DNA of 49,996 nt. Source: a virus. Where the stretch lies: the IMG/VR virus record IMGVR_UViG_3300007513_000064, positions 1 to 49,996 of that record; one strand, 5' to 3'. The notes under the pieces are model-generated. The model saw only the letters and a program-made list of their open reading frames with translations. It was not told where the DNA came from and made no database searches. Below are positions 1-49,996 of the stretch, piece after piece; position 1 is the stretch's first letter, and each line of letters opens with the position of its first letter. Position numbers and translations under genes: made by a program.

Positions 1-384
1 TGGGCTTACAAAAAAGCGAATCGCCTATATTACGCCGGCGCCTCGACGCAGTTAGCAGCGTGTTTCGAAAGGCCTGAAGATGTATTGGCTGAGATTATCG
101 GCGTCGGACGCGGGCTTGCCCCGATTCCCAGATTGTACACTCCGAGCCCCGACGGCCCAGCGATAGGAGGATTTAGTTCTTCTAAAGCTTTTGATGAGCG
201 GCCGTTTAAACGTACGGGAACAACTCAAGGTTGGGCCGGGAGCCCCCCTCAGAGCGCTGCACAAGCCGAAGATGAATATGAAGATGGTGACGACGATGGA
301 GAGTTTTACGATCTTTTAGATCTAGCACGGTTACAAAGACCGCCTTTGGGCGAGTGTTTCCTCTTTAGAGATGATACTTACTAA
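1..384 (+). CDS. C-terminal part of an unidentified head-region protein (5' truncated)
   Basis: The reading frame is open from the first base of the window, so this is the last 127 codons of a gene that begins upstream; the internal TTG at 85 need not be the start. The fragment has a Tyr/Ala-rich beginning, a Pro/Gly-rich middle and a strongly acidic patch (about 20 residues dominated by Asp and Glu) before a hydrophobic, Arg-containing C-terminus. I do not recognise the family. It lies directly upstream of the scaffold and capsid genes, where T4-like phages encode the portal or prohead protease, so one of these is possible by position only. The next gene follows after 20 bases with its own ribosome site. 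Confidence 0.6.
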   Translation, partial: WAYKKANRLYYAGASTQLAACFERPEDVLAEIIGVGRGLAPIPRLYTPSPDGPAIGGFSSSKAFDERPFKRTGTTQGWAGSPPQSAAQAEDEYEDGDDDGEFYDLLDLARLQRPPLGECFLFRDDTY

Positions 385-404
385 AAGGTCATAATAGGTG
401 ATAT

Positions 405-2015
405 ATGAGCAAAACACTTTATGAAGAGGCAGTTGCTGACGCTCGAAAGCTAAGAGAGTTAGCCGAAGAGACGGCAAAAAATCGTGTTGTTGAAGCAGTA
501 ATGCCGCAAATCCGAGACCTGGTCAACAGGCGCATTTTGGGCGAGCAGTTAGACGAATTCGCTGAAGAAGACTTGGCGGCCCCTGAAGACGAGTTTGCTC
601 CTTCTGTAATCGTGGATCTGCCACAAGAGGACGAAGTCGACACAGCATCCGAGGAAGCCGGCTCAGAATCAGAAGCCCGGCATACGCACGTCAGCGTTGC
701 TGCTGACGGCTCTGTTAAGGTCGACGTTGACTCTACTGAAGAAGAAGGCGTGTCTGACGAATTTGTGCTCACGGATACGATGGCCGAAGCTTTAGGAAGA
801 ATCATTCGCGGAGAATCGTCTGAGAGTGAGCGATTATATGCCGTAGAAGAAACGGTCGCAAAAATAAAGAAGTTGTTAAAAACTGTCAATGAGAACCAGT
901 TGACAGTGCACCAACGAGAAAAACTACATTTTTCTTTCAACCGGTGTCTAAAAGAAGTATTGAGTTTACGTGGTTCGATCATACTTAGTGAATTGAATAC
1001 TCAAGAAAAGCTTGAGCAAAGGTTGACAGAGGTTATTAAGGAGATGAAGGACATGTCAAAGTCAAACCGGCAAAATATTTTTGATTTTCTCTTCGAGGCA
1101 GATGATGATCACCTCGGCGAGGCTGATATTGCATTAACACTAGCAGACGACGAGGTCGAAGACCTGGTAGCTGCCGAGGATGCTGATGCAGTAGATGCAG
1201 CTTTAGATGATATTCTAGCTGCAGCCGAACTCTCTCTTGGCGAGCCCGAAGAGGTCGACGTCGACGTTGAAGAGGAAGAGGTCGAGGTTACCGATGAAGA
1301 AGGCGGAGAGGCTGTAGCGGTTGAAGACGAGTTTGCTTTCGAAGAAGGCTCCGGGCCCGTCTATGAAATCGATGAGAGCATGCTCCGTCGAGAGATTCGT
1401 CGCATGCGGCAGCTGCGTGAGCAAGATGCCGGCCGAGCAACTGAAGCAGATCCTGCATTAGCTCATGGCGGCGAAGACCTCGGTGACGTAGTATTAGACG
1501 TTGATGAAGACGATCTCATTAATGCACTCGCTGACGAGCTTGGCGATCCGGGCGTGCCGGCGCCGGTTGTTGAGCGTCGACGTCGCCGTGCTCCTCGTCG
1601 CCGTGCTCCTCGCCGATCGAATCGCACCGCCATGGCCGAGTCGCGTCGAGCGCGCAGCCAAGTTGGACAGTATCGCAATGCGCTGTCCGGCATGAAGAAG
1701 CAGTTGGTAGAAATGAACCTTTTCAATGCCAAGCTCCTCTATGCTAACAAGCTCATGCAAAATAAGAACCTTTCTGTGAAGCAGCAACGAGCAATTGTCG
1801 AGGCTTTAGATAATGCCAAGACGCTTCGTGAAGCCAAGCTTCTCTATAAGAGCCTGTCGGAGTCCCTCTCCCGACGCGTTCGCGGCAATAAACTTAATGA
1901 GGGAGCTTTACGGACGCTCGGATCGTCTTCCAGATCAACCCGGTCGGCTCAGCCGGCTTCTAGTGGAGTTGAGGTAGATCGATGGGCAGTCCTCGCTGGT
2001 ATCAGCAATGACTAA
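405..2015 (+). CDS. Prohead core scaffolding protein (gp22-like)
   Basis: This 536-residue protein probably forms the internal core on which the capsid shell assembles. Seen: an N-terminal helical segment; long Asp/Glu-rich stretches, especially around residues 280-310; a basic patch of Arg-Arg-Arg-Ala-Pro repeats near residues 390-405; and a C-terminal region (about 430-485) with a MNLFNAKLLYANKLM motif followed by a helix ending in AKLLYKSL. That C-terminal pattern is typical of gp22-like prohead core proteins as I know them. Position immediately before the major capsid gene matches the T4 order 22-23. Start ATG is preceded by AGGTGA. Many Leu/Ile-x-Glu triplets could be prohead protease sites, as expected for a core degraded before packaging. 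It is longer than T4 gp22 (about 270 aa). Confidence 0.75.
   Translation: MSKTLYEEAVADARKLRELAEETAKNRVVEAVMPQIRDLVNRRILGEQLDEFAEEDLAAPEDEFAPSVIVDLPQEDEVDTASEEAGSESEARHTHVSVAADGSVKVDVDSTEEEGVSDEFVLTDTMAEALGRIIRGESSESERLYAVEETVAKIKKLLKTVNENQLTVHQREKLHFSFNRCLKEVLSLRGSIILSELNTQEKLEQRLTEVIKEMKDMSKSNRQNIFDFLFEADDDHLGEADIALTLADDEVEDLVAAEDADAVDAALDDILAAAELSLGEPEEVDVDVEEEEVEVTDEEGGEAVAVEDEFAFEEGSGPVYEIDESMLRREIRRMRQLREQDAGRATEADPALAHGGEDLGDVVLDVDEDDLINALADELGDPGVPAPVVERRRRRAPRRRAPRRSNRTAMAESRRARSQVGQYRNALSGMKKQLVEMNLFNAKLLYANKLMQNKNLSVKQQRAIVEALDNAKTLREAKLLYKSLSESLSRRVRGNKLNEGALRTLGSSSRSTRSAQPASSGVEVDRWAVLAGISND
1581..1610 (+). repeat. 15-bp perfect tandem repeat inside the scaffold gene
   Basis: Two adjacent copies of CGTCGCCGTGCTCCT encode the Arg-Arg-Arg-Ala-Pro repeats of the basic patch in an otherwise acidic protein. 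Copy number could vary by slippage without breaking the frame. Confidence 0.9.
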
Positions 2016-2044
2016 CCATCTATTAACACTCAAGGAGAAAACAA

Positions 2045-3967
2045 ATGTCTAAGTCATTCAATTTGGATCAGCTGACTGAAGGCATCCGCCAGAGAAATCT
2101 TGGAGGACAGAATAAGCAGCTGGTTGAAAAGTGGTCCCGTACGGGCCTGCTTAGAGGCCTCGACGGAGTTCACCGCGAGAACATGGCTCGAATCCTGGAA
2201 AATCAGGCCGGCCAAGTTCTTAAGGAGGCTTCTTCGATTTCGACCGGTGGCGGTAACCTGACTAGCTCGGGCGACCTCCGCGGTTTCACCAATATCGCAT
2301 TTCCGATCGTGCGCCGAGTTTTCGGCGGTTTGATCGCGAATGAGCTCGTTTCCATCCAGCCCATGAGCCTGCCTTCTGGCCTGCTCTTCTATCTGGATTA
2401 TACCTACGGCTCGACGCAGGGCACCGGCGGTCTTACCGGCCAGGGCGCTGCATATAACACTGGTTCGTCCATTTACAGTTTGCCTACGGGCAAGGGTGTT
2501 CGTTCTGGTTCGAAAGCCGTTGGCGGCCTTTATGACCTTGCCGGTCAGGGCTACTCGCGCGTGTACTCGTCCTTCGCTTGCACAGCGATAGCAGACCTGT
2601 TGCTTTCTGGCGCAGTTCGTGGTACGAACGGCCAGATTACTGCTGGAAATGTTGCAGAGGCAACCGGTTCTGATGGAAAGTACTTACAGTTCGATCCGCA
2701 GATCACTCTGAGCATCGAGAACAACACGACCCCGGGTGGATCTGCTGGTCCTGGTGTGTATTCTTTCGTGGTCGTCGACGCAACCAATCTTAGTAACGTT
2801 GATGGTACTATGGTCAAAGAGGTTGCTTTGCTATCGGACGTGGTCGGCACAGACCCAGCCGGTATTGTCGTCGTTGGGAATGATACAGATGGCAACCCCA
2901 TTCAAGAAGGCAATAACGTTCTGAACGTACGCCGCTTGAATCAGCTAGGTACGGTTGCTGGTAGTAAGTTTACTGTGGATCCCTTTGCAGACGTTGCGGC
3001 AACCAATACTGGTATTCTCATGGTCGTTTCCGGTACACTTACCGGTGGCCTGGCTGACGGTATCGCTGTAGCATCGGTTGCTTTCCCAATCTCCGCGGAC
3101 CTCAACTCTGCTGCTGGTACGGCTTCTACGCTTGTCATTCCGGCTTTCGAGTCTAACTTTGCCGCGACGCCGTCCCCGGCGATTCCTGAGATCGACATCA
3201 AGATCGAGGCTCTTGCAGTGGTCGCGAATACTCGCAAGCTGCGGGCCAAGTGGTCGCCAGAGCTCGCACAGGACCTGAATGCTTATCACAGCTTGGATGC
3301 TGAGGTAGAGCTTACTCAGATTCTTTCAGAGCAGATTGCTCTGGAGATCGACCGAGAGGTTCTGAACGATCTTCTGCAGGGAGCTCAGGCTGCTAACTAC
3401 TACTGGTCGCGTGCGCCCGGTAAGTTTGTCAACAAGGAGACTGGCTCTGAGGTCCTCCAAACAGGAGCCACGGCGCCTGGACCTGCCTGGCGCGGCACTG
3501 TTCGCGAGTGGTACGAGACTCTGGTTGAGACCTGCATCGATGTAGGTAATCAGATTCACCGTAAGACTCTGCGCGGTTCTGCCAACTTCATCGTGGTCGG
3601 TCCTGACGTGGCTACCATTTTGGAGTCTTCGGTGTTCTACAAGCCTAACTACACCTTAGACGGTGATGGACAGGTGAGTCAGCCCATGGTGATCGGTGCA
3701 GAGCGCGTCGGTAACCTTAGCAATCGTTTCACGGTCTACAAGGACCCTTACTTCCCTCGGAATAAGGTTCTCGTCGGCTTCAAGGGCGGTAGCTACTTAG
3801 AGACTGGCTATGTGTATGCTCCGTATGTGCCGCTCATCGTCACTCCGACGATCTTTGCGCCTGAGGACTTCACCCCGCGTAAGGGTGTCATGACTCGCTA
3901 CGGCAAGAAGATGGTTCGCGCTGACTTCTACGGCACTGTTACGTGCCTGGACATGAGCGTCATCTAG
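2045..3967 (+). CDS. Major capsid protein (T4 gp23-like)
   Basis: This 640-residue protein is the main shell subunit. Seen: after an N-terminal helix (about residues 25-60) comes QVLKE61|A62, which fits the prohead protease consensus (Leu/Ile-x-Glu) and falls almost where T4 gp23 is cut (after Glu65). It is followed by a Gly/Ser-rich linker, then FPIVRRVFGGLIANEL and a QPMSLPSG motif like the T4 QPMNSPTG. The C-terminal domain (about 400-640) carries the usual gp23 features around LDAEVELTQILSEQI and FKGGSYLETGYVYAPY. It is about 120 residues longer than gp23; the extra length is a Val/Ala/Gly-rich beta-type region at about residues 195-385. Strong AAGGAG upstream of the ATG and a strong terminator after the stop fit high expression. 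Confidence 0.93.
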   Translation: MSKSFNLDQLTEGIRQRNLGGQNKQLVEKWSRTGLLRGLDGVHRENMARILENQAGQVLKEASSISTGGGNLTSSGDLRGFTNIAFPIVRRVFGGLIANELVSIQPMSLPSGLLFYLDYTYGSTQGTGGLTGQGAAYNTGSSIYSLPTGKGVRSGSKAVGGLYDLAGQGYSRVYSSFACTAIADLLLSGAVRGTNGQITAGNVAEATGSDGKYLQFDPQITLSIENNTTPGGSAGPGVYSFVVVDATNLSNVDGTMVKEVALLSDVVGTDPAGIVVVGNDTDGNPIQEGNNVLNVRRLNQLGTVAGSKFTVDPFADVAATNTGILMVVSGTLTGGLADGIAVASVAFPISADLNSAAGTASTLVIPAFESNFAATPSPAIPEIDIKIEALAVVANTRKLRAKWSPELAQDLNAYHSLDAEVELTQILSEQIALEIDREVLNDLLQGAQAANYYWSRAPGKFVNKETGSEVLQTGATAPGPAWRGTVREWYETLVETCIDVGNQIHRKTLRGSANFIVVGPDVATILESSVFYKPNYTLDGDGQVSQPMVIGAERVGNLSNRFTVYKDPYFPRNKVLVGFKGGSYLETGYVYAPYVPLIVTPTIFAPEDFTPRKGVMTRYGKKMVRADFYGTVTCLDMSVI

Positions 3968-3993
3968 CGCTAGCTAAGAAGATAATTTCTTCG

Positions 3994-4036
3994 ATCGGGG
4001 CATCCTGTGCAATCAGGATGCCCCGATTTTTTATTT
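3994..4036 (+). terminator. Rho-independent terminator after the major capsid gene
   Basis: A perfect 14-bp stem (arms 3994-4007 and 4014-4027, first arm ATCGGGGCATCCTG) with a 6-base loop is followed by a run of T. It separates the head genes from the next unit. Confidence 0.95.
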
Positions 4037-4146
4037 AAATTGACTAATTTTAAAATAATTTCATCGCTAATGACGATTGCAGTGGGTTGACCACAGAATG
4101 TATTCCTTCTCGAGCCGGTTGAGAGAAAGTCAAATAATTATAAGAC

Positions 4147-4692
4147 ATGAAAGAGCACTGTAAGGAAACTTTGAATCGGTTGAAAGCACTGACGGAAGGT
4201 CTGTGTGACAGAGATGCACAGCTCAAGCGTGATGTACAGCTGTTTGAAGAATTTTTCGAATTTTTTCCCATACCTGTGACTATTTGGTCCATAGGGCAGT
4301 CTAGAGTGGTTCTTTCTCAGAGGGGAAACGGCTTCGTAAGACAAGACGCTACTACTTTAGATGAATTGTTCCTGTGTTCTGAGTCTAGCGTGCTGTCTAT
4401 CGCAAAGCACGAAGAGGCGTTTAGCGGTAAAAAAATAGATTACTTTGTTAAAACAACGAATGCCCTGTTTTTTGTTAAGCTTTTGCCGTCTTACGACGAA
4501 GACCACAGCATTTGTGGAGTCACAGGTATATCTTGGGACGTGTCTGATAACATGACTATTTTATCGTGCCTAGAAAGTATTTTCGAGCAGACTGCTGGTC
4601 GCCGCGGCGAATACAAGGATATTCACCGAAAGTCTGCTGAAGCACTAGCTGCTAGCCGCCTAAAGAGATTGCTTGATGAGATCGGAGGTTAA
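4147..4692 (+). CDS. PAS-like domain protein
   Basis: This 181-residue protein has a PAS-like fold by sequence pattern: a helix ending in FEFFPIPVTIWSI (about 36-48), a strand pair, a short helical stretch with AKHEEAF (about 86-92), then three strands ending in GVTGISWDVSDN (about 124-135). This mirrors the first and last strands of bacterial sensor PAS domains (ending G-V-x-G-x-x-x-D-V-T/S). No kinase, cyclase or DNA-binding domain is attached; the rest is helical and charged. No heme or flavin ligand can be assigned. It sits between capsid and neck genes, four bases before a coiled-coil membrane protein, suggesting a joint role. There is no clear Shine-Dalgarno site, only AATTATAAG just upstream. 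The domain call is by pattern; ligand and role are unknown. Confidence 0.68.
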   Translation: MKEHCKETLNRLKALTEGLCDRDAQLKRDVQLFEEFFEFFPIPVTIWSIGQSRVVLSQRGNGFVRQDATTLDELFLCSESSVLSIAKHEEAFSGKKIDYFVKTTNALFFVKLLPSYDEDHSICGVTGISWDVSDNMTILSCLESIFEQTAGRRGEYKDIHRKSAEALAASRLKRLLDEIGG

Positions 4693-4695
4693 AAG

Positions 4696-5022
4696 ATGGT
4701 TGCTAATTCGCAAAATGGATGGAACGAATATTCTAAGCTAGTTCTCAAAGAATTGGAGACGCTCTCTGATGGCATAGAAAGCTTAAAAAATGAAGTACAA
4801 GAAGTGCGACAAGAAATTACAAAAATACAAGTTAGAGAAGACAAGGTCGATGAAATCAAAGGATGGAAAGAAAAGGTTGATGAAGTAATTTCACCTACTC
4901 AATTGAGGGAACTAGTTCTTTCCGTGGACAGCCTCAAGGACTTTCGTACTAAAGCGATAACTGTTTTTGCCGTAGTTCAATTTGGAATGGCAGCTTATAT
5001 ATGGTTGATGAAAGTTTTATAG
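4696..5022 (+). CDS. Coiled-coil protein with C-terminal membrane anchor
   Basis: This 108-residue protein consists of a heptad-rich helix (about residues 10-85, Leu/Ile/Val spaced among Glu and Lys) and one C-terminal hydrophobic segment (about 88-108, AITVFAVVQFGMAAYIWLM) with almost no residues after it. The layout resembles XhlA-type holin-associated or small tail-anchored phage proteins, but no signature residue proves either. It follows the PAS-like gene by three bases, with GAGG upstream of its ATG, so the two are almost certainly co-translated. A role at the cell membrane late in infection is inference. Confidence 0.7.
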   Translation: MVANSQNGWNEYSKLVLKELETLSDGIESLKNEVQEVRQEITKIQVREDKVDEIKGWKEKVDEVISPTQLRELVLSVDSLKDFRTKAITVFAVVQFGMAAYIWLMKVL

Positions 5023-5088
5023 AATGGAACACAGTGGCAAAAAACGGCAGTCACGAATGCTTAGGTGAACCGATGGGAGAAAGTTTAG

Positions 5089-6264
5089 ATGCCTGATTTT
5101 GCTAACACCACTAACCCGACGCCGTTTGGGTTTTTTGATACAGACGCAGATTTCCAAACCGAAGCTGACGGCATGATTACTTTCGTAAAAAGAAAGTTGG
5201 GAGACGACATCCTATCTGTTGAGTTGACAAAAAAACAGATTTGGGCATGCTTTGAAGAGGCATTTTGTCATTATGGCGCAATAGTCAATGAACACCAAGC
5301 TAAGTCTCAATTATCTAATTTGCTAGGAATGGCCACTGGTTCTTTGAGCGGAAGTGAGCAGAGGTTTCCTAGGGAGAATTTCGAATTCATGCTCCGACGC
5401 GCCGAGCCTTACGCGACCGATGCTGGCTTGGGAGGTTCTTACAACACTCTGTCTGGATCCATTACCACAATCGCAGATCAACAGGATTACGATCTCTACA
5501 CTGATTTAAAGGATGAAGCCGGAAACACTCTATTCAGCAATGCAGCCAATAGCCCTCAATCTAAGATGAAGATTATGGAAGTGTTTCATTCTAGTCCTTC
5601 CAATGCATATAGGTTTTTTGATACCACTAGTGCCATAAACTATTTAGCGAATGAATTTGCTTTCGAGTCTTACACTCCGGAAACTGTTTTTTACATTTTG
5701 CCTGTTTTCGAGGATGTGCTCCGCGGCGGGATGTTAGACATGTCTACTCGTGTGAGGAGAAGCAATTATTCTTATAAAATATCTGGTACCAAAATACGGA
5801 TATATCCGATGCCTACCGGCGATCCGGTCAAACCCAAAAAAATATGGGTGAGAGTAGGGTTCTCGCCTGATGCTATGAAGCCTTCTTACAGCGATGATTC
5901 GATCTACGGTGTAAGTAATTTATCGAACGTTCCGTTTGGCAGATTGGAGTTTTCTAAGATCAACTCTATCGGAAGGCAGTGGGTGCGTCAATATTCGCTA
6001 GCATTATCTACAGAGTTGTTAGGCCTGGTGCGTTCTAAGTTCGCATCGGTGCCCATTCCGGGCGCGGATTTACAACTAAACGGATCAGAGTTGGTAGGAT
6101 ACGGCAGGGATGATCAGACTACCCTCCGGGAAAGACTCATTAGTATGTTAGAGGAGTTGACTTATAGCGCGATGTTGGAGGACGAAGCGACAGCAAGCGA
6201 AAATCTTTCGCGAGTCTTGAGGAACATTCCCATTCCGAACGGCCAGGCCATCATTGTAGGATGA
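5089..6264 (+). CDS. Neck / head-completion protein (gp13-like, probable)
   Basis: This 391-residue protein probably forms part of the head-tail connector. Seen: an N-terminal helical domain (about 20-75) with VKRKLGDDILSVELTKKQI and AFCHYGAIVN, a beta-rich centre with RRSNYSYKISGTKIRIYPMP (about 225-245), and a helical C-terminus beginning INSIGRQWVRQYSLALSTELLG (about 290-310). The helical-beta-helical layout and the position before gp14- and gp15-like genes and the sheath match the T4 order 13-14-15-18-19. Initiation is supported by GGGAGAAAG upstream of the ATG. The exact T4 counterpart is inferred from gene order. Confidence 0.6.
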   Translation: MPDFANTTNPTPFGFFDTDADFQTEADGMITFVKRKLGDDILSVELTKKQIWACFEEAFCHYGAIVNEHQAKSQLSNLLGMATGSLSGSEQRFPRENFEFMLRRAEPYATDAGLGGSYNTLSGSITTIADQQDYDLYTDLKDEAGNTLFSNAANSPQSKMKIMEVFHSSPSNAYRFFDTTSAINYLANEFAFESYTPETVFYILPVFEDVLRGGMLDMSTRVRRSNYSYKISGTKIRIYPMPTGDPVKPKKIWVRVGFSPDAMKPSYSDDSIYGVSNLSNVPFGRLEFSKINSIGRQWVRQYSLALSTELLGLVRSKFASVPIPGADLQLNGSELVGYGRDDQTTLRERLISMLEELTYSAMLEDEATASENLSRVLRNIPIPNGQAIIVG

Positions 6265-6267
6265 TAT

Positions 6268-6951
6268 ATGGCTAGACTGTTCATCACACCAAGAGAAGTC
6301 GATTTAATTTCTGATCTGACCAAGGAAATAACGAAGGACGTAGTCGGTCAAAAGGTTTATTTTTACAAAGCCAGAGAAGATCTTAGCAACATCCACGACG
6401 TCTATGAGGAAGCTCCTGACAAAGTATTTGATCCCCCTGTAGAAATCGATGCTCGCGTAGAATGGGAAGCTAGCGCGCCATCTACAGGTAAATTCGGTTC
6501 CGAGGAGTTGGCTACAATTACAGTATATTTTCATGAGAGGGATTTGATTGACAAAGACCTAGATCCAGAGCCTGGTGATTATTTTAGCTATGGAGCTACG
6601 TTTTTCGAAATAACTTCCACAATAGTCAATAGCCAAGTATATGGACAAGTAGAGCATACTGTAGGATTAAAAGCAATAGGCAAACAAGCGCGCAGCGGTC
6701 TCATTGACAAGGTGCCCATCGGGCCCACAGACCAGACTTATTCTGATCCGGATGCAATCCAAGAGACTTTTGCACAGCAAAGAGGGTTCAAGGACAATCA
6801 ACTAGGACCTACAGCTGATGTTAGATCACTCCAGAAAAAGGGCGTATTGACTCCTCCACTCACCGGACCCGCAGAGGTTTCTCCTAAGGGCGGCAACCAA
6901 TCCGTAGACGAGGCAGGCATGATAGACTCCTCTTTTTATGCAGATAGTTAG
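6268..6951 (+). CDS. Neck protein (gp14-like, probable)
   Basis: This 227-residue protein begins three bases after the gp13-like gene. Seen: VVGQKVYFYKAREDLSNIHD (about 27-46), DPPVEIDARVEWEA (about 57-70), then VYFHERDLIDKDLDPEPGDY (about 87-106) and FSYGATFFEITS, a beta-barrel-like pattern found in neck or tail-completion proteins of large myoviruses, followed by a low-complexity, Pro/Gly/Gln-containing tail (about 150-227). The neck role rests on these patterns plus gene order; a generic virion structural label is the safe alternative. Confidence 0.55.
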   Translation: MARLFITPREVDLISDLTKEITKDVVGQKVYFYKAREDLSNIHDVYEEAPDKVFDPPVEIDARVEWEASAPSTGKFGSEELATITVYFHERDLIDKDLDPEPGDYFSYGATFFEITSTIVNSQVYGQVEHTVGLKAIGKQARSGLIDKVPIGPTDQTYSDPDAIQETFAQQRGFKDNQLGPTADVRSLQKKGVLTPPLTGPAEVSPKGGNQSVDEAGMIDSSFYADS

Positions 6952-6965
6952 AAAGAAGGGAAAGG

Positions 6966-8204
6966 ATGTCTATAAGAACTGACGATAAAGGAAAGACTGC
7001 AGCACAAATTCAACAGGGCAATTCTATTCCTGATGATTTTGATGTTCCCAACTGCACGATTGAGGACGTAGATCGATCGATTTTTGACCTATTTGATAAG
7101 CAGCTTCCATTCACGTATCAGCTAAAAGAAGGCATGCGCCGTGCGCCGGTGATTTTTGCTACTGGAGAGCGATTCGCCGTCCTACGAAGAAAGGAGCCTC
7201 TCCGGGATAAGGCAGGCGCCTTAATTCTTCCGCTGGTTTCAATAATGAGAACTGGGGTAACGCAGTCTCCAACCATGGGAGCAGGCACTAATCAAAACAC
7301 TGGCCTTATAGTGAAAAAAAGATTGAGCCCCAAAGACCCTCAATACCAGCAGTTGATAAACAAAAAGGGTTTAGTGAATTCAGACAATAGAGCTACTGAT
7401 GCAGCAAAGATATACGCAATCACCGGAAGTCTGCCTGGCAGAATAGCAACAAGGAGACCCGAATATCCCAAAACCGAGGATACGCTAAAAGGGGAGTTGC
7501 TCAATCCTAATCTAGGAAAAAACATATTCGAAGTGATCACACTTCCTCCTCCAATGTATTATACGGCAACATACGAGGTGACATTTTGGACTCAATATAC
7601 AGTCCAAATGAATGATATGATTATGGCATTAATGTCCTTGTATCAATCTTACGCTCAGAGAACATTCAAGCTAGAAACAGTGAAGGGCTACTGGTTTGTA
7701 GCATATGCTGACGAGGCTATCACTCCGGGTAATAATTTCGATGATTTTACCGATAGCGAGCGATTAGTGAGATATTCTTTCAACGTCACAGTCCCTGCAT
7801 ACATTGTGGGATCAGCTTTTAAAGGCGCCCAGTCAGGTTTACGGAAGTATGTTTCTGCACCAGATATTAGTTTCACTGCTGACATTTTTACCTTTAGTGC
7901 TTTTGCTACCGAGCCTCCTGCTGGGATTTCTGCGGGTGATGCCGATGCGTACGTGTTAGATGAAATGAGGGCCTCTTACGAACCCCCTCCAGGCCAAGCT
8001 GTAGGTCATCCAATCTCTGAATACTCGCTCCGCCAACTCCCGGTAGGCAATGTTGGCGGCGCTGAAACCGAAAGTGATACACAGATACTACAGATTGAAA
8101 TTAATCCATTTACAGGAAAATTGGAAACCAAAAAAGTATTCGTAAAATCCAGGATACGCAGGAGTGGCGAAACGGTTCTCAAAGAAGACCTCTTCAATGG
8201 CTGA
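6966..8204 (+). CDS. Tail terminator / sheath stabiliser (gp15-like, probable)
   Basis: This 412-residue protein likely caps the tail and joins it to the neck. Seen: PVIFATGERFAVLRRKEP (about 61-78), LPPPMYYTATYEVTFWTQYT (about 193-212) with VQMNDMIMALMSLYQSY following, and GYWFVAYADEAITPGNNFDD (about 240-260) before ERLVRYSFNVTVPAY. The pattern 'beta strand, FW-x-QY, QMN, then a YSF-x-V-x-VPAY strand' is what I associate with gp15-like sheath-completion proteins. The last 90 residues are flexible and Pro-rich. AAGGGAAAGG precedes the ATG. It is longer than T4 gp15 (272 aa). Its place just before the sheath genes fits the role. Confidence 0.6.
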   Translation: MSIRTDDKGKTAAQIQQGNSIPDDFDVPNCTIEDVDRSIFDLFDKQLPFTYQLKEGMRRAPVIFATGERFAVLRRKEPLRDKAGALILPLVSIMRTGVTQSPTMGAGTNQNTGLIVKKRLSPKDPQYQQLINKKGLVNSDNRATDAAKIYAITGSLPGRIATRRPEYPKTEDTLKGELLNPNLGKNIFEVITLPPPMYYTATYEVTFWTQYTVQMNDMIMALMSLYQSYAQRTFKLETVKGYWFVAYADEAITPGNNFDDFTDSERLVRYSFNVTVPAYIVGSAFKGAQSGLRKYVSAPDISFTADIFTFSAFATEPPAGISAGDADAYVLDEMRASYEPPPGQAVGHPISEYSLRQLPVGNVGGAETESDTQILQIEINPFTGKLETKKVFVKSRIRRSGETVLKEDLFNG

Positions 8205-8300
8205 GGCTCATTCTGATTACCCAGCATCTAATGTCGCTTATCGAACCGTTTTTACGTTTCCACATAATACTTATAGAAGAGATAGATCGCCCTAGGAGAT

Positions 8301-11300
8301 ATGATGGCTGAGCAAACTTTTCGTTCACCAGGATTTTTTGAACAAGAGATAGACTTATCCGCTCGGGTCACTGCCCCCACCGGAACGCCAGCTGGCGTCA
8401 TTGGAACGGCATTAAGAGGCCCCGCGTTTGTCCCGGTGACAGTTGGTTCATTTGCAGATTTTGAGACCAGATTTGGTTCTTTAGACCCGGATCGATTTGG
8501 TCCTTATGCAGTACGAGAATTCTTGAATCACAGAACTTCGTTGACTTATATGCGCGTTTTGGGTGCTGGTGCCAACGAAACTTTGACTGATATCAGTAAC
8601 ACGGAGACGCAAGGAACAGTCAAAAATGCTGGATTTGTGATCCAGGGAACCGCAGTTGCTGGAGACGGAAGAGACCAAGGTGCCCCACAGTTCATTGTTG
8701 CATCGCATGTAGTACCGGTATATGAAGCAACAGGGTACCCCATCTTTACTGATAACAGCAGTTTTGATTTAGGCGGCCGCGACGCCGCTACAGACACAGT
8801 TCGTTTGGTTCGGGGCGTTGTTTTGATGTCCACTGGTACCAAGATGGAAATCTTGAGTTCCAGCCAATTTTATTCTCAAGCCGCAGCTTTGACGGACTTT
8901 GCTGTCGCGGAAGCCATAAGCGGTACGCCTCTTTCGATAGCTAAGTACTTTAAGTTAGTTCTCAGCTCTTCGACTGGGGGAGCTAATTTCGGTAATGATG
9001 AAGGTCTTGCAGGGGTTAGAATATTGACTGCTTCATTGGACCCCAACGACTCTAACTACATTGCTAAAGTCCTCAATACTGATCCGTTGCAGTTTCAGTC
9101 GGAGGGCCACGTTCTATACCAAGACTACGCCGTTGAGGAAGACCTGGCGAGCACAGTCAGCGCTACTGTAGGGGTTTATTCTGGGTCCACCAATACATCA
9201 GCTGCTAGTGGCGATACTTCTGAGACTTTTTTGGACGCCTTCGGTCGATTCGATACTAGGTACACGACCCCTAGAACTACTTCGTTTATTTCACAACCAT
9301 TCGGTGCTCGTGAATACGATTTATTTCATTTTGAGACGATCTCGGACGGCGCCGAAGCTTCGGATAAGTTCAAGGTTTCCATTGCTAATCTAAGAGCCAG
9401 TACGGATCCTAATAATAAATTTGGGACGTTCGAGGTGAGATTGCGAGACTTTGATGATAGTGATACTAATCCGGAGATACTCGAGCGGTATCCTGAATGT
9501 ACATTAGATCCCAACTCTGATCGCTATATTGCCCGACAGATAGGCGATAAGAAAGTTCGTTATGATTTTGATCAAGTGGACCCGGACGAGCGTCGTTTGG
9601 TGATCTCCGGTAAATATCCTAACGTATCGCGTCGCGTAAGGATAGTGATGCATAAATCGGTTACAGATGGTGACGTTCCGCACAGTTGCCTTCCGTTCGG
9701 CTTTCGAGGGCTTCCGGCCCTCAAGACTTCGGATACGCTCACAGACCTGACTTCGACTGCGCTAGTAGGTGGCGACGGCCGAACTCTAGGCACAGCAGCC
9801 GGCCCACGCCGGCTCACAGGGCAAATTACTGGCAGCCTTATCCCCTTCGGCACCGGCCTAGGCCAGCTCGCTAGTGCCCTTTCGGGTTCCATAGTCCCTC
9901 CCGTCCCGCTCAGGTTTAAAGTTACCAGAGGCCAAGTTAACAATTCGACTGTCCCTGCGTATGTGGGCGCACCCGGTAACAATGAGAGAGTAGACGGCCG
10001 TTATTATTGGGGCGTAAAAGGAGACAGGTTACCGCTTTCTTCTTCGCTTTCGACTAACGGGATCGCCAATGCAATCATGAATTCCAATGCTAGCAGTGTG
10101 GCCAATCCGCTGATTCGGGCCTATACGAAGTTTTCTGGCATCCAAAAGTTGGATACACTAGTAACTGGCACAGGAAAGGACGAGTTCAACAATGACAAGT
10201 TCACGCTAGCTAGAGTGGCGTTTGGTAATAACAGTGCCAACAATCTGCTATCGGAAGTGTTTACAGTAATTACGGGTACGGCTAGAGAGCACATAAAAGA
10301 GGCCGCCTATCTTCGCAACGGGGTACCCGATAGGAGCTCCTACACCATCAGCGACGGCCTGATGGCGAATCGATTCACGCTGGCATCACTGGTACAAACC
10401 AGCTCGGTCGTATTCAATAGATTCCAGGATTTTTGTAAATTTACGAACATCTTTTATGGAGGCTTTGACGGAGTCAATATATTGGATGAGAGTCAAGCTT
10501 TTTTCATGGATAGATCGATGTCTTCGGATACTGGCGGAGAGGCCATAGACGGCGACCCAGATCTGGGATTGGTCCAGGTTGGCAGCCAGAATCAGGCCGG
10601 CACCGGTCGCTTGAATAACAACGTGGCATCGATGAGAAGAGCGGTAGATATTATGACTGATCCTATGTCAGTTAATATCAACATCTTGGCGATTCCTGGA
10701 GTTAGAGAGCCATTTGTAACTGACCATGCTTTAGATAAGACAAAGGCATATTCTCAAGCGATCTATTTGATGGACCTCATTCGATATGATCAAGACAATG
10801 CTCGACTGTACGATGATTCTCCTGCTTCTAAAAGGCCTGATGTAAGAGAGACGACCGAAAATTTTGAGTCTCGGGCTCTAGACAACAACTATGGCGCAAC
10901 CTTCTTCCCGGACGTCTTCATCGACGATCCTATTAACAATCAAGTAGTGAAGGTCCCTGCTTCTGTTGCTGCGTTTGGAACTCTGGCCTTTAATGATAAG
11001 GTTGCATTCCCTTGGTTCGCTCCTGCTGGATTCAATCGAGGCGGCCTAGATTTCGTAGTGAATGTAGAGACCAGGCTTACGTCTGATGATAGAGACACGC
11101 TCTATGATGCTAGAATAAATCCGATTGCTGTATTTCCTAAGGCAGGATTTGTCATCTTTGGTCAAAAATCTTTACAGATGGCAAAATCAGCGCTGGACAG
11201 AATCAATGTTCGACGATTGATGCTTGAGATAAAGCGACAAGTTGTTCGAGTGGGCGATCGATTGCTTTTCGAGCCTAACAACGCTCAAACGAGAGCGCGC

Positions 11301-11510
11301 TTTGTTTCCCAAGTGACTCCTTTGCTAGCCCTGATCCAAGCCCAAGCAGGGGTTGAACAGTTCAAGGTAGTGTGTGATGAAACGAATAATACCGCAGAAG
11401 ATGTCGAAGCCAATAAAATGAATGGCAAGATCATCGTGGTACCAACCAGGGCTGTCGAATTCATTTCGATCGACTTTATTATCACAAATAGCGGAGTGAG
11501 CTTTGAGTAA
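8301..11510 (+). CDS. Tail sheath protein, copy 1 (gp18-like)
   Basis: This 1069-residue protein is a contractile sheath subunit. Seen: the N-terminal linker region typical of sheaths (SPGFFEQEIDLS, then PAGVIGTALRGPAFVPVTVG, about 8-48), a large variable middle (about 100-800) probably exposed on the outside, and the conserved C-terminal domain (about 895-1069) with FPWFAPAGFNRGGLD, a FPKAGFVIFGQKSL strand and LDRINVRRLMLEIKR. It is much longer than T4 gp18 (659 aa), the excess being in the middle. ATGs at 8301 and 8304 are both possible after CTAGGAG. It is followed after 41 bases by a diverged paralog. Confidence 0.93.
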   Translation: MMAEQTFRSPGFFEQEIDLSARVTAPTGTPAGVIGTALRGPAFVPVTVGSFADFETRFGSLDPDRFGPYAVREFLNHRTSLTYMRVLGAGANETLTDISNTETQGTVKNAGFVIQGTAVAGDGRDQGAPQFIVASHVVPVYEATGYPIFTDNSSFDLGGRDAATDTVRLVRGVVLMSTGTKMEILSSSQFYSQAAALTDFAVAEAISGTPLSIAKYFKLVLSSSTGGANFGNDEGLAGVRILTASLDPNDSNYIAKVLNTDPLQFQSEGHVLYQDYAVEEDLASTVSATVGVYSGSTNTSAASGDTSETFLDAFGRFDTRYTTPRTTSFISQPFGAREYDLFHFETISDGAEASDKFKVSIANLRASTDPNNKFGTFEVRLRDFDDSDTNPEILERYPECTLDPNSDRYIARQIGDKKVRYDFDQVDPDERRLVISGKYPNVSRRVRIVMHKSVTDGDVPHSCLPFGFRGLPALKTSDTLTDLTSTALVGGDGRTLGTAAGPRRLTGQITGSLIPFGTGLGQLASALSGSIVPPVPLRFKVTRGQVNNSTVPAYVGAPGNNERVDGRYYWGVKGDRLPLSSSLSTNGIANAIMNSNASSVANPLIRAYTKFSGIQKLDTLVTGTGKDEFNNDKFTLARVAFGNNSANNLLSEVFTVITGTAREHIKEAAYLRNGVPDRSSYTISDGLMANRFTLASLVQTSSVVFNRFQDFCKFTNIFYGGFDGVNILDESQAFFMDRSMSSDTGGEAIDGDPDLGLVQVGSQNQAGTGRLNNNVASMRRAVDIMTDPMSVNINILAIPGVREPFVTDHALDKTKAYSQAIYLMDLIRYDQDNARLYDDSPASKRPDVRETTENFESRALDNNYGATFFPDVFIDDPINNQVVKVPASVAAFGTLAFNDKVAFPWFAPAGFNRGGLDFVVNVETRLTSDDRDTLYDARINPIAVFPKAGFVIFGQKSLQMAKSALDRINVRRLMLEIKRQVVRVGDRLLFEPNNAQTRARFVSQVTPLLALIQAQAGVEQFKVVCDETNNTAEDVEANKMNGKIIVVPTRAVEFISIDFIITNSGVSFE

Positions 11511-11551
11511 GTGATAAATATAGTAAGAAGAACGATTCAGGAGATGCTATA

Positions 11552-14500
11552 ATGGCAGAGTTAACAGGCAAAAGCGCCGGTGTAAGCACACGAGAAATTG
11601 ATCTATCCGGACCTACTCAAATATCCCCCCGCGGGGTGCCAGCAGGCGTTATTGGCACTGCTGTTCGTGGTCCGGCTTTTGTGCCAGTCACGGTTGCTAC
11701 TTTTCAAGATTTTGTTGCCAATTTTGGCAATACAAACGGCGAGGATTTCGGGCCATTAGCTGTCAACGAATGGATGAAAAATGCTTCCGCCGGAACATAT
11801 GTTAGGTTATTAGGTGTAGGAGACGGTAAGCAGAGAGACGCTACAGACGGTGCAGTGACCAACGCTGGATTTGTGGTAGGTCAACAGCTTCCTCAAGCGA
11901 ACGGCCTTCTTGGCAGAAATCCATACAATGAAGCCCATGTTGCTGGAACTACTTCTGGATCGCTAGGAAGAGCTTATGTGTTGGGCTGTTTCATGTCTCA
12001 ATCGGCTGGCTCCACTTTGCTTTCTGATGCGGGGATCCTTTCGGGTACTAACGATGCGTATCCCATAATCCGCGGAGTGCTATTTGCGCCTTCCGGTGTG
12101 GTGCCTTCGTTGAGCTCTTCTGCAGAGACGAACAATGCTGCATCTACAACCCTCGGGGGTAGCAGCTTTGGCGGCGTAACTACAACGAATGGCGGCGCCT
12201 CCATAGGAGACGTCGTTACAGGTTCTGCCCTAGATCAGTTTGTTATGATCTTAAACGGGCTCAAAATTAGTGATTCCTATTCTAATATAGTAACCGCATC
12301 TTTTGATCCGAAAAGCACTAGCTATTTTGGAACTGTATTCAACACGGATCCCACTAAGATAGAAGAAGCAGGCCACTTCCTGTATACGCGTTACGACGTA
12401 GACCCAGCGATCGCTGTCATCACTGGATCCGGAATCGGACCGGCCGGTGGCCTCACAAAAAACAGTCCGGATACATCGGCTACACTGGCATTTCTGTTGT
12501 CTGGTTCGGCCGGCCGCGGCACGAGTGCTGCGACAACTGCCACTAACGTAGGAGCTCCGGATTTCGAGTCTTTCACTGATCGCTTCACCTTGGCATCATC
12601 GCCTTTTGTGATTTCACAGCAGTTCGGAGGTTCCAACAAGAACGTGTTCAGAGTGCACGCAAGAGATGCGGGTGCTGTTGGTAACACAGTGTTTAAGATC
12701 ACTATAGAGAATGTTCAAGCCTCAACTAACGATCTAGAGAAGTACGGCCAATTCGACTTGTTAGTGCGTAAGTTTGACGACTGGGACCAAGAACCTAAAG
12801 TTCTAGAGTCTTTCCGCGGCCTCAGCCTGAATCCTTCATCGGATCGCTATGTTGCTAGGATCGTTGGAGATTCGAATTCTTTTTACGATTTTGATAAGAA
12901 GGCGGGCAGTCAAAAACTGGTCGTTGAAGGAAAGTATCCCAATAATTCACAGTATGTTCGAATAGAAGAATCGGACGACTTACGTTTGGGCCGCCTAGAC
13001 GCAACCGCCATCCCAGTGGGCTTCCGTGGGTTACCTCACTTGGTAACATCCGGTACCGCAACGGACGGCAGTGCTACGACGAATATCTTGACCGGCACAT
13101 ATTCAACAACCATCAATTCGGACATCGTTGCTAGAGTCGTCCAGTTGCCAGTACCAATGCGCGAAACTGTTGCGTTAGGTTTAGTGCCCAAGAAGAAGGC
13201 CGATTCATCCTTGACGTGGGGTGTACAGTTTGAGAAGAAGGACAAAGCTAATGAGCCTAACAAGAATACGTCCTTAAATCTGACTCTGCCCAATCTAACC
13301 AAGTATTTTCCGGATTACCACATCACCAATCAGAATCCTATTGTGAGCAACAATGCCGGTACTCCTGATATCGGCGGCTGCGTGTTGGATGTGGACAGAT
13401 TCAATAACAACTTGTTCACACTAGAGAGGGTGGAGGTCATCACCGGTTCTAACGATAAGCCGGATCCACAACAGTGGGCGGCTGCGATATATAGGCGCAA
13501 TGGAGTCCAAGCCGGTACGATGACAGATCGAGATGGCACCACGGGTGTTGGTTCTAGGCTACTGGACCCTGCTAAAGACTTCAGTCACCTTCCGAGCGTG
13601 AAGTATCTCAAGTACACCTTTCCACTCCAAGGCGGCTTCGATGGCCTTAATATTTTCAACGAAGCCAAGTACAAAATGACCAATGTGGCCGTTCGTCGAG
13701 AGATGGACGATCCCAATGAGAATGCAGCCGCTTCTGCCACAGTGGCATCTGTGCGCAAAGCGATCGATGTCATGGAAGAGAAATCAGATGTTGACATCAA
13801 ACTGCTATCCCTCCCCGGTTATCGGCACGAAGCTATTACGGATTATGCCATTGATTCGGTGGAAAGAAGGTTTGATGCACTTTTGATCATGGATGTAGAA
13901 GAAAAAGACGGAGCAGATGCTTACGTTACTTCATCGGCCACTCAAGTTGTTAGTGTCACGAATACGGTTAGCAGGTTTGCTGCAAGAGCATTAGACTCCT
14001 CCTTTGCTGCAGCCTACTTTCCTGATGTAGTAATTACCGATCCTTCTACTAAGACCAACGTGGTTTGTCCTCCTTCGGTTGCAGTTCTCGGTGCCTTTGC
14101 GTTGAATGATGCAGTGGCTCATCCGTGGTTTGCTCCGGCTGGATTTACCAGAGGGGCTCTTAAGTCGGTGATCGAATCACAGGTAAAACTCAACAGGAAT
14201 AATTTAGACGAATTGTATTCTGCTGATGTCAATCCGCTCACCTCTTTCCCACACACTCCGGGCGTCGTGGTCTTTGGCCAGAAGACGCTGCTCGCTGCCC
14301 AGAGTGCCTTGGACAGGGTCAATGTACGTAGACTATTGATTGATGTTCGGCGCAAAGTGCGCAGCATCGCAAACGGGCTGTTATTTGAGCCCAACCGGGA
14401 AGAAACGCTGTCTAGGTTTAGTGCAGCAGTCACTCCGGTTCTTGCTAGGATTCAGCAACAGCAAGGTCTGGATCGATTCAAGGTGGTGATCGATACTTCT

Positions 14501-14623
14501 ACTACTACGCAAGTAGATGTAGAAAACAATACAATTCGCGGTAAAATCTTCTTGCAGCCGACACGGTCTGTGGAGTTCATCAGCTTGGACTTCGTGGTAA
14601 CTAATGCCGGCGCAGACGTATAA
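11552..14623 (+). CDS. Tail sheath protein, copy 2 (gp18-like)
   Basis: This 1023-residue paralog shares with copy 1 the start (VSTREIDLSGP, then PAGVIGTAVRGPAFVPVTVA), several internal blocks (a D-x-E-K-Y/N-K-F/Y-G-x-F segment, SDRYVAR, VGFRGLP, GGFDGLNI) and the C-terminal core (HPWFAPAGFTRGALK, VVFGQKTL, LDRVNVRRLLIDVRR, VEFISLDFVVTNAG). The two are alike along their whole length but clearly diverged, so this is an old duplication and not a repeat error. GGAGATGCT precedes the ATG, and GATAAATATAG lies 30 bases upstream. Whether both are in one sheath or are used at different ends or times is unknown. Confidence 0.93.
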   Translation: MAELTGKSAGVSTREIDLSGPTQISPRGVPAGVIGTAVRGPAFVPVTVATFQDFVANFGNTNGEDFGPLAVNEWMKNASAGTYVRLLGVGDGKQRDATDGAVTNAGFVVGQQLPQANGLLGRNPYNEAHVAGTTSGSLGRAYVLGCFMSQSAGSTLLSDAGILSGTNDAYPIIRGVLFAPSGVVPSLSSSAETNNAASTTLGGSSFGGVTTTNGGASIGDVVTGSALDQFVMILNGLKISDSYSNIVTASFDPKSTSYFGTVFNTDPTKIEEAGHFLYTRYDVDPAIAVITGSGIGPAGGLTKNSPDTSATLAFLLSGSAGRGTSAATTATNVGAPDFESFTDRFTLASSPFVISQQFGGSNKNVFRVHARDAGAVGNTVFKITIENVQASTNDLEKYGQFDLLVRKFDDWDQEPKVLESFRGLSLNPSSDRYVARIVGDSNSFYDFDKKAGSQKLVVEGKYPNNSQYVRIEESDDLRLGRLDATAIPVGFRGLPHLVTSGTATDGSATTNILTGTYSTTINSDIVARVVQLPVPMRETVALGLVPKKKADSSLTWGVQFEKKDKANEPNKNTSLNLTLPNLTKYFPDYHITNQNPIVSNNAGTPDIGGCVLDVDRFNNNLFTLERVEVITGSNDKPDPQQWAAAIYRRNGVQAGTMTDRDGTTGVGSRLLDPAKDFSHLPSVKYLKYTFPLQGGFDGLNIFNEAKYKMTNVAVRREMDDPNENAAASATVASVRKAIDVMEEKSDVDIKLLSLPGYRHEAITDYAIDSVERRFDALLIMDVEEKDGADAYVTSSATQVVSVTNTVSRFAARALDSSFAAAYFPDVVITDPSTKTNVVCPPSVAVLGAFALNDAVAHPWFAPAGFTRGALKSVIESQVKLNRNNLDELYSADVNPLTSFPHTPGVVVFGQKTLLAAQSALDRVNVRRLLIDVRRKVRSIANGLLFEPNREETLSRFSAAVTPVLARIQQQQGLDRFKVVIDTSTTTQVDVENNTIRGKIFLQPTRSVEFISLDFVVTNAGADV

Positions 14624-14674
14624 CATGATCAGACGCATAGTTATATAGAGCATCCTTAAGGAGTAGAAAGAAAA

Positions 14675-15163
14675 ATGGCAGAAACACTTCCAGTCACTGA
14701 CATGCTGCCCAACAAGTTTGAGCCAAAGCGCAAGTTTCGTTGGGTATTTGCAATCGAGGGCGTCGATGCCTTCCTCATCAAGACGGCGGCTCGTCCGACC
14801 ATCACCATTGAGGAGCAAGAGATTCCCTTCATGAATTCCACGAGATACATCGCAGGTAAATCCAAGTTTGAGACGTTAGCTGTGACGTTGCATGATCCTA
14901 TTGCTCCTTCGGGCGCTCAGCAGGTGATGGAGTGGGTTCGAACTCACTTTGAATCCGTTTCGGGCCGGGCCGGTTATGCTGACTTCTATAAGAGAGATTG
15001 CCAGCTCAAGCTGCTCGATCCCGTTGGGACGGTAGTGGAGCTGTGGGACATCAAGGGTGCATTTTTGACGAATGCGGGGTTCGGAGATCTAGATTACGGA
15101 TCGTCAGAACCAGCTGACATTTCGTTAACGATACGTTTCGATAACTGCGTCCTGCAGTACTAG
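14675..15163 (+). CDS. Tail tube protein (gp19-like)
   Basis: This 162-residue protein is the subunit of the inner tail tube; T4 gp19 is 163 residues. Seen: FEPKRKFRWVFAIEGVDAF near the N-terminus, the ARPTITIEEQEIPFMNSTRY strand and loop (about 39-58), VTLHDPIAPSGAQQVMEWVR (about 71-90), and a C-terminal beta sheet with LWDIKGAFLTNAGFGDLDYG (about 122-141) and ISLTIRFDNCVL. This is the standard order of the tube beta-barrel. An AAGGAGTAG site precedes the ATG, and a terminator follows 20 bases after the stop, closing the neck-sheath-tube unit. Confidence 0.93.
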   Translation: MAETLPVTDMLPNKFEPKRKFRWVFAIEGVDAFLIKTAARPTITIEEQEIPFMNSTRYIAGKSKFETLAVTLHDPIAPSGAQQVMEWVRTHFESVSGRAGYADFYKRDCQLKLLDPVGTVVELWDIKGAFLTNAGFGDLDYGSSEPADISLTIRFDNCVLQY

Positions 15164-15183
15164 TTATTTTTAGGGTGTACTCA

Positions 15184-15215
15184 ACCTCTCGGCAATGCCG
15201 AGAGGTTTTATTTTA
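15184..15215 (+). terminator. Rho-independent terminator after the tail tube gene
   Basis: A perfect 10-bp stem (ACCTCTCGGC at 15184-15193 pairing with 15197-15206), a 3-base loop and TTTTATTTT follow the tube stop codon. Confidence 0.92.
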
Positions 15216-15313
15216 AGTTCTTTCTAACTCTTCTAAACTTCGCAACAAACAAAGACCCCCTGTTAACACGGTATTGTCTTACACATATCATTTAGCAGAG
15301 GAGTAAGCATATA

Positions 15314-16168
15314 GTGAGCAACGAAACTAGAGAAGGCAACGAAGTATTTTCTGCTGCACAAGCACAACAGGCCGGTTTTCAGACTAAAAACGTCATGGCT
15401 GACGACTTCGGATTCGAAGTTCCAGTCGAGGCTGTGCCCCTCCCGTCTAATGGTGTCGTCTACCCTGTGGACAACCCGTTGCATGGTTTGGAGACACTAG
15501 ACATCAAGGCTATGACCGCTCGCGAGGAAGACATTCTTACTTCTCGCGCTCTGATCAAAAAGGGGACGGTAATTACCGAGCTCATCAAGTCTTGTTTAGT
15601 CAACAAGAGCATCGATGTCGAAGACATGTTGGTGGGAGATCGCAATGCCATCATGACTGCGTTGCGCATCACCGGCTATGGCTCTCAATACACAGTTGAA
15701 GTCGACTGTCCGGACTGCGGCGAAAAATCCAAGCAGGATTTTCAATTGACAGAACTTCCGATCAAGAGATTAGAGATACCCCCTGTAGCTGAAGGCGCCA
15801 ACTTGTTCGAATTCAAGTTGCCAGTGACAAAGAAGAAGGTGCATTTTCGTTTTCTGACTGGCCACGATGAGACCGATATTACTGTTACTCAGGATCGCCG
15901 CAAGAAGATGGGTACGCAGGCGGACAATTTGGTCACTACTCGGTTGCAGCATCAACTCGTTGCTGTCGAAGGCGTCAAGGATCGCTCCAAGATCAACATG
16001 TTTGTGCGCAATATGCCAGCCAGAGATTCCTTGGCGCTGCGCAAACACGTGGATAAGCACGAGCCCGGCATCGATATGAAGCAGTGGATGGATTGCACGA
16101 ACTGCATGGAATCATCGGAGGTTCGGCTCCCAATGGGCGCCTCGTTTTTTTGGCCTGATCTCGAGTGA
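15314..16168 (+). CDS. Baseplate hub assembly / tail chaperone-type protein (gp26-like)
   Basis: This 284-residue protein matches the T4_baseplate (gp26-type) pattern: PLPSNGVVYP (about 42-51), LDIKAMTAREEDILTSRALI (about 62-81), then ITGYGSQYTVEVDCPDCGEK with a CxxC pair (about 118-137), and a second CxxC (CTNC, about 261-264). The four Cys could bind one zinc. It starts with GTG after GAGGAGTAAG. It lies between tube and tape measure, the classic place of the tail assembly chaperone pair. Its last codons cross a run of seven T (16145-16151); a +1 (or -2) shift there would bypass the stop at 16168 and fuse it to the next frame, giving a product of about 367 residues. Confidence 0.8.
   Translation: MSNETREGNEVFSAAQAQQAGFQTKNVMADDFGFEVPVEAVPLPSNGVVYPVDNPLHGLETLDIKAMTAREEDILTSRALIKKGTVITELIKSCLVNKSIDVEDMLVGDRNAIMTALRITGYGSQYTVEVDCPDCGEKSKQDFQLTELPIKRLEIPPVAEGANLFEFKLPVTKKKVHFRFLTGHDETDITVTQDRRKKMGTQADNLVTTRLQHQLVAVEGVKDRSKINMFVRNMPARDSLALRKHVDKHEPGIDMKQWMDCTNCMESSEVRLPMGASFFWPDLE
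16145..16151 (+). other. Candidate +1 (or -2) translational frameshift site, T7 run
   Basis: The zero frame reads TCG TTT TTT TGG and stops 15 bases later. After a +1 shift it reads TTT GGC CTG ATC and stays open to 16415. The joining segment (FFGLISSDKEVFLQQIFILM) is protein-like and leads directly into the downstream protein, which has no ribosome site near its own first ATG or TTG. A sequencing error in the homopolymer is the alternative. Confidence 0.6.
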
Positions 16169-16202
16169 CAAGGAAGTATTCCTACAACAAATCTTCATTT
16201 TG

Positions 16203-16415
16203 ATGTATTATGTGGGCTTCACGTATGGCGAAGCCTATGCACTACCCATATGGCAAAGAGTTTGGTTCATAGAGCGTGTTAACGAAGAGTTCAAGCGCGC
16301 TGCTGAACAAAACTCTAATGCTAGTCGAGCTGCCCACGACAACACCTCAGAGCAGCGAGCCATGGCCGGCAGAGCCCGCTCCCAGGTGCCAGCCAAGTTG
16401 AGGCGTTTTACATAA
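16203..16415 (+). CDS. Small tail-assembly protein, probably made mainly as a frameshift extension (gp51-like position)
   Basis: As a separate gene it would be about 70 residues from the ATG at 16203 (TTG at 16200 also possible). Seen: YYVGFTYGEAYALPIWQRVW, then WFIERVNEEFKRA, and a C-terminus ending RSQVPAKLRRF; small proteins with this F-T-Y-x-E-A-Y-x-L-P-x-W signature occur next to gp26-like genes in large myoviruses. The frame is open upstream back to the T run at 16145, and the only purine-rich stretch (AAGGAAG at 16170-16176) is too far from the first start codon. I therefore favour expression as the C-terminal part of a fusion with the gp26-like protein, as in G/GT tail chaperones. Confidence 0.65.
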   Translation: MYYVGFTYGEAYALPIWQRVWFIERVNEEFKRAAEQNSNASRAAHDNTSEQRAMAGRARSQVPAKLRRFT

Positions 16416-16479
16416 TGCCGCTCGTCAATACTAACGGCTGTTAAATAGTTACAGAATGTGATGTTAAAGTGTAACTACT

Positions 16480-19400
16480 GTGGCTAATGATTTAGGCCAA
16501 CAACTAGCTCTTCAGCAGCAGATCAACAAAACGCTGAAAGAGCAATCTGGGCTCCTCACCCAGCAAGCCAGGTTGTTGAGTCAACAGGCTGGTTACGCCA
16601 AAGACATGTGCAATGCTCTAGATTGTGGCAACTTAGAAGACCTGACCAGTCAGACCCAAAAACTAAATGACGGCCTGAGTGAAGCGGCCGACAGAGCGGA
16701 CACTGCCGCTGACTCCATGTCAGGCCTGGACAAAGCTGCTCAAGACGCTGACAAATCCTTTAGAAACAAGGCGATAGGTGTAGGAGCTGCAGCAGGCGCT
16801 TTCCGAGGCTTCATGGGAGCCATAAAATTGGGGGCTGGGCTACTCGGGGGCTTGCTCCAGATCGTCGGCAGGCTGGCCGGTTCTTTCATGAGCTTGACCC
16901 AAAGCATCCTTGCTGCTCCTTTCAAGATGCTGACTGCACTGATCCAAATGTCAAAGAAGGGCGGCATCGATCCGTTGCGTGAGGCTTTAGAGGAAGTCCG
17001 TGAACAATTTGGCAGCCTTGCGACCAACGAAGGTGCATCGCTAAAAGGCTCTGTTAAAGAGATGAGGAAGGAGATGCACAACATGGCTGGCACAGGCCTG
17101 GCTATGTCACGCGTCTTCGAGTTCGGCCGAAAGGGGCTAGCAGAATTCGTCAAGGAGAATCAGGAGCTGGCTGAGGCATTAGGGACGGCATTTTCTTCGA
17201 TGGCAGAGAGTCTCAAGGGCAACTACCTTGCTTTATCCATGTATCGGAAAGGCCTCGGCCTCACGAACGAACAGCAAGCTCTCTCACTCAAGCTAGCAAG
17301 AGATCGCGGGAAGGACCTTGCGGCTGAACAGGATGCTTTCGCTTCGATGGCGATCCAGATGGGCAAATCGTTCAATATCAACGCAAAGGTCGTGGCTAAA
17401 TCCATGGCGAAGATGCAGGAGGACGTGAGCAGCTTCGGTCACATGTCTGCGAAGCAGTTTGCCTCAGCTGCAATCTACGCGCACAAGCTGGGAGTCGAAA
17501 TCGAAGATCTCGGCGCTATGTTCGACAAGTTCGATAACTTCGAGAACGCGGCCAAGGGTGCTGCCGAGCTAGCACAGATGTTTGGGATGAACATCGATCC
17601 GATCAAGATGCTAAAAGCAGAAGATCCGGCAGCGATGATGGACGATCTACGGAAGGCCTTCTTTGCTACTGGCCGCTCCTTGCAGGACTTGAATCGCCAC
17701 GAAAGGAAGCTGTTAGAACAACAGACGGGTTTGAAGGATGCTGCTTTAGAAGCGGCCTTCGGTCTGGGCAACCAAGGGCTGGCATACTCAGACATCCAAG
17801 CCGCCTCAGAAGATGCTGAGAAGTCACAGCTCACACAGGCTGAGGCAATGAAAGAGCTGGCCGATTCCATCAAGAAGATGACTCGCGACGGCAGCCACGA
17901 TTTTGAGAGCTTCTTCGACGCGTTCACCAAGGGCTTCACAAAGGGCATCGAGCGATCACGCGAGTTCCGCAAGATCATGAGGAATCTGCAGAGATCATTG
18001 TGGACAGTATATCGAGCCGGCATTCGCGTAGGTCGAGCATTTGTCAGGTTCTTTCCAGGCATAAAAGAAGTCGCCAAAGGTTTAGGCGACTTGTTCAACC
18101 CAGCCCGTTTCAGGCGACTGGCTAAAAGAGTGACAGGCATCTTTAAGACGTTCTTTAAAGACATGCATCAGAGTCCTCAAAAGGCCGTAAAGAAGTTATT
18201 TGACAGCCTCCTCAGCATGTTTGAAGGCCATTTTGGCTCTTCCGGAGTGCACCTCAAGCGCATCGTTCAAGGCTTTCGAAAGTTCTTCGTTGCTCTGGGA
18301 GGAATGGTCTCCGGTTTGATTCCGATCATCAAGGAAAAGATCGCAGAAGGGCTAGAAGGCATCATCGATCTCATCGTCAATCCTCCTGGGGCTGTTCTAG
18401 GCAAGGCAGCCAAGGCTGGCCAGAGCTTCGTCCTCGACGTCTTCGGGCCCATATGGGAGGCTCTTACCGGTAATCCTGAACTGAATAAGCGTATCTTCGA
18501 TGGCTTGAAGAAGCTAGGTAACATGATAATGAAGAAGCTCAAGGCAGTCGATTGGAGCCCGGTCACCACTGTGCTGGAAGGCATCATGATCAAGATGATG
18601 CTGTTTTCCGTGATGTCGACGCTCGGAGGCAGCCTCGTGGGTGCCATCGCTGGTGGATTAGGTGGTTTTTTTAAAGATGTCCTCACTCGCGGTGCTGCGC
18701 AAGGAGCAGCCGCCGCCGCGCCGGCAGTTGCCGGGTCACTCGCATCTGGAATGAGCCCTGCCAGACAGGGCGCTGAGGCCGCCTTCGCCGGACTCACCGG
18801 TCGCGGTCCGACGGCTGCTGTAGCGGGTACTATTCCTACGAGTGCCGCCCTGCAAGCTGCTGAAGCTGCTGCGCCCAATCCAGCTCAGTCTGCCAGTGCC
18901 GGGCTTAAGGTCGGCCAGATGCTAATAGTCGTGGGCGCGATGATCGTTGCTCTCGCCGCCGTAGTGCTCATTTATAAGAAAGCAAATCTCAAACCGATGG
19001 ATGCGGTAGGGATCGCTGCGCTTCTGGTGGCCGTAGCAGGCGCCGCAGCCTTGATGTCGCCTGCGTTGGTGGCCTTGGATGCCGCTCCGCCGCTATCGAA
19101 GAGCATCATTCCGAAGCTGGCGGTTCTGGGCCTGGTCATTGGAGGGCTGGGGTATATGGGCGTCGCCCTCGCCAAGGCATTGGCAGACATGAAGAATCCA
19201 CCGAGCCTCGCCGCCATCGGCGCTTGGGGAACCATGATGCTGGGAATGGTGGGAGTTTCGATCCCGCTGCTCATCGCAGCCAACATTATCGGTAGCCTGG
19301 CTGAGGCTGGCGGCGCTGCAGCGATCAAGGGTTTGGTCGTCTTAGGGGCAGTGATGGCCGGTCTAGGCGTGGTAGGCCTCCTCATCGCTGGGATGCTGTC

Positions 19401-21123
19401 CTTGATTCCTAACCCTGTGGGGGTAGGCATCCTCATGGATGCCTTGGTCTCCATCATGTATGCCACCATGATCATGGTACCGGTCGCAGCCGCTCTTGGA
19501 ACGGTTCTTCTCGCCTCGGTCGGCACTGCTGGGGTGGCGATCGCTGCCGGCTTTGCTGCACTCGGGACCTTGGCGACCGGTCTGATAATCGGTCTTCTCC
19601 CTGCAGTCGCATCGTTATCGGTAGCTAGCAGGCAGATCGGTGACCCAAAAAAATTCCAAGCCGTCGCCGACCTCTTTATCAAAATGATGGACACAGCAGG
19701 CAAATTCATGGCATCAGCAGCCAAGATCGCCGAAGGCCTCAAGCCACCGGGGCTCTCAGCCCAGAAGATCGAGAAGAACATAGGGGCTTTTGGCGAGCTC
19801 ATGGACAACATGCTGAAAGTCGGCATCCACCAAGTTATGGACAAGGTCATCCTTCTGGCCAAATCAGAAGGCATATCCGAGCAGGGGCTGAAGGCAGTCA
19901 GCGGCGTCACCAGCGTGCTCGGTAACGTGGCTGCATTGATGAACGCCCTCAGCCCTACGAGCGGCGAGATGGCAGCAGTGAAGGCAGCGATTGAAGGCGA
20001 GATAATCTCAGGAACCAGGCCTGAAGAGATGATGCAGATGATAAACAATCGTCTGAAGATGGTGTTAAAGGGCCTGCCTGGAGTCTTAGATTCTCTAGGG
20101 ACCCAGATGAGCGTATTGATCACAAAGATCCAGCCGGCGATCGAAGCAGTCTCTAAGAAGGACGTCAAACCCAAAGCTCTCAAGGCTTTAGGTGCCATTC
20201 TTACGTCGACGTTCGGTGCAATGGGCACTCTGATATCAGCAACAGCCTCGATCGCAGATTCCATGTTTAAACGCGGTGAGGACCCATCTAAGAACATGCT
20301 GTTCTTCAAGGACATGGTCAAAAATATGGTCTCCTCCTTTTCCGATATGGGACCTGGCATTCGGAAGTTAGTTACCTCAGTCCTAGAGATCGCGCAGGAT
20401 CCGGTTTTAGGTCAAAAGGGGCTGCTAAAGAAGGTCAAAGTGCTGTCGGGAGTACTCGAGGCCACTGGGGAGATTGCACAACTGTTTTCTGCAAAGGGCC
20501 CGCTTGGATACGTAGAAGGGGAATTTGAGGAGGCTCTAGGGCTGACGAAGATAGATCAGATGGCAGACATCATGGGCCAATTCCGGACCAAGCTGTTGCA
20601 ACCCGGCGGGCCATTACAGCTGATGATCAACGACCTCGGCGGCTTGAAGCTACCAAAAAAGGGCGCGACTCGTCGACTAAAGATCCTGACCAGGATCATG
20701 GGCCTTTCGAACGATCTGGGGGCTTCGGTGGCAGAGATCAGCCAGAAAGACATAAAGGCCGCCACCATAAGCGCGAACATGGGGAGCATCAAGTCGGCCG
20801 TAGGCATCTTGGACAGCATGCTGGAAGTGGACCACCTTAAGAACCCCAAGAAGGCCCTCGCAGTCGCTAAGTCCATCCAGACGCTGAACGGGCTTCTGGA
20901 CGGCAGCGTCTTGGCACAGACAGTGGAAGACGTCAAGCCGTTCGCCGGCGGTGATTTGCGTGTGACCCACAATCTGCCTAAAACGAGCATCAATTTGACG
21001 GTCAAGATCGATACGGAAGAGTTTGCTAAGAAGATGATAAAAGTTGACTTGGATCGTGGAGCTGACGGCCGTACAAGCCTCAGGGCGTTTAACGATCAAG
21101 GCATTGAGAAGAGAGTGCAGTAG
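16480..21123 (+). CDS. Tape measure protein
   Basis: This 1547-residue protein sets tail length and occupies the tube lumen. Seen: an N-terminal Gln/Leu-rich coiled coil (about 5-80), a long helical region with repeated Lys/Phe-rich amphipathic helices (about 430-640), an Ala/Gly-rich hydrophobic stretch with several membrane-length segments (about 810-1055), and a helical C-terminal third. Length, position after the chaperone-type gene and hydrophobic centre are diagnostic. Using the usual 0.15 nm per residue, the tail would be about 230 nm (estimate). The start is GTG at 16480; no good Shine-Dalgarno is visible, so the start is less certain. Codon bias leaves long antisense open frames across this gene, which are shadows. 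Confidence 0.9.
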   Translation: MANDLGQQLALQQQINKTLKEQSGLLTQQARLLSQQAGYAKDMCNALDCGNLEDLTSQTQKLNDGLSEAADRADTAADSMSGLDKAAQDADKSFRNKAIGVGAAAGAFRGFMGAIKLGAGLLGGLLQIVGRLAGSFMSLTQSILAAPFKMLTALIQMSKKGGIDPLREALEEVREQFGSLATNEGASLKGSVKEMRKEMHNMAGTGLAMSRVFEFGRKGLAEFVKENQELAEALGTAFSSMAESLKGNYLALSMYRKGLGLTNEQQALSLKLARDRGKDLAAEQDAFASMAIQMGKSFNINAKVVAKSMAKMQEDVSSFGHMSAKQFASAAIYAHKLGVEIEDLGAMFDKFDNFENAAKGAAELAQMFGMNIDPIKMLKAEDPAAMMDDLRKAFFATGRSLQDLNRHERKLLEQQTGLKDAALEAAFGLGNQGLAYSDIQAASEDAEKSQLTQAEAMKELADSIKKMTRDGSHDFESFFDAFTKGFTKGIERSREFRKIMRNLQRSLWTVYRAGIRVGRAFVRFFPGIKEVAKGLGDLFNPARFRRLAKRVTGIFKTFFKDMHQSPQKAVKKLFDSLLSMFEGHFGSSGVHLKRIVQGFRKFFVALGGMVSGLIPIIKEKIAEGLEGIIDLIVNPPGAVLGKAAKAGQSFVLDVFGPIWEALTGNPELNKRIFDGLKKLGNMIMKKLKAVDWSPVTTVLEGIMIKMMLFSVMSTLGGSLVGAIAGGLGGFFKDVLTRGAAQGAAAAAPAVAGSLASGMSPARQGAEAAFAGLTGRGPTAAVAGTIPTSAALQAAEAAAPNPAQSASAGLKVGQMLIVVGAMIVALAAVVLIYKKANLKPMDAVGIAALLVAVAGAAALMSPALVALDAAPPLSKSIIPKLAVLGLVIGGLGYMGVALAKALADMKNPPSLAAIGAWGTMMLGMVGVSIPLLIAANIIGSLAEAGGAAAIKGLVVLGAVMAGLGVVGLLIAGMLSLIPNPVGVGILMDALVSIMYATMIMVPVAAALGTVLLASVGTAGVAIAAGFAALGTLATGLIIGLLPAVASLSVASRQIGDPKKFQAVADLFIKMMDTAGKFMASAAKIAEGLKPPGLSAQKIEKNIGAFGELMDNMLKVGIHQVMDKVILLAKSEGISEQGLKAVSGVTSVLGNVAALMNALSPTSGEMAAVKAAIEGEIISGTRPEEMMQMINNRLKMVLKGLPGVLDSLGTQMSVLITKIQPAIEAVSKKDVKPKALKALGAILTSTFGAMGTLISATASIADSMFKRGEDPSKNMLFFKDMVKNMVSSFSDMGPGIRKLVTSVLEIAQDPVLGQKGLLKKVKVLSGVLEATGEIAQLFSAKGPLGYVEGEFEEALGLTKIDQMADIMGQFRTKLLQPGGPLQLMINDLGGLKLPKKGATRRLKILTRIMGLSNDLGASVAEISQKDIKAATISANMGSIKSAVGILDSMLEVDHLKNPKKALAVAKSIQTLNGLLDGSVLAQTVEDVKPFAGGDLRVTHNLPKTSINLTVKIDTEEFAKKMIKVDLDRGADGRTSLRAFNDQGIEKRVQ

Positions 21124-21204
21124 TCCGATCGCAAAATGAATTTTTTCCTGCTTTGCAGCCTAAAGAAGGTTTCATAATTAGATGATGACACCACAGAGGA
21201 CCGA

Positions 21205-21561
21205 ATGAAAAACATCAAGCTAATGACCAAAGAAGAGGCGCTGAAGATGGCGCGCGCTCAAAAGGGTGATATGAATACAGGTGCTGGTGTTCTTTATGGT
21301 TTATTGCAAAATGCCCATCCGGCCATGCAGGAGTACTTTGAGGATCAGTTAGCGACTGCGATACAAGTAGGCAGTGCGATGGGAAAATATGTGGCCAGCA
21401 TGGAACCAGGCACACCAGAATATGATGAATACATGAATGCCCTCCAACAGTTGGCTAACAAGTCTTCTTTTGCTAAAAAGAGCGACGATGCTGTTCCGGC
21501 TTCTGGTGGCCAAGAAGCTGCCCCCAAAGATTCGGTCGACATCGAGTCCAAGGAGGGCTGA
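21205..21561 (+). CDS. Small protein between tape measure and hub (unknown)
   Basis: This 118-residue protein is not recognised. Seen: a helical N-terminal two-thirds (MTKEEALKMARAQKGDMNTG, then QEYFEDQLATAIQVGSAMGK) and a disordered acidic, Ala/Ser-rich tail. AGAGGACC precedes the ATG, and its stop overlaps the ATG of the next gene (TGATGG), so the two are translationally coupled. It may be an assembly chaperone for the large hub proteins, by position only. Confidence 0.75.
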   Translation: MKNIKLMTKEEALKMARAQKGDMNTGAGVLYGLLQNAHPAMQEYFEDQLATAIQVGSAMGKYVASMEPGTPEYDEYMNALQQLANKSSFAKKSDDAVPASGGQEAAPKDSVDIESKEG

Positions 21562-24500
21562 TGGCTGACAAAAAAGATACACCGGTCAGTAAGCGCGTGA
21601 ATCCCATGCAGGAGACGTTAGGGCAATTTCTAGGAGATCTAGGGATGGATGATAACACGGCTGCATCCCATGTGATGAACCCAGGATTCCCGGCCGTTCC
21701 GCAAAGCGGATTAGAATACGGCCGTCGAGCTGAGTATCTGTTGCCGGGCTACGGGATCCAGGATCTGGATTTGATGAACAGAGAAGCTCTCGCTGCTTAC
21801 GCGGCGACCAACCAAGAAGCCAATAACAAGTATCATTCAGATCCTCTCAGGTGGCACGAGACCACGGGCTTGGCTCGTGGAGAAGCTCAAGAGGCGTTCG
21901 AGGAGGATGCTGTAACGTTTCAATCGTCAGATTCACCTGGCCAGGTGGAATTAGACGAGATCGGATCTGCCTTCTTCGGTGCTGACAAGCTCGAGGGCAT
22001 CATCTCTAAAGACGGCGTGATCCCACCTGCCGTCGACGGCCCATCCGATGGCAACAACGTTAATCGAGACTTGACCAAGAACCTAGTGGAAGCGATTCAG
22101 GCTGTCATCGATAAAGGCAACCTCTACTCTCCTAACCCTGAGTCTTCTCCTTATCTGGATTTTGAGGGCGCATCTACTACCGATGATGCTTACACGAAAG
22201 GCCTGTGGACTGTTCAAACGGGTCAAGGGGTCTTAGGTCAATTTGATCCTAACGCTCCTGCTATGACCTTAGGTCCATTGCGGGCCATGACGATGCGCAT
22301 GATGCTTGAGGCCTCAGGGGAGTACGGCATCGACGACCTCATCGGTTTGGATTACAGTGCATTAGGCCAATTTGCTGCGATACTCGGTGTTTCTAACGTC
22401 GCCACTCTCAACATTACCAACGTCTTTCAAATCGGTCTCATAGATCTGTTAAAACCATCCAATCTTGGCCCAAGAGATGTAGCGATCGAAGATGAAGACG
22501 ATTATAGCGGCGACTTTAAAAAGGCTATTCAAAGGCTTGCTAAATCTAACGGCTCCACTGGGTTCTTTGCCGTGCACGGCTTGAACGACTCAGATTTTAC
22601 CGTTTCTGGACTCAGCGATTTTGGGAGTGACACGCCGGTTGCCAATCTCAATAGCTTCGTTGAGAGGTTCTCAGGGTATTTTCCTCTCGGTATGTTCACC
22701 ACTTGTTTGTTGAGTTTGGTTGCCATGGCAATCCTGACTGCTCTCATAGACGTTTTCGTAGCTCAAGGTAAGCCTAGTTCTGGAGATTCTTTTACGACGA
22801 GATTCAACGTTAAAAATCCACGTGGGATGGCCATGGGTTATCACAGGTCGGATGGTGATCAGTCTGAGCCCAACTCCTTGCAAGCATTTTTAGACGTGCT
22901 AGGCATGCCGCAAGTTACATCTTCTACCAGCTTTGTCAATGCTCTCTACACAGGCATGACCAGATTTTACGGTTTTGATTACGACATAAGGCAGGCCGCA
23001 AACCCGCTTCTGTTACCGCAACTGTTAGACAAAGCCGTGAATGTTGCTCTGTCTCCCGGATACTATGCGGTCATGCAACGAGTGATTCTGCGGGACATTT
23101 CTGCGACTCTCATGAACATGGCTGATGCCGTATTAGCCGCAGCTTCCTCAGGCGCTGCTCTGGGGCTGTTAGCCCTCGGTGGAGGTACTGCTGCTTTTGA
23201 TGCACTGTTCGTCCATACTGGGTTTGAGGTTCTGGCTGGTTCAACTGCATTCAACTTTCTTAAGATATGCGTCGGCTTGGGAGATATTGCCTACAAAGCT
23301 GAGTGGGAGCGGGGGCTGGCTGCCACGGGAAGGAAGATTCCATCTTACGAAGAGGAGCCATCGGTATACACTAAGATGGTACCACATTGGAGGCTAGAAG
23401 CAAACAGGTTTTATGGTGAGCCAAAATCAGCCGCGACCAGCCCGATGTCGTTGCTCTTACAAAACTCGCTCTTGATGTCGTATCAAGGTAGCATCGGTCC
23501 CAGTGCTCCTACTTACGGAAAACCGCGGAAGGAAGCCGACTTGGCGAATGAAACTGCTGCCGATCCGGACAAGGGTACTCTGGCTACAACTGTTCTTGCT
23601 ACTAATCCTGGCCGATTATCTGTGGATGTCGTCAGGAAGTACGAGCGAGTGATCGATAAGGAGTTTACTCCCTTCTACATCCATGATCTCAGGAGCGGCG
23701 AAATCATCGCAATGCCGGCATTCATTACCTCGGTCGGAGAAACGTACAGCCCAGAGTACAGTGAGACTCATGGCTACGGCCGAACAGATCCGGTCCGATC
23801 GTATGCTAAAACGACGCGCAGCATCGACATGTCTTTTAAGTTGTGTGCAATGAATGAGTACGACATGCAATACATGTGGTTTGTGATCAACAAGCTGGTG
23901 TCGATGTGTTACCCACAACGTTCGATCGGCAGGACGCGCACGTTTGCTAAAGGTACTGCGAGGTTCATTCAGCCGTTTTCTCAAGTACCCACTGCATCCC
24001 CCGTAGTCCGCCTCAGGTTAGGGGAATTGTTTCATTCCAACTATTCGGTGACCGGTCTATCCCGGCTTTTCGGAAACCCCAACCAAATTGACTTGGACGT
24101 AAAAGAGCCAGGAGACGTAGAATTTTGGAAAAAATTGGCCACGCAAAACGTTTCCGAAAAGGTTGCAATGCAACTGATCGTAGCTGATATGGAGAAAGCT
24201 TTTTATGCTGCCGAGGGCGACGCTCTGGAGAGCCTATACTATTGTAGCGCTGCTTACATTGTACTGCCCACAGGCGGCCAGACCGGTGGCGGTGGCATCC
24301 CGGGGATGATCCCCAATCCGTTCGCACAAGATTCCACTGAGCGGGCCTATGTGGCTGTTGATTTCGAGGGCGCCGAGGGGGATCTCTGTTTCGAGCTTGT
24401 CACTCCACTAGGCCTTGAAGGCACTTCTCCCGCTGCAGCAGTCAACAAAAAATCCACTCCCAATAAAGAAGTGCCTACCGATCCACCAGCTAAGTTTTAC

Positions 24501-25160
24501 AAGGTCAAGCTCAGGTTTCAATCGAAAAAAGAAGCCTATAAGACGTTGGCCAACAGCCCTATATTGAAGGGCTTGGATGATTATAAGAGCATTGATGCAT
24601 ACCTCAAAGTGGATTCTGTCAAAAAGATCCTGGTGACTCTCGGCGAAGGTGCCATTACAGCACAAGACATCATAGACAAGCGCAAAGAGATGGGCGATGC
24701 CACCGGGGTCGATATAGCAGACAAGACGCAAGCTGCCCTGGAAGAACAGGGGTTTTTCTCGGCCAAGAATGCCATTATCCGCTCCTTTCATTCTGCGGCC
24801 GGCCGAGGCCTCGCAGGCGTAATCACCAACATGTCGATGAATTATGACGGCGCAACTTGGGGAGTATCACAAACCGAACGAGATCGAGCTCCGATGATGG
24901 TCGAGATCACCATCGGATTTGCACCGATCCACGACTTGCCATTGGGCATGGATGCATACGGCGAGATGATCGCGCCCGCTTACCCGGTGGGCAAGGAACT
25001 AAATGCGGATCCGTTCGATATAAACATCAATAAACCGAAGACTCCACAAGAAGAGAAGGCAGCTGACGAAGAAGCTGCCGGTACCGGGGTAGGCGACGCG
25101 AAGGGCCCTGAATCGCCACCCGCTGCTGCTGGTATTGCTGTCCCGGGGTTATCGTTCTAG
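21561..25160 (+). CDS. Large baseplate/hub virion protein
   Basis: This 1199-residue protein is not matched to a named family. Seen: a polar N-terminal region (1-370), two hydrophobic stretches of membrane length (about 375-400, GMFTTCLLSLVAMAILTALI; about 516-550, Ala/Gly/Leu-rich), and a folded region (about 690-830) with PFYIHDLRSGEIIAMPAFIT, TYSPEYSETHGYGRTDPVRS and MQYMWFVINKLVSMCYPQ. The latter pattern, in which a displacement or tube-like beta domain is followed by a two-helix segment, is seen in baseplate hub proteins preceding a LysM gene. The C-terminus is acidic and Pro-rich. It overlaps the upstream stop and abuts the LysM-like gene with no gap (TAG then ATG). Confidence 0.65.
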   Translation: MADKKDTPVSKRVNPMQETLGQFLGDLGMDDNTAASHVMNPGFPAVPQSGLEYGRRAEYLLPGYGIQDLDLMNREALAAYAATNQEANNKYHSDPLRWHETTGLARGEAQEAFEEDAVTFQSSDSPGQVELDEIGSAFFGADKLEGIISKDGVIPPAVDGPSDGNNVNRDLTKNLVEAIQAVIDKGNLYSPNPESSPYLDFEGASTTDDAYTKGLWTVQTGQGVLGQFDPNAPAMTLGPLRAMTMRMMLEASGEYGIDDLIGLDYSALGQFAAILGVSNVATLNITNVFQIGLIDLLKPSNLGPRDVAIEDEDDYSGDFKKAIQRLAKSNGSTGFFAVHGLNDSDFTVSGLSDFGSDTPVANLNSFVERFSGYFPLGMFTTCLLSLVAMAILTALIDVFVAQGKPSSGDSFTTRFNVKNPRGMAMGYHRSDGDQSEPNSLQAFLDVLGMPQVTSSTSFVNALYTGMTRFYGFDYDIRQAANPLLLPQLLDKAVNVALSPGYYAVMQRVILRDISATLMNMADAVLAAASSGAALGLLALGGGTAAFDALFVHTGFEVLAGSTAFNFLKICVGLGDIAYKAEWERGLAATGRKIPSYEEEPSVYTKMVPHWRLEANRFYGEPKSAATSPMSLLLQNSLLMSYQGSIGPSAPTYGKPRKEADLANETAADPDKGTLATTVLATNPGRLSVDVVRKYERVIDKEFTPFYIHDLRSGEIIAMPAFITSVGETYSPEYSETHGYGRTDPVRSYAKTTRSIDMSFKLCAMNEYDMQYMWFVINKLVSMCYPQRSIGRTRTFAKGTARFIQPFSQVPTASPVVRLRLGELFHSNYSVTGLSRLFGNPNQIDLDVKEPGDVEFWKKLATQNVSEKVAMQLIVADMEKAFYAAEGDALESLYYCSAAYIVLPTGGQTGGGGIPGMIPNPFAQDSTERAYVAVDFEGAEGDLCFELVTPLGLEGTSPAAAVNKKSTPNKEVPTDPPAKFYKVKLRFQSKKEAYKTLANSPILKGLDDYKSIDAYLKVDSVKKILVTLGEGAITAQDIIDKRKEMGDATGVDIADKTQAALEEQGFFSAKNAIIRSFHSAAGRGLAGVITNMSMNYDGATWGVSQTERDRAPMMVEITIGFAPIHDLPLGMDAYGEMIAPAYPVGKELNADPFDININKPKTPQEEKAADEEAAGTGVGDAKGPESPPAAAGIAVPGLSF

Positions 25161-25454
25161 ATGGCGCGCAGTAGATACCGGAACGACATGCCTATTAACG
25201 GCGGTCGCCTCCTGCGGTCGGCGACCGCTGTTATGAGAATTCGCGCCGCTATGGCCAGGGGAGAGATTGCAGTCCGACCGATGATCGTCAAAGAAAATCA
25301 GCGTCTGGACAAGATAGCAGGCCAGATGTATGGAGACGGCCGGTTGTGGTGGGTCATTGCAGCAACCAGCAATGTGGGCTGGCCGTTGCAGGTACCACCG
25401 GGAACCAGGTTGAACGTACCTGTGGACATCGGCCAAGTAATGGCGGTCATCTGA
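25161..25454 (+). CDS. LysM-like baseplate protein (gp53 / tail protein X type)
   Basis: This 97-residue protein carries a LysM-like fold in its second half: RLDKIAGQMYGDGRLWWVIA (about 50-69), then NVGWPLQVPPGTRLNVPVD (about 72-90), the pattern 'D-x-IA-x-x-x-YGD-x-x-x-WW-x-I-x-x-x-N...P-G-x-x-L-x-VP' common to gpX-type tail proteins and gp53-like baseplate wedge proteins. The N-terminal half is basic. It lies directly between two large hub proteins; its stop overlaps the next ATG (CTGATGG). Binding of peptidoglycan or structural glue in the hub is known for such proteins; which applies here is open. Confidence 0.85.
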   Translation: MARSRYRNDMPINGGRLLRSATAVMRIRAAMARGEIAVRPMIVKENQRLDKIAGQMYGDGRLWWVIAATSNVGWPLQVPPGTRLNVPVDIGQVMAVI

Positions 25455-28400
25455 TGGCATCTCCGGCACTCAAGCGCGCGATCAATGACATAGGCAGATA
25501 CTTCGGTATTCGAGCAGCTGATGCGTTTTTGCTATCCGTGATAGGGCCCGGAGATGAATCCATCGAAGACCTGTTGGATCCTCCTCAAGCTGATTCTCAA
25601 AATGTTATTGCAGACATTATCAACAGCATTTCAGGCCAGGGTAATGCCACCAGCGTTACTGCACTCTTGGAGTACATTAGTACAGTCGTCAAGGACGATG
25701 CAGCTGCTGCTAATTTGCTCAATGACAGTATGTCCATCACGTTAGACAGTCCGGGGTATCTCACTGTAGATGCTGCCAATCTGCCGCTAAACGCTCCGAC
25801 TGTCACTACGACTGCCGGCGCCGACGAGACCCAAGGGATGTTCAAGCCAGAAGCCAGTAAAGATTTTTATACAGTGGCTGATTATGTGGGGGAGGGGTGG
25901 GAACAGTGCCCAGTTCACGTGATTCAAGTATTTCCTGCCATTCAGAACATTGCTAATAGTGATACGGATGCAGCAGCACTCTTCATGAATGCCGTGCCGA
26001 CGCTGGACCTTTCTCGTGCTATGCCTTTCATGGACGTTCAAGTAATGGTCAAAGACCAGGACGGCTTCGCACCAGGAAATCAGACGCTGCGGCTCTCTCT
26101 TGGGCGCCACTTGCTCGGCAGCTCCTTAGCCGATGAGGATACTGTTTCGCAGAGCATTCTCACTGCTCCGGATGTCGAAGGCCCGATGATGGGAAAGGAT
26201 GAAGCTGGTAAACCAGAACCTTATTGGACAGCGGCCACAATGGAAGCCTTTACTACTCCCCAGACGATGGTTCCTACGAACGCCGATGGGAGCTTGCTTA
26301 GAAATCAGGGGCATGGGCCGTATGATGCTCCGTATGACCCCTTTCGACCGATGCTATCGCTTAATTCATTTTCATTAAATGCTATCAACACTCAAGGGAT
26401 GATGTCTTATAAATCAGCTGATATGGAATTGGTCTTACACGACAGGACCCGACTCGGATCGATCACGCCTCTGGTAGCACCCACAGAGTTAGCAGAGGTT
26501 GCGTTGAAGATCACTTATGGATGGGCCCATCCGGATGGATCCGATTCTTACAACGGCGCGCAGGCGCTTAATCGATTGTCAGATGCTGATTCTAATCGTT
26601 TTGCGGATTTGATCAATAGTCTACGAGTGACCGAAGACTTTGCTGTACAAAATTCTAGCTTCAACTTTGAGGAGGATGGATCAGTACGGATCAGTTTAAA
26701 ACTTTCAACAAAGGGTGCGGCTGCTGCCAATAAAATCGATATTACGCTGCCACTGGTTGCAGATGCATTCAACGACTTGAGACGTTTAACTGATTCAATT
26801 GATGAACAACTGAGAGCAGCCAGAAAAGACAGGGATAAAGTAGGTAAACTAAATGTCCCTACTGTAGTTCAGCGCATGACTAGCGCCAGAGCCGTTACGT
26901 CGATAAAACCAGAAGACATTAAAGAACTCAAAAAATTCAACAGAGATGCAAAGGACGGGGACCTGCAGGCAATCGGTAGGACCATTGAGAAGCTGCTAAA
27001 AGAAGCGGGTAGCCATAAAAAGACCAAGCGTACGGCAATTAATAACTTGATGGAACACCTTAAGTCAACTCCGGACCCTTTTTTACGTGCAGTGGGGGAT
27101 TATGGCGGGCCTGGTAAGGGCGAGTGTGCCATAAGAAAGAAGACGACCAGCGTTCCTCCTCCTTCTCCACCACCTCCCCGCGCACCGGCAGCCCCCCCAC
27201 CACAGGGTTCAGGGGACATCGGTGATCCTCTTGCTGGCGAACGCCGGCGTCAGGCTGCTGCTGCCCAGGCTGCAATGGACGCCCTCGCCTCGGCTGCTGC
27301 GCCAACTAAAAAAACGTTTTGGGGATGGACTTCATTCGCCGGTGCTAGAACAGCCAAAGCGTTAGCGTACAAGGGCGACGGCAAATCCCGTTTTGTTTCT
27401 CTGGGTAAGCTCCTGTCTGCTTTGGTGGCCGGCCCGATGGCACATACGAGCATGTACGATGAGATTCAGTTGGTGTTCTATGCATTCAATGATTCTGCTG
27501 CAGCTCTGTACGATTGTAACATTGCTCAATTTCCGATTGACTGCTCGGATCTTAAGAAGCGCCTAGAAGAGCGATTCGACGCCTCAGGAACCATGTCCAT
27601 CGCTGCGTTCTTGCAGTTGATATCCACCTATTATTTGACGGATGAAGGTTCCCAAGGGTACGGTTTTGGAAAAGTTTACGGAGGTCGCAAAAAGGGCAAC
27701 GCTAGACAGCGAGTGTTTGAGAGCAACTACGTGCACTCTCGGGGGAAAAATAAGGGCCAGCCAAAACTAAAACAGATTCAGTCTAAAAAGGAAGAAGTGA
27801 TGCGTGCGCTCTATGGAATGGAGGCTGCAGATCCTTCTTGCGTTTTTAAGCCGCCTCAAATATCATGTCGATTTGAGGCCGTGCCCATGCGAGAAGAGTA
27901 CTCCGGGGCGTTCAGAAAAAAAACACTTTTAAAAATACACGTGTTCGATCGCAAGTGCAGTGGCGCAGAATCCTTGATGTCGGTTTTAGATTCGTTTTCT
28001 GGACACAGTGTTGCCAGAATGCTGACTCGCGAGCCTAGGAGTCCCCGGAGCACCAAGCACCAGGCCATATATGCTGAACAGTTTAATGTGTTGTCCTCTC
28101 CTCCGCTAGAGATTATCAAATCTGTGCCTCCTATGACTGCCGAGGTGGCAAAAACGCTGGGACTTAAGGATAAAGACCTGGAGAAGACGCTTATAGCTGG
28201 TTGCTACAGTGTTTCCGAAGGTTCAACTGCTAGAATTAAGGAAGTATTTTCTTCTATGTTTCCGGCATTCATCTACGGAGGTCTTAATTCAGGAATAATC
28301 TCAGCGAAGCTAGCTTCCTTGAATAATCAACCGTTGACTACTCTGGGTATAGTGGGGCGCGGAAAGACAGATCCAGATGCTTCGGACGTAGACGACGGAC

Positions 28401-28684
28401 TACCGATGGCCATAATGCCAATGAGTCTGACGTTAGAAACGTACGGTTTTCCGCTCTTCGAAATCGGTCAGCAGTATTTTCTAGACATGACGACCAACAC
28501 TACTGCTGATAATTTTTATGCGGTGACATCGGTGACGCACGCAATTGAAGCAGGCCGGTTTGTTTCTACTGTGGAAATGAGTACAATGAGCTCATACGCT
28601 AAGTGGAAGCCGACGACTGCTTGGCTGCAAAAACTAGCCCTGGCTGGAGCTATAACCGCTAATGAAGGAAAATCTTCTAGTTAG
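25454..28684 (+). CDS. Large baseplate hub protein (gp27/gpD-like C-terminus, probable)
   Basis: The start chosen is ATG 25454 (MASPALKRAINDIGRYF), overlapping the LysM-like stop; the open frame back to 25346 reads through that gene and is unlikely. The 1076-residue product has an N-terminal polar region, a beta-rich domain (about 140-470) with PFMDVQVMVKDQDGF and MSYKSADMELVLHDRTRLG, a Pro-rich linker (about 565-590), and a C-terminal domain whose end (YAVTSVTHAIEAGRFVSTVE, about 1024-1043) resembles hub proteins of the gpD/gp27 type. It probably forms the central hub together with the preceding two genes. Its final codons overlap the polymerase frame by up to 23 bases. Confidence 0.65.
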   Translation: MASPALKRAINDIGRYFGIRAADAFLLSVIGPGDESIEDLLDPPQADSQNVIADIINSISGQGNATSVTALLEYISTVVKDDAAAANLLNDSMSITLDSPGYLTVDAANLPLNAPTVTTTAGADETQGMFKPEASKDFYTVADYVGEGWEQCPVHVIQVFPAIQNIANSDTDAAALFMNAVPTLDLSRAMPFMDVQVMVKDQDGFAPGNQTLRLSLGRHLLGSSLADEDTVSQSILTAPDVEGPMMGKDEAGKPEPYWTAATMEAFTTPQTMVPTNADGSLLRNQGHGPYDAPYDPFRPMLSLNSFSLNAINTQGMMSYKSADMELVLHDRTRLGSITPLVAPTELAEVALKITYGWAHPDGSDSYNGAQALNRLSDADSNRFADLINSLRVTEDFAVQNSSFNFEEDGSVRISLKLSTKGAAAANKIDITLPLVADAFNDLRRLTDSIDEQLRAARKDRDKVGKLNVPTVVQRMTSARAVTSIKPEDIKELKKFNRDAKDGDLQAIGRTIEKLLKEAGSHKKTKRTAINNLMEHLKSTPDPFLRAVGDYGGPGKGECAIRKKTTSVPPPSPPPPRAPAAPPPQGSGDIGDPLAGERRRQAAAAQAAMDALASAAAPTKKTFWGWTSFAGARTAKALAYKGDGKSRFVSLGKLLSALVAGPMAHTSMYDEIQLVFYAFNDSAAALYDCNIAQFPIDCSDLKKRLEERFDASGTMSIAAFLQLISTYYLTDEGSQGYGFGKVYGGRKKGNARQRVFESNYVHSRGKNKGQPKLKQIQSKKEEVMRALYGMEAADPSCVFKPPQISCRFEAVPMREEYSGAFRKKTLLKIHVFDRKCSGAESLMSVLDSFSGHSVARMLTREPRSPRSTKHQAIYAEQFNVLSSPPLEIIKSVPPMTAEVAKTLGLKDKDLEKTLIAGCYSVSEGSTARIKEVFSSMFPAFIYGGLNSGIISAKLASLNNQPLTTLGIVGRGKTDPDASDVDDGLPMAIMPMSLTLETYGFPLFEIGQQYFLDMTTNTTADNFYAVTSVTHAIEAGRFVSTVEMSTMSSYAKWKPTTAWLQKLALAGAITANEGKSSS

Positions 28685-29879
28685 TGTATTTTTATCGAGC
28701 GGTAGCTACAATGGTTGCATGGATGTATACATGCAGTTTGAGAATGCAGAAAGAATTCTTTTGAAGAGTGTTCCAAGCTCTCCTGAGCTCGAAGTGAGCC
28801 TATCACCTACAGGACGCTCAGAAGTTGCGGATTATTTCGAAATTCTAGGAATGTCTGACGCCGAAGTACTCCCTCCAGCGTATAAGCAACTGTGCACCCA
28901 TTTAAAGTTTACCACTCTTGAATTGCTACATGCTGTTCCCGAACAGAAGCTCAAAGATCATTTAAAAAAAGTTGTCAATTCTCTTAGCGATATTTTCAAC
29001 ACTTCGCGCAATGCGGAGTATTTTGGCAATTATATTCGCATAAAAAAGTTTCTGGCATCTTTCCAGCGGGCCCGGATTGATGTTGTTGCTCTCAAAAAAA
29101 TGATTGAAATGAGCAAGCATGAAGTAGTAAAATCCACGCTGAGCAGTTTTTTGGCCGATGATACAGGCCGAGTTGAATCTGTCGTGTATTCCACCACGGG
29201 GACAGCGACTGGCCGATTGACTGTTGCGTCTGGGCCGCAAATATTGACTGCTCCTGCCGAAGTGAGAAAATGTTTTCGTAGTCGCTTCGAAGCGGGTAAA
29301 ATATTGCAGCTGGACATCGTCTCCGCAGAGCCGAAGCTGGCACTTTATGCCGCAGAACAGCATCCACCGAAGGACGTATACAATTACATTGCAAACTCCA
29401 TCCTTGAAGGTAAAGTTTCCAGAGCCCAGGCAAAACTGATTACTCTCTGCGCTCTTTACGGCCAATCTGCAAGAATGCTCAAAAGAAAATTGCCTGTTGG
29501 TGTGAATCCGAAGGAAGTCATTAGAAAGACTAAAAAATATTTTAAAAGTGAACAGTTGGAAGACGCTCTTCGGGCAGAAAGCACGAATGGGCTGTTTAGA
29601 AGTGTCTTAGGAAGACCACTTCAAGTTCCGGATGACAAGTCGCACTTCTATATCAGCTATTACTTACAAAGCTCAATCGCTGAGGGCGCGATCCTGATGT
29701 TTGGGCGGTTTATCGAGACTGTTAGCATGGAATGCGAACCGTTATTTATCATTCATGATGCTTTGATAGTTGATTGCAGTGATGAGGCTGCCAAAAAGCT
29801 GCTGAGTGGGGATGGTATTAAAGTTGTTTTAGGAGAATGGGAATTTGACGTTGATGTCAAGGTTCTTGAAGATATTTAA
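28662..29879 (+). CDS. Family A DNA polymerase-like protein without exonuclease domain
   Basis: Numbering from ATG 28662 (405 aa; ATG 28719 is an equally possible start because the first 19 residues look atypical). Polymerase motifs are present in order: TGRLT (about 184-188), motif A Asp218 with Glu223 (LQLDIVSAEPKL), motif B Arg254, Lys258, Tyr266-Gly267 (RAQAKLITLCALYG), motif C His365-Asp366 (IHDALIVD). These align with E. coli Pol I Asp705/Glu710, Arg754/Lys758/Tyr766 and His881-Asp882. Leu262 replaces Phe762 and Ala replaces Glu883. The N-terminal 170 residues are helical with no 3'-5' exonuclease motif. It is far smaller than replicative family A enzymes, so it may be a repair, translesion or end-processing polymerase. 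Activity is inferred from both metal Asp being present. Confidence 0.8.
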   Translation: MKENLLVSVFLSSGSYNGCMDVYMQFENAERILLKSVPSSPELEVSLSPTGRSEVADYFEILGMSDAEVLPPAYKQLCTHLKFTTLELLHAVPEQKLKDHLKKVVNSLSDIFNTSRNAEYFGNYIRIKKFLASFQRARIDVVALKKMIEMSKHEVVKSTLSSFLADDTGRVESVVYSTTGTATGRLTVASGPQILTAPAEVRKCFRSRFEAGKILQLDIVSAEPKLALYAAEQHPPKDVYNYIANSILEGKVSRAQAKLITLCALYGQSARMLKRKLPVGVNPKEVIRKTKKYFKSEQLEDALRAESTNGLFRSVLGRPLQVPDDKSHFYISYYLQSSIAEGAILMFGRFIETVSMECEPLFIIHDALIVDCSDEAAKKLLSGDGIKVVLGEWEFDVDVKVLEDI

Positions 29880-29883
29880 TGAT

Positions 29884-30441
29884 ATGAATGAAATGCTACT
29901 AAAAGAGAGGGTGCGGTCCATAATTTTTGACGTTTTGCGAGAACAGACTGAAGGAGAGTCTTCTGGCGAGACCCCAACTGATCGACCGCGCACCGGCAGA
30001 CGTAAAAAAAAGAAGGCTGCTCCGGGCGAAATTCGAATTGCCGATCGAGCGGTTGGCAGCGGCCGTTTTAAAAAGTTTGTGGAAGAAGCCAACGCGCGCG
30101 CCACCAAAGACGCGCGAGGATTAATGAAAGATTTAGGTATTAGAACCGCTGCAAGAGGTTCTGACTTAGATCAAGTAGAAAAGATTCTCAAGTCAGCTAT
30201 TCACGTCCATCCGCTCATGCGACAGTCTTACGGCGGAGTCAAAAAAGTTCCTGTGGTTTTGCCTAACGGAGAACAGAGTGAGGCTGTGGGGATTTTTTTA
30301 GCTCAGCTGGATTCACGGAACGGTATCAAGTTTCTTTCACATACACTGAACGGTGCCAAAAATGCCGGTTTTCTGAATCTACAAGGCGCGCTAGAGCTGG
30401 GTAAAGGCCAAAAGGCACCGATCGTCATCTATTCGACCTGA
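29884..30441 (+). CDS. Unknown basic protein with possible head-targeting N-terminus
   Basis: This 185-residue protein, from ATG 29884 five bases after the polymerase stop, is not recognised. Seen: an amphipathic N-terminal helix ending VLRE|Q (RSIIFDVLREQ), a linker rich in Thr, Arg and Lys with a run of Lys (about 37-44), and a folded C-terminal part (about 60-185) with VPVVLPNGEQSEAVGIFLAQ and LNLQGALELGKGQKAPIVIY. The N-terminal helix plus Leu-Arg-Glu resembles a prohead protease site, which would fit a protein carried in the head. An earlier in-frame ATG (29845) overlaps the polymerase and is less likely. Confidence 0.7.
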   Translation: MNEMLLKERVRSIIFDVLREQTEGESSGETPTDRPRTGRRKKKKAAPGEIRIADRAVGSGRFKKFVEEANARATKDARGLMKDLGIRTAARGSDLDQVEKILKSAIHVHPLMRQSYGGVKKVPVVLPNGEQSEAVGIFLAQLDSRNGIKFLSHTLNGAKNAGFLNLQGALELGKGQKAPIVIYST

Positions 30442-30472
30442 ACTTTCTACCTTGTTCACTTATCTTTGAATC

Positions 30473-31036
30473 ATGAGTGCAGAAAACTTAATCGTGCAGT
30501 ACGAAAAATACTGTGACATAATGAAGAAGGTGGCTGACACCTCAATCGTAGAAAGATTGTCAGATGAGATCGGCGAACGACTCGTGATGGCTCCTCGAGG
30601 CTTGACTGTCGAGGACGGCGGCACCCCCGGAGCTTTAATAGAGTTTAGTTTGGCTGTGGCGAGTGCCGCTAAGGCTTTGAGCAACCATTTTGGTGATGCT
30701 AAATCTCTGGTAAAAGTTAGTCTGCTGCACGAGCTAGGGAGGCTAGGCGATCTTCGAGAGGGCGCAGATTTATTTATTCCGCAAGAATCTGACTGGCATC
30801 GTGAGAAGCTAGGTCAGATGTACAAGTACAACGATGCATGTTCGAAGATGAACGTAGCTCATAGGACGCTCTGGATGCTCTCCCATTTAGGTTTCGAGCT
30901 TACTCGAGAAGAGTGGATGGCCATTAACGTTTCGCAGGGGCTTCATCTGCAGGAGAACCAGTTTTATGCAACGTCTATAGACGGCCTTGCTGCTGGCCTT
31001 TTAGCAGCCAGGTCTGCCGTATTGCATGGCAGTTGA
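30473..31036 (+). CDS. HD-superfamily-like protein with substituted metal ligands
   Basis: This 187-residue protein follows the pattern of phage HD-type phosphohydrolases: SLLHELGRLGD (about 83-93, where active members have H-D), FIPQESDWHREKLGQMYKYN (about 101-120), NVAHRTLWMLSHLG (about 127-140) and a segment SQGLHLQENQFY (about 154-165, where relatives often have H-D-G). The fold is therefore likely but two metal-binding positions differ (HE87 in place of HD, SQ in place of HD). It may be inactive and structural, or use another metal site. It lies between unknown proteins upstream of the replication genes. Confidence 0.6.
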   Translation: MSAENLIVQYEKYCDIMKKVADTSIVERLSDEIGERLVMAPRGLTVEDGGTPGALIEFSLAVASAAKALSNHFGDAKSLVKVSLLHELGRLGDLREGADLFIPQESDWHREKLGQMYKYNDACSKMNVAHRTLWMLSHLGFELTREEWMAINVSQGLHLQENQFYATSIDGLAAGLLAARSAVLHGS

Positions 31037-31048
31037 TACTTATAATGC

Positions 31049-31327
31049 ATGAGACTAGTCAGAGAATTCATTCGAGCCGTCATGAGAGAAGCAGCTGCCA
31101 AGGAGACTGAAGAAGATCTCCTTCTTGAACCCGATGAAAAAGACGGCCGTCAAGAGGACACAGCTGACGAGACTAGTGGTGCTGCAGCTGTTGCGGGATA
31201 TACCCTACCTTTAGGAGCATCCAACTCGCCGACCACACTGCGTCAGCGTGGGGACATTGCCGGCAGCGGTTTTGGTGGTGCAAAACCTATCGAAGAAGAC
31301 GATGAAGATGATGATCCGGACGTCTAG
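31049..31327 (+). CDS. Small acidic protein with T4-like head-targeting N-terminus (possible)
   Basis: This 92-residue protein starts MRLVREFIRAVMREAAAKE, close in style to the capsid-targeting sequences of T4 internal head proteins (a short helix with E-F-I and a cleavable x-x-E|A). The rest is acidic, low in complexity and likely disordered, ending in a run of Glu and Asp. No enzyme motif is visible. An internal head protein is the favoured guess. ACTTATAAT lies directly upstream of the ATG; there is no good Shine-Dalgarno site. Confidence 0.65.
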   Translation: MRLVREFIRAVMREAAAKETEEDLLLEPDEKDGRQEDTADETSGAAAVAGYTLPLGASNSPTTLRQRGDIAGSGFGGAKPIEEDDEDDDPDV

Positions 31328-31383
31328 GCGATTCTAAACACAAAACATTTGAACATTTGAAGTCCCAAATATAAACTTAGAAG

Positions 31384-31398
31384 GTCAACACTGTTGAC
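31384..31398 (+). promoter_or_regulatory. 15-bp palindrome overlapping a TTGACA box, upstream of the SSB gene
   Basis: GTCAACA-C-TGTTGAC is a perfect inverted repeat. TTGACA (31394-31399) overlaps its right arm. Nearby are direct repeats ACATTTGA (twice, 31344-31365 region) and CCATTGA (twice, 31409-31422 region). This looks like an operator/promoter for the SSB gene; no clear -10 box at standard spacing was found. Confidence 0.4.
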
Positions 31399-31439
31399 AA
31401 GAATTTAACCATTGACCATTGAACATATAAGGAGATAAA

Positions 31440-32228
31440 ATGGCAATTGACCTCGATGCGATTCGCAATAAACTGAACCAACTTTCCGGAAACAACAGTC
31501 GTAGAAACACGATGTGGCGTCCTCAAGAGGGCGAAGAGGCCACTGTTCGTGTCTTGTCTTTTCCGGATAACGACGGCCAGCCCTTTCAAGAGCGCTGGTT
31601 TTATTACAATATCGGCAACAATCCAGGCCTCCTGGCGCCCTACCAATTTGGTAAGCCAGACCCCATTCAAGAGCTCATCAACAAGCTGAGGGACGACGGT
31701 TCCAAGGAATCGTACGAACTGGCCAAGAAGCTCTATCCCAAGATGCGATGCTATGCTCCGGTCGTTGTGCGCGGTGAAGAGGACCGCGGAGTGCGCCTCT
31801 GGTCGTTTGGCAAGACCGTGTATCAATCTCTACTCAACATTATGCTGGATGAGGACTACGGTGATATTACGGACCCTAAAGAAGGCCGTGATGTAAAGGT
31901 GGTGTGTACTAAGCCTCCTGGTCGCATGTGGGCCACTACTGAAGTTCGCCCTCGAGGAAAGCAGACTCCGCTGGCAGAAGCGAAGCAGGCCAAGGAGTGG
32001 ATGGATAACATTCCAAGCCTGGATGATCTATATACTCTCAAGTCGTACGAAGAGCTGGAGAAGATCGTCAATGATTGGCTGTCAGGTGACGATTCCGATA
32101 ACGACGATGACTTCGGGACTGCCCGTGGCGGTGCATCTAACACTAATACGTCTGAAACGGATTCGACGACTGAGGCTAAGAAGTACAAGAGCTTGGATGA
32201 TGCCTTTGCTGATCTAGAAGACCTATAG
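31440..32228 (+). CDS. Single-stranded DNA-binding protein (gp32-like)
   Basis: This 262-residue protein coats single-stranded DNA during replication and recombination. Seen: a basic N-terminal segment (IRNKLNQLSGNNSRRNTMW, about 8-26), a core with VLSFPDNDGQPFQERWFYYN (about 38-57), MRCYAPVVVRGEEDRGVRLW (about 102-121), FGKTVYQSLLNIMLDEDYGD and ITDPKEGRDVKV, which is the gp32 core pattern of T4-like cyanophages, and an acidic, Ser/Thr-rich tail ending DDAFADLEDL that would bind partner proteins. Zinc ligands of T4 gp32 are not evident. AAGGAGAT precedes the ATG, and a UUCG-loop terminator follows, so it is a strongly expressed single-gene unit. Confidence 0.87.
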   Translation: MAIDLDAIRNKLNQLSGNNSRRNTMWRPQEGEEATVRVLSFPDNDGQPFQERWFYYNIGNNPGLLAPYQFGKPDPIQELINKLRDDGSKESYELAKKLYPKMRCYAPVVVRGEEDRGVRLWSFGKTVYQSLLNIMLDEDYGDITDPKEGRDVKVVCTKPPGRMWATTEVRPRGKQTPLAEAKQAKEWMDNIPSLDDLYTLKSYEELEKIVNDWLSGDDSDNDDDFGTARGGASNTNTSETDSTTEAKKYKSLDDAFADLEDL

Positions 32229-32253
32229 TCTATCGTTCATTGGTAGTAAAAAC

Positions 32254-32284
32254 GTCAAGCGGCTTCGGCCGCTTGACTTATATT
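32254..32284 (+). terminator. Terminator with UUCG tetraloop after the SSB gene
   Basis: A perfect 10-bp stem (GTCAAGCGGC at 32254-32263, pairing with 32268-32277) is closed by C(TTCG)G, the very stable tetraloop, followed by TTATATTT. Confidence 0.9.
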
Positions 32285-32334
32285 TGAACACTGACTTTTG
32301 TAATTTTATTATTGCAACACTGGACGGAAGATAG

Positions 32335-33519
32335 ATGGCAAAAAAGAAAATTAATGATAGTTTCACCTCTGAGCTTATAAGTTCGCTTAACAAAGAACAC
32401 GGTTCTAAGGTTGCCTATAATTTAGCGCATGATACTTCTCCAACGCATGTTAAACGCTGGATCAGTACCGGTTCTCAACTGTTAGATTATATTACTTCCA
32501 ATAGGCCGGCCGGTGGCCTTCCGGAGGGCCGGATCGTCGAAGTTTTCGGCCCTCCGGGAATCGGCAAATCTCACATAGCAATTCAAGTAGCCAGATCGAC
32601 CCAGCAGATGGGAGGCATTGTGGTCTACATAGACACGGAGAATGCCACGTCGGTCGAGAATTTATCTCTTCTAGGTGTAGACATCACGAAGAGGTTTGTT
32701 TATGTCGATACCCACTGCACCGAAGAGGTGCTCTCCATTGCAGAGTCGACGATCCTTAAGGCAAAAGCGATGGACAAAGACGTTCCTATAACGATCATTT
32801 GGGATTCCGTGGCTGCTTCGTCTCCAAAGGCAGAACTCATCGGTGACTATGACAAGGAAACCATCGGCCTGCAAGCCCGGGCGATATCGAAAGGCATGCG
32901 TAAGATCACGGGTGTGATTGCTAATCAAAACGTTTTGTTTTTGATCCTGAATCAAATTCGTACGAAGATTGGAGTCATGTATGGAGACCCCACGACTACA
33001 CCCGGCGGAAAAGCAATACCGTTTCACTCGTCAGTGCGGATAAAACTCGGCGCCGGCCAGCAGATTCAAGATAAAAATAAAAACGTCGTTGGGATCCATG
33101 TTACTGCTAAGACGATTAAAAACAAAGTATCAGCGCCTTTTAGAGATTGCAAGTTTGAGATCCACTTTGGAGTTGGCATCAAAGAACATGAGCAAGTGTT
33201 TGATGAACTTCGTAAGCATGGCAAAGAAACCATCGACGGTTATGAAGTTTCCGTGTCTGGAACGGGGACGTGGAAAGTATTAAAAGTGGAGAAGGCAGAA
33301 ACGGGGGAGACTGTTCTTGAAAAGAAGTTTTATAAAGCTGATTTTGATAAACTCTTAAAGGATCCTCAATACTCTAAATACCTAGACGCTCTTCTTAATC
33401 GGGCCATGGTTAGAAAAATGAGTACTTCCGATGGCATCGCGATTGATGCTGAGGCTTATGAAGAGGTGAGAGCGCTTTCTTTGGAGCTTGAATCAGACCT
33501 CATTGATCCGGAGGGGTAA
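32335..33519 (+). CDS. RecA/UvsX-type recombinase
   Basis: This 394-residue ATPase forms filaments on single-stranded DNA and drives strand exchange. Seen: Walker A GPPGIGKSH (72-80), catalytic Glu102 in YIDTEN, Walker B ITIIWDSV (152-159), then a RecA-like block NQIRTKIGVMYGDPTTTPGG (about 206-225) that corresponds to the L2 region and is closer to bacterial RecA than to T4 UvsX. The C-terminal 100 residues are helical and end acidic (Leu-Glu-Ser-Asp). GGAAG precedes the ATG; the next gene starts directly after its stop. Partners are probably the gp32-like SSB and the helicase downstream. Confidence 0.92.
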   Translation: MAKKKINDSFTSELISSLNKEHGSKVAYNLAHDTSPTHVKRWISTGSQLLDYITSNRPAGGLPEGRIVEVFGPPGIGKSHIAIQVARSTQQMGGIVVYIDTENATSVENLSLLGVDITKRFVYVDTHCTEEVLSIAESTILKAKAMDKDVPITIIWDSVAASSPKAELIGDYDKETIGLQARAISKGMRKITGVIANQNVLFLILNQIRTKIGVMYGDPTTTPGGKAIPFHSSVRIKLGAGQQIQDKNKNVVGIHVTAKTIKNKVSAPFRDCKFEIHFGVGIKEHEQVFDELRKHGKETIDGYEVSVSGTGTWKVLKVEKAETGETVLEKKFYKADFDKLLKDPQYSKYLDALLNRAMVRKMSTSDGIAIDAEAYEEVRALSLELESDLIDPEG

Positions 33520-34473
33520 TTGATTTCCCGGCCAATTCTTATCATTGATGGCCTGAATTTTTTCATGCGACATTACATTGCCAATCCTAGCATGAGCGAC
33601 CATGGCGAGCCAGTTGGCGGAATCGTGGGTTTTATGAAGGGAGTATGGCATCTGTGTGATAGGATATCCCCGTCTCGCGTTGTGATAGCATGGGAAGGCG
33701 GAGGTTCCCCAAGGAGGCGAGCCATTCTCAAAAATTATAAAGAGAGCCGCCGACCGGCAAAGCTCAACAGGTTTTACGAAGACGACATCCCAGACTCTGT
33801 CCAGAACAGGAGCGGCCAAGTTGCTAAAATTATCGATCTCTTAAAAACAGTCCCGGTAACTCAGTTGTATGTCGCAGACTGTGAGGCTGATGACTTGATA
33901 GCTTACTTAGTAAAATACACGTTTTGCGACGATCGATGCGTCGTAGCATCATCCGATAGGGATCTGTATCAGCTGCTTTCTAAAAGAGTAATACAGTGGT
34001 CACCTGGGCAAAAAAAATATATTACCATAAAAACTTTAATCGAGAAATATGGGGTGAGTGCTACTAATTTTTGTACCGCGCGCGCCTTTGTAGGCGATGG
34101 CTCTGATAAGATCGATGGGGTCCCTCGTGCAGGTTTTGCATCGTTAGCTAAAAGATTTCCAGAGTTGTCTGGAGACGAATTTGTTTCTGTTGAAACCCTC
34201 ATAAATACGGCTAGAGATCGCTTACAGGAAAAAAAGCTTAAGTTGTTCGAAAACATGATCGAATACGAAGAAATCTCGCGACGAAATTGGAAGCTGATGT
34301 ATTTAGATACAGTGAACTTATCTGCTGATCAGATTAAAAAGCTGGAACATTCAATTGAAAATTTTTCATCTTACGCTAATAAAATGTCCCTTGCAAGATT
34401 AATGTTACGTGAAGGTATTTCTAACTTTGATATTGATGCTTTTTTCGCGTCCGTCAACGCCTGTAAGGGATAA
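33520..34473 (+). CDS. 5'-3' exonuclease / flap endonuclease (FEN family)
   Basis: This 317-residue nuclease removes RNA primers and 5' flaps. Seen: N-terminal PILIIDGLNFFMRHY (first metal Asp, about 5-19), VVIAWEGGGSPRRRAILKNY (about 54-73), CEADDLIAYL (about 120-129), VVASSDRDLYQLLS (about 140-153) and AFVGDGSDKIDGVPRAG (about 187-203), i.e. the full set of Asp/Glu metal ligands and the H3TH region. The start is TTG at 33520, directly after the recA stop, supported by GGAGGGG five bases upstream. Size and layout fit T4 RNase H and T5 D15-type enzymes. Confidence 0.9.
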   Translation: MISRPILIIDGLNFFMRHYIANPSMSDHGEPVGGIVGFMKGVWHLCDRISPSRVVIAWEGGGSPRRRAILKNYKESRRPAKLNRFYEDDIPDSVQNRSGQVAKIIDLLKTVPVTQLYVADCEADDLIAYLVKYTFCDDRCVVASSDRDLYQLLSKRVIQWSPGQKKYITIKTLIEKYGVSATNFCTARAFVGDGSDKIDGVPRAGFASLAKRFPELSGDEFVSVETLINTARDRLQEKKLKLFENMIEYEEISRRNWKLMYLDTVNLSADQIKKLEHSIENFSSYANKMSLARLMLREGISNFDIDAFFASVNACKG

Positions 34474-34478
34474 AATAA

Positions 34479-35876
34479 ATGGTAGATAGAGAAGTGATCC
34501 AAACAGATTACGCCACCCCACACTTCAGCACGTACGGCAAAGCTTTTCAAGAAAAAATATTTCAAAGTCTAATGACGGACAAACCATGGGCCACCCAAAT
34601 GGTTGAAATAATGAACCCATCCTTTTTTGATGTTCGTTATTTGCAGTACCTCTCTGAGAAGTACTTCACCTACTTCCAACAATACAAGTGCTTTCCATCT
34701 TTGGGGTTATTGGTAACCATCGTAAGAGATGACCTAACTGACAACGACGACATTATTCTCAGGGATCAGATAGTGCATTTTTTGCACAGGATCAAAGCCA
34801 GCACTGATTTAGCTGATCTTGCATTTGTCAAAGATAAGGCACTAGATTTTTGTCGCAAGCAAGCGTTTAAAGACGCCTTAGAAGAAGCTGTTGATCTCAT
34901 TCAAACTGAAAAATTTGAGAGCGTTCTATCTCTCATGAAAAAAGCAGTTTCGGTCGGTCTTCCCTCTAGTTCCGGCCACGATTTCTTTGAAGATGCCGAG
35001 GCACGATTCGTAAAAGTCAACAGGCAAGTGTGTCCCACTGGCTTGCCGCGCTTGGATGCTCACGACGTTTTGCGGGGAGGCCTGGGCCGCGGCGAGATGG
35101 GCGTGGTAACAGCAAACACTGGTGTTGGTAAAAGCCACTGGCTAGTTGCGATGGGTGCTAATGCAATGAGAGCGGGAAAAAACGTTTTGCACTATACGTT
35201 CGAACTCACCGAATACGCAGTGGGTTTACGTTATGATTCCAACCTGTGTAATGTGGCATCTAACAACGTACAAGATCGTAAAGAAGAGGTGCTCAAACAA
35301 TACGAAGAGATGGAACTAGGAAGACTGATCATAAAAGAGTATCCTACGGGAAGTGCTTCTTCTATAACTCTTCGAAATCATGTTGAAAAATTAATGCTAA
35401 AAGGATTCGTTCCGTCTGTCATCATCATAGACTACGCAGACATCATGCGTTCGACCAAAAGTTACGACTCCCTACGGCACGAGCTTAAGTTGATCTATGA
35501 AGAATTAAGAAATATGGCTATGGATCTGAGGGTTCCGATATGGACAGCCTCCCAGGCCAATCGGGATTCCGCTAACTCTGATATAGTTGGGCTAGAAAAC
35601 ATGTCTGAAGCTTATGGCAAGGCAATGGTAGCCGACGTTGTCATTTCGCTCTCTAGGAAAGCGATTGAAAAATCTACTGGAGCAGCACGGCTTTTTGTTG
35701 CAAAAAACAGAGCTGGAAAAGATGGTTTAGTTTTTCCTATTCACATCGATACTTCTAAGAGTAAATTTGATATTATCAACGAGAGCGCACTCACCCTAGA
35801 CGAGGCAGTAAATCAAAGTAATGGAGACATGAAGGAATTACTGAGGAAAAAATGGAAGGAAGTGGGCCATGATTGA
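34479..35876 (+). CDS. Replicative DNA helicase (DnaB/gp41-like)
   Basis: This 465-residue RecA-fold helicase unwinds the fork. Seen: a helical N-terminal domain (1-160), the linker segment CPTGLPRLDAHDVLRGGLGR (about 185-204), Walker A TANTGVGKS (211-219), HYTFELTEYAVGLRYDSN (about 238-255, DnaB motif H1a-like with the conserved Glu), Walker B VIIIDYADIM (about 320), and WTASQANRDS (motif H3 with the sensor Gln). The C-terminus is basic. Its stop overlaps the dUTPase start. No separate primase was seen in this window. The sequence GATAAAATAAATG spans its start. Confidence 0.9.
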   Translation: MVDREVIQTDYATPHFSTYGKAFQEKIFQSLMTDKPWATQMVEIMNPSFFDVRYLQYLSEKYFTYFQQYKCFPSLGLLVTIVRDDLTDNDDIILRDQIVHFLHRIKASTDLADLAFVKDKALDFCRKQAFKDALEEAVDLIQTEKFESVLSLMKKAVSVGLPSSSGHDFFEDAEARFVKVNRQVCPTGLPRLDAHDVLRGGLGRGEMGVVTANTGVGKSHWLVAMGANAMRAGKNVLHYTFELTEYAVGLRYDSNLCNVASNNVQDRKEEVLKQYEEMELGRLIIKEYPTGSASSITLRNHVEKLMLKGFVPSVIIIDYADIMRSTKSYDSLRHELKLIYEELRNMAMDLRVPIWTASQANRDSANSDIVGLENMSEAYGKAMVADVVISLSRKAIEKSTGAARLFVAKNRAGKDGLVFPIHIDTSKSKFDIINESALTLDEAVNQSNGDMKELLRKKWKEVGHD

Positions 35877-36405
35877 ATCCGTTAAGTTGAGTTTGACAGA
35901 TCGGGGTGCCGCTGTGCTGCACGCGCATGGCATAACTCCAGAATCCTATGGCACCGCTTATGACGGAGAATCCGCCGGGCTGGATCTATATAACGCTGGA
36001 GACGACGCCCAAGTTATGGGCAGGACTAAGTGGTCGGTATTAGGAGAGCAACCAATACTACTCCCTACCGGAGTCAAAATCGATGTTCCTGCAGGCTGCG
36101 TCGGATTGATCCGTGGAAGAGGAAGTATAATACATACCGGATTAGTAATTCGCGGTGGCGTTATCGATCCAGGATATACTGGAGAGATTTTTGTTAATCT
36201 TGTCAATATTGGAGAACGAGATACGAACATCCCTGCTGGAGCCAAATTGCCACTGCAGTTAGTAATAGTGCGATGCTTTACGGATTTTAGAGTAATAAGC
36301 AATTTAGAATTCTTAGAAGAGACCAAAGGATACAAGAGGCAAGCCGGTATTGTCGGCAGTTCGGATCAACAGATTCAGGCTGTCGAAGGCGAAGAGGGCG
36401 AGTGA
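35869..36405 (+). CDS. dUTPase-family protein 1 (divergent)
   Basis: This 178-residue trimeric dUTPase-fold protein would hydrolyse dUTP to dUMP, keeping uracil out of DNA. Seen: motif 1 SAGLDLYNA (36-44), motif 2 RGRGSI (82-87), motif 3 GVIDPGYTGEI (97-107, with the Tyr that stacks on the base), motif 4 AKLPLQLVIV (125-134). Motif 5, the Gly-rich phosphate arm, is changed to AGIVGSSDQQ. An N-terminal 30-residue extension and acidic tail are extra. dCTP deaminase or dCTP-acting activity is possible because the family is shared. It starts by ATG inside the helicase stop region. Confidence 0.8.
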   Translation: MIESVKLSLTDRGAAVLHAHGITPESYGTAYDGESAGLDLYNAGDDAQVMGRTKWSVLGEQPILLPTGVKIDVPAGCVGLIRGRGSIIHTGLVIRGGVIDPGYTGEIFVNLVNIGERDTNIPAGAKLPLQLVIVRCFTDFRVISNLEFLEETKGYKRQAGIVGSSDQQIQAVEGEEGE

Positions 36406-36431
36406 ATTTTTGAGTCTGTGGAGACAAGTGG

Positions 36432-38900
36432 ATGTCAAAAACTTTTGATCAAGTTTACGAAGAGAGCTTGGAGTACTTTCGTGGCGATGAGTTAGCAGCT
36501 TCAGTCTTTGCCACCAAGTACGCGTTACAGGACGGCGAAGGCAATTATATAGAATCCAATCCGGATCAAATGCACCATCGTTTAGCAAAGGAATTTGCTC
36601 GGATTGAACAGGGGTACGATAACCCCATGGGAGAAGATGAGATCTATGGGCTACTCAAGGATTTTTCTTTTATAGTCCCCCAAGGATCCCCGATGGCGGG
36701 AATCGGAAATCCTCACCAGATTCAATCTCTGTCTAATTGTTTTGTGGTTGATTCCCCACAAGATTCGTATGGAGGTATCCTTAAAACTGATCAAGAACAA
36801 GTACAAATCATGAAGCGCCGGGGCGGCGTGGGGTTTGACATTTCTACCATCCGTCCCACCGGCCTACCGACTTCGAATGCTGCAAAGACTACTGATGGTA
36901 TCGGTGTTTTCATGGAGCGATTTTCTAACTCCTGTCGAGAAGTAGCACAGGGCGGCCGCCGCGGCGCACTGATGTTGACAGTTTCTGTGCATCATCCGGA
37001 TATCAGAACATTTATCAATATCAAACGTAATCTGACAAAGGTGACGGGGGCCAACATTTCCATCCGTCTTACCGACGAATTTATGGAAGCTGTGGAGCAG
37101 CGCCAAGACTACGAACTTCGATTCCCGGTCGAGCCTGACGCTGAACGGATGGTCTCTGAGTGGACCTCGGCGCGAGTACTCTGGGATGAAATTATAGAGT
37201 CTGCTCATGCGTCTGCAGAGCCGGGCTTGCTTTTTTGGGATAATATTTTAAAGTATTCCCCCGCTGATGCTTACAAGGACGACGGTTTTCACACGATTAG
37301 CACCAATCCGTGCAGCGAAATAACCCTCTCTGCTTATGATAGTTGCCGGTTGTTGTTATTGAATCTAACTTCTTTTGTTCGTAATCCATTTACCCAGAAC
37401 GCGACGTTCGATTATCGAGATTTTAGTGAAAAAACGATCAAGGCGCAGCGCCTTATGGATGATCTCATCGATCTCGAGATTGAGTGTGTTGATCAGATAT
37501 TAGAAAAAATAGCCGTCGATTCTGAGGCCGAGGAAGTTAAGCGCACTGAAGTCAACTTGTGGAAAAAGATCCGACACGCGGCGCTTCAAGGCCGCCGCAC
37601 AGGACTAGGCATAACTGGTTTAGGAGACACTCTGGCCATGCTTGGATTACAATACGGGTCTTCTGAAAGCATCAGAGAAACGGAGGCTATATATCGCCAG
37701 CTAGCAGTATCTGCCTATGAATCTTCGTGTTATCTAGCGCGAGAACGCGGCGCATTTCCAGTTTATGATTTCGAGAAAGAAAAAGGTAACCCCTTCATCG
37801 AGCGTCTGTTTAGCACCTCTCCGGAGCTCCGGGGTTTACATAAGCGCTACGGGAGACGAAACATTGCTTTGACAACTACTGCGCCCTGTGGTAGCGTTTC
37901 TACGTTGACTCAAACCACATCTGGGATAGAGCCGGCTTTCATGCTAAAGTACACTAGGCGTAAAAAAATTAATCACGACAATCCAGAAGCAGCGGTTGAT
38001 TTCATTGACGACCTAGGAGATCGCTGGCAGGAATTCGAAGTATATCATCACGGTTTCAAGCAATGGATGGATGCTACCGGAAAAACTGGTGTCGCAAATA
38101 GTCCTTATGCAGGATCTACAGCTAATGAAATCGATTGGGAATCGGCTGTCGACCTCCAAGCCGCGGCTCAAAAATGGGTGTGCCACGCTATTAGCAAAAC
38201 TATTAATTTGCCGAACGACGCATCGGCCGAAGAAGTTCAGAAGGTGTATTGGCGAGGCTGGAAAAAGCACCTTAAGGGGGTTACTGTATATCGAGATGGC
38301 TGCAGGGCAGGAGTACTAGTTGCAGCTAAAGAAGATCCAAATGATCAGCGCTTTAAATCGCATAGCGCGCCTAAACGGCCTGATACGCTTGAGTGCGATA
38401 TTCACCACGCAACAATCCAGGGCGAAGCCTGGACGATTTTGGTCGGTTTGATGGATGAACGTCCATATGAAATCATGGGTGGGTTGCAGCAATACATCGA
38501 GATTCCCAAGAAGCACAAGCAAGGCGAGTTGATAAAGCACCCGTACAAGACAAAAGATTCCAGATACGATTTAGTGATTGACAAAAATGGCGATCAATTG
38601 GCAGTAAAAGACGTCGTAAAGGTATTTGACAACCCTAATCATTCTGCTTTTACGAGAATCATTTCGTTGGCTTTGCGGCACGGCGCATCTATACAGTACG
38701 TAGTCGAGCAGCTGCAAAAAGATAGAGAAGCAGATATGTTTTCGTTTGCTAGGGTGACAGCTAGGGTTCTAAAAAAATATATCGTCAATGGTACTAAAGT
38801 CAGCATACAAGCGTGTCAAAATTGTGAGTCGGAAGGTTCGCTGATATACCAAGAAGGCTGCATGATGTGCACTTCATGCGGTTACAGTAAGTGCAGCTAA
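36432..38900 (+). CDS. nrdJ: Class II (B12-dependent) ribonucleoside-diphosphate reductase
   Basis: This 822-residue enzyme makes deoxynucleotides from ribonucleotides using adenosylcobalamin. Seen: an N-terminal helical part, SLSNCFVVDSPQDSYGGILK (about 99-118, first redox Cys), RRGGVGFDISTIRP (about 128-141), GGRRGALMLTVSVHHPDI (about 172-190), ISTNPCSEITL (about 288-298, active-site Cys and Glu), TTTAPCGSVSTLTQTTSGIE (about 477-496), and a C-terminal Cys-rich tail (CQNCE...GCMMCTSCGYSKCS) that binds zinc and provides the shuttle Cys pair. No NrdB-type radical subunit gene is nearby, as expected for class II. The host or environment must provide cobalamin. Confidence 0.9.
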   Translation: MSKTFDQVYEESLEYFRGDELAASVFATKYALQDGEGNYIESNPDQMHHRLAKEFARIEQGYDNPMGEDEIYGLLKDFSFIVPQGSPMAGIGNPHQIQSLSNCFVVDSPQDSYGGILKTDQEQVQIMKRRGGVGFDISTIRPTGLPTSNAAKTTDGIGVFMERFSNSCREVAQGGRRGALMLTVSVHHPDIRTFINIKRNLTKVTGANISIRLTDEFMEAVEQRQDYELRFPVEPDAERMVSEWTSARVLWDEIIESAHASAEPGLLFWDNILKYSPADAYKDDGFHTISTNPCSEITLSAYDSCRLLLLNLTSFVRNPFTQNATFDYRDFSEKTIKAQRLMDDLIDLEIECVDQILEKIAVDSEAEEVKRTEVNLWKKIRHAALQGRRTGLGITGLGDTLAMLGLQYGSSESIRETEAIYRQLAVSAYESSCYLARERGAFPVYDFEKEKGNPFIERLFSTSPELRGLHKRYGRRNIALTTTAPCGSVSTLTQTTSGIEPAFMLKYTRRKKINHDNPEAAVDFIDDLGDRWQEFEVYHHGFKQWMDATGKTGVANSPYAGSTANEIDWESAVDLQAAAQKWVCHAISKTINLPNDASAEEVQKVYWRGWKKHLKGVTVYRDGCRAGVLVAAKEDPNDQRFKSHSAPKRPDTLECDIHHATIQGEAWTILVGLMDERPYEIMGGLQQYIEIPKKHKQGELIKHPYKTKDSRYDLVIDKNGDQLAVKDVVKVFDNPNHSAFTRIISLALRHGASIQYVVEQLQKDREADMFSFARVTARVLKKYIVNGTKVSIQACQNCESEGSLIYQEGCMMCTSCGYSKCS

Positions 38901-38903
38901 TAA

Positions 38904-38993
38904 ATGGGGCGCCTGGACTCTACTTATGATTGTATCAAGCCTTGTGTTTGCTGCAGTAGTAGTTTTTCAAGAGAGGGCGCTTCAACGAGATGA
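38904..38993 (+). CDS. Possible 29-residue Cys-rich leader peptide before clpP
   Basis: ATG 38904 opens a 29-codon frame (MGRLDSTYDCIKPCVCC then Ser-rich) whose stop overlaps the clpP start as ATGA. A second short frame (ATG 38926, MIVSSLVFAAVVVFQERAL) encodes a hydrophobic 24-mer across the same bases. At most one is real; neither has a clear ribosome site. Confidence 0.25.
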   Translation: MGRLDSTYDCIKPCVCCSSSFSREGASTR

Positions 38994-39592
38994 AACATAA
39001 GATTACGATTTCTCCACTCTTGAAAGAAGTGGAGTTGCGAAAGCCGCCCGTCATTATTCGCGTAAACAAGTTCACAGAAGATGCAGCAAAAAAATTCGCC
39101 AACGAAGTAGCTCAGGCACATAATACTGGCCAAGATATTATTCCGATTGTTATCGACTCTTATGGTGGCCAAGTCTATTCGTTGATGGCCATGATAGCTG
39201 CCATTAAGAATGCAGAGTTACCAATTGCAACCATCGTGGAAGGTAAAGCGATGTCTTGTGGTGCCATTCTTTTTTCATTTGGCACTGATGGCCATCGTTA
39301 CATGGACGCGCATGCCACGCTAATGATTCACGATGTATCTTCCATGGAGATTGGAAAGGTGGAAGAGATAAAAGCGTCGGCCGAAGAGACGGAAAGGCTT
39401 AACCAATTAGTCTATAAGATGATGGCAAAAAACTGTGGTCATACCCCCAAGTACTTTCTCAATTTAGTTCACGAGCGTGGCCACGCTGATTGGTTTTTAG
39501 ATGCCAAAGAGGCCAAGGAGCACGATTTAGCGAACCACTTGAAGCTTCCCACACTCTGTGTTGATATCGACGTAAAGATCAAAATGAAATGA
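38990..39592 (+). CDS. clpP: ClpP-like serine protease
   Basis: This 200-residue protein matches the ClpP fold with an intact triad: oxyanion loop SYGGQVYS (57-64), nucleophile Ser89 in GKAMSCGA, His114 in LMIHDVSS, and Asp167 in HADWFLDAKEAKEHDLA. It would form a barrel protease, with a Clp ATPase probably from the host, since none is seen here. It sits between NrdJ and ThyX, not with head genes, so a prohead protease role is unlikely; turnover of host or phage proteins early in infection is more likely (inference). It overlaps ThyX by ATGA. Confidence 0.88.
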   Translation: MKHKITISPLLKEVELRKPPVIIRVNKFTEDAAKKFANEVAQAHNTGQDIIPIVIDSYGGQVYSLMAMIAAIKNAELPIATIVEGKAMSCGAILFSFGTDGHRYMDAHATLMIHDVSSMEIGKVEEIKASAEETERLNQLVYKMMAKNCGHTPKYFLNLVHERGHADWFLDAKEAKEHDLANHLKLPTLCVDIDVKIKMK

Positions 39593-40296
39593 GTGAGGAG
39601 GGGCACGTTAAACGAGTCTCGCTCTATGATGATGGCATCGGATCCGTAGAATATGTGGACCACATGGGAGACGATCTGACGATCGTCAATGCTGCCCGTG
39701 TCTCCTTCGGTAAGCATAAAAGTGCTCTGGATGATCGCGACAAAAAACTAATTGACTATCTGGTGAGGCACAAGCATACGTCCACCTTTGAACACAACGT
39801 AGTAACACTCAGATTTGTAGTACCGTTGTTTGTACGTAGCCAACATCATCGGCATAGAACTTGGTCTTATAATGAAATCTCCAGACGATATACTGATATT
39901 GACATTCGGTTTTACGAGCCTGAGAGATTGCGCGCACAGAGCAAATCTAATCGACAAGCATCCACTGAAGGGAAATTCTTGCCTTTTATCAAGAAACGAT
40001 TGGGATATGCTTCTACCATCATTAAAAGGCACCATAAAAAATCGCTCAAACTCTATGAAGATCTTCTCACTGCAGGCGTATGCAGAGAACAAGCCAGAGG
40101 AGTTCTCCCCCAGAACCTCTATACTGAATATTACGGCACAGTAAATCTGAGTAATCTTCTCAAGTTCATTGACTTGAGGATGCATCCTGGGGCCCAATGG
40201 GAAATCCAGAAAGTTGCGGAAGGGTGTCTACTTATTGCCGAGGAACTTTGGCCCATCGCGGTCGAAGCATATAGGAGTACGAAGTGCCAAGCGTAA
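39589..40296 (+). CDS. thyX: Flavin-dependent thymidylate synthase
   Basis: This 235-residue FAD enzyme converts dUMP to dTMP with methylene-tetrahydrofolate and NADPH. Seen: the ThyX signature RHRx7S (Arg88-His89-Arg90...Ser98) inside SQHHRHRTWSYNEISRRY, FVVPLFVRSQ before it, and REQARGVLPQNLYTEYYGTV (about 165-184) and FIDLRMHPGAQWEIQKVA (about 192-209) for substrate and flavin binding. The start overlaps the clpP stop, and its end overlaps the next gene by 13 bases. A separate ThyA-fold gene at 46547 suggests the two have different products. Confidence 0.93.
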   Translation: MSEEGHVKRVSLYDDGIGSVEYVDHMGDDLTIVNAARVSFGKHKSALDDRDKKLIDYLVRHKHTSTFEHNVVTLRFVVPLFVRSQHHRHRTWSYNEISRRYTDIDIRFYEPERLRAQSKSNRQASTEGKFLPFIKKRLGYASTIIKRHHKKSLKLYEDLLTAGVCREQARGVLPQNLYTEYYGTVNLSNLLKFIDLRMHPGAQWEIQKVAEGCLLIAEELWPIAVEAYRSTKCQA

Positions 40297-41090
40297 AAGT
40301 TCGTGGATACATGAAGCCAGCATCATCGTTTCATACGCTAAGTGAATGGGAGCACGTGGTCGATCACCTCTTGAACTTCCAAGGCCAAGGGTTAGACTCG
40401 CGCGGTGGGCAGATGAGTTGTAAACACCCCCAAATATGTAACATTCAAGATTTTGATAATTTTCTTGAGCTGGTTACGGAATACTTTGGTTATCAACTCC
40501 ACAATGAGGTGCAGCGGTGGGATTTATTGACTGAGAAGAATGTTTTGGATTTTGTTGAAGATTTTGTCAATCACAGGTTTTGGACGTTTGAGAAAGAATA
40601 CGGCAGTTACTTTCCGGATATCACTAAGCTAAAATTTGCTTATTTTTATTCTCGCGGCGATATGGAGCCTTATGTGATGCTCGACGAAGAGTTTACTCAA
40701 CAGGTTTACGGCACTGTTTATAATCCCAAGCAATTAAATCATTACACGACTGAGTCCGGTGCTCGACGGTTAATCGATTCCATAGCTGCCGGGATAGAAT
40801 ATGACATATCTAGCTTCACAGTGATGGAACGGCCGTTTTTCCGCAGTGAGTCTGTTGTATTAGTTCAATTCATCGGTAACGTCCGCGCAGGATTCAGGAG
40901 CGATATAAAATCCATGGCACTCGATAATGGTCGACGCGCCTGCAATATGTATCGATTGGGTTATCCTGGGCGTGGGATTGACAACTTGTGTTATGAGTTG
41001 GATTCTTGTGATGCCAAGGTAGAGACCAGTCTGTGGAACGAGTATATAGCGACTCCGATCGAAATAATTTCTGTCAACAGTAGATTGTAA
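40284..41090 (+). CDS. Unknown protein with faint ADP-ribosyltransferase-like pattern
   Basis: This 268-residue protein starts at GTG 40284 with AGGAG six bases upstream. I do not recognise it firmly. The C-terminal half has a series seen in small phage ART-like proteins: LNHYTTESGARRLIDSI (about 152-168), a strand SSFTVMERPFF (about 176-186), VVLVQFIGNVRAGFRSD (about 191-207), and late in the chain Glu-containing TSLWNEYIATPIEIISV. These could represent the H/Y and E positions of an ART fold. The N-terminal half is helical and aromatic-rich. The assignment is speculative; it may be a nucleotide- or repair-linked protein given its neighbours. Confidence 0.7.
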   Translation: MPSVKVRGYMKPASSFHTLSEWEHVVDHLLNFQGQGLDSRGGQMSCKHPQICNIQDFDNFLELVTEYFGYQLHNEVQRWDLLTEKNVLDFVEDFVNHRFWTFEKEYGSYFPDITKLKFAYFYSRGDMEPYVMLDEEFTQQVYGTVYNPKQLNHYTTESGARRLIDSIAAGIEYDISSFTVMERPFFRSESVVLVQFIGNVRAGFRSDIKSMALDNGRRACNMYRLGYPGRGIDNLCYELDSCDAKVETSLWNEYIATPIEIISVNSRL

Positions 41091-41117
41091 ATCTGGCATT
41101 ATTTTTTAAAATTCATT

Positions 41118-41564
41118 ATGCATGAGTTTTTCCTTGATCTAGCTTGGAAGCCGCCTAAGTCGCCTATAGGCATGTTGCAAGAAGATTTATGGCCTGACAC
41201 TTGGAAGATCTTAGTGGCATGCATCCTGCATAACCAAACAGCTAGAAAACAAGTCGATAGAGTCTACCCAGCATTATTTGATAGGTACCCGTCTGCTAGA
41301 GTAATGTCAGAAGCAGAACCAGGTGAATTGGCAGAGCTGCTGAGGCCGCTCGGCCTGTACAATCGTCGCAGTAAATCACTGATTAGATTCTCACAAGAAT
41401 TTGACTCCATGGACTGGCATATGCCTTCTGAGTTGTATGCATGTGGCGAATACGCAGATGATTGCTATAAGGTATTTTGTTTGGGAGACTGGGAGCGAGT
41501 CGTTAGCGACGACGGTTCTTTAAAGCGATACATAGAGTGGCTAAAAAGTGAAAAAGATGCCTGA
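41118..41564 (+). CDS. HhH-GPD DNA glycosylase, MBD4-like
   Basis: This 148-residue protein closely follows the catalytic domain of eukaryotic MBD4 (thymine/uracil removal from T:G and U:G): LWPDTWKILVACILHNQTAR (24-43), LLRPLGLYNRRSKSLIRFSQ (74-93), the helix-hairpin-helix PSELYACGEYADDCYKVFC (103-121), and DDGSLKRYIEWL (131-142), where Asp132 aligns with the catalytic Asp560 of human MBD4. There is no C-terminal Cys cluster, so no iron-sulfur centre, again like MBD4. Its last eight bases overlap the Fpg start, so both glycosylases are made together. A role in removing deaminated cytosine products or a modified base is inference. Confidence 0.85.
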   Translation: MHEFFLDLAWKPPKSPIGMLQEDLWPDTWKILVACILHNQTARKQVDRVYPALFDRYPSARVMSEAEPGELAELLRPLGLYNRRSKSLIRFSQEFDSMDWHMPSELYACGEYADDCYKVFCLGDWERVVSDDGSLKRYIEWLKSEKDA

Positions 41565-42369
41565 GGGGCCCGAGGTAAAAAAGAATTCTAACTCGTTAGC
41601 TAGATCGATCTCTGGCAAGAAAATCATCGAAGCTTCCGTGATCTCCGGCCGGTATACTAAAAATGAGTTGCCTGGTTTAGAGGCGTTTCGTAAGGAATTG
41701 CCTACGAAAACGATTGGTGTGGGGTGCCATGGAAAGTTTATGTTCGTTATTTTTAATAATGACTATAATCTATGGTGCACATTTGGGATGAGCGGCCGAT
41801 GGTCAGAAAACCCCACCAAGCATGCCCGCTTTAAAATGAGCTTTGAAGAAGGCCCAGAAGTCTTCTTTAACGACATAAGAAATTTTGGAACGCTGAAATT
41901 AGTAAAAGGAAGGAAGGCGCTCGTGTCCAAGCTCAGTTCTTTAGGCCTAGATCTGCTAAGTGATGATGTTGATCCTAAGCAGTTTTTAGATCGAGTTAGA
42001 AGCAAGGACGGCCACAATATCTGTAAAGCCGTGATGAATCAATCGATCTTGGCAGGCGTGGGCAACTACATTAAAGCAGAAGCGCTATGGATGGCTAAAA
42101 TGGATCCCCGGCGCACAGTCTCAGAGTTTGAGGATTTCGAATTGCTGAACCTAAAAGAATGCATTGAACAAGTCATGAGGTCTTCTTTTGAGCACGGAGG
42201 AGCAACTTTTTTGACTCATAGGGATTTTTCTGGTTATAGAGTGGGATACAGTGAGAGGTTCGTTTGCTATAATAGAAAGTCCGATGCAGAAGGAAATACT
42301 GTGGAAAGAATAAAAACACCTGATGGCCGCACGACCCATTGGGCCCCGATCCGCCAAGGAGGACACTAA
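41557..42369 (+). CDS. Fpg/Nei-family DNA glycosylase with zincless finger
   Basis: The start must be ATG 41557, because the family uses the N-terminal Pro2 as nucleophile and Glu3 as acid (MPEGPEV); the upstream in-frame start at 41548 would bury them. The product is 270 residues. Lys60 (CHGKFMF) corresponds to the catalytic Lys57 of E. coli Fpg. The helix-two-turn-helix is seen at SILAGVGNYIKAEALW (about 165-180). The C-terminal finger has only one Cys and instead ends TPDGRTTHWAPIRQ, the zincless form known from NEIL1, plant Fpg and some viral Nei proteins, with the conserved Arg kept. It likely removes oxidised bases and nicks the strand. Its TAA overlaps the next ATG (TAATG). Confidence 0.92.
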   Translation: MPEGPEVKKNSNSLARSISGKKIIEASVISGRYTKNELPGLEAFRKELPTKTIGVGCHGKFMFVIFNNDYNLWCTFGMSGRWSENPTKHARFKMSFEEGPEVFFNDIRNFGTLKLVKGRKALVSKLSSLGLDLLSDDVDPKQFLDRVRSKDGHNICKAVMNQSILAGVGNYIKAEALWMAKMDPRRTVSEFEDFELLNLKECIEQVMRSSFEHGGATFLTHRDFSGYRVGYSERFVCYNRKSDAEGNTVERIKTPDGRTTHWAPIRQGGH

Positions 42370-42593
42370 TGAAAACCGTAAAACTTGATGACACTACTAT
42401 TGCTCAAATTGTGAAATTGATCCAATTGGGTATTTTGACCGGTACAGACATTTCGGATCAACTCCGCACTCTGGAACTGGTAGTAAAAGACGGAAGGGTG
42501 ATACCGTCCCCAGAGTTCATGGACGTTTTTGAGCAAAACATACAAGCTATGCAGGCTGTTGCTGATCACTCTGCGGACGTAAGCTCTGATTGA
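42369..42593 (+). CDS. Small conserved-type phage protein (unknown)
   Basis: This 74-residue protein, from ATG 42369 overlapping the Fpg stop, is one predicted helical domain: LDDTTIAQIVKLIQLGILTG, then DQLRTLELVVKDGRVIPSPE. Small proteins of this style occur in T4-like and jumbo phages without a known role. The in-frame start at 42339 lies inside Fpg and is less likely. It is translationally coupled to Fpg and overlaps the next TTG start. Confidence 0.75.
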   Translation: MKTVKLDDTTIAQIVKLIQLGILTGTDISDQLRTLELVVKDGRVIPSPEFMDVFEQNIQAMQAVADHSADVSSD

Positions 42594-42832
42594 TTCAGGC
42601 GTTGTCTCCTGAGCATCAACAAACTATACGCAAGAGGATTTTGGAGGCTGCTAAAACTCTGGAGGGCAGGCTCCCGGACCATCCCAAACACCCTCAAGGG
42701 AGAAATCCGTATGCTCACATTCCAAAAGTGATCAAGGATTCTACAGGCGGCATATCTTATAAAGAACTGCCGGACGAAGCCTTTGAGTTGGTGATGCAGT
42801 TGATTCAGTATTGTGAAGAAAACCCTTTTTAG
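42590..42832 (+). CDS. Small protein, unknown, with antirepressor-tail-like motif
   Basis: This 80-residue protein starts at TTG 42590 inside the preceding stop (GATTGATT). Seen: a helix (SPEHQQTIRKRILEAAKTLE), a Pro/His-rich link (HPKHPQGRNPYAHIPKVIK) and a C-terminal helix with GGISYKELPDEAFELVMQLI. The part from 'HIPKVI' on faintly recalls the C-terminal domain of phage antirepressors (G-x-x-S-Y-K-x-I/L-P). No DNA-binding motif is certain. Confidence 0.65.
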   Translation: MIQALSPEHQQTIRKRILEAAKTLEGRLPDHPKHPQGRNPYAHIPKVIKDSTGGISYKELPDEAFELVMQLIQYCEENPF

Positions 42833-42859
42833 ACAAGTTTTGCGCAAGATACAGCTGTA

Positions 42860-42883
42860 ATCATACCTGGATCCAGGTATGAT
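42860..42883 (+). promoter_or_regulatory. 24-bp perfect palindrome upstream of the polymerase III gene
   Basis: The arm ATCATACCTGGA (42860-42871) is followed at once by its exact reverse complement (42872-42883). As RNA it would form a 10-bp stem with a GATC loop, but no T run follows, so an operator for a dimeric regulator is favoured over a terminator. It lies 36 bases before the GTG of the replicase gene. Confidence 0.6.
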
Positions 42884-42918
42884 GTTTAAGCAACCTAACG
42901 TCTCTAAAGGGCATATAA

Positions 42919-45900
42919 GTGTCGTCACATTCATCTAAGAAAGATCTGATTTTACCCGATCGCTTCGCCGGACTACATTCCCACTCAGGGTTTAGCACGT
43001 TCGATGGTTTGGGCTATCCGAGCGATCACATGGATTTTTGCCTTCAAAACGGCACAGATGCATGGGCGCTCACCGATCATGGCCACATGAACGGTTTTGC
43101 ATACGCTTATTTGCATGCCAAAAAGATGAAAGAGGCAGGCCACGATTTCAAGTTCCTGCCAGGCAGCGAGATGTATGTGCATCCGGATCTAAACCTATGG
43201 GAGACTGATTACGAGTTACGACGAGCCCAAAAGCGAGGGGACGCTGCAGCGATCAAAAAGTTGTCTGAGGAGAGGGAGAAGCTGGCAACGTGTGTCGAAG
43301 CGGTGACCGATGCCAACGATGAGATCTTGGACGTCGGTATCGAAGATGCAAGCCTCACAATAGAAAACGAAGAAGAGACGAAGTCGGGAAAGTTCTATGA
43401 TCCCATCAAGAGGCGTCATCACATGGTCGTCCTGCCTAAGACATCAGTCGGTCTCGAGAGACTATTTGGGCTCGTGTCAAAGGGATACCTGGAGGGGTTC
43501 TACCGTTTTCCTCGTGTCGACTACAAGATGCTCAAGGAGGCAGCCCAGGGTGGCCACCTTCTCATTACGACTGCATGTCTAGGCGGCCCGATGGCATATG
43601 AGGTTTTCAGGTATCTGCAGCAAGTCGAATTTGACGAATTGAAGCCAGAACTGTTGGACGATGGAAGCCTGATGGAGAAGATCATGCTCGGCATCGGGAA
43701 CGTATACGATCAGCTCACAGATGCCGTCGGCCGGGACAATGTTTGCTTGGAGCTCCAATTCAACAAGCTCAGTGCCCAGCATCTAGTAAATCGGGCTCTC
43801 ATGGAGTTCGCTCAAAGGACTAACACAGACGATCGATTGATCGTTACGTGCGATAGTCATTACGCTCGTCCTGAACATTGGAAAGAGAGGGAGCTGTACA
43901 AAAAGCTCGGTTGGCTCAACTATAAAGATTACGATCCGAGTGCGCTGCCTCAATCGGAAGAAGATCTCAAGTGCGAACTTTATCCTAAGAATGCAAAGGG
44001 AGTCTGGGAGTCGTATCGTACCACTACTGAGGGCATGGAGTTCTATTGTGATGACATCGTGCGGAGTGCGATTGAGAGAACGCATGACATTGCACACAAT
44101 GAGATCGATGAAATTCACCCTGATTGTTCTATGAAGTTGCCGTCTTACGTCATCCCTAAAGAGAAGACGGCAGATCAGGCACTCATGGAGATGGCCAAAT
44201 CTGCGTTGGTAGAAAGAGGCCTCCACACAGAGCCTGCATATGTAGCACGTACTGTTTCTGAATTGAAGGTCATCAAGGAAAAGAAGTTCTCTGAGTATTT
44301 TTTGACGATGAAAAAGATCATCGACGTGGCATGGCAGAAGCAGATCGTCGGGCCCGGGCGTGGATCTGGAGCCGGCTCGCTCGTCAATTACTTGCTCGGT
44401 ATCACTAACATAGATCCGCTCGAGTACGGCCTGCTCTTTGAGCGCTTCTTGGACCCGCTTCGAACTGAATACCCAGACATTGATACGGATGTCTCTGACA
44501 GAGACAAGCTCATCGATCAACTTCGAGACGAGTTCGGCACTGAAAATGTGGTGCCCATTTCCAATTACAACACCTTCAAGCTAAAGTCGCTGATCAAAGA
44601 CGTTTCTCGGTTTTATGGGGTGGAATTCAAGGAAGTCAACATTGCGTTGTCTACTCTGGAGAAGGACGTCGCCCGAGGCCGTCGAGCCATGCCTGAAGAT
44701 GACGTCAGCTTTGACATCACTCTCGAGGAGGCGCTACGGTATTCTGAGCGCACGCGTGACTTCCTAGAGAAGTACCCGGATATTCTCGAGCCGATCAACG
44801 TTCTCTTCAAGCAGAACAAGAGTTTGGGGCGTCATGCTGGTGGAGTCATCGTATCAGAGAGGATCGCTGAACGGATGCCGCTCATCGTCACGAAGGGCGA
44901 AGTGCAGACGCCATGGATCGAAGGCATGACGGCGAAGCACTTAGAGACCTTTGGGTGGGTCAAGTTCGATCTGCTAGGATTGGAGACACTGCGCATCATC
45001 GAAGGCGCCATCGGGCGCATCCTCAAGAAGGAAGGCAATCAGAATCCTACTTTCGAAGACGTCAAGGCATGGTACCAAGAGCACATGGATCCGAAGAAGA
45101 TGGATCTGAAAGATCCAGAAGTCTATAGGAACGTGTATCACGAGGGCCGATTTGCCGGAGTCTTCCAATGCACACAGAAAGGCGCGCAAAAGCTCTTCCA
45201 AAAAGCCAAGCCAGAATCCATCATCGATATTGCAACGTTGACATCGATATATCGTCCAGGCCCCTTGAGTGCCAAGGTGGATAGAACTTACATCAACGCT
45301 AAGCAGAACCCAGAGTCTGTGGAATACGGGCATGAACTGATCAAAGAGGTGCTGGAGCCGAGCTATGGTTGCATCGTCTTCCAAGAGCAGGCGATGGCTT
45401 TATGCAACGTAGTTGCCGGCATTCCAAAGATAGAACTCAACAAGATTCGCAAGATGATGAAGCCGAGCTCGGGCGGCGATGAAAACGTAGTAAATGCCCG
45501 CGCGCTCCAGGAGAGGTTCATTAGCGGAGCTATAGAAAATGGCATCAACAAGGGCATTGCACAAGAGCTCTATGAGAAGATCCTCTATTTTGCCGGCTAC
45601 GGATTCAATGCATCGCATGCAGTGTCTTATGCTTTTATCTCATACTACTGTGCTTGGATGCTTACTCATTACGAAGAAGAATGGCTTACTGCTTACCTCG
45701 AGGCTGCGTCAGGAAGTCCAAAGAAGTTGGCTAAGGCCCTCTCTGAAGTTAAGGCGTTAGGGTACAAAATAGCTCGTGTTGACATTAATAAATCAGACAC
45801 GACGTGGGTGTGTACGGAAGACAAGGCTTTCGTGCCTTCCTTTTCTTCTTGCAAAGGCATAGGAAATGCTGCAGTCTACGAGATCATGCAAAACAGACCG

Positions 45901-46530
45901 TATAAGAACGTCGAAGATTTGCTTTGGAGTGAGGATGGTAAGTGGAAGCACTCGAAGCTCAATAAGCGCGCCATGTCGGTCCTTATCCAGCTACGCGCTT
46001 TCGATTCCATGGATCTAAAAGCCCACTTTGATTCTTACAAGCATTTTCACGATGTGGTCATCGATCACTGGGATAAACTCAAGAAGAGCACCAAGAAGGA
46101 TCCCTTTCGAGGCATGAATTTCATGAAGGAGTTGCTACTGGAAGGTGGCGATACCAGCGAGTGGACCATGTCCGAAGTGGCAAGTAACAGCATGAACCTG
46201 CTAGGCACAGTGAACGTTGAGATGCTTCTCCCGGCAGAATTTTTGGAGAAGTTGCAAGAGAAGGGCGTCAAGTCGATCGACGAGTTCTCAGGCGAAGACA
46301 TTTATTGGGTGCTTTGCCTGAAGGCTATTTCGAAGAAGACCAAAAACGGCAAGCCTTATTTGCTCATAGAAGTCTTGGGCAACTCAGGTAAGAAGCACAG
46401 GGTATTCTGTTGGAACACCCCTAAAGATGCGACGCTCTCCCCTTACTCGGTCCTGGCAATACAGTTGCAGAATGGAGACTTTGGGTTTTTCACAAATTGG
46501 AGAAAGGTACTTGAACTTGGCAACAACTAG
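42919..46530 (+). CDS. dnaE: DNA polymerase III alpha subunit (family C replicase)
   Basis: This 1203-residue protein is a bacterial-type replicative polymerase. Seen: the PHP domain with FAGLHSHSGFSTFDG (about 14-28) and WALTDHGHMNGF (about 50-61); the palm with GPGRGSGAGSLVNYLLGITN (about 477-496) and the catalytic Asp pair in YPDIDTDVSDRD (about 517-528; E. coli DnaE PDFDVDF); KQNKSLGRHAGGVIVSERIA (about 633-652); IYRPGPLSAKVDR (about 777) and YGCIVFQEQAMAL (about 815), and helix-hairpin-helix and OB-type C-terminal parts. GTG start with AAAGGG upstream. Phage DnaE genes are uncommon and usually belong to large genomes. A beta-binding motif was not located. Confidence 0.92.
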   Translation: MSSHSSKKDLILPDRFAGLHSHSGFSTFDGLGYPSDHMDFCLQNGTDAWALTDHGHMNGFAYAYLHAKKMKEAGHDFKFLPGSEMYVHPDLNLWETDYELRRAQKRGDAAAIKKLSEEREKLATCVEAVTDANDEILDVGIEDASLTIENEEETKSGKFYDPIKRRHHMVVLPKTSVGLERLFGLVSKGYLEGFYRFPRVDYKMLKEAAQGGHLLITTACLGGPMAYEVFRYLQQVEFDELKPELLDDGSLMEKIMLGIGNVYDQLTDAVGRDNVCLELQFNKLSAQHLVNRALMEFAQRTNTDDRLIVTCDSHYARPEHWKERELYKKLGWLNYKDYDPSALPQSEEDLKCELYPKNAKGVWESYRTTTEGMEFYCDDIVRSAIERTHDIAHNEIDEIHPDCSMKLPSYVIPKEKTADQALMEMAKSALVERGLHTEPAYVARTVSELKVIKEKKFSEYFLTMKKIIDVAWQKQIVGPGRGSGAGSLVNYLLGITNIDPLEYGLLFERFLDPLRTEYPDIDTDVSDRDKLIDQLRDEFGTENVVPISNYNTFKLKSLIKDVSRFYGVEFKEVNIALSTLEKDVARGRRAMPEDDVSFDITLEEALRYSERTRDFLEKYPDILEPINVLFKQNKSLGRHAGGVIVSERIAERMPLIVTKGEVQTPWIEGMTAKHLETFGWVKFDLLGLETLRIIEGAIGRILKKEGNQNPTFEDVKAWYQEHMDPKKMDLKDPEVYRNVYHEGRFAGVFQCTQKGAQKLFQKAKPESIIDIATLTSIYRPGPLSAKVDRTYINAKQNPESVEYGHELIKEVLEPSYGCIVFQEQAMALCNVVAGIPKIELNKIRKMMKPSSGGDENVVNARALQERFISGAIENGINKGIAQELYEKILYFAGYGFNASHAVSYAFISYYCAWMLTHYEEEWLTAYLEAASGSPKKLAKALSEVKALGYKIARVDINKSDTTWVCTEDKAFVPSFSSCKGIGNAAVYEIMQNRPYKNVEDLLWSEDGKWKHSKLNKRAMSVLIQLRAFDSMDLKAHFDSYKHFHDVVIDHWDKLKKSTKKDPFRGMNFMKELLLEGGDTSEWTMSEVASNSMNLLGTVNVEMLLPAEFLEKLQEKGVKSIDEFSGEDIYWVLCLKAISKKTKNGKPYLLIEVLGNSGKKHRVFCWNTPKDATLSPYSVLAIQLQNGDFGFFTNWRKVLELGNN

Positions 46531-46546
46531 TGATAAAATAAATGAT

Positions 46547-47389
46547 ATGAAGTTTGATTCGCTAGACTCGGCTTTTAAATCGCTGCTGCACAAAGTCAAT
46601 TATTTTGGCGAAGAAGTGAACAGCCGAGGAAGTAAGCAGAAAGAGCTTCTATTCCAGCAGTTTGAGATCGCAGATCCCACAGAGCTGATGATTCACTCTA
46701 AGGCCAGGAAGTTTTCTTCCACTTATGCGATCGCAGAATGGCTCTGGTATTTATCGAAAAATCCTGCTGTCAATAACATCGGCAAACTGGCCAAGATATG
46801 GGAGCAGATCCAAGACGAAGACGGAGAAGTTGAGTCCAATTACGGCGTATATCTTTCTGCTCAGTGGGAATGGGCTATCGACGAGATGTTGGGCGACAAC
46901 GATACACGTCGCGCGACGATTGTCATAAATCAGCCGCACCACAAAGGGAAGAACAAGCTAGATTATCCGTGTACCCAATATCTGCAATTTTTCATTCGTA
47001 ATAACAGCCTACATCTAGGTGTTGCGATGCGATCCAACGACATCATCTTTGGTTTTTGTAACGATGTTTTCACATTTGCGCTCTTCCAACAACTGATGCT
47101 CAACGAATTGAACGAGAGAGGGGCAGGCGTCAGCCTAGGCTCCTACCATCACCACGCTGGCAGCTTGCATCTGTATGAACGGCATTTTGAGATGGCGACA
47201 AAGGTTTTAACTGAAGAACCGGTTAGTCCCCCATCAAACACTCGCCGGTTCGAATTAAAGGCTGGCTGGACTTGGGAGAAGCTGCTAAAAGAAAGGAAGT
47301 TTCTGCCGAAAGAAGACATGGAAAAAAGTGACATAAACAACTTTGCTGCATGCAGAAAAAAGGAGCTGTTCTTTGAACATACTAGATAG
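46547..47389 (+). CDS. ThyA-fold deoxynucleotide hydroxymethylase (probable dCMP or dUMP)
   Basis: The start chosen is ATG 46547, after the dnaE stop; the open frame from 46427 overlaps dnaE. The 280-residue protein has the thymidylate synthase fold: catalytic Cys142 (DYPCTQYLQFFIR), phosphate-binding MRSNDIIFG (161-169) and GSLHLYERH. Aligned to E. coli ThyA, Cys146 = Cys142, Arg166 = Arg162, Asp169 = Asp165, and the dUMP-selecting Asn177 = Asp173 (in GFCNDVF). Asp here is what T4 dCMP hydroxymethylase has. Because the phage also encodes ThyX, I favour pyrimidine hydroxymethylation over dTMP synthesis. It opens a cluster with dUTPase and a putative DNA-modifying enzyme. Confidence 0.78.
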   Translation: MKFDSLDSAFKSLLHKVNYFGEEVNSRGSKQKELLFQQFEIADPTELMIHSKARKFSSTYAIAEWLWYLSKNPAVNNIGKLAKIWEQIQDEDGEVESNYGVYLSAQWEWAIDEMLGDNDTRRATIVINQPHHKGKNKLDYPCTQYLQFFIRNNSLHLGVAMRSNDIIFGFCNDVFTFALFQQLMLNELNERGAGVSLGSYHHHAGSLHLYERHFEMATKVLTEEPVSPPSNTRRFELKAGWTWEKLLKERKFLPKEDMEKSDINNFAACRKKELFFEHTR

Positions 47390-47678
47390 AGCAAACGAGA
47401 TCGTCAATAAGCGGTCCGAAGAGAAAGCCAGGCAGTACGGCCCGTTTTCGGAGGGCATGGAGAGGGCAGCAAGCATTGCTCGTGGCATGACTGGTAAGGA
47501 TTTTACGGCTGCAGACATGTACGCTGCATTGGTCGCCCTCAAGCTTTCTAGACATTCGTACTCTTATAGAGAAGACAATTTACTGGATGCATGCGCTTAC
47601 ATTGGTGCATTGGACAATTACATCAAGGAGAAGGCCGATGAGGATCACGAAGGTCCGGAAAGTAAAGACACCGACTAG
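47373..47678 (+). CDS. DUF6378-like small phage protein
   Basis: Chosen start is TTG 47373 with AAGGAG seven bases upstream; the ATG-less upstream part overlaps the previous gene. The 101-residue protein has the pattern NILDRANEIVNKRSEEKARQ, a YGPFSEGMERAASIARGMTG segment, DMYAALVALKLSRHSYSYR and a C-terminal DNLLDACAYIGALDNYI helix, as in the DUF6378 family found in many phages next to nucleotide genes. Helical content and the E..D..Y.G motif suggest a MazG-like pyrophosphatase relative, which is inference. The last 41 bases overlap the dUTPase start. Confidence 0.7.
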   Translation: MNILDRANEIVNKRSEEKARQYGPFSEGMERAASIARGMTGKDFTAADMYAALVALKLSRHSYSYREDNLLDACAYIGALDNYIKEKADEDHEGPESKDTD

Positions 47679-48075
47679 GGGCACACCACAATCAGCAGGG
47701 CTGGACTTTTATGTCCCTGAGGATTTTAATCGTGCTTGCATCGGTGTCGGCGAAAAAGTGTTCATACCGAGTGGTATAAAAGCTAATGTACCAGAAGGGT
47801 ATGCATTGATCGCTTTTAACAAGAGCGGCATTGCTCTCAAAAAGTCACTGTTCGTCGGTGCGTGTGTCGTCGATGAGGATTACCAAGGGGAGATCCATTT
47901 GCACGTCGTCAACGTCGGTGACAAGACGACTATGATCTCGCCCGGAGAAAAACTCGTCCAATTGGTGCTACTTCCCGTGTTATATGATACAATAGAGGTG
48001 GTCGAGGAATCGGAACTCTTCGAGCAGGCGACCATCCGTGGTCCTGGCGGCTTTGGTTCCACTGGTCTATTTTAG
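47638..48075 (+). CDS. dut: dUTPase 2 (canonical motifs)
   Basis: Chosen start ATG 47638 (MRITKVRKVKTPTRG) with AAGGAG upstream; the frame from 47587 is unlikely. The 145-residue protein has all five motifs: SAGLDFY (19-25), NKSGIA (about 61-66), GACVVDEDYQGEI (about 74-86 with base-stacking Tyr), GEKLVQLVLLPV (about 104-115) and RGPGGFGSTG (about 134-143). It makes dUMP, the substrate for ThyX and, if it uses dUMP, the adjacent ThyA-fold enzyme. It differs clearly from dUTPase 1 at 35869, so the two are not recent copies. Confidence 0.92.
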   Translation: MRITKVRKVKTPTRGTPQSAGLDFYVPEDFNRACIGVGEKVFIPSGIKANVPEGYALIAFNKSGIALKKSLFVGACVVDEDYQGEIHLHVVNVGDKTTMISPGEKLVQLVLLPVLYDTIEVVEESELFEQATIRGPGGFGSTGLF

Positions 48076-48083
48076 GAGTAAGG

Positions 48084-49091
48084 ATGTCTGTAATCGTTAG
48101 CCCTATTACCACTCATGCAAATCGTACCACGAGTCATCGTACGGGTTGGGCTCGCATGTGGGGAAAATGCTTAGGAGCTGAACTAGCTTTTAAAAGAGAC
48201 TGGTCAAATGAAGAGATCGTCTACTTCGAACATGGCATGGAGTTTAAGGAGAAATCCAAGGGCGTCAATGTATTCCTTAAGGACCATAAGTCATGGGACG
48301 CTTTAGCCGCTAAGGCAAAGCAGATCCAGAACTTTTCTGGGCAACTCTTCTCCTTAGATATTGATTGCCCTGATTATGGCCAGCGACTCCATTGCCGTGT
48401 GCGGCCGCACTCTTCTCCTGCTTACAGGCAGCTGGATTTTGCTAAGATTTCCAAGGTTTGTGCTTCCGCAAAGACAGTTAGGCAGCATGATCAAGATCAG
48501 AAAAGCTTGGTGTTAGGAGACTCTCATGCTCTAGCAGCTTGGCGTCCCGATGCTTATTTGACCAGACTGGATGGCCAGACCCTGAACGGCGCACTGAACT
48601 TAGGTTTTTCGGATTGGATAGAAGAATATACCCACGGCTCAAACCCTAGTGAGCTACTCTCTATTCGAACCTACTTTGGTAACATCGACATCAGGCACCA
48701 CGTCTGCCGCCTAGCAAAGAGTGCTTCTGAACAGAGGCAGATGGCGGTGGATTTGGCTGACCGATATCTAGCAGAGCTTCTTCGATGCAAAGAAGCTTAT
48801 GAATTGGAAACGGTCGAGGTCGTTGCTGCGCTACCGATTGAAAATGAGAGTCGTCGATTACCGAAGACGGGTTACTATAAGGGCCAGCCTTTTTGGGGTT
48901 CATGGAGAGAGCGTAACGAAGCCAAGAAGGCATTCAACGACGCACTTCGACACCGATGCACCTTTTTGGGGTTTGAAGTGATCGAATGGCCGAGGTACTT
49001 CATCAACGAATTTAGCGAACTAGATTTTGGTGTCATGGAAAAACCACGTTCCGTGCACATTTCCCCAGAACACTATCTATGGAGCATTTGA
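48084..49091 (+). CDS. Unknown protein with GDSH motif, possibly SGNH-like, in modification cluster
   Basis: This 335-residue protein has two parts. The N-terminal 110 residues carry NEEIVYFEHGMEFKEKSKGV and LFSLDIDCPDYGQRLHCRV. The second starts with LVLGDSHALAAWRPDAYLTR (143-162), with a GDS-H that could be the Ser block of an SGNH hydrolase, then YFGNIDIRHHVCRLA (about 198-212) and a late MEKPRSVHISPEHYLWS that could hold the catalytic His. No secretion signal is present, so a cytoplasmic acyl- or nucleotide-linked substrate would be expected. AGGAGTAAGG lies before its ATG. It is followed without a gap by the putative amino acid:DNA transferase. Family not confirmed. Confidence 0.7.
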   Translation: MSVIVSPITTHANRTTSHRTGWARMWGKCLGAELAFKRDWSNEEIVYFEHGMEFKEKSKGVNVFLKDHKSWDALAAKAKQIQNFSGQLFSLDIDCPDYGQRLHCRVRPHSSPAYRQLDFAKISKVCASAKTVRQHDQDQKSLVLGDSHALAAWRPDAYLTRLDGQTLNGALNLGFSDWIEEYTHGSNPSELLSIRTYFGNIDIRHHVCRLAKSASEQRQMAVDLADRYLAELLRCKEAYELETVEVVAALPIENESRRLPKTGYYKGQPFWGSWRERNEAKKAFNDALRHRCTFLGFEVIEWPRYFINEFSELDFGVMEKPRSVHISPEHYLWSI

Positions 49092-49996
49092 GTGTCAGAC
49101 AGGATTAAATTTAACAAATACTTTGATGATTTCCTGCAATATACTGCCAAAGCGAAGCTAGTCCAGAAGGAGTGCAACCTAGGCGGCATGTCTTACATTG
49201 GTTCGTGTGGTGATGATCTGATGGAAAACGTCACCATCTACGACACAGTAGAAAGGAAGCACGCTGGTTTCCAAAACATGCTGCAAGATCTGTGGTATGC
49301 TGGTCGAGCTCCCAAGTACTACAAGTGGGACGCTGATCATCGGGCACGGAACCACACTTATGAAGGGCTGCACGTGGCCTGGACGCATCGAGAGTGGCTG
49401 TTCGTTTTTCTCGTGCATCGAATTACCGGCTCTGGCGCATCCTTTGAGGCTGATCACGGTTACCGTAACACGATAATTCCAGAGATCGCAAAGCTAAAGA
49501 CAGTAGAGGAGATGACGGATTGGATCCGCAGTTACGATGGTGTCATGTACACTTCGATCGGCAATCAGATCCCTGCTTTTCCCAAGCCTAGAAACGGTTA
49601 TCGGACCGGAGGCAAAGTCTATTTTGGGGAGCATGCTCATCATCTGGTGGATGACGTATGGAAGTTTATCTTTAGAGCCACAAGCTGCAGGGGAAAGGCG
49701 ACGATTCGAGAGATCGTAGACTTCATGTGCGAGTGGAACCGAGAGCACGGCATGAAGAGGTTCCACTTTCAATACACGGCGATCGCGGCCGATCTCGCGG
49801 ATTACTACCCCGAGCTCGTAGAAGAAGGCAGTCACATGTACTATGGCAAGAATGCCCAGGAAGCCATGGATCTCTTTGCTGAGAAAGTGGGGAGGGTTTC
49901 TAAGGCAGACTACTATGATCTTGTGATGGAAGAAGCCCAGCATCGCACCGGTGGTCACCCGAAGGACCTGGAGGATGTCATGTGTGATTACATCCG
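49092..49996 (+). CDS. Putative amino acid:DNA transferase / aGPT-pyrophosphorylase-like protein (3' truncated)
   Basis: The frame starts at GTG 49092 (GGAG seven bases upstream) and runs off the window end, giving at least 301 residues. Seen: FVFLVHRITGSGASFEADHG (about 104-123) then YRNTIIPEIA, TSIGNQIPAFPKP (about 155-167), GGKVYFGEHAHHLVDDVWKF (about 173-192) and KRFHFQYTAIAADLADYYPE (about 223-242). From memory, HR[IL]TGSG and the NQIP-x-FP block are features of the alpha-glutamyl/putrescinyl-thymine (amino acid:DNA transferase) families of hypermodifying phages. I could not check by search. The region is rich in His and Asp and follows the GDSH protein within one base. Confidence 0.55.
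   Translation, partial: MSDRIKFNKYFDDFLQYTAKAKLVQKECNLGGMSYIGSCGDDLMENVTIYDTVERKHAGFQNMLQDLWYAGRAPKYYKWDADHRARNHTYEGLHVAWTHREWLFVFLVHRITGSGASFEADHGYRNTIIPEIAKLKTVEEMTDWIRSYDGVMYTSIGNQIPAFPKPRNGYRTGGKVYFGEHAHHLVDDVWKFIFRATSCRGKATIREIVDFMCEWNREHGMKRFHFQYTAIAADLADYYPELVEEGSHMYYGKNAQEAMDLFAEKVGRVSKADYYDLVMEEAQHRTGGHPKDLEDVMCDYI

Follow-up and report, generated by a model that had tools for sequence, protein, structure and literature searches.

Tail assembly chaperones made by ribosomal frameshifting are known, and -1, -2 and +1 shifts occur in different phages (PMC5009743). The locus described here lies in a window (the whole stretch of DNA that was analysed) of 49,996 nt, taken from virus record IMGVR_UViG_3300007513_000064, in which a gp26-like open reading frame (ORF) is overlapped at its end by a second frame that lacks an early start codon. 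This arrangement raises the question of whether the two frames belong to one gene and, if so, how they are joined. The reading in which we place high confidence, judged from sequence and comparison, is that of a single gene for a short and a long tail assembly chaperone, in which a +1 slip at TTT.T would yield a fusion that carries the small domain encoded in the second frame.

Gene context and the two overlapping frames

The features on which the argument depends are the following:

14675..15163, + strand: tail tube protein (context), phrog_4542 tail tube, E 3e-32
15314..16168, + strand: gp26-like tail/hub assembly chaperone, short form, 284 aa, GTG start, C-terminus FFWPDLE
16117..16122, + strand: GGAGGT, a Shine-Dalgarno-like motif inside the gene and 25 nt ahead of the slip codon, probably stimulatory
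16145..16151, + strand: T7 slip run, in which P-site TTT 16148-16150 would re-pair on TTT 16149-16151 (+1)
16151..16153, + strand: A-site TGG (Trp) in frame 0, found in 122 of 131 loci; after the slip, GGC 16152-16154 would be read
16152..16415, + strand: +1-frame extension, putative gp51-like helical domain of 87 aa (+1-frame conservation and purifying selection; AF2 three-helix model; cyanophage gp51 match)
16166..16168, + strand: TGA, stop of the short form from the sequence; its type and position differ among relatives
16480..21123, + strand: probable tape measure protein, 1547 aa (context), by length and position

Tail sheath and tail tube genes lie upstream of the gp26-like ORF. The 1547-aa protein encoded downstream has no profile match, and it is therefore called a tape measure by its length and position. 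The chaperone gene thus has the tail tube gene on one side and the probable tape-measure gene on the other, as in the lambda G/GT type, which is the classic location of frameshifted tail chaperone pairs (PMC5009743). Elsewhere on the same contig, the window encodes a T4-type major capsid protein Gp23 (2045-3967, PF07068) and a family A DNA polymerase (28662-29879, PF00476, just over the cut-off).

The first ORF matches PF12322 T4_baseplate with 60.7 bits (curated cut-off 24.5) as well as the baseplate hub family phrog_150. Structures were modelled with AF2 separately for the first ORF and the small domain. The model of the first ORF has a mean pLDDT of 90 (high confidence), and the viral folds that it matches best include the baseplate hub protein of SP-15 and T4-like hub assembly proteins; a PDB fold search with this domain returned nothing significant. 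The small domain is modelled as three helices, and a fold search with it gave no significant match. Sequence searches of cultured phages, PHROGs and PDB sequences with the small protein gave nothing useful. Its score against DUF6760 (PF20546) is 20.7-21 bits, under the family cut-off of 27, so that on sequence it is not a member of that family and at best related to it; a search for literature on DUF6760 found nothing useful. In the annotated records examined, the extension had either been overlooked or entered as a free-standing ORF.

The first-pass annotation had pointed to a T7 run near the end of the gp26-like frame, and to an open +1 frame without a ribosome site of its own. Both observations hold. 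The run is read in frame as TTT TTT TGG CCT inside the gp26-like ORF, whose protein ends ...MGASFFWPDLE, and the TGA starts 14 bases past the run. Open from 16080, the +1 frame runs to a TAA at 16413-16415 and reads RFFGLISSDKEVFLQQIFILMYYVGF... across the junction. Its earliest ATG, GTG or TTG is the TTG at 16200, followed by the ATG at 16203, both within a conserved helix, and neither is preceded by a ribosome site in the window.

The slip site and the direction of the shift

Relatives were gathered mainly with the first ORF alone as query, giving 133 distinct loci, 16 of which came from the one search that used the +1 frame across the junction; the small domain was then located by its own profile, whichever frame held it. 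It lies at +1 in 131 of the 133 loci, and each of these 131 has a tetramer that lets the P-site tRNA re-pair at +1 (TTT.T, CTT.T or TTT.C). Sequence and comparison establish both the slip site and the missing start, and they give strong support to the earlier proposal of a programmed frameshift in the tail-chaperone pair: at the conserved TTT-T site ribosomes very probably skip one base, both in the window phage and in 131 of its 133 relatives.

The junction codons are TTT TTT TGG in most loci, TTT CTT TGG in 13, TTC TTT TGG in six and TTT TTT TAC in two. TTT.C or T6 variants occur in Bacillus SP-15, Listeria LIS04, Streptococcus GXN1, Streptomyces BRock, LR756508 and a Paracaedibacteraceae MAG contig. 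When the loci were grouped into 100 clusters at about 75% identity, the slip codon was TTT in 90, CTT in 10 and TTC in none (P about 3e-13 for zero TTC, clusters treated as independent), while within the gene bodies 27% of the Phe codons are TTC. Because CTT changes the amino acid yet keeps YTT.T, it is the nucleotides that are preserved. The preceding codon is also biased to TTT (89 to 7). On the other hand, the stop of the short form varies in both position and identity, and is therefore not part of the signal. No conserved RNA structure was found downstream, where mean z-scores lie between 0 and -1 and the consensus fold is empty.

According to this model, most ribosomes would terminate at 16166 to give the gp26-like short form. 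Some would slip +1 at TTT.T (16148-16151) while TGG awaits Trp-tRNA in the A site; tRNA-Phe would re-pair on UUU and decoding would resume at GGC. The long form would then consist of gp26, the junction FFGLISSDK and the gp51-like domain, with a junction peptide spanning GASFFGLISSDK. We infer the slip event, its efficiency and the ratio of the two forms. By analogy with lambda G/GT, the part common to both forms would bind the tape measure and the extension would recruit the tube protein (PMC5009743), a division of labor that may load the tube onto the tape measure. In pairs of the lambda type both forms are made and neither is present in the virion, and the same would be expected here.

The first-pass annotation had left the direction as +1 or -2, a choice that the relatives decide for +1. 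A -2 shift, such as that known in phage Mu (PMC5009743), would give FFFGL in place of FFGL, with three rather than two Phe at the junction, and the T7 run of the window and of most relatives does allow re-pairing at -2 as well as at +1. However, cognate re-pairing is available only at +1 in TTC TTT TGG (six loci), TTC TTT CGN, CTG TTT CGC and AAC TTT CTA; neither TTC TTT TGG nor TTT CGN can re-pair at -2, and the 13 loci with TTT CTT TGG would require a first-position G-U pair to do so. Re-pairing at -2, which a Mu-type system would need in all members, is thus not general in this group, whereas +1 re-pairing is possible at every site of the 131 loci. These variants make the -2 shift very improbable, and a mixture of +1 and -2 at the T7 sites is possible.

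A seven-T run, which is present in the window and in most relatives, could also let RNA polymerase slip, or could have been misread, so that the frames would be joined in the transcript or only in error. The same arrangement, however, persists where the T runs are of three or four (TTTCTTTGG, TTCTTTTGG and CTGTTTCGC), and it is these broken runs that exclude both transcriptional slippage and the -2 shift as a general mechanism. A read error at the homopolymer, which had been raised as a possible refutation, is ruled out by the recurrence of the arrangement in 131 distinct loci. We regard polymerase slippage or sequencing error as the least credible of the alternatives to ribosomal +1 slippage.

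Both loci in which the small domain is not at +1 lack a re-pairing tetramer. L113 (3431-3694) has TTC TTC TGG, and its small domain lies at +2, which may reflect an indel in the assembly or a variant that shifts by -1. In LR756511 (L050 3230-3430), a huge-phage relative, the first ORF is longer and the small protein lies in frame +2 with its own ATG (TAATGGATG); it seems to be made from this TAATGG start, as a natural frameshift-free version of the pair.

Start codons and the upstream Shine-Dalgarno-like signal

Rather than being fused to gp26, the small protein could be made apart, from its own start codon, through internal initiation or termination-reinitiation. Such coupling is seen in actinobacterial injection-system relatives, in which a GTG start with a Shine-Dalgarno (SD) sequence lies on the stop of the first gene (GGGGGAATCGTGACG); LR756511 has its TAATGG, and an internal GGAGGT is present upstream of the junction. 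Against this, in 68 of the 131 loci the +1 frame offers no ATG, GTG or TTG as far as codon 10 of the small domain. Only 15 of 131 combine a start codon close to the small protein's N-terminus with a 4-nt SD-like match, the kind of evidence that the first-pass annotation said would overturn its proposal. Moreover, purifying selection acts ahead of the first possible start. Twenty-six loci contain no +1-frame start from the preceding stop to codon 16, and in their codons after the gp26 stop, single changes counted over pairs of related sequences comprise 1135 synonymous and 330 nonsynonymous in the +1 frame, a ratio and not a test. This selection before codon 16 indicates that the region is read as +1 protein before any start. 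Separate initiation is accordingly an unlikely source of the small domain, although a somewhat better candidate than either of the alternatives considered above, and translation through the junction by a +1 slip is preferred.

The internal GGAGGT is itself conserved. Synonymous constraint is found at codons -11 and -10 (TCG GAG, then GT) and is missing at -9 to -3, and anti-SD pairing shows a sharp peak at codons -11/-10. In 64 of the 100 clusters, at least 6 nt of TAAGGAGGT are present at -48 to -19; control windows give 0-7, and 300 synonymous reshufflings never give more than 21. The distance from the end of the SD to the slip codon is mostly 25 nt, and 19 nt in another clade. The SD was considered as an initiation site and rejected, as it has no consistent start downstream: in 31 of the 64 clusters that conserve it, no start is present in any frame 4-14 nt downstream. 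We infer that the distant SD assists the slip by stimulating frameshifting. The SD of dnaX lies at a spacing of about 10 nt, which the spacing here does not fit, and we know of no frameshifting role for an SD 19-25 nt upstream.

Known frameshift systems and the T4 gp26/gp51 pair

The closest parallel in gene order is lambda gpG/gpGT, where an overlapping ORF pair, the second without a start, lies between the tube and tape-measure genes and gives a short and an extended form (PMC5009743), as predicted for the window. The gene position, the overlapping start-less second ORF and the conserved slippery site at the junction are all found here. Unlike the -1 system of lambda, the window has a +1 arrangement, a different and larger family (PF12322), a TTT.T/CTT.T site and a far-upstream SD. 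In its site, the locus is more like prfB (RF2), which slips +1 on CTTT, with TTTT variants also occurring, and in which the P-site tRNA likewise slips on CTT.T or TTT.T next to a slow A-site codon, in a gene with an internal SD (PMC12421855). The YTT.T slip codon is shared with prfB, whereas the A-site TGA and the SD about 3 nt upstream are not: here the A-site codon is TGG (Trp), the SD lies mostly 19-25 nt away, and the gene is structural and without autoregulation.

For HSTV-2 and for haloviruses of the HF1 group, a +1 shift at TTT CGC, immediately ahead of the tape measure, has been annotated or predicted, the HF1-group shift at TTT-CGC being a proposal (PMC7230728). Unlike the group of the window, these cases comprise one or a few genomes, with no SD described. 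The TTT CGC site of HSTV-2 (L182 15480-15500) is of the same type as that of Streptomyces phage BRock. The HSTV-2 chaperone was considered as a family member and rejected, since it does not match PF12322. Mu, also a contractile-tail phage, reaches the same relative frame but by -2 and at a different slip site (PMC5009743), and phage 0305phi8-36 has a two-gene version without a frameshift (PMC2147016).

T4 makes gp26 and gp51 from separate genes, as had been noted at the outset; gp51, however, is not the small protein that it was taken for, but a 249-aa PF12322 paralogue of gp26. Both T4 proteins match PF12322, and among the phages tested only T4 has this family in two separate genes, of which one is short and the other an in-frame fusion that needs no frameshift. 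Where a frameshift phage gives a scorable match, it has a single PF12322 gene (in one phage matched in two same-frame pieces); the records of Flavobacterium phage immuto and Microcystis phage Mel-JY01 have no Pfam PF12322 match. In T4-like cyanophages, too, a single PF12322 gene is present, and a small gp51 of 53-57 aa comes after it. The link through this protein began as a lead from a non-significant fold hit and was then tested with sequence profiles. Cyanophage gp51 of 57 aa matches the frameshifted small domain with an hhalign probability of 95 (P 4.6e-8); its match to columns 208-245 of the T4 gp51 family has a probability of 97 (P 4.8e-10). Each is a single pairwise comparison with a two-sequence query profile, and direct comparison of the small domain with T4 gp51 was not significant. 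These matches support cyanophage gp51 as the counterpart of the small domain and, by way of that protein, link the small domain to the extension at the C-terminus of T4 gp51. Since cyanophage gp51 matches both, the T4 pair gp26 and gp51 has the look of a short and a long form that arose by duplication.

In each of the 57 distinct cyanophage-type loci (for instance, S-PM2, L193 172-1064; P-HM1, L192 178-1058; and L194-L273), gp26 ends T_TTT_TTC and gp51 occupies an open -1 frame, and the small gp51 has no start codon of any kind in 21 of the 57. T_TTT_TTC has the form of the classic -1 heptamer. The two proteins are annotated as separate genes in S-PM2 and P-HM1, and the junction looks like an unannotated -1 frameshift. 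In the open-access literature, preprints aside, no report was found of this cyanophage frameshift, of frameshifting in the PF12322 family or how deeply it is conserved, of the distant SD, or of gp26 and gp51 as the short and long pair of T4.

A wider proposal can be drawn from these comparisons, for which we hold belief and doubt in even balance: T4 would be no exception to the short/long rule, an ancestral gp26-gp51 pair having been joined by +1 (this group), by -1 (T4-like cyanophages) or by in-frame fusion and duplication (T4), and YUU_UGG with an SD mostly 19-25 nt upstream would be a new type of +1 signal. The old view of T4 as a phage without a tail-chaperone system is now open to test, and gp51 gains a concrete and testable role as the long form of the tail chaperone. 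The same gene pair would have been reached through frameshifts in both directions, fusion and duplication. The group also offers a large, naturally varied set of +1 sites, in which P-site slippage would precede a sense codon and the distant SD is unexplained.

As read from their sequences, contractile injection systems rely not on a frameshift but on a coupled start or on fusion of the two parts in frame. In the actinobacterial loci L155-L165 (junction near locus base 1490), the GTG start of a DUF6760 gene overlaps the stop of the PF12322-like gene and is accompanied by a strong SD (GGGGGAATCGTGACG), and in two Bacteroidota loci (L171-L172 859-1623) both parts lie in one fused ORF.
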